A DNA stretch of 30,364 nucleotides from a virus: the IMG/VR virus record IMGVR_UViG_3300030419_001554, positions 1-30,364 of that record. One strand, given 5' to 3'. Position 1 is the first letter of the stretch; each line of letters begins with the position of its first letter. Made by a program: the position numbers and the translations under genes. This document shows positions 1-30,364 of the stretch, piece after piece. Under the pieces are notes generated by a model, which was not told where the DNA came from, did no database searches, and was given only the letters and a program-made list of their open reading frames with translations.

Positions 1-11
1 GAACTATTTTT
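1..11 (-). promoter_or_regulatory. Upstream element of a promoter cut by the left edge
   Basis: On the minus strand the last bases of the window read AAAAATAGTTC. This is the conserved block that sits directly upstream of TTGACA in the complete promoters at 4.8, 12.6, 16.6, 23.1 and 28.3 kb. The -35 and -10 boxes should lie just beyond the window. The call rests only on this partial match. Confidence 0.55.
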
Positions 12-335
12 CCTATTTCCATTAAAAACGCAAAAGAACTGCAAATAATCAGCGGTGTCATTTAATACTCTATGATATTCGTTATCTTCAATTAACACCA
101 TATCACCAGCTGATACATTGAATTCTTGTTCATCTATTATCATTTTACCACTACCATGTGTAAAATAATAAACTTCTTCTTGTCCTTCATGGCTATGTCC
201 TCTTGTTTTTCTAAAAGGGTGTAGTAAGGTACTACTTACTACTAAGTTCTTTAATTTTGTGTTGTCTTTTACTAAGTAATCTTCGTTATTTTTAACGATT
301 ATTCCATCGAATGTGTTTATACTAAATTTTACCAT
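1..335 (-). CDS. Cupin-domain protein (C-terminus at window edge)
   Basis: The ATG at 335 opens 111 codons that run off the left edge. The sequence contains a clear cupin fold: motif 1 around residues 46-63 (GHSHEGQEEVYYF followed by a glycine) and motif 2 around residues 77-92 (GDMVLIEDNEYHRVLN). The two histidines, the glutamate and the late histidine that usually bind a metal are all present. The start overlaps the stop of the upstream gene by 7 nt, so it belongs to the same operon. If the promoter motif at the edge continues as elsewhere (TTGACA), the gene ends almost at once, about 112 aa long, with its TGA inside the motif. Small single-domain cupins act as sugar isomerases, epimerases or dioxygenases; the substrate cannot be told here. 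Confidence 0.8.
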   Translation of the reverse strand, partial: MVKFSINTFDGIIVKNNEDYLVKDNTKLKNLVVSSTLLHPFRKTRGHSHEGQEEVYYFTHGSGKMIIDEQEFNVSAGDMVLIEDNEYHRVLNDTADYLQFFCVFNGNRKNS

Positions 336-592
336 TTTTCTGGGGGTGTCCAACTTGGGTCACTATAATTAAATGGTTTAGATTCTTGTAGCTGAGCTGG
401 TCTTCTACCTGTTCCTACCCACTCATAATGATGAATCGCCATAAAAGGAGCCACATTCTCAGGGTATCCTAGTATTTCTAAATCATCTCTAGGGTCTTCT
501 TTCCAACAGTGATTAAGTATATCACCATAGTCCTCTGCTACAAAATAATGTAATTTTCCATTTTTGTCTTTAGCATTTGCAAATATAAACAT
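329..592 (-). CDS. Hypothetical protein, 87 aa
   Basis: I do not recognise this small acidic, aromatic-rich protein. It has no membrane segment, no cysteine pair and no clear motif; the C-terminal third is rich in proline and tryptophan. It starts at the base next to the stop of the DapF-like gene and overlaps the cupin gene by 7 nt, so it is part of the same transcript. Reading frame, spacing and lack of a competing frame support it as a real gene. Confidence 0.75.
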   Translation of the reverse strand: MFIFANAKDKNGKLHYFVAEDYGDILNHCWKEDPRDDLEILGYPENVAPFMAIHHYEWVGTGRRPAQLQESKPFNYSDPSWTPPEKW

Positions 593-1210
593 TTACCATT
601 CTCCTTCATAAACTTTTTTCACAATAGCACTTACTTCCATATAATTGGGGGATATTCTAATCATGTGATATCCTCCTTCTGACTCTATCTTAATAACATC
701 TCCTTTGAATTCGCCATTATTATAAAGATACTCTGCGGTGGCTACTGCTGCTGAACCGCAACTTAAAACTTTTCCTACTCCTCTTTCGTGTGTTATAATA
801 CTTATTTTATTATGAAACACTTTGCCTATTACTCTTGTTTGATTTATATGTGGGTTATCCCCAAGTGCCATATTATGTGACACTTGATGTTTACAACCAC
901 AATCAATATATGTACCAGTATCTTTAGGTCTTTTTACTTCTAGCATCATATATTCTCTTGTTTTATATGCTGATACTATTGGGGCTACAGGTTTAATATC
1001 ATCATAAAAGTACTTAGCTGCCATTGTTCCATTAAAACAATTGTCTGCTTTACTTCCATCTTTGTTGATGAATTTCATTTCTCCTTTACCATTGATTGTA
1101 ATCCATTGGTCATAGTTAATTGACTTACTATGCTCCCATTGTTTAAAATCAAACTTGTCTCGTGATATGACAAGATTCTGCCCATTTACATGGCACTTAA
1201 TAAATTTCAC
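593..1210 (-). CDS. Diaminopimelate epimerase-like protein (DapF fold)
   Basis: DapF inverts one stereocentre of LL-diaminopimelate with two cysteines acting as acid and base. Both cysteine contexts are present: DGSKADNCFNG around Cys58 (DapF: DGS-E-x-x-CGNG) and ERGVGKVLSCGSAA around Cys151 (DapF: ERG-G-T-x-ACGTG). A GDNPH segment at 117-121 matches the GNPH motif and the N-terminus (MKFIKCHVNGQN) matches the DapF start. At 205 aa it is much shorter than cellular DapF (about 275), mainly through loss in the first domain, and the glycine after Cys58 is replaced by Phe. The start is GTG, with AAAGGA six bases upstream, just after the stop of the ParB-like gene. It could serve host cell-wall or lysine metabolism, or be a related epimerase with another substrate. 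Confidence 0.78.
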   Translation of the reverse strand: MKFIKCHVNGQNLVISRDKFDFKQWEHSKSINYDQWITINGKGEMKFINKDGSKADNCFNGTMAAKYFYDDIKPVAPIVSAYKTREYMMLEVKRPKDTGTYIDCGCKHQVSHNMALGDNPHINQTRVIGKVFHNKISIITHERGVGKVLSCGSAAVATAEYLYNNGEFKGDVIKIESEGGYHMIRISPNYMEVSAIVKKVYEGEW

Positions 1211-1212
1211 TA

Positions 1213-1707
1213 TTAATCCTTTGGTAGTTGTTGCTTATGTTTCCATTCTAGTTCGTCCCCAATTCTTTCGAATAATCGCATCTCTACTCCATCAGGGTCT
1301 GTATCATCTTGGTAGTACATGGATTTCCAAATTAGCTCTGCCATTTGAAACCATACTGCTACTGCTTTATTTCTAAATTCTGTATCTCCCCAAAGATAAT
1401 ATAAGAGCCACCATTCTTTATCAAATTTGCAAACTCTTAATTCCTTTTCCCAAAGGGCTGGTATCTCTTGCAGGCACCTCAGTCTTTGAGACCCTGCAAT
1501 GGGATACCAGTTAGGCATGGTGAGTATGGGAGATTTTACTCCATGCTTCTCTAAACTCTCTTTTAATTTTTCATTTATAGGTACTGATGCTATATTTTCT
1601 TGTACCTTTGGTTGATTTAATAACCAACCTATTTTTCTGACATACCATGTATGTCCTGGTAGCGGTACTAATTCCGCCGTTTCTCTACTGACTCTATCGT
1701 CTGCCAT
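1213..1707 (-). CDS. ParB/sulfiredoxin-fold protein
   Basis: Residues about 44-85 look like a ParB-type nuclease/NTPase fold: a helix (KLKESLEKHGV), then PILTM and the signature YPIAGSQRLRCLQEI, comparable to the G-x-R-R/QRL box of ParB-like proteins. The rest is rich in Trp and Tyr and not recognised. The start codon overlaps the stop of the upstream 55-aa gene (TAATG), which indicates translational coupling. A second protein of this type lies at 19.6-20.1 kb. Phage ParB-like proteins have been linked to DNA nicking or modification; the role here is unknown. Confidence 0.65.
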   Translation of the reverse strand: MADDRVSRETAELVPLPGHTWYVRKIGWLLNQPKVQENIASVPINEKLKESLEKHGVKSPILTMPNWYPIAGSQRLRCLQEIPALWEKELRVCKFDKEWWLLYYLWGDTEFRNKAVAVWFQMAELIWKSMYYQDDTDPDGVEMRLFERIGDELEWKHKQQLPKD

Positions 1708-1874
1708 TAGTGTATCTCCTCTGGTGGATTGTACCTAAGCTCCATCTCTGCTTCGTATATATCCCTAAATTCTTCTAGTGTTGGCTCTGTCATAGGTAAA
1801 TCTTTATTTTCCCTTATTTCAGCAATATAAATGCTGTAAGCCACTAATAATTGTTTTTCTGTGTATAATATCAT
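1707..1874 (-). CDS. Small acidic protein, 55 aa
   Basis: Read by hand between the helicase and the ParB-like gene. It begins MILYTEKQLL and ends NPPEEIH. Its ATG overlaps the helicase stop (ATGA) and its stop overlaps the next start (TAATG), so both ends are locked into the operon. It is acidic and probably helical, without a membrane segment. I do not know its function. Confidence 0.72.
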   Translation of the reverse strand: MILYTEKQLLVAYSIYIAEIRENKDLPMTEPTLEEFRDIYEAEMELRYNPPEEIH

Positions 1875-3229
1875 AAATCGCTATAATCCTCCCCCGTTGT
1901 CATGGTCTCTTTTAATTCTGCTTTTTCATCGGGGTCTAACGCGGAATGTGGACCGATTTTTAATGTGTCCCAATTCATTTCTGAAGTGAAACTCTCTGCC
2001 TTCCCATTTCTCATTTTATCGCACTTAAACTTAATGCATTGTTCAGCGTCACCCCAATGCTGTAAACTATACGCAGCATCAACAGCGTCAAGAATCCCTT
2101 TCGAGAACCTTGCTTCGCCTTTTTCATTAGTTTGGAAAGCTGAGAGAACAAGAACTTTGCTCTCTTGTGCGAGTGATTTGAGACCTTTTGATATCTCAAT
2201 TTGCTCAGTCCAATCGTATTGACCTGAGCGACCTGGGGCGTTGTGGCGTCTAACTTGGTTTAGGTAATCTACTATAACTAGCCCTAAATCTGGCAATTGC
2301 GCCTGTTTCTGTCTTACAACACTAATGATTTTAGCCAATGTAAGAGCAGGGTCATAAAACACATCTATCTGTGGTTTATCGGCTAGTGGATTTCTTGTAA
2401 GTTCATAATGAAACCTATCGAAATCTCTGTGTCCCTTAAAGTTGTCTAAGGATTCGTTACCCTCTTCAAAACGGTCTGCCCACCAAGTCGCAACTTTCTC
2501 CCACTCCAACGGAGATAGGTTTCTAGTTTTAATACGATTAGTAGGCACGCCTGTGGATAATGCACAAACTCTTTGTAGAATTTGTCTGGCGTCCATCTCA
2601 ATAGTAAAATACAATACTGATTTATCTTTTTGATGAGCCGCCTCTGCTATGTTGCAGCATGTAAATGATTTACCGCCGCCTCGTTGTCCACCAACAACGA
2701 CCAAGTCTTTGGGAGAGAATGTGTAGTCTAAATCGTACTCTTGATTTAGACCGAGTGGTAAAAACTTCTGCAAATCTTCTTCACTATCAAACAATTCAAT
2801 AGATTCCATACTTTCGTTATCCTCAGCTGTTTCAACCCTATCTTCTACTTGCACAACAATCTCTTGTAGAAGGTCGATATTTTCTCTAGCATCAGATATT
2901 GCTACCTGATTTTCTACGAAGTCTTCGACTCTTTCTAGTATTTCAGATTGTGTGAATTGATTCTTAAGGTAGTCGAGGAGGATATACGCTGGTACATCTG
3001 TTTCAACTGTTTCGATAGCATACACCTTCTCCTGAAGTTCTCTAGAACGAACCTCTAGTTTTAAATCTTCAAATGAAGGTAAGTCATGATACTTATGCAC
3101 ATGCTTGTCGACTATTTTCCAAAGTTTTCGGTACTCACCTTCTGGGAAATAGTGCTGTTTTAATCCATTCCATGTTTGGAAATCTGCGTGTGAAAGTATT
3201 TGCTTAAGTAATGCACTCTCTAAAGTCAA
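1871..3229 (-). CDS. Replicative DNA helicase, DnaB/T4 gp41 type
   Basis: A hexameric helicase that unwinds the replication fork using ATP. The C-terminal RecA-like domain carries Walker A (GGQRGGGKS, near residue 180), Walker B (LGLVIVDYLNQVRR) and a downstream sensor strand (VLVLSAFQTNEKGEA). The N-terminal part is helical and acidic, as in the primase-interacting domain of gp41. Length (about 452 aa) is close to T4 gp41 (475). I chose the TTG at 3229 because GGGAG lies six bases upstream; an in-frame TTG at 3247 would add six residues but sits in the tail of a terminator and has no ribosome-binding site. The gene lies directly behind that terminator without a visible promoter of its own, so its expression probably depends on read-through. 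Confidence 0.93.
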   Translation of the reverse strand: MTLESALLKQILSHADFQTWNGLKQHYFPEGEYRKLWKIVDKHVHKYHDLPSFEDLKLEVRSRELQEKVYAIETVETDVPAYILLDYLKNQFTQSEILERVEDFVENQVAISDARENIDLLQEIVVQVEDRVETAEDNESMESIELFDSEEDLQKFLPLGLNQEYDLDYTFSPKDLVVVGGQRGGGKSFTCCNIAEAAHQKDKSVLYFTIEMDARQILQRVCALSTGVPTNRIKTRNLSPLEWEKVATWWADRFEEGNESLDNFKGHRDFDRFHYELTRNPLADKPQIDVFYDPALTLAKIISVVRQKQAQLPDLGLVIVDYLNQVRRHNAPGRSGQYDWTEQIEISKGLKSLAQESKVLVLSAFQTNEKGEARFSKGILDAVDAAYSLQHWGDAEQCIKFKCDKMRNGKAESFTSEMNWDTLKIGPHSALDPDEKAELKETMTTGEDYSDL

Positions 3230-3240
3230 TAATCTCTCCC

Positions 3241-3278
3241 AAAACAAAAAGGCGAGAGACTAAATTAGTCTACTCGCC
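3241..3278 (-). terminator. Rho-independent terminator before the helicase
   Basis: Read on the minus strand, GGCGAG-TAGACT pairs with AGTCT-CTCGCC around a short A/T loop with one bulged base, followed by TTTTTGTTTT. It lies 14 nt behind the stop of the HTH gene. Because the helicase starts within 12 nt and no promoter intervenes, it may act as a partial terminator (attenuator). Confidence 0.85.
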
Positions 3279-3292
3279 CAAAGTTTAAATCA

Positions 3293-4009
3293 TTAACCGA
3301 TTTCTTTTCTAGCAGCGCCATTGTAGTCAGCACATTGTAGACCTCTTCTGGTCAACATTGTTTTAACGCCTCTTACAGTTTTGCCAATTTCATCAGCAAT
3401 TTCTTCAACAGTCATGTCGTCAATTTCAACACCTGCTAAAGGGTCAGCTTTGCTTGAACCTTTGGTTTCTTTTTGCTTAGGTATAGCGTTGATTTCACCT
3501 GCTCTTAAAAGAGAAAGTGCTTTACCTCTGATTGAGTTAACGCTTCTGCCAAGTGCTTCAGCTATATCTTCGATGAAAGCGCCATCGTTAACTAGGTTAA
3601 CAAATTGTGCTTCTTCATCTTCGTTGTAAGACTTAACTGTTTCAACTTTAGGAGCTGGTTTAACATGCTCTGTAAGTTGCATAGAAAGAATCTTACCTTG
3701 AATAGATTTAGCTGAGAAATGTCCGCCTTCAAAATTTGAAGCGATTTCTGCATATGTGTAACTTCCAGAGTTGTCAGTTACAAAGTTTCTTAATGTAGCT
3801 TCTTGCTCGTCTGTGAAAGACTTAGTAGCTGATGCTGAAGCAAGTTCTACATCATAACCCATTTTTCTGAGTTTTGAACTAACACTTCTTACAGAAGTTT
3901 CTAGTTCTTCTGCTGCGCTAGCAACAGTTGCCTGTGATACAGGGCTTTCGTCACCGACGAAGTTCTCCAATGCTGAAGTTCTTTCGTCTGTCCATTTTGG
4001 TAATGCCAT
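3293..4009 (-). CDS. Four-repeat HTH (SANT/GcrA-like) DNA-binding protein
   Basis: The 238-aa protein is built from four diverged copies of a roughly 50-aa three-helix unit. Copies begin near residues 5 (KWTDERTSALENF), 64 (SFTDEQEATLRNF), 126 (SYNEDEEAQFVNL) and 198 (DDMTVEEIADEIG), and each ends in a recognition-helix-like segment such as SVRSVSSKLRKMGY, SVNSIRGKALSL or TVRGVKTMLTRRGL. This is the same unit as in the single-copy proteins at 12.1, 23.7, 24.9 and 29.7 kb. It is probably a DNA-binding regulator or nucleoid-type protein. It is the last gene before a terminator, after the ligase C-terminal subunit. The family name is tentative; the repeat structure is seen directly. Confidence 0.72.
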   Translation of the reverse strand: MALPKWTDERTSALENFVGDESPVSQATVASAAEELETSVRSVSSKLRKMGYDVELASASATKSFTDEQEATLRNFVTDNSGSYTYAEIASNFEGGHFSAKSIQGKILSMQLTEHVKPAPKVETVKSYNEDEEAQFVNLVNDGAFIEDIAEALGRSVNSIRGKALSLLRAGEINAIPKQKETKGSSKADPLAGVEIDDMTVEEIADEIGKTVRGVKTMLTRRGLQCADYNGAARKEIG

Positions 4010-4012
4010 TTT

Positions 4013-4768
4013 TTATTCCTCTAAAAATTTCTTTAAATTATTTACTATAATAACACCTCGGTCACGAGCTGTTTGTGTTTTGGCTGACTCAATCCCACTC
4101 TCATTTACTAAATAATTGCAGTCTTTAGTCAGACTATTCTTTACCACATAACCATATTTGTTTAATACTTTCTCTGCGAAGGCTTTAGTAGGATAGTTTT
4201 TCAACTTTCCTGTAATACAAACAACACCAGTGACCTCTTGTTTCTTAATAATTTTGTTTTTCCAATCGAAAGGTAGTGTGTCTTTGTAATTGTTCTGATA
4301 GTATTCATCAAATAGCCAGTTTATCAATGAAGCAGTAGCCTTTGGTCCGATTCCCGCTTCAGTACAACTTTTCTCGCTTATATCTTCAATGTCGGATATA
4401 TTATTGCATAACTTTTGAGAAGCTGACCGACCAATAAGTGGTATCGAGAAAGCGGGTAGTAAGTCTACTACTTTGGCATTTCTTGATTTCTGTATTTCGT
4501 TGAATAACTTCTCTGCCATTTTCAATGAACCTATTCTATCTTCAATATCTTCAACAGTTAGTTCATATAATTCGTGGTAGTCTTCGATTTGCAACTTGTT
4601 AATGGTTGCTGGTCCAAGACCTTTTATCTTAAGAACCGAAGCAAATGATTCTAATTTCTTATTCCATTGAGCTGGACAATTAGGATTTCTGCAAAATAGT
4701 TGCTCCCTCACTAATTCTAACTCAGAACTACAAGCTGGGCAAGTAGTTGGAAATTCAATCTGTTTCAA
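4013..4768 (-). CDS. NAD-dependent DNA ligase, C-terminal subunit (Zn finger, HhH, BRCT)
   Basis: This is the DNA-binding half of a bacterial-type LigA made as a separate protein. A four-cysteine zinc finger (Cys10, 13, 26, 31; CPAC and CRNPNC) comes first, then helix-hairpin-helix motifs (IKGLGPATINKL near 49 and PLIGRSASQKL near 110), and a BRCT domain from about 178 (VTGVVCITGKL through the end). It has no adenylation domain; that is the gene at 10326-11321. The break falls at the OB-fold/zinc-finger boundary of ordinary LigA. The ATG lies about 25 nt behind the start site expected from the promoter at 4.8 kb, with an AGAGAAGAAG purine stretch as ribosome-binding site. Confidence 0.88.
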   Translation of the reverse strand: MKQIEFPTTCPACSSELELVREQLFCRNPNCPAQWNKKLESFASVLKIKGLGPATINKLQIEDYHELYELTVEDIEDRIGSLKMAEKLFNEIQKSRNAKVVDLLPAFSIPLIGRSASQKLCNNISDIEDISEKSCTEAGIGPKATASLINWLFDEYYQNNYKDTLPFDWKNKIIKKQEVTGVVCITGKLKNYPTKAFAEKVLNKYGYVVKNSLTKDCNYLVNESGIESAKTQTARDRGVIIVNNLKKFLEE

Positions 4769-4797
4769 TTTCTTCTTCTCTCTTAAATATATAATAT

Positions 4798-4836
4798 ATT
4801 ATATATAATTTTTAACCATTTGTCAAGAACTATTTC
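4798..4836 (-). promoter_or_regulatory. Class A sigma70-type promoter for ligC
   Basis: Minus strand: AAATAGTTC-TTGACA, exactly 17 bp, TATAAT (-35 at 4821-4826, -10 at 4798-4803). Both boxes are perfect consensus. It opens the unit from the ligase C-terminal subunit towards the left edge. Confidence 0.9.
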
Positions 4837-4872
4837 TTGATTCCTCACCAAAAAAGACTCATCAATTTTTGA

Positions 4873-4974
4873 CTAGTCCTCATAGATGTGGGTATCTTCG
4901 ATGTATTTATCTTTATTTCGTAAATGCCACCAAAGTGCTTTAATTTTTTTAATTAATCTTCTTATCCAATTCAT
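4873..4974 (-). CDS. Small basic amphipathic protein, 33 aa
   Basis: Read by hand: MNWIRRLIKKIKALWWHLRNK with an acidic tail. The first 20 residues would form a basic amphipathic helix with three tryptophans. It overlaps the 3' end of the SGNH gene by 26 nt and is the last ORF of this transcription unit. The ribosome-binding site is weak. Function unknown; it may be a false ORF. Confidence 0.5.
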   Translation of the reverse strand: MNWIRRLIKKIKALWWHLRNKDKYIEDTHIYED

Positions 4975-5698
4975 ATTTATAAATATCTTCTATTATTCGT
5001 TGTGCCATAATCCTATGACCTTCCTCCAAAGGGTGGTCTTTTGGTCCAAATGGCACCTTCTGTCTTTTGCACATATCGTAAAATGCTTCTTCTTTCATAT
5101 GAGGTAATTCCCTAATATAATCATCTTTTGTCATATGTGCCGTGTCCCATTCTATATTAGCTCCTTCTCGTCTTGCTTCATCTAATCTGTCTAGTAATTT
5201 TCCATACTGACCATCAGACATATTATAAAATAGATAAGGAATCTTTTGTGCTTCAAAGAAGTACTTTAAACTTATCATATAATGTAAAGTATAAATTAAA
5301 TTATATGTCGCATATCTAACTTTAGTTGCATATCCATTTAGTGCTTCCCACTCGGGTCTTTTTAAAGTGTGGTGGAAATATACTTCAGAGTCGGGACTCA
5401 ATTCTAAAGTATTATAATTCATTTTGTGGTCAACCCACACAGCAGAGCGCCATGTATTATCTCGCTTTCCTAAATATTCAAATCTATTTATACCTGACCA
5501 TACTATTATAGCTAGACTAGGTTTCTTTCTTAGACAGTCATCTGTAGATACTCTCCAGATTCTATCATTACTTCCACCAATTTTTGAATTTCTATAAAAC
5601 TCTTGGTCAAAATGTTCAGATACAATATTTACAAAAGAATCTGATAAATCTTTAATTTCATGTGCCTGTACAAAACTACAACCATTCCAATAAATCAC
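4949..5698 (-). CDS. SGNH/GDSL-type hydrolase-like protein
   Basis: The blocks of SGNH esterases are visible in order: NGCSFV with the candidate nucleophile Ser8, KIGGSNDRIWR near 40-50 (Gly/Asn block), IIVWSGINRFEY near 64-75, and PFGPKDHPLEEGH near 216-228 as the Asp-His block. Such proteins hydrolyse ester or acyl groups on sugars and lipids, and similar ones are frequent in marine T4-like phages. The substrate is not known. Its start overlaps the deformylase stop by 4 nt. The catalytic assignment is by motif only. Confidence 0.68.
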   Translation of the reverse strand: MIYWNGCSFVQAHEIKDLSDSFVNIVSEHFDQEFYRNSKIGGSNDRIWRVSTDDCLRKKPSLAIIVWSGINRFEYLGKRDNTWRSAVWVDHKMNYNTLELSPDSEVYFHHTLKRPEWEALNGYATKVRYATYNLIYTLHYMISLKYFFEAQKIPYLFYNMSDGQYGKLLDRLDEARREGANIEWDTAHMTKDDYIRELPHMKEEAFYDMCKRQKVPFGPKDHPLEEGHRIMAQRIIEDIYKYELDKKIN

Positions 5699-6135
5699 GG
5701 CTTAAATACTTTTCCTCTATCTGTTATTAAAAATCCGTTTAAATGGTCAAATTCATGTAGAACAACTCTAGCATCGAAATCTTTGAATTTTCTAGTTTTC
5801 TTTATCGTTTTGTTGTTCTCTACTGTAAAATATTCCATTACAATATAAGAAGGTCTTTTTATTCTAACATGAGTATTTTCGCAACTTAAACACGCTTCGA
5901 AATCTGTTTTTTCATATGGACTTCTTTGTTTAATTTTAGGATTGATAAATATTTCAACAGGGTCTCCTGCTAAAAATATTCTATAAGGTATTCCTATTTG
6001 TATTGCAGCAATACCTATGCCATTATTTTCTTTCATGGCTTCTTTCATTTTATCAACTATTTCATCTAGTTCTTTAAATGTTCCATCAAACTCTTTTGAA
6101 GTTTGTCTTAATATTTTTTCATCTGTTGTAATCAA
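5695..6135 (-). CDS. def: Peptide deformylase
   Basis: Removes the N-formyl group from nascent proteins. All three family motifs are present: GIGIAAIQ (residues 39-46), EACLSC (80-85, with the metal-binding cysteine; usual form EGCLS) and HEFDH (127-131, HExxH with two metal-binding histidines and the catalytic glutamate). At 146 aa it lacks the C-terminal helix of many host enzymes, as is usual for marine phage deformylases. It overlaps the carbamoyltransferase stop by 4 nt. In phages this enzyme is thought to keep up with demand for short-lived or newly made proteins. Confidence 0.94.
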   Translation of the reverse strand: MITTDEKILRQTSKEFDGTFKELDEIVDKMKEAMKENNGIGIAAIQIGIPYRIFLAGDPVEIFINPKIKQRSPYEKTDFEACLSCENTHVRIKRPSYIVMEYFTVENNKTIKKTRKFKDFDARVVLHEFDHLNGFLITDRGKVFKP

Positions 6136-7490
6136 AATACTTTTACTCCTGTTTCTCTTTCAAATTCTTCTGCGTCTTCCCAATCGCTTACCATTGGTTT
6201 TCCTTTTATATTTAAACTTGTATTTAATAACATTGGAATACCTGTTTTCTCATAATATTCTTCTAGTACAGGTCTTAATATAGATTTATGATTGGGTTTT
6301 ACAATCTGAACTCTTGCGCTGCCGTCGACATGCGTGACTGAGTCGTAGTCGTGTTTCGCTTTCGCCGTGAATTGCATGTATTCGTTCGCATACCCTTCAA
6401 AGTAATCGTCATAATATTCCGAGAGGATTGCGGGCGCAAAAGGTCGGAACCTTTGCCGTCTTTTAATACGATTAACGGTGTCTTTGCTATTGTGCCTAAC
6501 ATCAGCAAGCAAAGACCTGTTGCCAAGAGCCCTTGGGCCAAATTCTTCTCTTCCATTGCATACTCCTACTATTTTATTGTACAATAATTCTTCTACTATA
6601 GCTCTTGGATTTGTTTCTTCATTTCTACAATCCACTCCCAAAAAGCTATCATAGTATTTTACTCTTTGTTTTGTATGAGCAAGTATACAGCCTAATGCAC
6701 TACCTGCGTCACCTGGACTTGGGAATATCCACATATTATCAAACATGGGTCTAATTTTAGAATTAGCTACACAATTTAAAGCTACTCCGCCTCCATATAC
6801 TAGATTACTTCCGTATGCTCTTGCTTTGGTCATAATCTCTAATATTTCGACTTCTAACTGTGCTTGTGCACTTGCAGCAATATCTTCTATTGGGTGCCAA
6901 AACCATCTGCTTATTGGTATGCCTTTATGATATGTATTGTTATAATTCAATGCCTCAGACATATCAATACAAGGTTCTCCATACGCTGCCATACCCATTG
7001 TAATATATTCATCTTCATTAGGTTTTAATCCTATACGCTTCGTTATAGCACTATAGAATAATCCTAATGACCAAGGGTATTTCATATAAGATACTTTTCT
7101 TCCATCTTTCCAAATAGTAACAGTATCATATTCTCCGATAGCATCTATTACTACACAAACAGTATCTTTAGTAGTATCCCACGGAGCTGTATACATTCCA
7201 GCTGCCATATGGCTTTCATGGTGTCCTACACTAAGGTCATAATCAGATGAACAAATAGGACTAGGTTTTTGTCCAAAATGTATTCTTCTACTATTCTTCA
7301 ACTCTGTATTCTCATAGAATATAGTAGTTGTATCTCTAGTATGCCATGCGGCTAATAAATCTTTAGGAACATACCTTTCACCTTTTACTTTAGTATGTCT
7401 CTCAGCATGGGTCGCAAAAGTTATATGCCCGTCATCTACGACAGCCATACCTGCGTCATGAAATCCTTCACTAATTCCTATATATCTCAC
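6132..7490 (-). CDS. NodU/CmcH/TobZ-family O-carbamoyltransferase
   Basis: Family members use carbamoyl phosphate and ATP to form a carbamoyl-adenylate and transfer the carbamoyl group to a hydroxyl. Motifs seen: an N-terminal ISEGFHDAGMAVVDDG actin-like strand, VGHHESHMAAG metal-binding histidines, YGGGVALNCVANSKI, PSPGDAGSALG, and in the C-terminal YrdC-like part EEFGPRALGNRSLLAD, RQRFRPFAPAIL and MLLNTSLNIKGKPMV. At 452 aa it is shorter than bacterial homologues (about 550-600). The segment at 6310-6560 is visibly richer in G+C than the rest of the gene. It overlaps both neighbours by 4 nt. The acceptor could be a sugar, a nucleoside or a small metabolite. Confidence 0.92.
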   Translation of the reverse strand: MRYIGISEGFHDAGMAVVDDGHITFATHAERHTKVKGERYVPKDLLAAWHTRDTTTIFYENTELKNSRRIHFGQKPSPICSSDYDLSVGHHESHMAAGMYTAPWDTTKDTVCVVIDAIGEYDTVTIWKDGRKVSYMKYPWSLGLFYSAITKRIGLKPNEDEYITMGMAAYGEPCIDMSEALNYNNTYHKGIPISRWFWHPIEDIAASAQAQLEVEILEIMTKARAYGSNLVYGGGVALNCVANSKIRPMFDNMWIFPSPGDAGSALGCILAHTKQRVKYYDSFLGVDCRNEETNPRAIVEELLYNKIVGVCNGREEFGPRALGNRSLLADVRHNSKDTVNRIKRRQRFRPFAPAILSEYYDDYFEGYANEYMQFTAKAKHDYDSVTHVDGSARVQIVKPNHKSILRPVLEEYYEKTGIPMLLNTSLNIKGKPMVSDWEDAEEFERETGVKVF

Positions 7491-7699
7491 AACTTAATTG
7501 CTAATAGTAGAAAAATAGCTAACATTATCATATTTGCCATAAGCATAAGAAGTCCTAATATGGTATGATACCATATCCATCTTGTCTTATAGGCATTTTC
7601 AATTGTTAAATCTGCTGGGTCAGGAGACTTTTCTACTTGTTGTTTTACAAGTTCTTCTTCTTCCTTACTCCCCCACAGTATGTGATACCATTTTTTCAT
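7487..7699 (-). CDS. Small membrane protein, 70 aa
   Basis: A polar N-terminal 40 residues with an acidic patch (SKEEEELVKQQVEKS) precede one long hydrophobic segment at about 43-68. The likely topology is a C-tail-anchored inner-membrane protein. It overlaps the GIY-YIG-like gene by 35 nt and the carbamoyltransferase by 4 nt. I do not recognise it. Confidence 0.72.
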   Translation of the reverse strand: MKKWYHILWGSKEEEELVKQQVEKSPDPADLTIENAYKTRWIWYHTILGLLMLMANMIMLAIFLLLAIKL

Positions 7700-8060
7700 G
7701 CTTTTTTGGGAATGCTTCTAATATTTTACTTGTCATTTTAAAGCACTCCGTATGTCCTCCAAATTTATGTTCTGTTTTGTGTCTATCTTTCTGAAACTCC
7801 TTGTGAAGCTTCTGTTCGAATAGCCACGCCTCATATATCGTTCCGCTCCAAGTCCTCTGTATTCTTACTTCGTACCCAGTGAAACCATAACCTCTTTTGA
7901 CGACGCTGCGCCAATCGCGTCCTTTCGCGATTCCTACTTTTATTGTTTCTCGTTCCCATGTTTTCTTGTTTACTAACACTATCCCATATAGGACGCCTTC
8001 TTTTTCTTTTTCTAAAGGGTGGTTGTCAAAATATGTTTGATTATATACTCCAATACTCAT
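7665..8060 (-). CDS. GIY-YIG-like nuclease domain protein (T5orf172/MUG113 type)
   Basis: The order of elements fits the T5orf172 branch of GIY-YIG nucleases: a first strand VLYGIVLV (about 23-30), IKVGIAKGRDWRSVVKR (about 40-56, the YIG-equivalent strand and the following arginines), a conserved glutamate in IYEAWLFEQKLHKEF (about 75-89) and GGHTECFKM near 101. It may be a free-standing homing-type or host-DNA-degrading endonuclease. Its ATG overlaps the stop of the 38-aa membrane gene (ATGA). The assignment is by motif order and moderately sure. Confidence 0.6.
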   Translation of the reverse strand: MSIGVYNQTYFDNHPLEKEKEGVLYGIVLVNKKTWERETIKVGIAKGRDWRSVVKRGYGFTGYEVRIQRTWSGTIYEAWLFEQKLHKEFQKDRHKTEHKFGGHTECFKMTSKILEAFPKKHEKMVSHTVGE

Positions 8061-8173
8061 CTGAGTACTATTGCTCCTACTAAATATCCTGAGAAGAATA
8101 ACATAGCAGCAAGTCCGGGATTGCTTTTACAAAACTCCCATACTCCTTTCCAAAATTCTTCCCAATCATACAT
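8057..8173 (-). CDS. Small membrane protein, 38 aa
   Basis: Read by hand: starts MYDWEEFWKGVWEF and has one hydrophobic segment of about 18 residues (GLAAMLFFSGYLVGAIVL). The start overlaps the stop of the QueC-like gene by 1 nt (TAATG) and the stop overlaps the GIY-YIG-like start (ATGA), so both ends fit the operon. Function unknown. Confidence 0.7.
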   Translation of the reverse strand: MYDWEEFWKGVWEFCKSNPGLAAMLFFSGYLVGAIVLR

Positions 8174-8868
8174 TAAAATAACTTCCCTTCTTGTTTTTTA
8201 AATATCGCTTTATTAGCTGTATGTTTAGCAAATTTAAACTCTAGACATTTAGTACACTTACCACATGGTACATATCCAAATCTATCATCATTTTTATACT
8301 TCCCACTACAACTCCAAACTAAATCTAATAGTTCTGGTTTATCTTGTGCAATCATTGAAATTATCTCTGATTTATACAAGTATTCAAAAGGAAATATATT
8401 TAAGGGAGCCTGTATTATATGTCTTGGTTTTACACCATGAACTTCTAATTGATGGCTCTGCCCTGCTGCTAATGCTCGTAAAGGGTATCTTAATTGTAAA
8501 CGCTGTCTAAAAGAATCATCAGCGTTTGCTCCCCATACGATATATTTAAAATCAATATCTTTATTTCCTTGAATAATCATGGCAATAGCAGACATTCCTT
8601 GTAAAACAGAATACATATTCTCTTTAGTTTTTTGAGGTAGACTTGATTTATCATCAACTACTAACTCTACATTAAAGAAATCTGCTTGAAGCTGGGCATA
8701 AGCCAGTTCTGGCTCTGCTTGTGTGATTGTATTTGGATTATATAGATGTAAACATAAGGGATTCCACCCTTTTCTTTTAGCATACCATAAAGCTGCAGCA
8801 CAATCTAATCCACCGCTTAGTAAAACTAAACAATTAATTTTTTCTCTATTATCTATGCTGTTAACCAT
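8173..8868 (-). CDS. queC: QueC-like 7-cyano-7-deazaguanine synthase
   Basis: QueC converts 7-carboxy-7-deazaguanine to preQ0 with ATP and ammonia. The ATP-binding PP-loop is at residues 18-22 (SGGLD) in VLLSGGLDCAAALWYAK. A four-cysteine zinc site is at Cys187, 202, 205 and 208 (VPCGKCTKC), as in QueC. A central VWGANADDSFRQRLQLR matches the substrate-loop region. The length (231 aa) is typical. QueD, QueE, FolE and a transglycosylase are not in this window. The gene overlaps the radical SAM gene by 16 nt. Known phage QueC proteins take part in 7-deazaguanine modification of DNA or in queuosine precursor supply; which applies here is open. Confidence 0.82.
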   Translation of the reverse strand: MVNSIDNREKINCLVLLSGGLDCAAALWYAKRKGWNPLCLHLYNPNTITQAEPELAYAQLQADFFNVELVVDDKSSLPQKTKENMYSVLQGMSAIAMIIQGNKDIDFKYIVWGANADDSFRQRLQLRYPLRALAAGQSHQLEVHGVKPRHIIQAPLNIFPFEYLYKSEIISMIAQDKPELLDLVWSCSGKYKNDDRFGYVPCGKCTKCLEFKFAKHTANKAIFKKQEGKLF

Positions 8869-9617
8869 TTCAATCTCTGCTTATCTCTAGCGTCAAGTTT
8901 TCTATTACAAGTAGAGCATACTTTATTACATGCTCTATTTCCTTTTAAAAGATTTTGTTGTAATTCAACAAATTTCTTACTTTTCCAGACATCTAAAATA
9001 TTGTCTGTTTCTATGTTTCCAAAAATATCTGTATTTGTCCAATCATTACAGCATTTTTGTATTGTACCGTCCCAATGTATCCATATTTTAACTGAAGGTA
9101 ATACACAAGGTGTATTTATTTGCGACTTGTCAGTTGCAGTACCTTCATACATTTCAGTACGATTCATAACTTGAACAACGGTTTCACCCCATTCTTCAGG
9201 TTCCATGTTTTGGTCCCAATATCTATGGTAGGCATTTGGAAAAAGTTCTTTTCTCTTTTCCATCATTTCTATACTATCATAGCTGTTCAAGATTATTATA
9301 TCAAATAATTCAAAATAATGTTTTCTTTCCCATAATTTGTAACCATTTGATATAATTCTTGTTTTATAAGTTCTAGTTGGGTGATTTAGAATTTTTGCTA
9401 ATGCTCCGAAATAGGGGTGTAAACTATTCTCTCCCCTACCTGTAAAGCATACTATACCTTTGTATCCGTCTAAATCTAATACGAACTTCTTGAAAAGTTC
9501 AATAGACATATACTCCTTTTCATTAGGATATGAACTAGAGCGTGGACAATAATTGCAGGTTCTATTGCATAACCCACAAACATCTATATTAATCAGTCCT
9601 GGTGTCTTCATATACAA
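8853..9617 (-). CDS. Radical SAM protein with SPASM-like C-terminus
   Basis: The iron-sulfur motif CX3CX2C is at Cys17, Cys21 and Cys24 (CNRTCNYC). TGRGEN near 59-64 and IISNGY are the expected SAM-binding strands. The C-terminal part has the SPASM look: WDGTIQKCCNDW, GNIETDNILDVW, then CNKVCSTCNRK. SPASM proteins bind extra clusters and usually modify peptides or sugars. It is not QueE, despite lying next to a QueC-like gene: it is longer and has the extra cysteine-rich end. It overlaps the acetyltransferase upstream and QueC-like downstream, so the three are probably made together. Confidence 0.86.
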   Translation of the reverse strand: MYMKTPGLINIDVCGLCNRTCNYCPRSSSYPNEKEYMSIELFKKFVLDLDGYKGIVCFTGRGENSLHPYFGALAKILNHPTRTYKTRIISNGYKLWERKHYFELFDIIILNSYDSIEMMEKRKELFPNAYHRYWDQNMEPEEWGETVVQVMNRTEMYEGTATDKSQINTPCVLPSVKIWIHWDGTIQKCCNDWTNTDIFGNIETDNILDVWKSKKFVELQQNLLKGNRACNKVCSTCNRKLDARDKQRLKWLTA

Positions 9618-10089
9618 ATATCCAATTTTTTCTTCCTGCAGGGTCTATATTAGTTCCAACTTCTTTACAGCCTTGGTCTAAAAATATCTGCTTCCCATTT
9701 GGATTAGTTATTTCTAGCATCAAATTAGGACTGTTAAATTTATCTTTTGCCAATTTCTGACATTCTAAAAAATCTCTAGTAGAACACCCTCCCTTATACT
9801 CATCGAGCCACGATTGTCTACGAGGAGTGGGATATTTATAATGTGTACCATCATCTCCAACGAAAGTTTTTGAATAGCATAAGGAGATATAACCTACCAT
9901 CTTGTCTGGAGAAAATCCAACTTTACTATCATACCACATAATATGGTAAGCTAATTTATCGTATGCATCTTCCAAATCTTGATAGCAGGTTTTATTCCTT
10001 ACTATAAAACCTTCGATTCTTAACTGTATAATTCTATACAGTTCGTCTGTTGATAAGTCTTTATAATGTTTTATGTTAGAATACAGCAT
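9589..10089 (-). CDS. ElaA-like GNAT N-acetyltransferase
   Basis: The N-terminus matches ElaA-type acetyltransferases: LSTDELYRIIQLRIEGFIV, followed by the characteristic CYQDLEDAYDKLAYHI and a strand MVGYISLCYS. The end (FLDQGCKEVG and a final aromatic strand) fits the C-terminal half of a GNAT fold. A standard acetyl-CoA loop (RxxGxG/A) is not obvious; the middle (residues 80-125) is unusual and lysine/cysteine-rich. It overlaps the radical SAM gene by 29 nt and the membrane gene upstream by 14 nt. The substrate is unknown. Confidence 0.68.
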   Translation of the reverse strand: MLYSNIKHYKDLSTDELYRIIQLRIEGFIVRNKTCYQDLEDAYDKLAYHIMWYDSKVGFSPDKMVGYISLCYSKTFVGDDGTHYKYPTPRRQSWLDEYKGGCSTRDFLECQKLAKDKFNSPNLMLEITNPNGKQIFLDQGCKEVGTNIDPAGRKNWIFVYEDTRTD

Positions 10090-10333
10090 TTTGTATTTGA
10101 GTAAGTATCCCTGTTAATAGTATTGTACATGCTACTGCATTCAATATAATTAAAGCTCTATCTTCCCAAGCTAATGATACATAAAGCCAACCAGCACAAC
10201 CGATAAAAGATAATATTGTATCTGTTAAAGGAGATAATGCTGAAGCTCTAACGCTCATAGCTATAAGTAAAGTAATCGAAGCCGCCCACTTAACATACCA
10301 GTGCATTGGTTTTTTCTCTGTATCTTTACTCAT
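10076..10333 (-). CDS. Membrane protein, 85 aa
   Basis: Three hydrophobic segments at about 13-31, 37-56 and 60-78 follow a charged N-terminus. It resembles small multi-pass proteins of T4-like marine phages, but I cannot assign a transport function. It overlaps the ligase gene upstream by 8 nt and the acetyltransferase downstream by 14 nt. Confidence 0.78.
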   Translation of the reverse strand: MSKDTEKKPMHWYVKWAASITLLIAMSVRASALSPLTDTILSFIGCAGWLYVSLAWEDRALIILNAVACTILLTGILTQIQNAVF

Positions 10334-11321
10334 CTATTCTGCCTACTATTCTTGGTATTATTTCACCACTTCTGATTACTTCTACCATGCAACCTATTTC
10401 TAATCCCAACGCTTCAATATATCCTTTATTATGAAGTGTTGCTCGTGAAACTGTAGCTTCTCCGATAATGCAAGGTTCTAGTATTGCAACTGGAGACACT
10501 GCTCCAGATTTTCCTACTTGCCATTCTACATCTAGTAGTTTGGTCACGACCCCTTTTTGCCGTATCTTCAAAGCGTATGCTCCACGAGGGTGATGTGATG
10601 TGTACCCTAAACTTTCAAAATATATGTTACTATCGAGCCTTATCACCGAACCGTCGTTTGGAAACATGCTCCAATCGCTTTGAATAACAGTTTTGAATCC
10701 ACTCATGTCTAGGAGTGCCATATCTTGATTCCAATAATCTTCTTGATTAGGTTGTAATCCATATGCTACAAATTGGAATCCGTGTTCTCTAACTCGGTTT
10801 CCAAACTCGTTATTGTCTTTTAATCCTAATGAACCAGAAGCAAAGTTTCTTGCATTTGCTATTGTTTTAGGACAAACTACTTCTCCAGTAATTTGTATCA
10901 GTTCTTTACTAACTGCTCCTTGAAGTGTGCCACTAAGAACTTCAGGTACTAAATACCTCATTTTCTCAGTTATATCTAACCCCTGTTTTCCATCTCCTCT
11001 TGTTAATGCCTGATATAGTTCCCCATTGACATAGGTAACCGAGACAGCAGCGCCGTCTAGTTTAGCAGTCATTATATAGGGTTGAGTTTTGTCCCAATTA
11101 GGTTCTTTATCTTCGCCTACAAATACTTTTTGTAGGGAGTACATTGGGAAAGGGTGATTGAAACGCTGTTCGTCTGGACTGACTTGTTCAATTCCAACTT
11201 GGTGTTCAAAATGTGTGTTTTCTACTAATCTATCATACACTTCGTCAGATATTAAAGGCTCTCCTTCGTAATATGCCTCATTGCATTTCTTAATGTAAAT
11301 TTCTAAATCTTCTGTATTCAT
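10326..11321 (-). CDS. NAD-dependent DNA ligase, adenylation subunit
   Basis: This is the catalytic half of a LigA-type ligase. A shortened NAD-binding Ia domain is at 1-40 (YYEGEPLISDEVYDRL). The nucleotidyltransferase motif KLDG has the adenylated Lys87. Other motifs are TRGDGKQGLDITE, ITGEVVCPK and NARNFASGSLGLKDN, and the OB-fold region has WQVGKSGAVSPVA, VSRATLHNKGYIE and SGEIIPRIVG. It stops at the OB fold, without zinc finger, HhH or BRCT, which are encoded at 4013-4768, behind about ten intervening genes. The ATG coincides with the start site expected from the promoter at 11.3 kb, so the mRNA is probably leaderless. Confidence 0.92.
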   Translation of the reverse strand: MNTEDLEIYIKKCNEAYYEGEPLISDEVYDRLVENTHFEHQVGIEQVSPDEQRFNHPFPMYSLQKVFVGEDKEPNWDKTQPYIMTAKLDGAAVSVTYVNGELYQALTRGDGKQGLDITEKMRYLVPEVLSGTLQGAVSKELIQITGEVVCPKTIANARNFASGSLGLKDNNEFGNRVREHGFQFVAYGLQPNQEDYWNQDMALLDMSGFKTVIQSDWSMFPNDGSVIRLDSNIYFESLGYTSHHPRGAYALKIRQKGVVTKLLDVEWQVGKSGAVSPVAILEPCIIGEATVSRATLHNKGYIEALGLEIGCMVEVIRSGEIIPRIVGRIDE

Positions 11322-11327
11322 ATAAAT

Positions 11328-11366
11328 ATTATACAGAAATTTTGAGGAAATGTCAAGAATTATTTT
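11328..11366 (-). promoter_or_regulatory. Class A promoter for ligN
   Basis: Minus strand: AAATAATTC-TTGACA, 17 bp, TATAAT (-35 at 11351-11356, -10 at 11328-11333). The -10 box ends 7 bases before the ATG at 11321, so transcription should begin at or next to the start codon. Confidence 0.88.
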
Positions 11367-11372
11367 TCGGGG

Positions 11373-11675
11373 TTATAAATATATCTTATCAATAACTTCT
11401 TTGAAATGAGTTTCAAGGACATCTTTGACTTCCGAAATTGATAAAATTTCTACTAATGCCTCAAATAGAGCTTTGGTATTATCAAAATCAATAGGTATGG
11501 CTACTCCTTCCTTTGTAGGCTTCCATTCTTCATCAAAATCTTGATAATATTTTCTTAGGTGTAAATACTCTGTATCCCGAAAGGTGTTTATCATTAGAAA
11601 GACTTTTTCATGTCTAGCTTCATTGAAATGAATTTCTTTTTCGTATACAGAGGGTGAATTATGTAGGTCTATCAT
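11373..11675 (-). CDS. PC4/p15-like ssDNA-binding coactivator-type protein
   Basis: Residues about 24-75 match the PC4 pattern: KVFLMINTFRDTEYLHLRKYY, then EEWKPTKEGVAIPI and a helix FDNTKALFEALVEIL (family: strand, R-x-Y/F, K-P-T/G-K-x-G-I, helix). PC4-like proteins bind single-stranded DNA and are found in phages such as T5, with roles in transcription or replication. It overlaps the upstream gene by 17 nt and is the last gene before the ligN promoter. It lies behind the terminator at 12.0 kb, like the helicase behind its own terminator. Confidence 0.7.
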   Translation of the reverse strand: MIDLHNSPSVYEKEIHFNEARHEKVFLMINTFRDTEYLHLRKYYQDFDEEWKPTKEGVAIPIDFDNTKALFEALVEILSISEVKDVLETHFKEVIDKIYL

Positions 11676-11931
11676 TTTTTAGTATTGCTGCCAAGGGAAC
11701 TATTGAAGTAACATTCTCTGGTTGTAAAAGTCGATACGAGTCAGTATCCCAACAAAACAATAAGACTTGTCGTTGGTTGGGCTTAGCCCTGTTTCTCTTA
11801 GATTGAATGTACTTATTATCAAAGTCAAGAGTACAAACATTATACTTTAGTCTGCGACTGTTTTGACTTCTATAAGTGATAATGGCGTCACCTGCATTAT
11901 CCACATTTTTAATAAAGTCGTCCTTTTTCAT
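11659..11931 (-). CDS. Hypothetical protein, 90 aa
   Basis: A small basic protein (RRLKYNVCTLDF, then a KRNRAKPNQRQ loop) ending in NVTSIVPLAAIL, predicted mixed alpha/beta. A ribosome-binding site AAGGAAA precedes the ATG. I do not recognise a domain. It is cotranscribed with the PC4-like gene; no promoter was found between it and the terminator at 12.0 kb. Confidence 0.72.
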   Translation of the reverse strand: MKKDDFIKNVDNAGDAIITYRSQNSRRLKYNVCTLDFDNKYIQSKRNRAKPNQRQVLLFCWDTDSYRLLQPENVTSIVPLAAILKNDRPT

Positions 11932-12008
11932 GCGTTTCCTTGTGGTTAGTTAATGTTTACTACCTTTTCCACTATGGTTTCACTCTGAAAGGTCTTTATT
12001 TTAGATGT

Positions 12009-12040
12009 AAAAAATCGTGGGAGGACATAAGTCCCCCCAC
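12009..12040 (-). terminator. Rho-independent terminator after the HTH gene
   Basis: Minus strand: GTGGG and GGGAC pair with GTCCT and CCCAC around a short loop (one mismatch), followed by six T residues. It lies 14 nt behind the stop of the HTH gene. The next gene starts 78 nt further on without a recognisable promoter. Confidence 0.82.
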
Positions 12041-12053
12041 ATTTCAGGGGTAG

Positions 12054-12521
12054 TTAATCGTTTAGTTTCTGTATTAAACCAGCAAAATATTGTGCTGCTT
12101 TACCAGTAAGTTTACTAATGATTGCTTCGTCGGGTTGCTCCCCCATATCGCTAATCGCCGAAGTTAATTCTGCTTGTGCCCCTGCGACAGATACTCTGCC
12201 ACCGCCACCAGAACCATTAGAACTTGCTACTGGACTTTTCTTAACATAGACTCCTGCTCTTGTCAATATCATTCTGACACCGTTTGGACTCTCGTTTAAC
12301 TGTTCAGCTATGTTTTTGACAATCTCCATACTATTTTCGGGAGTAGGTTCTTCTGCAGTATACATCTCTACTGCTTGAGCTTTTGCTTCATCTGTCCAAG
12401 CCACTTTTCTTCTCCTAATTTTACCAAATCGTGATTCGTATTCAGCTATTGACTGTGTTCCTTTAAAGCCAGGACACCAACCAGTTGCTTCTAACATTTG
12501 TGTATAAAATCTATCACTCAT
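12054..12521 (-). CDS. HTH (SANT/GcrA-like) DNA-binding protein with Gly-rich linker
   Basis: Residues about 35-95 hold the three-helix unit shared with the other family members: VAWTDEAKAQAVEMY, then IVKNIAEQLNESPNGVRMILTRAGVYVKK. A serine/glycine linker (SSNGSGGGGR) and a helical C-terminal domain follow, ending in an AAQYFAGLIQKLND helix comparable to the ends of the 24.9 and 29.7 kb proteins. An in-frame ATG at 12554 lies upstream of the -10 box, so the start must be the ATG at 12521, about 18 nt behind the expected start site. It is the only gene between this promoter and the terminator at 12.0 kb. Confidence 0.78.
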   Translation of the reverse strand: MSDRFYTQMLEATGWCPGFKGTQSIAEYESRFGKIRRRKVAWTDEAKAQAVEMYTAEEPTPENSMEIVKNIAEQLNESPNGVRMILTRAGVYVKKSPVASSNGSGGGGRVSVAGAQAELTSAISDMGEQPDEAIISKLTGKAAQYFAGLIQKLND

Positions 12522-12545
12522 TCGTTTATTTCTTAATATAAATAT

Positions 12546-12584
12546 ATTATACAAGAAGTTTAACCATTAGTCAAGAACTATTTT
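12546..12584 (-). promoter_or_regulatory. Class A promoter for the 12.1 kb HTH gene
   Basis: Minus strand: AAAATAGTTC-TTGACT, 17 bp, TATAAT (-35 at 12569-12574, -10 at 12546-12551). It lies directly behind the stop of the sulfotransferase-like gene. Confidence 0.88.
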
Positions 12585-12941
12585 TTAAATCCTATAACCG
12601 TAGGTTTCTATATCATGCCTATAGAGATGGAAAAGTTTAGTTTTAATTCTAAGTGTTAACCACCTCTCCCAGTCCTCAAAGATTCTAACACTCTCTAAGA
12701 TTGAAGTATCTTCGGGGTGGAGGTTTAAGAAGTCGAACTCACTACGCCAATCTTCAAACCTTACTATTATGTCGCAATTTTTATACAAGAGTTTCTGTGG
12801 TATTGGAGCTTCCGTATCCAACCACTTTTCGAACCCTATGTAATTTAAACTTTCAAAGTATAGACTTATTGCCCTTTCATAAGGATTTCGTACTATACCA
12901 ATATGTTTATTATCTAAGGTTATTAATAAACTCTGACTCAC
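12585..12941 (-). CDS. Shortened sulfotransferase-like protein
   Basis: IGIVRNPYERAISLYFESL (residues 14-32) matches the PAPS 3'-phosphate-binding segment of small sulfotransferases (IVRNPYDRxxSxY), and CDIIVRFEDWRSEFDFL matches the later strand and helix. The N-terminal P-loop with the 5'-phosphosulfate site is missing. At 118 aa it is about half the usual length, so it may be inactive or a remnant that still binds nucleotide. The start is GTG at 12941 with AAAGGAG upstream, inside the end of the 59-aa gene. It is the last gene before the next promoter. Confidence 0.6.
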   Translation of the reverse strand: MSQSLLITLDNKHIGIVRNPYERAISLYFESLNYIGFEKWLDTEAPIPQKLLYKNCDIIVRFEDWRSEFDFLNLHPEDTSILESVRIFEDWERWLTLRIKTKLFHLYRHDIETYGYRI

Positions 12942-13089
12942 GCTCTATCTCCTTTGCAAGTGCTTCACATTGGTCTAACTCCGTGACCAACTGTTGTGGG
13001 GTTAAACCTTTTAGATGTTTAACCTTGTCTAATAAAGCACTTAATTTAATTGAGCATTGGGCAGGTGTATGTTGTATTGTTTGTGCCAT
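12910..13089 (-). CDS. Small helical protein, 59 aa
   Basis: Read by hand: starts MAQTIQHTPAQCS and continues as two likely helices (SALLDKVKHLKGL and TELDQCEALAKEIERESEF). The start overlaps the stop of the upstream gene (TAATG), and its end overlaps the GTG start of the sulfotransferase-like gene, whose ribosome-binding site it contains. Function unknown. Confidence 0.68.
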   Translation of the reverse strand: MAQTIQHTPAQCSIKLSALLDKVKHLKGLTPQQLVTELDQCEALAKEIERESEFINNLR

Positions 13090-13298
13090 TACTTAAAGTT
13101 TCTCTTTATACTTGCTAGCTTGTCTTCTAAACTTGCTAACTTTTCCAATTCCCCGTCTATTGTTTGCACAAGGTCAGGGTGTTCTGCTAAACCGACATGA
13201 GAGCCTAGTAACACATCTATATTGAGTTTATGTGCTGCTATTGCTCCTTCATAAAATTTTATCATAGTTTTCACTATGTCATCTCTATAATTATTCAT
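13089..13298 (-). CDS. Small conserved phage-type protein, 69 aa
   Basis: Starts MNNYRDDIVKTMIKFYEGAI and ends in a charged helix (LEKLASLEDKLASIKRNF). I chose the ATG at 13298, which overlaps the stop of the membrane-protein gene by 8 nt; an ATG at 13328 would add ten residues and lengthen that overlap. Similar short helical proteins occur in T4-like marine phages, without known function. Confidence 0.7.
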   Translation of the reverse strand: MNNYRDDIVKTMIKFYEGAIAAHKLNIDVLLGSHVGLAEHPDLVQTIDGELEKLASLEDKLASIKRNFK

Positions 13299-13572
13299 CT
13301 TTCTTTCTTTCGAGTCCCATGACTCCATCTATATAACTTTTTATAAATTTCTCTTGTAAATTATCATCTAATATTACAGGCAGTAGAACAGGGGCTGCTA
13401 TAAATGACAGTCCTGCGAATATAAAAAATCCTAACCACCTAAATCTAACTGCTGTATGTTCGGGATAATGAATACTTATTATCCTAACCGCAGGTAGATA
13501 TAATCTTATTAAACTTAACACCCATGTGGATAACCACGCAGCTGCTAATATGCTAAACCAACTTAACTCCAT
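13291..13572 (-). CDS. Two-span membrane protein, 93 aa
   Basis: Hydrophobic segments at about 5-27 and 48-68 flank a basic loop (HYPEHTAVRFRW); the C-terminus is charged (LERKKDE). No family is recognised. It overlaps both neighbours (20 nt and 8 nt) in the operon. Confidence 0.74.
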   Translation of the reverse strand: MELSWFSILAAAWLSTWVLSLIRLYLPAVRIISIHYPEHTAVRFRWLGFFIFAGLSFIAAPVLLPVILDDNLQEKFIKSYIDGVMGLERKKDE

Positions 13573-14281
13573 ATTGCTCCAAATGTCTTAAACTTCCTAA
13601 ATCATAGGCTAGAGAAAAGGAGTAATATCCTACCTTTCTACCATCGAGCCACGGAAAGAAGCTCTTATCTATAGCTTCTTGTGGTACAGGGTCGTAAACA
13701 TATATTGAATAGCCTTTAGAGCCATACTTCTTCTCATAAGAAGTTACAGGTTTTACATAACCCTCTTTTGATTCCATATATTCTGGAGTCAATTCTCGAA
13801 GGACTTTGGCAATTTTATTATCTTTTACTGCCCATACCAATTCACCATCTTCAAACTGCTCAGCAACGCATTGCTCAGGTAGCATTTGATACTTATGTCT
13901 ATAGCATTTTGAGTGTTCTTCTTTAGAGAGTCTCTGTGGAATCCCCACTCTTTGTATAACTGCTTTAACAAAAGCATTGGAACGATACAGGCTTTCGGCT
14001 ATAGTTGAGATATTATCTCCATCTACATACATCTGAAGTACTTCTGATATTTCATCTTTAGTTGCTCCAGTGCCTTTCTTTTGCTCTTTCCTTTTATTTT
14101 TGTATTCCCACAACTCCAAATGGTCGTCAATGATTCTCTGAAGTCTGGTCGTGTTATACCTTATATTCAGAATCTCACAGGCTTCCTTTTTAGTAATTGG
14201 GTCGTCCTGATTTAGTAAGTCTACTACTTTTTGAACATTAGTAGAGCTTAGCTTTTCGTAATCTTTTTGTCTTATTGACAT
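13553..14281 (-). CDS. HTH-containing conserved protein, 242 aa
   Basis: Two helix-turn-helix-like stretches are visible: PITKKEACEILNIRYNTTRL (about 28-47) and ISTIAESLYRSNAFVKAVI (about 95-113), the second resembling a resolvase or sigma-type HTH. A lysine-rich linker lies between them. The C-terminal half (EKKYGSKGYSIYVYDP and FPWLDGRKVGYYS) is beta-rich and unknown. It is probably a DNA-binding regulatory protein. Its start overlaps the stop of the 42-aa membrane gene (TAATG). Confidence 0.68.
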   Translation of the reverse strand: MSIRQKDYEKLSSTNVQKVVDLLNQDDPITKKEACEILNIRYNTTRLQRIIDDHLELWEYKNKRKEQKKGTGATKDEISEVLQMYVDGDNISTIAESLYRSNAFVKAVIQRVGIPQRLSKEEHSKCYRHKYQMLPEQCVAEQFEDGELVWAVKDNKIAKVLRELTPEYMESKEGYVKPVTSYEKKYGSKGYSIYVYDPVPQEAIDKSFFPWLDGRKVGYYSFSLAYDLGSLRHLEQYGVKLV

Positions 14282-14409
14282 TATTTACGCCTTATTTCAA
14301 ATTTGTCTCTCAACAACCAAATAGGCGTCCAAAATATCAATCCCCAAACTATCACATTGAACATAAAATGTCCAATAGTAGCTGGTAAATTAAATAAAAA
14401 TTCTATCAT
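14281..14409 (-). CDS. Small membrane protein, 42 aa
   Basis: Read by hand: MIEFLFNLPATIGHFMFNV followed by IVWGLIFWTPIWLL and a charged end (RDKFEIRRK). One or two short membrane helices with a positive C-terminus. It fills the gap between the DUF3310-like gene and the HTH gene. Function unknown. Confidence 0.66.
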   Translation of the reverse strand: MIEFLFNLPATIGHFMFNVIVWGLIFWTPIWLLRDKFEIRRK

Positions 14410-14418
14410 TTCTTTTCC

Positions 14419-14697
14419 TTAAAATAATTCGCCATCAAGTCCTATATGTTCTGTGCCATATAACATAACAGCGTAGTGTATAATCTTTAATAAATCGTCT
14501 GGATTTTGTCCGTTCTTTTTGCCATATCTTTGAGCGTACTTAATAATATTTCCTATACAGAAACCAGCACCATGTTGACTATCGAAAATAAACTCAGTTG
14601 CCTGAATATTTCCTGAAGCATAGTGTTGTCCATATGTTTTATCTATATATTCTTTTATAGACTCTAATGCTTTATCTTCATTAAATTTGTAATCCAT
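14419..14697 (-). CDS. DUF3310-like protein
   Basis: Residues 32-85 match DUF3310 (SaV-like) phage proteins: IQATEFIFDSQHGAGFCIGN, IIKYAQRYGKKNGQNPDDLL and KIIHYAVMLY. The usual pattern is a helix with IE/ATEFI, GNxxKYxxRxxxKNG and DLxKxxxYxxxL. These small proteins occur in many tailed phages; a nucleotide-metabolism role has been suggested but not shown. The ATG at 14697 has GGAG upstream and overlaps the previous stop (TAATG). Confidence 0.78.
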   Translation of the reverse strand: MDYKFNEDKALESIKEYIDKTYGQHYASGNIQATEFIFDSQHGAGFCIGNIIKYAQRYGKKNGQNPDDLLKIIHYAVMLYGTEHIGLDGELF

Positions 14698-15335
14698 TAT
14701 TTCTCCGTTGTAAAGAAGCATACTTGAACTAATCTAGCATCTTCTTTGGTTTCTCCAAAACTAGCATTGATGGGAGCGTGCCAATATGTGGCAGGATAAA
14801 TTACACATCTGTTATAAATATTGCCAACATATGTGTGAATCTCCCAATCTTTATGTGGTTTATCCAACCAATTTCCTTTAAATGTCGCTTTGCGGTCTAT
14901 ACTCATTTCTTTCGTTTTGTATATTTTGTTCGTTTTCTTACTACGATACAATGCCGTTCCTGTATTTATATCTGCTTCAGGTTGTAGAAAACATACTGAC
15001 GCCCAAGCCTGACCATTTATATTGTTTGTTGTTTTTTCTAAATAACCACTACAATCATGGTGTATCCAGTTTAAAAATTCTTTAACCCCTTTATATAATC
15101 CTATTGTAAATGCTGTATTACTATTCTTTGTAGGAAAATATATTATTCTTTTACCTATTGTGGCTTCAAATCTATTCTTGATGAATATTCTATTCTCATG
15201 AGAATAAGTCGAAAGTGTTCGGTCACCTGGAAAGAAAACTCTATCCCCTCTAACTCCTGGGTAGTAAAACATTTCTAATGCTTGTTCTCTTACCTCGTCA
15301 GGATTGGGATAAAAATCATCTATTATATGAATCAT
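14697..15335 (-). CDS. DUF6445-like / 2OG-Fe(II) oxygenase-fold protein
   Basis: The protein has the look of a double-stranded beta-helix oxygenase: an N-terminal HIIDDFYPNPDEVREQAL, a metal-type His-x-Asp at His92-Asp94 (WIHHDCSGY), a strand GQAWASVCFLQPEADINTGT, and a late histidine in VIYPATYWHAP. Similar DUF6445-type proteins are common in marine phages. The substrate (protein or small molecule) is unknown, and the final arginine for 2-oxoglutarate is not clear. It overlaps the downstream DUF3310-like gene by 1 nt and the upstream gene by 4 nt. Confidence 0.66.
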   Translation of the reverse strand: MIHIIDDFYPNPDEVREQALEMFYYPGVRGDRVFFPGDRTLSTYSHENRIFIKNRFEATIGKRIIYFPTKNSNTAFTIGLYKGVKEFLNWIHHDCSGYLEKTTNNINGQAWASVCFLQPEADINTGTALYRSKKTNKIYKTKEMSIDRKATFKGNWLDKPHKDWEIHTYVGNIYNRCVIYPATYWHAPINASFGETKEDARLVQVCFFTTEK

Positions 15336-15550
15336 TTTTCGAGTTCTTCAATAACATCAAGTCCACCTTCTATTTTAGCAAGGTATTCTTTTTTCTCTGC
15401 TAATCTAGCTTCTAGCATAGCAATTTCACTACTATACTTTTCATGTTGAACTTTTAAGTTATTTTTTAGAACTCCTGTCTTTTCTATAAGTGCAGGTTTC
15501 GGTTCCATAACTCCGAAAAATTCCTCAAATGATTTTTTATCTTCTTCCAT
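15332..15550 (-). CDS. Coiled-coil protein, 72 aa
   Basis: From about residue 25 it is a single heptad-rich helix (VQHEKYSSEIAMLEARLAEK continuing to the end). There is no catalytic motif. It overlaps the neighbouring genes by 4 and 14 nt. Probably an oligomerisation or adaptor protein; function unknown. Confidence 0.72.
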   Translation of the reverse strand: MEEDKKSFEEFFGVMEPKPALIEKTGVLKNNLKVQHEKYSSEIAMLEARLAEKKEYLAKIEGGLDVIEELEK

Positions 15551-15854
15551 ATTCCTTTTGTAATTCTAGCCACGCTTCAAATGCTTCGTCGCCCATTTTC
15601 TTTCTTTTTTCCATCAACCAGTTATCGTCTAATCTGGATTCTTCCTTTCTAAATTTCTCTTGTCTTTTGGTTTTATCAACCATTTTGATACTATTTAGAA
15701 TTTTTACTTCTTCTCCATTAGACTTTTTATATGTCATAACTTTTCTTAATCCACTATTTTCTAAATGCTGTAGGATTTTCGCATCAATTTCTTCTTTTGG
15801 AGTTCCATCTTTAAATGTTAAATCTCCATGACTTGTTTTTACTTTTATAACCAT
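15537..15854 (-). CDS. Hypothetical protein, 105 aa
   Basis: An N-terminal beta part (MVIKVKTSHGDLTFKDGTP) is followed by charged helices (KTKRQEKFRKEESRLDD and GDEAFEAWLELQKEY). It shares one base with the upstream stop (TAATG). Not recognised. Confidence 0.72.
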   Translation of the reverse strand: MVIKVKTSHGDLTFKDGTPKEEIDAKILQHLENSGLRKVMTYKKSNGEEVKILNSIKMVDKTKRQEKFRKEESRLDDNWLMEKRKKMGDEAFEAWLELQKEYGRR

Positions 15855-16426
15855 TATGCTGTTATTCTTTTTCTAGTCCAGGCTTCTTCAAGTCGCCACC
15901 AGTCTGGAGTTCCTCGTCTTGTCCAGTTTGCAAAGGTAGCTTTGTCTTTGTGATAGAAGTCTCTGTACGCTTGGACTGTATTATCCTGTTTGCACTCGTC
16001 TGGCATAGCTTGTACAAACTGTGTAAGTCCACGCCTTGGTATGGCGATGTTGGGTAGGTTTGCGATAACCTCATGCAACGACTTATGAGATTTGCCCGTG
16101 TATCTGAATCCGTACTCTTTATTGAGTTCATGTGCCAAATCGTAGAGCCACTCATAGTTGTCGAGACTTTCGCGTACCCATATACTACAAGGGTGATTGT
16201 ACATAGTAGGAAGATAAGGGAAGGGACGAGGCTCATCTTTCTTGTGAACTCTGACTTTTTCCCATTCTTCGCTTGTAAGTTTTCTCGGTACATCTCCTAA
16301 ATATTTGTTTACCCAATGAGCAGTGCACAATAACTGTGCTGATTCTAATATCATCTTGATAATATGTTTATCGCAATGGTATTGTGCACATCTCTCTTTG
16401 TCTTCGTCTAGTATGAATATATTCAT
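15854..16426 (-). CDS. Conserved phage protein (MNIFILD family), 190 aa
   Basis: The opening MNIFILDEDKERCAQYHCDK followed by HIIKMILESAQLLCTAH is typical of a family found in many T4-like and other marine phages, with later conserved parts NHPCSIWVRESLDNYEWLYDL and TPDWWRLEEAW. Histidines, cysteines and acidic residues in the first 30 positions could form an active site, but no biochemical function is known to me. Base composition is clearly richer in G+C than its neighbours. It overlaps the upstream small gene by 4 nt. Confidence 0.72.
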   Translation of the reverse strand: MNIFILDEDKERCAQYHCDKHIIKMILESAQLLCTAHWVNKYLGDVPRKLTSEEWEKVRVHKKDEPRPFPYLPTMYNHPCSIWVRESLDNYEWLYDLAHELNKEYGFRYTGKSHKSLHEVIANLPNIAIPRRGLTQFVQAMPDECKQDNTVQAYRDFYHKDKATFANWTRRGTPDWWRLEEAWTRKRITA

Positions 16427-16596
16427 CTAATCCAGCACTTATAGTGAGAGCCTGTTTCAAACGGCTCATCACAAAATTCACACCATTCATTATCCTTATA
16501 ATCATTACGATTATACTTTGTCTTGTCACGGTGAGCGCCACCTTTATTGAAACGCCTACCGAATTTCGCAACTGGATTTTTTCTTAATTTTTTCAT
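16423..16596 (-). CDS. Small basic protein with a CxxC...H...C motif, 57 aa
   Basis: Starts MKKLRKNPVAKFGRRFNKGG and ends with WCEFCDEPFETGSHYKCWIR, a possible zinc site (C-x2-C, His, Cys). An in-frame ATG at 16614 lies upstream of the -10 box and cannot be used. From the ATG at 16596 the leader would be only about 3 nt, and no ribosome-binding site is present, so the mRNA is probably leaderless. It is the first gene of its unit. Confidence 0.72.
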   Translation of the reverse strand: MKKLRKNPVAKFGRRFNKGGAHRDKTKYNRNDYKDNEWCEFCDEPFETGSHYKCWIR

Positions 16597-16605
16597 AATA
16601 TGTAT

Positions 16606-16644
16606 ATTATACACAAAGTTTCATCTGTTGTCAAGAACTATTTT
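16606..16644 (-). promoter_or_regulatory. Class A promoter at 16.6 kb
   Basis: Minus strand: AAAATAGTTC-TTGACA, 17 bp, TATAAT (-35 at 16629-16634, -10 at 16606-16611). The TAG in the upstream element is the stop codon of the preceding gene (16638-16640). Confidence 0.9.
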
Positions 16645-17015
16645 TTAGCGTTTGTGTCATGCTCTTTAGCAGCTGAATTTACATATAGTCCAAACCATGC
16701 TGCTCCTGCTCCGACTAATATTGATATTAGCCCTGACTGTTCCATACTAGGTTCTGGTAGTTCCATAAACCACATAGCTGCATAGTAAACTAATACTATA
16801 TAGACAGTTAAGAAGGCACGAGGCCAAATTCTCCATGCGTCTATGGTTCTTGCTAGATGAACCCACTTAATCCATGGATTAACAGTATCATTCGCTTTTA
16901 ATTCAAATATCTCTTGCTTCAGGGCGTTATTTTCTTGTATCATTTCCATGAACTTGCTTAAATCAATTTCAACTTCATTTCTTGACATATCGCCACTAAA
17001 TCTTTCATCTGCCAT
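16638..17015 (-). CDS. Membrane protein, possible holin, 125 aa
   Basis: A coiled-coil-like acidic N-terminal half (IDLSKFMEMIQENNALKQEI) is followed by two membrane segments at about 66-85 and 95-115. The second (ISILVGAGAAWFGLYVNS) resembles the glycine/alanine-rich helix of some three-span phage holins. It is in the same transcription unit as endolysin and spanins, but at the far end. The holin call is an inference; a structural or anchoring role is equally possible. It ends with a TAG that is part of the next promoter. Confidence 0.5.
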   Translation of the reverse strand: MADERFSGDMSRNEVEIDLSKFMEMIQENNALKQEIFELKANDTVNPWIKWVHLARTIDAWRIWPRAFLTVYIVLVYYAAMWFMELPEPSMEQSGLISILVGAGAAWFGLYVNSAAKEHDTNAKK

Positions 17016-17709
17016 TGTATATCTCCTCTGGCTTCCAATCGTACCATTCTTTTCTTATATAAGGTTTTCCATCGAACTCCCTAAAATGAAAACTTATTGA
17101 TATTCTCGGACTTAGAGTATCTACTCTATGATATTTTTTCTTTGGAATATACAATAAATCTCCATCATCTAATTCGAAAGTTTCTTCTATAGTACATTCC
17201 TGTGGTGAGCATTGTCCAGCATATTCTTTATACATATACCATCTTATTTTTCCACTAACATGGAATAAGAAGTTATCTGTTGAATCTGCATGAATACCGA
17301 AGCATTTTGCATCTTTTTGATTACTACAATAGATGTTTGCTTGTCCTATTCCGTAATGCTTTTCAAATTCCCTACATTGGTTCCACATAGTTTCGTTTAG
17401 AAACTCACTCAATGTAAGTATAAAACTAGAGCCACCTTGCCATAGTTCTAGTAATTCTTCTCTTGTCTTTTCAGTAGGGGATTTTTTCTTACACCACTTT
17501 TCTCCATTAGGCAATACTACCTGTAATTGTGGTGTTCTATCCCATACTCCATTTATTTTTATTTGGTTTAAATAGTTATCAAATTCTTTCCAACTAAAAT
17601 GATTTTTAAATATGTTCTTTTTAGACTTGATAACAAAATGTTTCTTACCTTTGTATTCATCATAAAATCTTTCAAGTCCTATTGGAGCAATTAATTCTTC
17701 AAACTTCAT
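17005..17709 (-). CDS. JmjC/cupin-type Fe(II) 2-oxoglutarate oxygenase
   Basis: The metal site is visible as His140-x-Asp142 (FGIHADSTDNFLFHVSGKIR) with a distal His194 (YHRVDTLSPRISISFHF). The HADxTDxFLxxVSGxxRW pattern is that of JmjC ribosomal oxygenases such as YcfD/RoxA, which hydroxylate a ribosomal protein. The length (234 aa) is shorter than YcfD (373) and lacks its dimerisation and winged-helix domains. It overlaps the glycosyltransferase by 11 nt. It could hydroxylate a host or phage protein; with bS21, tRNAs and deformylase on the same phage, a ribosomal target is plausible but unproven. Confidence 0.76.
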   Translation of the reverse strand: MKFEELIAPIGLERFYDEYKGKKHFVIKSKKNIFKNHFSWKEFDNYLNQIKINGVWDRTPQLQVVLPNGEKWCKKKSPTEKTREELLELWQGGSSFILTLSEFLNETMWNQCREFEKHYGIGQANIYCSNQKDAKCFGIHADSTDNFLFHVSGKIRWYMYKEYAGQCSPQECTIEETFELDDGDLLYIPKKKYHRVDTLSPRISISFHFREFDGKPYIRKEWYDWKPEEIYNGR

Positions 17710-18493
17710 GAGGTTTGTTTATGTTTGATACTATTTTAGCATAATCCCACCAAACTTCCATTAAATCTTGTCTCCAGTGAGTAGCTTTTAAATGAGTATT
17801 ATATCTAGGGTGCCATGGTTGATAGCTTAATCCTGTTAAATGTAATTGCCAAATATCTTTTAAATCTACCTGTTCTTTAGTCCAAAAGTCGCCATCAGGG
17901 TCTTTTGGTTTTATGTCTGGTCTTGCCCCATCAAATACATTCCATAAAGCATTGATAGGTTCTACCAAATCAGCTGCTTTTTCTCTGTAAGGAGCTCCTA
18001 ATTTTTTAACGAAATGCCACTTATAAGCGTCACTATGTTTTAAACTCCAATATTGCATATCTTCTATACTATCCATTAAGGGTTCTGCTTTTTCACAATC
18101 AATCAACATTACACTATCGCAATACCAACCTCTTTCTCGACCAGCTTTCTTTCCTGGTTTGCCATTGTCCATGTGTGCGTCCCACACCATTCCAAAAGGT
18201 TTTCCTTTTAAATCTACTTTATATAAATCAGCAATATCTCTAAAATTAATCATATCCACATCAGTATATAAAGCTCTTCCTTTAAAATTCATCATCTCTG
18301 GTATTGCATATCTTAAACAAGTAAAAGGTGTTCCCCAATACTTCTTATTCCAGTTTGGAAACATACTTGGTTTTAAGAAAGTAATATCTAAATCAGCTTT
18401 AGTATTTTTATATAAGCTATAAAGATATATTTGCTCTGCAATAGTATCATTGTCGTCAGAAGTTCCTATAAATAATTTAATCGTATCTGACAT
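17699..18493 (-). CDS. Glycosyltransferase-like protein (GT8-type, DxD)
   Basis: The N-terminal strand (IKLFIGTSDDND), a helix with AEQIYLYSLYKN and the metal/sugar-nucleotide motif RALYTDVDMINF (DVD) fit a GT-A fold. Later elements are MLIDCEKAEPLMD and a C-terminal LHLTGLSYQPWHP with histidines, as in GT8-like enzymes. I chose the ATG at 18493 (GAGGT upstream), which overlaps the end of the upstream gene; a longer frame to 18568 exists. Possible targets are host surface glycans or phage DNA; the sequence does not say which. Confidence 0.72.
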   Translation of the reverse strand: MSDTIKLFIGTSDDNDTIAEQIYLYSLYKNTKADLDITFLKPSMFPNWNKKYWGTPFTCLRYAIPEMMNFKGRALYTDVDMINFRDIADLYKVDLKGKPFGMVWDAHMDNGKPGKKAGRERGWYCDSVMLIDCEKAEPLMDSIEDMQYWSLKHSDAYKWHFVKKLGAPYREKAADLVEPINALWNVFDGARPDIKPKDPDGDFWTKEQVDLKDIWQLHLTGLSYQPWHPRYNTHLKATHWRQDLMEVWWDYAKIVSNINKPHEV

Positions 18494-18980
18494 GAAGTAA
18501 CCTCGTTTTATTTTCTGTGTGAACTCTAGCCCACCATACATTTCCTGTATATAATCCATCTCCCTCATTTAATATGTTTTGTTTTATATTATGTTTTTTA
18601 TAATTAAAGTTCCACGGCATATCTATTGAATGAAGTAAAGGATTCCAATGTTTAGCAACTAAATAATCTGCTTTTCCTTCTAGCAAATAGTGTGCTTGTT
18701 TTTGTTTTTTCGGAACCATAAAAGATTTCTCATTATGTTCCGATATAGTTATTTTTGTAGGAGATTCTCCTAACTCATTTGTTAATAACTCAACTAATTC
18801 TTTACAATTATCGTAGAAGGGTGGGTAAGTACATACATAATCTTCTATATCTCTCTTATTATAAGTTCGCCATAATGGGATAGTGTGAGCAAAAGGATAA
18901 TCTGTATCTCTCATACTGAGATTTATTGAAAATAATTCTTTTGCTAAATTTTTATACTCATCTGGTACTTTTAATGTCAT
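18477..18980 (-). CDS. Hypothetical protein, 167 aa
   Basis: Starts MTLKVPDEYKNLAKELFSIN. It is rich in aromatic residues and histidine (AKHWNPLLHSIDMPWNFNY; ends with TRLLHVRYD). No known domain is recognised. The ATG at 18980 follows the upstream stop by one base, which suggests coupling; an alternative ATG at 18998 has GAGGAG directly abutting it, too close to be useful. It lies between an oxygenase and a glycosyltransferase and may act with them. Confidence 0.66.
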   Translation of the reverse strand: MTLKVPDEYKNLAKELFSINLSMRDTDYPFAHTIPLWRTYNKRDIEDYVCTYPPFYDNCKELVELLTNELGESPTKITISEHNEKSFMVPKKQKQAHYLLEGKADYLVAKHWNPLLHSIDMPWNFNYKKHNIKQNILNEGDGLYTGNVWWARVHTENKTRLLHVRYD

Positions 18981-18981
18981 A

Positions 18982-19641
18982 TTAGTATGGTTTCCCATCT
19001 CCTCGAAAAAATCCTACTATGATATCCCTTTTCCCTCTTTTCAGTGGTTTGGATTCATGTTCGTGTATGCTAGTGAATAAAGTTAGGCTTCCCTTCTTTT
19101 TTAATGTAGGGAAACTATGTCTAAAATTTTCTCTAACTTGCATAAAATCGGGTAGAAAATTACTGTCCATAAATGCGTCAGGGACAGTATATGATTCTAC
19201 TATCTCCAGCTCTCCTCCGTCATATTCACTTGGGTCACTGAGTTGTATACTTATACTTATTTTTCTGGCACTAGAGCCATAATAAATTTCCTTTAGACTA
19301 GGTCTAAAATCTCTATGAGGTCTGAAAAACATTCCTGGTTCGTCATACCTTACCATATTTATTTCATGTCTGTGTCTTTCTGTATATAAGTGAAATTTAT
19401 AAGTTTTATCATTGTATAGATTTACTGCTTTCAATAATCTATCATAGAAAGGGAACTCTACTCCACTTCTTTTCTTACATTTTCGTATTTTAGAATTATA
19501 ACCTGACCATCTAGTTGCTGCAAGTTTCCATTCCATATCTTCATTTGCTTCATATAATAACTCTATTTCATCTTCCGATAAAAAGTCAGGTATGTGTGCT
19601 ACTATGTCGTGGTCTTTATACTTGCTAACTTGCAACTTCAT
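18982..19641 (-). CDS. 2OG-Fe(II) oxygenase (prolyl 4-hydroxylase/PiuC type)
   Basis: The family elements are in order: MVRYDEPGMFFRPHRDFRP with metal ligands His109 and Asp111, ISISIQLSDPSEYDGGELEI as the conserved double strand, then KGSLTLFTSIHEHE and KRGKRDIIVGFF. His195 (or 193) is the third ligand and Arg205 the 2-oxoglutarate binder (pattern H-x9-R). Length (219 aa) is normal for the family. Marine T4-like phages often carry several such enzymes without known substrates. It overlaps the ParB-like gene by 17 nt. Confidence 0.86.
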   Translation of the reverse strand: MKLQVSKYKDHDIVAHIPDFLSEDEIELLYEANEDMEWKLAATRWSGYNSKIRKCKKRSGVEFPFYDRLLKAVNLYNDKTYKFHLYTERHRHEINMVRYDEPGMFFRPHRDFRPSLKEIYYGSSARKISISIQLSDPSEYDGGELEIVESYTVPDAFMDSNFLPDFMQVRENFRHSFPTLKKKGSLTLFTSIHEHESKPLKRGKRDIIVGFFRGDGKPY

Positions 19642-20059
19642 TTACTATTACTCCGTCTTGTAAGACTAATTGTAAGGCGTGTGCCCATTGTACATTCTCT
19701 ACTAATAAACAGTCAATAGTATCGATTCCTAACTCTCTACATACTTCTAGCCGTTGATTGCCATTATATGCTAATAGTTCTCGATGTTTGTTGAATTTTG
19801 TGGTATTTTTTACTTGCCGAACGGCTTCTAAATAGTTTCCGTACTTATTAGGCATAACTATTATTGGGTGTAATAAGCCATTTTCTTTGATATTGGCTTT
19901 TAATTCTTTATATTGTTTTGTTCCTCTCTTAACTTTTACATGACTACTAATCATATTAGTTAAAATTTGCATTGGAGCGACAGTATAATCAAGTATTCCC
20001 TTCTCAGTTACGAGATAACAAGTTTTAGGTTCTCTATCCTTTGCTCTTAAGTGTATCAA
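19625..20059 (-). CDS. ParB/sulfiredoxin-like protein
   Basis: The core reads TKQYKELKANIKENGLLHPI, IVMP, and, after an insertion, LLAYNGNQRLEVCRELGIDT. This corresponds to the ParB nuclease-like fold, with the GNQRL in place of G-x-R-R/H. It lacks an HTH domain. The start is probably TTG at 20059 with GAGGAGG just upstream; the next in-frame ATG is 30 codons in. It overlaps the coiled-coil gene by 26 nt and the oxygenase by 17 nt. The related protein at 1.2-1.7 kb is only distantly similar. Confidence 0.7.
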   Translation of the reverse strand: MIHLRAKDREPKTCYLVTEKGILDYTVAPMQILTNMISSHVKVKRGTKQYKELKANIKENGLLHPIIVMPNKYGNYLEAVRQVKNTTKFNKHRELLAYNGNQRLEVCRELGIDTIDCLLVENVQWAHALQLVLQDGVIVNEVAS

Positions 20060-20291
20060 CTTCCTCCTCTAGTTCGGTGATTCTTTTTACTAAATCTTTA
20101 TAACCATCAAATTCACATAGTCCAATTGGTGGGTGACTGTCTTCCTCTAGTTGATTAAGTTTATCTTCCAGATATTCACACCAATCCTCTAACTCCATAA
20201 ATCTTGCATGAATAGAAGGGTGTTTATCGAGCCAGTCAGAATCTCTTTGCATACTTGACCGCTGTACTAATTTTTTAATTAGCTTAAACAC
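20034..20291 (-). CDS. Coiled-coil protein, 85 aa
   Basis: Two predicted coiled-coil stretches (MELEDWCEYLEDKLNQLEED and VKRITELEEEVDTLKS) flank a PPIG turn. The start is probably GTG at 20291, overlapping the upstream stop; an ATG at 20252 is the alternative. It overlaps the ParB-like gene by 26 nt. Function unknown. Confidence 0.68.
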   Translation of the reverse strand: MFKLIKKLVQRSSMQRDSDWLDKHPSIHARFMELEDWCEYLEDKLNQLEEDSHPPIGLCEFDGYKDLVKRITELEEEVDTLKSKG

Positions 20292-20886
20292 TATTTATTA
20301 GATTTATCATCTTCTCCCATTCTTTTGTATATTCTGTTGGTATAGATAGGTCAAAGACTACTCTTGGTTTACCTGCTCTATTTCTATCAGATAACCACTC
20401 ATCTCCTTCCATTGTTCCTACTAATACTGTCCAATCACTATTATATACAGAGTGTTGGTCAGGCACTTTTTTATAAACTTTATCAGCTACATATCTAGTA
20501 TGCCCTTCGCCACTATTATGTATAAATCTTATGAACTTTCGTGGCTTATCTTTATTATTATGCCATGAAGTCCAGCCCCAATAAGGTACTTGTGCTTCGT
20601 AGGAATCCCAATACCATTGTTGACTATCAGTATATCTTCTTACTGAAGTTAAGAAAGCGTCTCTTGAATACTTAATCTCTCCTGTTACACTCCTATTAGA
20701 GTAATCAACAGAGTTAGTTTCATCATAAACGCCATCATTTTCTTTCATTTTTGTTCTTAATCTACCTAGAGTAACATCTGGTAATGGGGCTTGATTGTAA
20801 GTAGCAGGAACTTTATATACTGCTTCTGCCATTTTATCTAGTCTTTTTATTATTTCTAAATTTCTTATTTTAAGTCCTTTAATCAT
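20284..20886 (-). CDS. Hypothetical protein, 200 aa
   Basis: A globular protein rich in Trp, Tyr and charged residues (YTDSQQWYWDSYEAQ, WGWTSWHNNKDKPRKFIRF), with DWTVLVGTMEGDEWLSDRN near 150-170 and a helical C-terminus. I do not recognise a domain. The ATG overlaps the o-spanin stop by 8 nt. It follows the lysis genes in the same unit. Confidence 0.72.
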   Translation of the reverse strand: MIKGLKIRNLEIIKRLDKMAEAVYKVPATYNQAPLPDVTLGRLRTKMKENDGVYDETNSVDYSNRSVTGEIKYSRDAFLTSVRRYTDSQQWYWDSYEAQVPYWGWTSWHNNKDKPRKFIRFIHNSGEGHTRYVADKVYKKVPDQHSVYNSDWTVLVGTMEGDEWLSDRNRAGKPRVVFDLSIPTEYTKEWEKMINLINSV

Positions 20887-21253
20887 TACTTTCTTCTTTA
20901 GGTGGCATAGTTACTGTTCTGTAATATACAACTACCTCTTTGAGTTCTACAATATACCTTTTTAACTCTTGCATATTGTATGCCATTAACTCATAATCAG
21001 GGACACTCATAGCAAAAAATACTACTTGTCCTTGTTCTTTTTCTACTCTTGCTAGAAATTCGTCTATGTTCTTATCACTAACTACAAACCAATAAGGCTC
21101 TTTCAAGTCGATTTCTCTAGGCATAATAGGTTGTGCTATTTGTCTATCTATCGGTTTAGCACTTATTTCTATCTGTTTAGTTGGTATCAGGCTGCAACTC
21201 GACAACATTATCGTCAAGCTGGTCAATCCCAACAGAAATTTCTTCGATTCCAT
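20879..21253 (-). CDS. o-spanin-like outer-membrane lipoprotein (Rz1 type)
   Basis: The gene starts inside the i-spanin gene in another frame (ATG at 21253 with AAGGAGGT upstream). The N-terminus is a lipoprotein signal (KKFLLGLTSLTIMLSSC), with the lipobox LSSC giving a lipidated cysteine at about residue 20. The mature part has prolines (AKPIDRQIAQPIMPREI), then a mixed domain, and ends TMPPKEESND. Position, overlap and lipobox fit an outer-membrane spanin that joins the i-spanin across the periplasm to fuse the membranes at lysis. At 124 aa it is larger than lambda Rz1 (60 aa). Another lipoprotein role is possible but less likely. Confidence 0.78.
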   Translation of the reverse strand: MESKKFLLGLTSLTIMLSSCSLIPTKQIEISAKPIDRQIAQPIMPREIDLKEPYWFVVSDKNIDEFLARVEKEQGQVVFFAMSVPDYELMAYNMQELKRYIVELKEVVVYYRTVTMPPKEESND

Positions 21254-21575
21254 CGAATACCTCCTTGGTTGCTTTGTTAGCTCTTGGTTCAATTAAACCA
21301 GGCTTTGCAGCCGCTAACTTGGTTAAATTGTGTCTTTTAAATATATCAAGATAGCGATTCATTTCTCTCTGCGCTTCTTGACTCTTTTTCTGCAATTCTC
21401 CTAATTGTTCAGTTTGCAGAGTAAAATCGTTTTGCAATGTTTGTATTGCTTCTTCTTGTGTTGCTACTGCTGTTTCCAGTGCTGCATTGTTTGCTGTTAA
21501 TACTTGATTTTCATTCCATAAATAGTAGCATAGAAATGATACTATTAACAATATGCCAATTAAAAACTGATTCAT
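21177..21575 (-). CDS. i-spanin-like inner-membrane protein (Rz type)
   Basis: One N-terminal membrane anchor (residues 2-20, NQFLIGILLIVSFLCYYLW) is followed by a long periplasmic coiled coil (ALETAVATQEEAIQTLQNDF to about residue 75) and a short C-terminal region. This is the standard i-spanin layout. The o-spanin gene starts within its last 77 nt. It overlaps the upstream gene by 4 nt. Endolysin lies two genes upstream. Confidence 0.8.
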   Translation of the reverse strand: MNQFLIGILLIVSFLCYYLWNENQVLTANNAALETAVATQEEAIQTLQNDFTLQTEQLGELQKKSQEAQREMNRYLDIFKRHNLTKLAAAKPGLIEPRANKATKEVFDGIEEISVGIDQLDDNVVELQPDTN

Positions 21576-21811
21576 AATTGTTCAATCCTATAATTCAATC
21601 CGTCTGCTCCACGAATTTCCACAAGTTCTCCATCTTCTGTCGTAAATGACAGGAACTTATCTTGTTTTTTATGAAACTTCTTAACTATAAATGATTGGTC
21701 ATCTTGGTCACCCCAAGTTTGGTTATAACTTACTGTTAATTTATAATAAGTTATAAACAAACTTTTGAACCATAGCCAAAAGTTTTTTAGTTTTTCTTTA
21801 AACTTATCCAT
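21572..21811 (-). CDS. Hypothetical protein, 79 aa
   Basis: An amphipathic, aromatic N-terminus (KNFWLWFKSLFITYYKL) precedes a beta-rich part (SFIVKKFHKKQDKFLSF, VEIRGADGLNYRIEQL). The N-terminal stretch could sit on the membrane, but it is not a clear transmembrane helix. It lies between the acyl carrier protein and the i-spanin gene, with short overlaps to both. Function unknown. Confidence 0.72.
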   Translation of the reverse strand: MDKFKEKLKNFWLWFKSLFITYYKLTVSYNQTWGDQDDQSFIVKKFHKKQDKFLSFTTEDGELVEIRGADGLNYRIEQL

Positions 21812-21995
21812 TTATTAAGTTAAGAATGTCTCTTGGAGTTTTAGCTTCAGTTACATCTTCGTCTTTTAACTCCACATTATGTGCTGATTCTAATTCTAAA
21901 ATCCAATCAACTACATCTAATGAATCCCAACCTAATTCTTCAAAGGTTTTTGTTTCATCTTCTTGGTCAATTTCGAACTTACTGTGTTCAGACAT
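21804..21995 (-). CDS. Acyl carrier protein
   Basis: A 63-aa protein with the ACP signature EELGWDSLDVVDWILELE, in which Ser25 of DSL is the phosphopantetheine attachment site, followed by the acidic helix and the ELKDEDVTEAKTPRDIL region. It is slightly shorter than bacterial ACP (about 78 aa) at the N-terminus. The ATG at 21995 has AAGGAA upstream and overlaps the endolysin stop by 8 nt. ACP carries acyl chains in fatty-acid or polyketide-type synthesis. No acyltransferase that obviously uses it is in the window, apart from the SGNH and GNAT proteins far away. Confidence 0.84.
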   Translation of the reverse strand: MSEHSKFEIDQEDETKTFEELGWDSLDVVDWILELESAHNVELKDEDVTEAKTPRDILNLING

Positions 21996-22431
21996 TATAC
22001 CATTCCTTTTCTTCAAAGAGTAGAGCTTCCGCTTCTCTTCGCCTTATCAACCCATCTAACACCTGTCCACCAGCCTTGTTCCACCTTTTGATTTGGGCTG
22101 GCACTCCTGCGTAATCGCCTGAGTTTAGGACTTTCAACATTGTTGATGAGGTGAGGTTTCCATTACCTAGATTGAATACCCATGATACTAGGGCGTCGAA
22201 CTGATTTTGAGATAGTGGAACAGTAACAGCTGCGTTTACATAGTTTTCATACTCCTCTAGCTCAACCTCAAGCATATGCTCTGCATGAGTTTCACTCCAT
22301 ACATCACCTTCTTGAACATCTTTTATGTGTCCATAACCAATAGTCCAGACACCTGCTGGACATTTATATGCCTCTAATTCAAGTCCTTCGAACTTTTTAA
22401 TTAGTGCAATTCCTTCTTTACTTATTTTCAT
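21988..22431 (-). CDS. GH24 endolysin (T4-type lysozyme)
   Basis: Cleaves the peptidoglycan glycan chain at lysis. The active-site segment starts at the N-terminus: KKFEGLELEAYKCPAGVW then TIGYGH. Glu15 is the catalytic acid; Cys24 and Thr30 stand at exactly the T4 spacing (Glu11-Asp20-Thr26), so this enzyme has Cys in place of Asp, a change known to be tolerated in T4 lysozyme. The ATG at 22431 has AGGAGAG upstream; the longer in-frame extension to 22506 runs through a hairpin and overlaps a small gene, so I rejected it. There is no signal peptide, so a holin is needed. Length (147 aa) is normal. Confidence 0.92.
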   Translation of the reverse strand: MKISKEGIALIKKFEGLELEAYKCPAGVWTIGYGHIKDVQEGDVWSETHAEHMLEVELEEYENYVNAAVTVPLSQNQFDALVSWVFNLGNGNLTSSTMLKVLNSGDYAGVPAQIKRWNKAGGQVLDGLIRRREAEALLFEEKEWYNV

Positions 22432-22448
22432 ATCTCTCCTGTTAAGTT

Positions 22449-22470
22449 GTGGGGCTACGAATAGCCCCAC
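22449..22470 (-). other. Strong hairpin in front of the endolysin gene
   Basis: Nine perfect base pairs (GTGGGGCTA with TAGCCCCAC) around a TTCG loop on the minus strand. It lies between the stop of the 46-aa gene and the endolysin ribosome-binding site, 11 nt before AGGAGAG. No T-run follows, so it is not a standard terminator; an mRNA-processing or stability element is possible. Confidence 0.75.
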
Positions 22471-22489
22471 GAAACATCTCGATAGCCTT

Positions 22490-22630
22490 CTAAACAAGAG
22501 GCGCAACTGCGATAGTTGCTGTAACGAAAAGTGCCACTAGAATGCACACCTCCATTACTGTCGTGAACCTAGATTCTAGGTCTTTGTCTTGTTTCTCAAT
22601 GCCATCTCGAACTATATCTAAAAATCTCAT
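22490..22630 (-). CDS. Small membrane protein, 46 aa
   Basis: Read by hand between hsp20 and endolysin: a charged N-terminal helix (MRFLDIVRDGIEKQDKDLES) and one hydrophobic segment of about 22 residues at the end (VMEVCILVALFVTATIAVA). It lies directly before the endolysin gene in the lysis region. It could be a small holin or pinholin-like protein, but a single span is weak evidence. Confidence 0.65.
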   Translation of the reverse strand: MRFLDIVRDGIEKQDKDLESRFTTVMEVCILVALFVTATIAVAPLV

Positions 22631-22631
22631 T

Positions 22632-23012
22632 TTAGCTAATCTCCAATTTTCTCCTTGAAGCATCTGGAGTTCGAGATAAGTCTATCGTTAACATTCCTGC
22701 TTGTAGATTTACATTGTCTACTTGTAAGTCTGAGTTAAGAATAAATCTCCTCTCAAAGTTTTTTAAGCTCAAACCTTGATGAACAAACTTCTGCCCATCT
22801 TCTAGTTTATGTTCTTTTTTCCCTTTTATATGAAGTTCTTTCCTGTCGGCAATCACTTCCAATTCTGATTTATCCCAGCCCGGCACAGCGATTTCTATAC
22901 TAAAACCGTTGTCACTTTCGATTAAGTTATATCTAGGATAACTACTCTCCGTATAAGTCGGCATGAAGTCGTTATCTAATCCAAGCCAAAATTTAGTTAA
23001 GTCAATACTCAT
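22632..23012 (-). CDS. Small heat-shock protein Hsp20 (alpha-crystallin domain)
   Basis: ATP-independent chaperone that holds unfolded proteins. The alpha-crystallin domain spans about residues 25-118: YNLIESDNGFSIEIAVPGWD, ELHIKGKKEH, the GLSLKNFERRFIL strand and the GMLTIDL motif near 105, with a short RKLEIS tail. Hsp20 genes are a hallmark of T4-like marine phages, where they may help virion assembly or folding under heavy synthesis. It is the first gene of a 6.4-kb unit and has a structured leader of about 87 nt. GGAGGA lies upstream of the ATG. Confidence 0.93.
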   Translation of the reverse strand: MSIDLTKFWLGLDNDFMPTYTESSYPRYNLIESDNGFSIEIAVPGWDKSELEVIADRKELHIKGKKEHKLEDGQKFVHQGLSLKNFERRFILNSDLQVDNVNLQAGMLTIDLSRTPDASRRKLEIS

Positions 23013-23105
23013 AATTTCTTTCCTCCAAATAATCTTTCCAGTATTACTTTCCCTACCCTTGCGGTGTAGAGCCTTATGAAAGTAGTTAATTCTACTTTCA
23101 AATAA
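23013..23105 (-). promoter_or_regulatory. Structured 5' leader of hsp20
   Basis: The transcript should begin near 23099. At its very 5' end GAAAGTAG pairs with CTACTTTC (8 bp, 23078-23099). A second hairpin (23053-23069) has CTAC-CC/GG-GTAG with one bulge and a GCAA tetraloop. The ribosome-binding site GGAGGA is left unpaired in this reading, so a thermosensor that hides it is not evident; the first hairpin may protect the mRNA end. Confidence 0.6.
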
Positions 23106-23144
23106 ATTATATCAAAATTTAACCTTTTTGTCAAGAACTATTTT
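23106..23144 (-). promoter_or_regulatory. Class A promoter for the hsp20-lysis unit
   Basis: Minus strand: AAAATAGTTC-TTGACA, 17 bp, TATAAT (-35 at 23129-23134, -10 at 23106-23111). The TAG of the upstream element is the stop codon of the preceding 47-aa gene. Confidence 0.9.
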
Positions 23145-23281
23145 TCGCTATCGAACTCTATATAGCCTTCCTGCTCTAAATAGTCTATCGTGCCTCGTAT
23201 TCCTGTGTGTCTACCTTCAGTCCAACAAAACCCACAGGCTAACACCAAAATTAATATGTATATTACTTCTACTTCTGTCAT
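23138..23281 (-). CDS. Small membrane protein, 47 aa
   Basis: Read by hand: MTEVEVIYILILVLACGF gives a membrane anchor, followed by a soluble tail (RGTIDYLEQEGYIEFDSEK). AAGGAAT precedes the ATG. It starts 18 nt after the 3' end of tRNA-Gly and is probably cotranscribed with the tRNAs. Its TAG stop lies inside the promoter element at 23.1 kb. Confidence 0.66.
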   Translation of the reverse strand: MTEVEVIYILILVLACGFCWTEGRHTGIRGTIDYLEQEGYIEFDSEK

Positions 23282-23298
23282 TTTTATTCCTTATTCTC

Positions 23299-23373
23299 TG
23301 GAGCGGAATATGAGAATCGAACTCATATCTACTGGTTGGAAGCCAGTCATAATCGCCTTTATACTAATTCCGC
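23299..23373 (-). tRNA. tRNA-Gly (anticodon TCC)
   Basis: Acceptor GCGGAAT pairs with ATTCCGC; the anticodon arm ACTGG-CTTCCAA-CCAGT gives TCC; the T arm ATGAG-TTCGATT-CTCAT is normal. The 3' end is encoded as TCCA. It reads GGA and, with wobble, other glycine codons that suit an AT-rich phage. Confidence 0.95.
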
Positions 23374-23375
23374 TT

Positions 23376-23450
23376 TGGTACTCCGTAGGAGAGTCGAACT
23401 CCTGTTGCTGAGATGAAAACCCAGTGTCCTAACCACTAGACGAACGGAGC
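23376..23450 (-). tRNA. tRNA-Glu (anticodon TTC)
   Basis: The anticodon arm CTGGG-TTTTCAT-CTCAG gives TTC; the T arm AGGAG-TTCGACT-CTCCT and the acceptor GCTCCGT/ACGGAGT (one G-U pair) close the cloverleaf. CCA is encoded. Two bases separate it from tRNA-Gly. Confidence 0.95.
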
Positions 23451-23451
23451 G

Positions 23452-23527
23452 TGGCGGTCTGTAAGGGAATCGAACCCTTCTCTCTGCCGTGACAGGGCAG
23501 TATACTTACCGATATACTAACAGACCA
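23452..23527 (-). tRNA. tRNA-Asp (anticodon GTC)
   Basis: The anticodon arm CTGCC-CTGTCAC-GGCAG gives GTC; the T arm AAGGG-TTCGATT-CCCTT is perfect. CCA is encoded. The first acceptor pair is T-G rather than Watson-Crick. Confidence 0.94.
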
Positions 23528-23532
23528 AAAAC

Positions 23533-23608
23533 TGGTGGAGCTGACTGGAGTCGAACCAGCGACCTCCTGCGTGCAAAGCAGATGCTCTCCCAACTGAGCT
23601 ACAGCCCC
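23533..23608 (-). tRNA. tRNA-Ala (anticodon TGC)
   Basis: Acceptor GGGGCTG pairs with CAGCTCC (one G-U); the anticodon arm is CTGCT-TTGCACG-CAGG-type with TGC; the T arm is CTGG-TTCGACT-CCAG. CCA is encoded. It is the first gene behind the tRNA promoter. Confidence 0.95.
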
Positions 23609-23628
23609 CTATTATTATTCAATAGAAT

Positions 23629-23657
23629 ATTATAACCGATTTTTTACCGAAAGTCAA
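23629..23657 (-). promoter_or_regulatory. tRNA-cluster promoter
   Basis: Minus strand: TTGACT (23652-23657), 17 bp, TATAAT (23629-23634), about 15-20 nt before tRNA-Ala. It lacks the AAATAGTTC element of the protein-gene promoters. It is divergent from the plus-strand promoter 21 bp away. Confidence 0.85.
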
Positions 23658-23677
23658 GAGAAATGTACAACCTAACT

Positions 23678-23717
23678 AAAAATAGTTCTTGACATCATTT
23701 AAAAATTTAGATATAAT
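23678..23717 (+). promoter_or_regulatory. Class A promoter for the HTH-bS21 operon
   Basis: AAAAATAGTTC-TTGACA (-35 at 23689-23694), 17 bp, TATAAT (23712-23717). The ATG of the first gene begins 7 bases after the -10 box, so the mRNA should start at or beside the AUG. Confidence 0.9.
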
Positions 23718-23723
23718 ATACTT

Positions 23724-23921
23724 ATGAAAACTTGGACAGACGAAGATAAAGCATTTCTCAAAGAGCATTATAATGTAATGCCAACGGAAGATATTATGAA
23801 ATATCTGGACAGAAGTGCGTCACAAATCTACTCACAGGTATCATATTTAAGAAAACGAGGTTGGACTTTTCATACTCGGAGGGACATTTCTGTCGGACTA
23901 CCAACTTGGGATAATAGTTAA
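23724..23921 (+). CDS. Small HTH (SANT/Myb-like) DNA-binding protein
   Basis: The 65-aa protein is one copy of the family unit: TWTDEDKAFLKEHYNVMPTE, DIMKYLDRSASQIYSQVSYL, RKRGW. The tryptophan at position 4, the acidic first helix and the RSASQIYSQVSYLRKRG recognition helix recall GcrA or SANT domains. The leaderless start and the strong promoter suggest early, high transcription. Four bases separate it from bS21. It is likely a regulator or a bS21-linked nucleic-acid-binding protein. Confidence 0.78.
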   Translation: MKTWTDEDKAFLKEHYNVMPTEDIMKYLDRSASQIYSQVSYLRKRGWTFHTRRDISVGLPTWDNS

Positions 23922-23924
23922 TAT

Positions 23925-24185
23925 ATGCCATCAGTAGAATGTAAAAATATGTCCTTCGAAAAAGCACTACGCATTTTCAAGAAAAAGGTTGAAAGGGCAG
24001 GTATCAAGGAAGAAGTGCGAGAGCGTCAACACTATACTAAACCAAACAGAAAAAGGTATGAACAGAAAAAATCTGCGCAACGCAGACGAGAAATCGACAA
24101 ATTAAAGGAAGAACAACGCATTCTAGCAAAGAAAAGAATGTTGAGAGCAATGCCTAGCTTCAAAGATAGACGCTACGAAACATAA
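23925..24185 (+). CDS. rpsU: Phage-encoded ribosomal protein bS21
   Basis: The bS21 pattern is clear: a short beta start (MPSVECKN), then SFEKALRIFKKKVERAGIKE, VRERQHYTKPNRKRYEQKK and a long basic helix (cellular: FDVALRRFKRSCEKAGV, EVRRREFYEKPTxERKR). At 86 aa it is a little longer than E. coli bS21 (71 aa), with a Lys/Arg/Met-rich C-terminal extension. bS21 sits near the Shine-Dalgarno/anti-Shine-Dalgarno helix on the small subunit. Phage copies, known from pelagiphages and some giant phages, are thought to bias host ribosomes to phage mRNA. Confidence 0.88.
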   Translation: MPSVECKNMSFEKALRIFKKKVERAGIKEEVRERQHYTKPNRKRYEQKKSAQRRREIDKLKEEQRILAKKRMLRAMPSFKDRRYET

Positions 24186-24276
24186 ACTTTCTCACAAATT
24201 GTCAATGGACATACCAATATATAAATTATTTTCATCATAAATGAACTTACAACTATCCTTCCCACCATTACCTAAG

Positions 24277-24316
24277 AAAAACAGTTCTTGCTTTCTGGTG
24301 AAAGTTGTGATATAAT
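24277..24316 (+). promoter_or_regulatory. Class A-like promoter for a plus-strand RNA
   Basis: AAAAACAGTTC-TTGCTT (24288-24293), 17 bp, TATAAT (24311-24316). The -35 box is weaker than in the other promoters, but the upstream element and the spacer are conserved. No ORF follows. Confidence 0.75.
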
Positions 24317-24323
24317 ATTATCA

Positions 24324-24450
24324 TAAATTAGATATATAGCAAATACAAACTACTAATTGCACTTTCCTTTCCTAAGCTGATGCTGAGAGCCGAATGAAGC
24401 GTAAGCGAGAATGAGGCGAGCATCTAATCTAGGAAAAATTAAAGTGCTGA
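24324..24450 (+). ncRNA. Candidate small structured RNA
   Basis: Behind the promoter there is no reading frame for over 250 nt. Instead a long imperfect hairpin spans 24359-24447: GCACTTT with AAAGTGC, TTTCCTA with TAGGAAA, GATGCT with AGCATC, GCC with GGC, and a GC-GTAA-GC tip. The inner loops are purine-rich (GAATGAA facing GAGAATGA), as in folded RNA motifs. The 3' end is uncertain: no plus-strand terminator is clear, although a T-run occurs near 24577-24582. From 24450 to 24590 I see nothing else. I cannot match it to a known RNA class. Confidence 0.62.
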
Positions 24451-24589
24451 TTGTATAATCAATATCAACAAGATAAAGTCAAGCAATTCTGCTACTTCAA
24501 TGACTTTAATAATTCACATTAATCACTAATTACTAAAAATTCGTCTCAATATCCCACAACTTGCGCCAATCCAAAATTTTTTAACCAAT

Positions 24590-24611
24590 AAAAAAGGGAC
24601 ACTTAAGCCCC
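24590..24611 (-). terminator. Rho-independent terminator of the 28.2-24.6 kb unit
   Basis: Minus strand: GGGGC pairs with GTCCC (one G-U) around TTAAGT, followed by TTTTTT. It lies 28 nt behind the stop of the last gene. Confidence 0.8.
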
Positions 24612-24639
24612 TAATTTACAATGATTTCTCCTAGTTTAT

Positions 24640-24861
24640 TCAAATTCCATCGAATATACTACCACTAGATAAAGGTATGTTTGGGTCTTGCAGCATTCTT
24701 ACTCTTTGAACTGGTACTGTTTCTCTATGACCATCAGCGAATTTCAATCTAGCCTGCATACCCGTTGGGCTTTCGATAAGTCCTAACACTTCAGCATACA
24801 GTCCATGTTTTTCCACTAGTTTATCATCTTTTGACAACTTACATATCCTTTTCTTAACCAT
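24640..24861 (-). CDS. Hypothetical protein, 73 aa
   Basis: A basic N-terminus (MVKKRICKLSKDDKL) is followed by a beta-strand pattern (LYAEVLGLIESP, MQARLKFADGHRETVPV), which could be a small SH3/KOW-like barrel. No family is recognised. Its start overlaps the stop of the HTH gene by 8 nt; a terminator follows. Confidence 0.72.
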   Translation of the reverse strand: MVKKRICKLSKDDKLVEKHGLYAEVLGLIESPTGMQARLKFADGHRETVPVQRVRMLQDPNIPLSSGSIFDGI

Positions 24862-25180
24862 TTTTAGCCTCCAGATAAGTTTGTAGAGCTTTTAAAGCCG
24901 TTTTTGGACTCTTTTCTAACCCTGATAACTCATCAACCCCGCAGGGACTTAGTAACTCGGCTATATTTACTACTAATTGAGCTTTTGTTATTGGTTTTTC
25001 ACCAGTTTTCGTAACATATTCAGTCTTTTTATAAACTCCTTCCCTACTTAACTTACCAATAATCGATTTTATACTCTTATTGAGTTCTTCTGCTAGACTT
25101 TCTACTGTTTCTCTAGTGGGACTTTCTTGGTATCTAGCAACCATAATGTCCACTTGTTCTTCTGTGTAATTTACTGCCAC
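24854..25180 (-). CDS. HTH (SANT/GcrA-like) DNA-binding protein
   Basis: Residues about 3-50: VNYTEEQVDIMVARYQESPT, RETVESLAEELNKSIKSIIG, KLSREGVY. This is the closest relative of the protein at 29.7 kb (shared SPTRETV and KLSREGVY, then a KTGE/KSGE-P linker and a helical end). I chose the GTG at 25180 (GGGAGG seven bases upstream), which gives MAVNYTEEQ and aligns with the start of that paralogue; an ATG at 25195 would overlap the ribosome-binding site. Confidence 0.8.
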   Translation of the reverse strand: MAVNYTEEQVDIMVARYQESPTRETVESLAEELNKSIKSIIGKLSREGVYKKTEYVTKTGEKPITKAQLVVNIAELLSPCGVDELSGLEKSPKTALKALQTYLEAKNG

Positions 25181-25341
25181 AGTAAGTCCTCCCATTCTTT
25201 TATCATTTGTTTAACTTTGTAGGTTGAAACACCCCACTCTTCTGCAGCTACTTCTATAGCTTCAGCGTGTCCGTATTTACTTTCCCACTCCCAAAATTCA
25301 GATTCCTTTTCCATTAGGTTTTCTTGGTATCTATTCGCCAC
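25171..25341 (-). CDS. Small HTH-like protein, 56 aa
   Basis: Read by hand: GTG start at 25341 with GGAG five bases upstream, then MANRYQENLMEKESEFWEWE and YGHAEAIEVAAEEWGVSTYK, VKQMIKEWEDLLWQ. The middle looks like a helix-turn-helix (AAEEWGVSTYKVKQMI). It overlaps both neighbours by about 10 nt. Probably a small DNA-binding protein. Confidence 0.68.
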   Translation of the reverse strand: MANRYQENLMEKESEFWEWESKYGHAEAIEVAAEEWGVSTYKVKQMIKEWEDLLWQ

Positions 25342-25621
25342 TTCGTCTCCTCATGTCAGCCCATGCACGCTTCATATCGTCCATGATTTGCCATTTCTTT
25401 TTCTTTTGACCTATCCAGATTACAGTATCGTCTGATAACTGTCGTCTAATCCTTCCGTCATTATACATTGTGTCGATTACTCTACCTTCAGGTTCTCTAT
25501 CGTCATACCATACTCTAGTGTCATCAGTATTAAAACAATGAATTTGTTTAACTCCATCTACATATTCTTCATAGGCGAGTTCTAGTTTTCGTTTTTCTAC
25601 TATATCACTATATTCGGTCAT
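25331..25621 (-). CDS. Hypothetical protein, 96 aa
   Basis: Helical N-terminus, a beta-rich centre (IHCFNTDDTRVWYDDREPEG, VIDTMYNDGRIRRQL) and a basic C-terminus (WADMRRRSGE). The repeated D/N-G-R turns suggest a small beta-sheet domain; no family is recognised. The ATG overlaps the upstream stop (ATGA). Confidence 0.74.
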   Translation of the reverse strand: MTEYSDIVEKRKLELAYEEYVDGVKQIHCFNTDDTRVWYDDREPEGRVIDTMYNDGRIRRQLSDDTVIWIGQKKKKWQIMDDMKRAWADMRRRSGE

Positions 25622-26172
25622 ACGAGTTCACCCCACATTTTTTCAAGTAGTTCTTCCACTTCTGCCTCTAGGATTTCTTGGTAAGTTGTGCCATCTTCAT
25701 CACATTCCCACCAATCAAAATCTTCTTCAGTAGCATCGAATCCATACTTCTCTTTTAGAATATCTAGGATTTCGTCCCATTCCATTTCGTCATTGGACTC
25801 TATAGGCATACCCTGTTCATAAGTAAACCTACTTACACCTATAAAATTGTAGAATTCATCAGTATAGTTATGTCTAATTACTACTGCATCGTCTGCTTTT
25901 CCTAACCATTCAACTAACTTATTAGTAAATGGTGTTACTGGACTCCATGCTGAGCATATATTTATAAAACCATCGTCTATATACTCAATATTAGCCCACT
26001 TTGCCCCTACATTATCAATCCCCCAGCTATACCAATTATCTTCTTCATAATCAGTGTAGAAAGGGAACTCATGACAACTCTCTAATTTTAATAGAGGCTT
26101 CCATAAAGTCGTCACTTTTATACTCTCTGCTTGTTCTTCAATAGAGATGCAATTATCCACATGATTAGCCAT
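25618..26172 (-). CDS. Api92-like protein with ferredoxin-like fold (DUF1281-type)
   Basis: The start MANHVDNCISI, then WYSWGIDNVGAKWANIEY and NICSAWSPVTPFTNKLVEWL follow the Api92/DUF1281 pattern (N-W-x-N-x-L at the start, W-G-x-K-W, then x-T-A-W-S-P-P). The C-terminus is very acidic. These proteins occur on phages and mobile elements without a firm role. I chose the ATG at 26172 (GGGGGTG upstream) over an upstream in-frame ATG at 26208 that lies in the 40-aa membrane gene. Confidence 0.68.
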   Translation of the reverse strand: MANHVDNCISIEEQAESIKVTTLWKPLLKLESCHEFPFYTDYEEDNWYSWGIDNVGAKWANIEYIDDGFINICSAWSPVTPFTNKLVEWLGKADDAVVIRHNYTDEFYNFIGVSRFTYEQGMPIESNDEMEWDEILDILKEKYGFDATEEDFDWWECDEDGTTYQEILEAEVEELLEKMWGELV

Positions 26173-26287
26173 CAAACACCCCCAATATAAACAAAGTAAG
26201 TATTCCAAACCCTACACATAAAAGTGTAAAGTCTAGTTCATCGTCACTGCGATAAGGTTCAAATATTGCTTTAAATATCTCCTTCAT
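26165..26287 (-). CDS. Small membrane protein, 40 aa
   Basis: Read by hand: MKEIFKAIFEPYRSDDELDF followed by one membrane segment (TLLCVGFGILTLFILGVF). It overlaps the 3' end of mazG by 17 nt and the Api92-like start by 8 nt. Function unknown. Confidence 0.66.
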   Translation of the reverse strand: MKEIFKAIFEPYRSDDELDFTLLCVGFGILTLFILGVFDG

Positions 26288-26678
26288 CTCTTTCCTCACT
26301 CCTCGCAACCTCAAAACCATTTGGGTATCTTTTTTCAAGTTTGCGTATATTTTCTTCTATTACTTCCTCTGGCTTATACCCTAGTGCCATACAACCTTGA
26401 CACCAATACCATAGGACATCTCCCAATTCACGCTTCATATGGAAGCGTTCGTCCTCGTTAAATTCTTTACCCTGAAATATAATTTTCTTCATAACTTCAG
26501 CAAATTCACCACTTTCAGCCATCATACCTATTGCAGATGTCATTAAACGAGGTAGGTTCATATTGTCCTGCACTTCTATTTCAGAAGCACGACCTATAAA
26601 ACCCAAAAAATTCGCAGACTCCCTACTTGTAGTAGAGTCAACGAATTTACTATAATCATTTATATTGATATTTTCCAT
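26271..26678 (-). CDS. mazG: MazG-like nucleotide pyrophosphohydrolase
   Basis: MazG proteins hydrolyse (d)NTPs, or alarmone-like nucleotides, to monophosphates. The metal-binding signature is present: MMAESGEFAEVMKKIIFQ (ExxE), then HMKRELGDVLWYWCQGCMAL (ExxD) and a C-terminal NIRKLEKRYPNGF, typical of phage MazG. Length (135 aa) fits a single-domain enzyme. The ATG at 26678 has AAGGA upstream. Phage MazG has been proposed to alter host nucleotide pools or starvation signalling. Confidence 0.9.
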   Translation of the reverse strand: MENININDYSKFVDSTTSRESANFLGFIGRASEIEVQDNMNLPRLMTSAIGMMAESGEFAEVMKKIIFQGKEFNEDERFHMKRELGDVLWYWCQGCMALGYKPEEVIEENIRKLEKRYPNGFEVARSEERDEGDI

Positions 26679-26766
26679 CTTTTTCCTTGTTAAAAAATTC
26701 ATTCAAATAATGTAGAATGACTACTGCTATTAATTTTAATATCGCTTTTATACTGTCTTTCAACAT
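26656..26766 (-). CDS. Small membrane protein, 36 aa
   Basis: Read by hand: MLKDSIKAILKLIAVVILHY then a charged end. One membrane helix. The start overlaps the upstream stop (TAATG), and its 3' end carries the mazG ribosome-binding site and start. Function unknown. Confidence 0.62.
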   Translation of the reverse strand: MLKDSIKAILKLIAVVILHYLNEFFNKEKDGKYQYK

Positions 26767-26987
26767 TACTCCTTACTTGGTGGAAACAACTCCTCTGGAA
26801 GTTGCACTCCATTTATCTCACATAATCTAGTGAGCATTGCTTCGTATTCATGAGTTAAATCAACTATTAACTCATTCATTGCTTGTAAGTCGTCAAGGCA
26901 CATTTTGATTTCTTCTTCCTGTGCCTTTAACTCCTTTACCAGTTTGTTTGCTTCAGTTAATGTAGGGAACTCTATTACTTTACCCAT
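26766..26987 (-). CDS. Coiled-coil protein, 73 aa
   Basis: MGKVIEFPTLTEANKLVKEL continues as a long acidic coiled coil (QEEEIKMCLDDLQAMNELIV) and ends NGVQLPEELFPPSKE. I chose the ATG at 26987 (AGGT upstream), inside the end of the 29-aa membrane gene. Similar small proteins are common in T4-like marine phages; no function is known. Confidence 0.7.
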   Translation of the reverse strand: MGKVIEFPTLTEANKLVKELKAQEEEIKMCLDDLQAMNELIVDLTHEYEAMLTRLCEINGVQLPEELFPPSKE

Positions 26988-27069
26988 TCTTAAACCTATC
27001 ATTATCATTGTAGTATAGGTAAACCAAGAACATTGCCACTAATATTAATAAAGTTAAATTAGTATCCAT
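26980..27069 (-). CDS. Tiny membrane protein, 29 aa
   Basis: Read by hand: MDTNLTLLILVAMFLVYLYY and a polar tail. It fits the gap between its neighbours, two bases after the upstream stop and overlapping the next start by 8 nt. A short single-span ORF of this size can arise by chance. Confidence 0.52.
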   Translation of the reverse strand: MDTNLTLLILVAMFLVYLYYNDNDRFKNG

Positions 27070-27071
27070 CG

Positions 27072-27284
27072 TTACACCACTGTTCCCGACAATCTGTCTA
27101 ACTCATCGAAGTCATACTGTTGATTAAGGACAACTTTCACTTTTCTTTTGTTAGGTTGGAATACATCAAAATCCAACTCTACGCCTTTAGACTTCAGAGC
27201 ACTTACTTTTCTTTTAAAGGTTTGATACTCTGATTGAGTTAAAAATGCAGTCAACTGAGTTTTTTCTACTAAAAATGTCGTCAT
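27072..27284 (-). CDS. Hypothetical protein, 70 aa
   Basis: A small alpha/beta protein (SEYQTFKRKVSALKSKGVEL, RKVKVVLNQQYDFDELDRL). The alternating pattern resembles a ferredoxin-like half-domain; not recognised. Overlaps the upstream stop by 4 nt. Confidence 0.7.
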   Translation of the reverse strand: MTTFLVEKTQLTAFLTQSEYQTFKRKVSALKSKGVELDFDVFQPNKRKVKVVLNQQYDFDELDRLSGTVV

Positions 27285-27502
27285 TGTGCCACTCCATTTA
27301 TAGTAATTAATCCTACTTTGCTTTCGTCTTCAAACTTTGCATTTGGGTCTACATAAACTGTAGCTGTGCCGTCCCAATAACCAACCATTTTTCTACGCTG
27401 TATTTCTTTACGAGCCGCTTTGCCTTCTGGTGTTTGCTCTAAACGCATTTCTTCTAGTTGCTTATCGGTTTTCTTTAAAAATTCTAAATTAAGTTTTTTC
27501 AT
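27281..27502 (-). CDS. Hypothetical protein, 73 aa
   Basis: A charged helical N-terminus (KKTDKQLEEMRLEQTPEGKA) and a beta end (GYWDGTATVYVDPNAKF, VGLITING). Starts in a TAATG overlap. Not recognised. Confidence 0.7.
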   Translation of the reverse strand: MKKLNLEFLKKTDKQLEEMRLEQTPEGKAARKEIQRRKMVGYWDGTATVYVDPNAKFEDESKVGLITINGVAQ

Positions 27503-27654
27503 TATCTACCTTGCCCCCTATATTTTTTATAACTTCGTTTTTTATTTTTATTCATAGTAGAAGTAGCACATTTTACTTTTCTACCTCTACCCCCTACACC
27601 TTGAGATGTTGATTTTTTTACGCCAACTAACGCTCTTGTTTTTCCCCACCTCAT
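27502..27654 (-). CDS. Very basic small protein, 50 aa
   Basis: Read by hand: MRWGKTRALVGVKKSTSQGV, GGRGRKVKC, then MNKNKKRSYKKYRGQGR. About a third of the residues are Lys or Arg, with many glycines and only one cysteine and no hydrophobic core. It is likely a nucleic-acid- or ribosome-binding peptide. Both ends overlap neighbours (ATGA and TAATG), which supports the frame. I recall similar C-termini in small proteins of T4-like marine phages. Confidence 0.7.
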   Translation of the reverse strand: MRWGKTRALVGVKKSTSQGVGGRGRKVKCATSTMNKNKKRSYKKYRGQGR

Positions 27655-27866
27655 GATACACGCTCCTTCCACACTAGCTTAACGCCTCGTCTGGTAAGTT
27701 CGTTTCTGCACTTCTGCACGATTTTTGGTTTCGCATTAGAACTGTTGATGTAATCAATGAGTTCTTGCTTTGGAGTATTTTTGATGTAATAGTGCACCAT
27801 AGGTTGTTGTCCTGTAGAAACACCTCTTTTATACTCTCTATGTGATTTTTTGAATTTCATTGGCAT
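27651..27866 (-). CDS. Small basic protein, 71 aa
   Basis: MPMKFKKSHREYKRGVSTGQ, then VHYYIKNTPKQELIDYINSS and a basic end (KCRNELTRRGVKLVWKERV). A positively charged alpha/beta protein, probably nucleic-acid binding. GGGGTG lies five bases before the first ATG. Function unknown. Confidence 0.72.
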   Translation of the reverse strand: MPMKFKKSHREYKRGVSTGQQPMVHYYIKNTPKQELIDYINSSNAKPKIVQKCRNELTRRGVKLVWKERVS

Positions 27867-27881
27867 AATACACCCCTGTAT

Positions 27882-28229
27882 TTAATTGTGCAAGTTCATA
27901 TCAAGTTGCATCGGTTTTGCACTGTTATCCGATGGAACTCCTTTCTCTAATTTATACTCCGAAAAGTGGTCAATTATATACTCTCCAACAATATCAACTA
28001 AAGTGTTGTAATCGTTGCAGTCACAGTCGCAGTCATATGCTACTTCCATTGCTCTTTCCCAGAGTGCTGTTGGAACACTATCTAAATCGATGTAGTCCTC
28101 GTGATTGTCGTCTTTATCAAATTGACTCCAATAACTTAAATCTTCTTGTAGACTTTGAATATCTAGCACTGTAACAATTTTACAGTTAAATTCCTTTTCT
28201 ACAATTTGAAGCATTCTCCATAAATCCAT
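27882..28229 (-). CDS. Acidic hypothetical protein, 115 aa
   Basis: An acidic protein with an unusual CDCDCN stretch (about residues 67-72) in VAYDCDCDCNDYNTLVDIVG. Helical N-terminus (MDLWRMLQIVEKEFNCKIV). AGGAG precedes the ATG, and the leader is about 19 nt. It is the first gene of the unit that runs to 24.6 kb. Acidic early phage proteins often inhibit host enzymes, but nothing here proves this. Confidence 0.74.
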   Translation of the reverse strand: MDLWRMLQIVEKEFNCKIVTVLDIQSLQEDLSYWSQFDKDDNHEDYIDLDSVPTALWERAMEVAYDCDCDCNDYNTLVDIVGEYIIDHFSEYKLEKGVPSDNSAKPMQLDMNLHN

Positions 28230-28254
28230 ATTGTTCTCCTAAAAATATACATAT

Positions 28255-28292
28255 ATTATAAACGATTTATAAGTGATTGTCAAGAACTATTT
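28255..28292 (-). promoter_or_regulatory. Class A promoter for the 28.2-24.6 kb unit
   Basis: Minus strand: AAATAGTTC-TTGACA, 17 bp, TATAAT (-35 at 28278-28283, -10 at 28255-28260). Confidence 0.9.
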
Positions 28293-28333
28293 TTTGAGAG
28301 GTTAAAATTTTGATGATATGCTTTTTGAGATAT

Positions 28334-28357
28334 AAAAAAGGGACTCCGAAGAGTCCC
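28334..28357 (-). terminator. Terminator of the large ncRNA
   Basis: Minus strand: GGGACTC-TTCG-GAGTCCC followed by TTTTTT. Seven perfect pairs closed by the very stable C(UUCG)G tetraloop make this the clearest terminator of the window. No protein gene lies directly upstream of it. Confidence 0.92.
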
Positions 28358-28942
28358 TAAAAACTGCCATTTGGTCGTTTTATCGTTAAGTTAATGCTAT
28401 CGGTAAGGGCTACTCTACGCTAGCTCTTTTCGCCCTTACAGCATGGTTGTCTATTAAAGCGTGGTTTCCTCAACGCTACGAGATATTTAGGTCGTATCTA
28501 CGCATCAATCGCCCAATACTTCACTCTTTTTACTTGCTACTGGTGTATCGCCCAACTTACAAGTGCCTTGTTTGTCATTACAGTCGGCTTTGAACTGCTA
28601 CTTCCAGCAGGTATACATGGAAGGTTAGGTTCGGGATTGCTCTTGCTACTCCCATAGTTTAACTACTATACATGCAATGCCTCACATGGTTTCCCTCAAC
28701 CAAGTTGTGTGAACTGCTCTCTCATTCTCATATTTAGGCATTTTCTCGCTACTTCCTATCCCAGAGCAATACAAATTCTCTCACATAGTGTCGTTCTACA
28801 ACTCTTTCGCGAACACACTCCCTGTCGGGTTAGTCTTGGGAGATTTATGGGGTGTTCCCCACTTAATAATCTTCCCTTTCCTTTTTCACTGTTGCTACCA
28901 AGAAATTGGTTTGTTATCAGTGAGTTCTTCTCTATTTATTAT
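28334..28942 (-). ncRNA. Large structured non-coding RNA, about 600 nt
   Basis: A dedicated promoter (28.95 kb) and terminator (28.34 kb) enclose about 600 nt with no convincing ORF on the minus strand. The RNA folds into many helices: an 8-bp hairpin GUAAGGGC/GCCCUUAC (28403-28439) whose stem continues as a GAA-facing-AGUA (loop E) motif; a 9-bp stem AGUGU-GUUC/GAAC-ACACU with one bulge; long-range pairs AUUGCUCU/AGAGCAAU (28763-28770 with 28636-28643) and AUGCCU/AGGCAU (28736-28741 with 28677-28682) enclosing UCACA/UGUGA; and UCACUG/CAGUGA near the 5' end. Sub-motifs recur: GUUGAGG(G)AAACCA twice, UUGGGCGAU twice, and GUAGC in AGUAGCRAG-like contexts several times. Size, loop E motif and phage setting recall the GOLLD and ROOL classes, but I cannot show membership. 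Confidence 0.78.
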
Positions 28943-28948
28943 TTATAT

Positions 28949-28988
28949 ATTATAACCGAATTTTTTATAATTGTCAACAAAAACTTTA
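28949..28988 (-). promoter_or_regulatory. Class B promoter for the large ncRNA
   Basis: Minus strand: AAAGTTTTTG-TTGACA, 17 bp, TATAAT (-35 at 28972-28977, -10 at 28949-28954). The upstream element differs from the AAATAGTTC class and is shared with the promoters at 29.6, 30.1 and 30.2 kb. Confidence 0.9.
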
Positions 28989-29023
28989 ATTTATTTTTGC
29001 CAACCTGTGATGTCTCGATGCAA

Positions 29024-29064
29024 CACCCCAGTGGGGTGGGTTAAACTCGTGGTGAATTTAACCC
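29024..29064 (-). other. Two adjacent hairpins behind the nuclease gene
   Basis: CACCCC pairs with GGGGTG (29024-29038), and next to it GGGTTAA pairs with TTAACCC (29038-29064), the latter including the nuclease stop codon. No T-run follows on the minus strand, so termination, if any, would not be of the standard type. They separate the nuclease gene from the ncRNA promoter. Confidence 0.6.
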
Positions 29065-29477
29065 AAGTGAGAGAGAAAGTTCTCAAACTCATCAAGGTAG
29101 AAGGCATCTAGGTGTTCGCAATTACATTGCGTTTTCGCCCACTTGACAATCTTCTTACCCCGAGTGCCTTTCCAATGTGTTCCCCCGAAAACTATCATCG
29201 CTTTAGCACTATCGTCTTTTGCTACGATATTTTTCAAATTCTCCACAACAAAGGGAACTTTCTCGTCCACCGAACCACCTACATTTTGATTCTTACACTC
29301 AATGTAGAGGTTGATTAAGGGAACATAAATATCAATCTTCGCCATGTTACTTCCATAAATGTTAGTAAACTTGACTTGGGTTTCATACTCTAGTCCCACA
29401 TTCTGAAGTCGCTTTCCAACTTCGTTTTCAAACTGTGAACCACTAAGATTCGCTGTTTGACCTTGAATTGAAGTCAT
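29058..29477 (-). CDS. PD-(D/E)XK-type nuclease
   Basis: The restriction-endonuclease-like core is visible: a helix with Glu17 (SGSQFENEVGKRL), Asp49 in MAKIDIYVP, and the E-x-K motif Glu60/Lys62 (YIECKNQNVGGSVDEKV). A later strand AKAMIVFGG fits the fold. It is 139 aa, a single small domain without a recognition domain. It may degrade host DNA or process replication intermediates. It has a leader of about 100 nt with unusual structure and its own promoter. AAGGAG lies upstream of the ATG. Confidence 0.76.
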   Translation of the reverse strand: MTSIQGQTANLSGSQFENEVGKRLQNVGLEYETQVKFTNIYGSNMAKIDIYVPLINLYIECKNQNVGGSVDEKVPFVVENLKNIVAKDDSAKAMIVFGGTHWKGTRGKKIVKWAKTQCNCEHLDAFYLDEFENFLSHLG

Positions 29478-29577
29478 TTATTACTCCTTGAAGAAGTTCT
29501 AAAGTGATCGATTCAATCTCGCTCACTACCTAAAGTCACTTCTTGCTTTCTTCTCTTTAGGTTTTCCTTATTTTCTA
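29478..29577 (-). promoter_or_regulatory. Structured leader of the nuclease gene
   Basis: Two 7-bp pairings are interleaved: AAGAAGT (29491-29497) with ACTTCTT (29538-29544), and CCTAAAG (29529-29535) with CTTTAGG (29555-29561). They can form a pseudoknot or exclude each other. AGTGA/TCACT (29503-29507, 29523-29527) is nested in the first. This could control nuclease translation. Upstream of it only the promoter is seen. Confidence 0.5.
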
Positions 29578-29583
29578 TATATT

Positions 29584-29623
29584 ATTATACAGAAATTTTT
29601 ACCATTTGTCAAGAAAAACTTTA
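29584..29623 (-). promoter_or_regulatory. Class B promoter for the nuclease gene
   Basis: Minus strand: AAAGTTTTTC-TTGACA, 17 bp, TATAAT (-35 at 29607-29612, -10 at 29584-29589). Confidence 0.9.
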
Positions 29624-29632
29624 AATTATTTT

Positions 29633-29737
29633 CTACAAATGTGCAACCCATTCCAACCATCTGCAGAATAGGTGGAGAATTAAACATACTCCACCCAGTC
29701 CATAGATTGCTTCCCAAATTTCAATGAGAACTTCCAT
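29633..29737 (-). CDS. Possible small membrane protein, 34 aa
   Basis: Read by hand: MEVLIEIWEAIYGLGGVCLI followed by LHLFCRWLEWVAHL. Hydrophobic and aromatic. The ATG follows the HTH stop by one base, but there is no ribosome-binding site. A 7-bp inverted repeat (GGTGGAG/CTCCACC, about 29671-29697) lies within it and could instead be the functional element. Confidence 0.42.
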   Translation of the reverse strand: MEVLIEIWEAIYGLGGVCLILHLFCRWLEWVAHL

Positions 29738-29738
29738 T

Positions 29739-30050
29739 TTAGGAATTAAGCACTTCTACTAGTTTTTGAAGGTCTTGTTTACCTGCTTTAACTAGAGTTG
29801 GAAGTTCAATTCCAAAATGCTCATTGATTTGAGCAACTAATTCAGATTTGCTGATTACAGGTTCGCCTGATTTAGTAGTTCTAGGTTGTGCTACATAGAC
29901 ACCCTCTCTTGAAAGTTTGGCAATAATACTTCTTACAGTTTTGCCCATGTCTTGTGCTAATGCGTCAACTGTTTCTCTTGTTGGAGATTCAGTGTATCTT
30001 TTGGTCATTTCGCTGACCATTTCGTCAGTATAATTTTTTGCTTGTGCCAT
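29739..30050 (-). CDS. HTH (SANT/GcrA-like) DNA-binding protein
   Basis: MAQAKNYTDEMVSEMTKRYT, ESPTRETVDALAQDMGKTVR, SIIAKLSREGVY: the three-helix unit of the family, followed by a KSGEP linker and a helical C-terminus (QDLQKLVEVLNS). Closest to the protein at 24.9 kb. I chose the ATG at 30050 (GGGAG seven bases upstream, about 33 nt behind the nearer promoter). The frame stays open to an ATG at 30191, which lies just behind a second promoter and would add 47 residues; that part overlaps promoter sequence and is probably not protein-coding. Confidence 0.82.
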   Translation of the reverse strand: MAQAKNYTDEMVSEMTKRYTESPTRETVDALAQDMGKTVRSIIAKLSREGVYVAQPRTTKSGEPVISKSELVAQINEHFGIELPTLVKAGKQDLQKLVEVLNS

Positions 30051-30089
30051 TGTTTTACTCCCGTTTTTAATAGCGTTAATATTAAATAT

Positions 30090-30129
30090 ATTATAAACGC
30101 TTTTTCCAGAATTGTCAACAAAAACTTTG
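30090..30129 (-). promoter_or_regulatory. Class B promoter, proximal, for the 29.7 kb HTH gene
   Basis: Minus strand: AAAGTTTTTG-TTGACA, 17 bp, TATAAT (-35 at 30113-30118, -10 at 30090-30095). Confidence 0.88.
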
Positions 30130-30200
30130 AATTTATTCCAAAAACTTTGCTGTTCTCTTTCAATTAGTTTGTCTATAATATCTTTTTTCATAATATATAT

Positions 30201-30240
30201 AGTATATACGATGTGACTTGTTTTGTCAAGAAAAACATTG
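30201..30240 (-). promoter_or_regulatory. Class B promoter, distal, for the 29.7 kb HTH gene
   Basis: Minus strand: CAATGTTTTTC-TTGACA (-35 at 30224-30229), 17 bp, TATACT (30201-30206). Tandem with the proximal promoter, about 111 bp upstream. Its start site would lie about 3 nt before the ATG at 30191. Confidence 0.8.
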
Positions 30241-30247
30241 AATTATT

Positions 30248-30364
30248 TTAATGAAATGTGATTTCTTCTAAATCTTGAAGATGTTCAGTAGGTTCACTAA
30301 CACTTTCCTCAATCTCTCCAGAGCCGATAAGTTCAAAGACGACCATGCTTGGTGAATACTCCAG
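30248..30364 (-). CDS. C-terminal end of an unknown protein (cut by right edge)
   Basis: An open frame enters from the right edge and ends at a TAA at 30248-30250: LEYSPSMVVFELIGSGEIEE, SVSEPTEHLQDLEEITFH. Only 38 residues are visible, acidic at the end. It fits a gene that ends just before the distal promoter at 30.2 kb. Not recognised. Confidence 0.66.
   Translation of the reverse strand: MEYSPSMVVFELIGSGEIEESVSEPTEHLQDLEEITFH

Follow-up and report, generated by a model that had tools for sequence, protein, structure and literature searches.

The window, that is, the whole stretch of 30,364 nt of viral DNA that was analysed, carries a member of a new class of phage RNA: large, non-coding and pseudoknotted, 0.6–1.3 kb in length and equipped with its own promoter and terminator. 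Judged by the Rfam covariance models, this RNA falls outside every catalogued family. A first-pass annotation had described the region as an orphan structured RNA gene with a promoter and terminator of its own, perhaps of a new large-RNA class, and this description is supported, with transcription as a prediction. The structure of the family RNA is established by the homologues, not by the window sequence alone. Taken as a whole, the best explanation, which we consider somewhat probable, is a new class of pseudoknotted RNA with a fixed position in T5-like marine phages that acts in trans, in a structural or scaffolding role.

By the anatomy of the sequence, window positions 28942–28334 (minus strand) form a discrete, non-coding transcription unit. 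The unit is headed by the promoter TTGACA-N17-TATAAT at 28949–28977 (minus strand), which matches the consensus at 12 of 12 positions, and is closed by an intrinsic terminator at 28334–28358 (minus strand), whose hairpin (28358–28339; 8-bp stem with a UUCG loop) is followed by a T run. Both signals had been proposed in the first-pass annotation, and both are beyond chance. The RNA (28334–28942, minus strand) would be 609 nt long, with an inferred 5' end about 7 nt past the -10 box. After the terminator, 51 nt lead to the next perfect promoter (28255–28283, minus strand; 12/12 consensus), which parts the RNA from the downstream gene at 28229–27882 and is the promoter of that gene. Perfect matches to TTGACA-N17-TATAAT number six in the region from 22.5 to 30.4 kb, the RNA-gene promoter among them. 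The longest sense ORF in the RNA has 30 aa, below the mean of 48 aa in shuffled copies, which bears out the earlier claim that no credible protein is encoded.

Many helices had also been claimed from this one sequence, and in this respect the claim does not hold, as complementary-word counts and folding energy are both at background. The folding energy of the window RNA corresponds to a z value of -2.9 (20 shuffles), or -1.7 in a separate script, and six control stretches of the same phage, mostly coding, gave z values of -1.3 to -3.6. Folding energy was dropped as evidence of structure, because the control stretches are equally well folded. Complementary 8-mers number 3 in the window RNA versus 2.4 ± 2.0 in shuffles, complementary 6-mers 37 versus 38.8, and the 7-mer count is also at the shuffled level; helix counting in one sequence was dropped as well, being at chance level. 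The earlier list of helices, taken alone, is therefore no evidence. Its long-range pairings (28763–28770 with 28636–28643, and 28736–28741 with 28677–28682) are exact complements, of chance frequency and outside the homologue coverage, and the CUUCCA/UGGAAG and CUGCU/AGCAG complements near 28590–28622 are present as sequence. Repeated sub-motifs, likewise claimed, are found: 9-mer repeats are mildly enriched (5 versus 1.2; 7/200 shuffles), and the second copy of GUUGAGGAAACCA lies inside the conserved hairpin at 28476–28459.

Homologues were sought with a nearby MazG protein as the query, which led to 80 loci. At least about 24 related contigs, all homologues being metagenomic viral contigs and several nearly identical, have a long non-coding stretch at the equivalent position. 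The promoter-RNA-terminator cassette of the relatives, 0.8–1.3 kb, comes after a D5-like gene and lies upstream of mazG. The gene order is fixed (D5-like DNA-binding gene, RNA, small conserved genes, mazG), and an RNA-sized non-coding gap is found wherever the fetched locus includes the D5-like gene upstream as well as the genes downstream. A script whose sole conditions were a perfect promoter and a terminator with another promoter 35–75 nt beyond it returned 21 units of 609–1278 nt, some of them near-identical. The distance from the terminator to the next promoter is 49–52 nt in 20 of the 21 loci, and perfect promoters head the cassette in 20 loci besides the window. In two loci (L076 and L115) the RNA-sized gap is present with its own promoter not recognised. 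No cassette unit contains a sense ORF longer than the maximum in shuffled copies. The first-pass annotation had asked whether homologues keep base pairing or a reading frame: the pairing covaries (see below), and the ORFs are of shuffled length. Six contigs were scanned whole with the core model, and each has one strong match.

The window shows the same arrangement, a promoter, the RNA, a terminator, 50 nt and a promoter, placed after the D5-like gene and before the genes that precede mazG. Eight homologues, the window not among them, were made into a profile, which matches window positions 28555–28457 with E = 5e-7 over the roughly 1.3 Mb of sequence that had been fetched at that point (E-values refer to fetched loci). 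Covariance model R1, which was built from another sequence set, again with the window excluded, matches the window at the right place but weakly (E = 0.013), the weakness being due in part to the different form of the core helix S1 in the window. Position, strand, cassette spacing and a hairpin described below as module A are all concordant with membership of the family. The window RNA is the shortest member; it is almost without a 3' domain, and its 5' half (about 28880–28580), module A aside, has no homologue among the fetched loci.

Unlike the relatives compared, the window has an inserted gene that separates the D5-like gene from the RNA. This gene, of the PD-(D/E)XK nuclease superfamily (PF20472; 29058–29477, minus strand) and absent at this place in the relatives compared, is possibly a homing-type insertion. 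Its protein was considered as a partner of the RNA and rejected, as it has no relative in the viral contigs searched and no such cluster occurs elsewhere between the D5-like gene and the RNA. Two further leads were discarded as chance, namely a first motif scan with GTTGAGGNAAACCANGNNNG, which gave 52 matches, and locus L055, which had been found by a loop-E pattern.

The conserved core domain occupies 28457–28564 (minus strand) in the window, as indicated by the window-free profile match and by covariation. It consists of helix S1, a stem-loop S2 whose loop pairs downstream (S3), a pairing PK2 into the loop of S4, and a hairpin S5; the S2 loop holds the 5' arm of S3, and the S4 loop holds the 3' arm of PK2. 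The window has S1, the S2–S3 pseudoknot, the S4–PK2 pseudoknot and the GAUUGA linker, as located by the profile and, weakly, by R1. Covariation was assessed in alignment A3, which was made by sequence alone from 12 RNAs with the window left out; of the five helices counted there, two cross others. The core covariation score in A3 is 0.450 versus 0.180 when shuffled (0/500 shuffles), and it drops to 0.07–0.15 when the partners are slid by 1–3 columns; the shuffles ignore the relatedness of the sequences, for which the sliding control corrects. Both sides change in 16 of the 22 pairs. In a 25-sequence alignment that includes the window, both sides change in 18 of the 22 pairs, and 44 further pair types are seen versus 34 expected (0/500). 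Three helices (S1, S3 and S4) served to fit this alignment; in the two unfitted ones, S2 and PK2, 94% of the cells are paired. L062, the weakest row, is probably a false match. Seventeen S3 arm pairs, picked by eye, are 99% complementary. RNAalifold, applied to the mixed alignment A2, recovered PK2 alone, because the S2/S3 region has two forms.

The helices of the core may be placed in the window as follows, all on the minus strand. S1, which covaries in the family, is assigned by eye and by analogy with L059 (about 8125–8165) to 28564–28560 (ACUUG) and 28536–28532 (CAAGU); its internal extension (28559–28537, UAAGU..GUAG) resembles that of L059, with apical UGG/CCA versus UCC/GGA in L059. The S3 pseudoknot, whose arms covary in the family, would be formed by GAUAC (28549–28545) and GUAUU (28519–28515), by analogy with CUCUAA/UUAGAG in L059. 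PK2 joins GGC (28513–28511) to G(A)CC (28493–28490), and the corresponding cells in the family are 94–100% paired, with C-G, G-C and A-U exchanges. S4 (CG-U-AGAUA, 28502–28495; UAUCU-CG, 28485–28479) has paired variants across the family, which include GAUA/UAUC, GAUG/CAUC, GAUU/AAUC and GACA/UGUC. The S5 hairpin GCGU-UGAGGAAACC-ACGC (28476–28473/28462–28459) has a variant in the close relative L056 and contains the motif GA[G/C]GAAACCAC, which is common to eight other phage RNAs.

The close relative, contig IMGVR_UViG_3300030328_002790 (L054/L056), is collinear with window 18.5–28.5 kb at 94% identity and spans the last ~205 nt of the window RNA. The differences between the two within the RNA preserve pairing. 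For example, the 3' hairpin with a loop-E-like internal loop (28394–28444, minus strand; GUAAGGGC/GCCCUUAC within AUGCU/AGCAU) has lost one pair from both arms together in L056, where GUAAGGGC/GCCCUUAC is replaced by GUAGGGC/GCCCUAC; the loop-E hairpin of the first-pass annotation (28439–28432/28410–28403) is thus confirmed. The S5 stem GCG/CGC becomes GUG/CAC (GUGA..CAC), GGC/G(A)CC of PK2 becomes GGU/ACC, and a different stem is substituted in the terminator. Single-base indels such as those in L056 are not tolerable for a protein gene.

Near its 5' end the window RNA carries module A (28885–28924, minus strand), a hairpin with a covarying outer stem, an invariant internal loop AUAACA/AGCAA and an inner stem ACCA/UGGU. 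In an alignment of 26 distinct copies, the outer stem varies freely yet pairs, and the covariation score is 0.502, versus 0.122 when shuffled and at most 0.129 with slid partners. Module A is found within other large RNAs (L077, L082, L084, L091, L156, L158 and L169), as a hairpin in the leader, set between tandem promoters immediately before the large RNA (L068/L072, L152, L163, L166, L172, L176 and L189), and in the 5' leaders of protein genes of other phages (L160/L161 and L180). The gene that follows it is HSP20-like in L160/L161 (translation read by eye) and dehydrogenase-like in L180. Leaders of HSP20-like phage genes (named by eye) with module A lie at L160 5824 (minus strand), L161 4241 (plus strand) and L179 50–164 (plus strand); in L179 module A is followed by a sub-threshold match to the ROSE_3 heat thermometer (27.6 bits, E = 0.1). 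Exact pattern searches found no scanned contig with more than one copy of module A and no match in several members of the RNA family, and module A is absent from Rfam, its loci matching neither manA nor wcaG. That a mobile hairpin recurs in mRNA leaders of other phages suggests a partner that binds it.

The window phage is a distant relative of T5, as indicated by a split NAD-dependent ligase (~46% identity to Demerecviridae), a D5-like protein and a DnaB-like helicase. The ligase is split in two genes (10326–11321 and 4013–4768, minus strand), as in T5-like phages. Paralogues of the D5-like/DNA-binding type (phrog_323) lie at 25195–24854, 30191–29739 and 4009–3293 (minus strand), and in the relatives one such paralogue immediately precedes the RNA cassette. 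From the kinds of relatives and genes seen, the lineage appears to be marine. The core model gave nothing significant in T5, AhSzw-1 and VPT02, and matches of cultured phages to the window RNA are only of terminator-hairpin or promoter size. No relative was found by blastn of two homologous RNAs against 50,697 GenBank phage records, and, with respect to host genomes, one exact 21-mer was absent from the genome collection searched.

Several other features of the window were recorded. Beside the tRNA cluster, the region 23629–24640 contains divergent promoters and a gap in which hairpins resembling terminators lie at 24087 and 24612; two small ORFs on the opposite strand lie at 23724–24185, the first having by eye the look of a helix-turn-helix DNA-binding protein. 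QueC-like and radical-SAM genes (8173–9617, minus strand) suggest 7-deazaguanine chemistry in DNA or tRNA. A cluster at 13.5–19.6 kb (minus strand) comprises JmjC/cupin, 2OG-Fe(II) oxygenase, family 8 glycosyltransferase and DUF6445 genes, and a Nol-like carbamoyltransferase gene is present at 6132–7490. The promoter region at 4779–4840 resembles that upstream of the 28229 gene, as a repeated promoter unit, and is 81% identical over 63 nt to L056 243–305.

With respect to function, the most likely reading, by analogy, is trans action by an RNA of the GOLLD/ROOL kind with a structural or scaffolding role. From a strong promoter of host type (sigma-70) the phage would make a discrete, abundant RNA, which would fold compactly, with the pseudoknots S2/S3 and S4/PK2 holding its tertiary structure together. 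The RNA may then act in trans during cell takeover, alone, as a homo-oligomer or together with a host or phage protein; trans action is suggested because a terminator and a new promoter follow the RNA. It would work in the manner of GOLLD and ROOL while standing outside both families, and its size would change through gain and loss of peripheral modules round the conserved core. More tentatively, it is possible that these RNAs represent yet another natural class of phage assemblies, made of RNA only or mainly of RNA and without relation to GOLLD or ROOL, in an uncultured marine T5-like lineage. In such assemblies a pseudoknotted core would be combined with modules that can be exchanged, one of them also reused by phages as an mRNA leader element.

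The main alternative to the structural-RNA reading is a decoy or sponge function via module A, in which the module would bind a regulator of the mRNA leaders that carry it, and the RNA would titrate that regulator or a host target (ribosomes, RNase). Such a function is supported by the presence of module A, with its invariant internal loop, in the 5' leaders of protein genes of other phages (such as L160/L161) and in a leader hairpin that precedes the large RNA. However, several members of the RNA family have no exact module A match, and there is at most one exact copy per contig, so that target and sponge would not occur within one phage; a decoy is rather unlikely. A leader or attenuator acting in cis on the downstream genes would suit the location of the RNA directly upstream of these genes on the same strand. 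This reading is quite improbable, because the RNA has its own terminator, followed in 20 of the 21 loci by a new perfect promoter after about 50 nt, and the first downstream gene varies among phages. The ornate pseudoknotted core might also be expected of a catalytic, intron or retroelement RNA, but no intron, ribozyme or retron model matches, the flanks are a promoter and a terminator instead of exons, and no reverse transcriptase is among the genes identified, which makes this very improbable. That a DNA-level element (an origin, packaging or transfer site) mimics an RNA gene is extremely improbable: it would account for the single fixed position, but the element is bracketed by a promoter and a terminator in the sense orientation, and its helices accept G-U pairs.

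A diverged GOLLD, ROOL or OLE past the reach of the Rfam models has to be weighed against the searches with these models. The Rfam scan of the window returned four tRNAs only. A lax whole-library scan of the RNA region gave only sub-threshold chance matches, with none to GOLLD, ROOL or OLE at E ≤ 10, and the scan of eight homologous loci gave none to these three at E ≤ 1, the RNAs of these loci being likewise without a match in Rfam. Direct searches of the window with the covariance models of GOLLD (RF02032) and ROOL (RF03087) were empty; the control genomes for ROOL contained no positive, and therefore the whole-library scans carry the weight. The check by GOLLD and ROOL models that the first-pass annotation had proposed thus finds the RNA to be neither. 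Size, phage setting and tRNA proximity are in favour of a diverged member of the three; the tRNAs of the window are 4.7 kb from the RNA gene, and among the loci examined a tRNA is directly upstream of the cassette in L072, beside it in L163 and L176 (by eye), and absent from most. Considering the empty searches, such a diverged member is highly improbable.

To our knowledge, the large structured RNA classes whose function is unknown are very few, and two members of this small set, GOLLD and ROOL, proved to be RNA cages. A further phage RNA class allows one to ask whether phages evolve such RNAs repeatedly. The clear structural core, the exact gene borders and two dozen diverse sequences are ready material for structure and knock-out work.

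Among known systems, the manA and wcaG motifs (RF01745, RF01761) are 5' UTR elements of marine phages, manA also of ibpA genes (PMC2864571). Their setting recalls that of module A in L160/L161, whereas the module A loci match neither motif. OLE is similar in being ornate and about 600 nt long, but it is a class of bacterial genomes, and its model matched nothing in the whole-library Rfam scans of the RNA region and of the eight homologous loci. GOLLD and ROOL are phage or prophage RNAs encoded near tRNA islands, and they assemble into cages of RNA alone (PMC12286853). GOLLD, often over 800 nt, has conserved and variable domains (PMC12286853); the present RNA is likewise a large non-coding phage RNA with conserved and variable parts, but differs in that the GOLLD covariance model does not match it. 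ROOL, with a 659-nt example, is pseudoknotted and without a known protein partner (PMC12286853). The present RNA resembles ROOL as a large pseudoknotted phage RNA and differs from it in the absence of a model match and, so far, in its confinement to viral contigs of a T5-like lineage.
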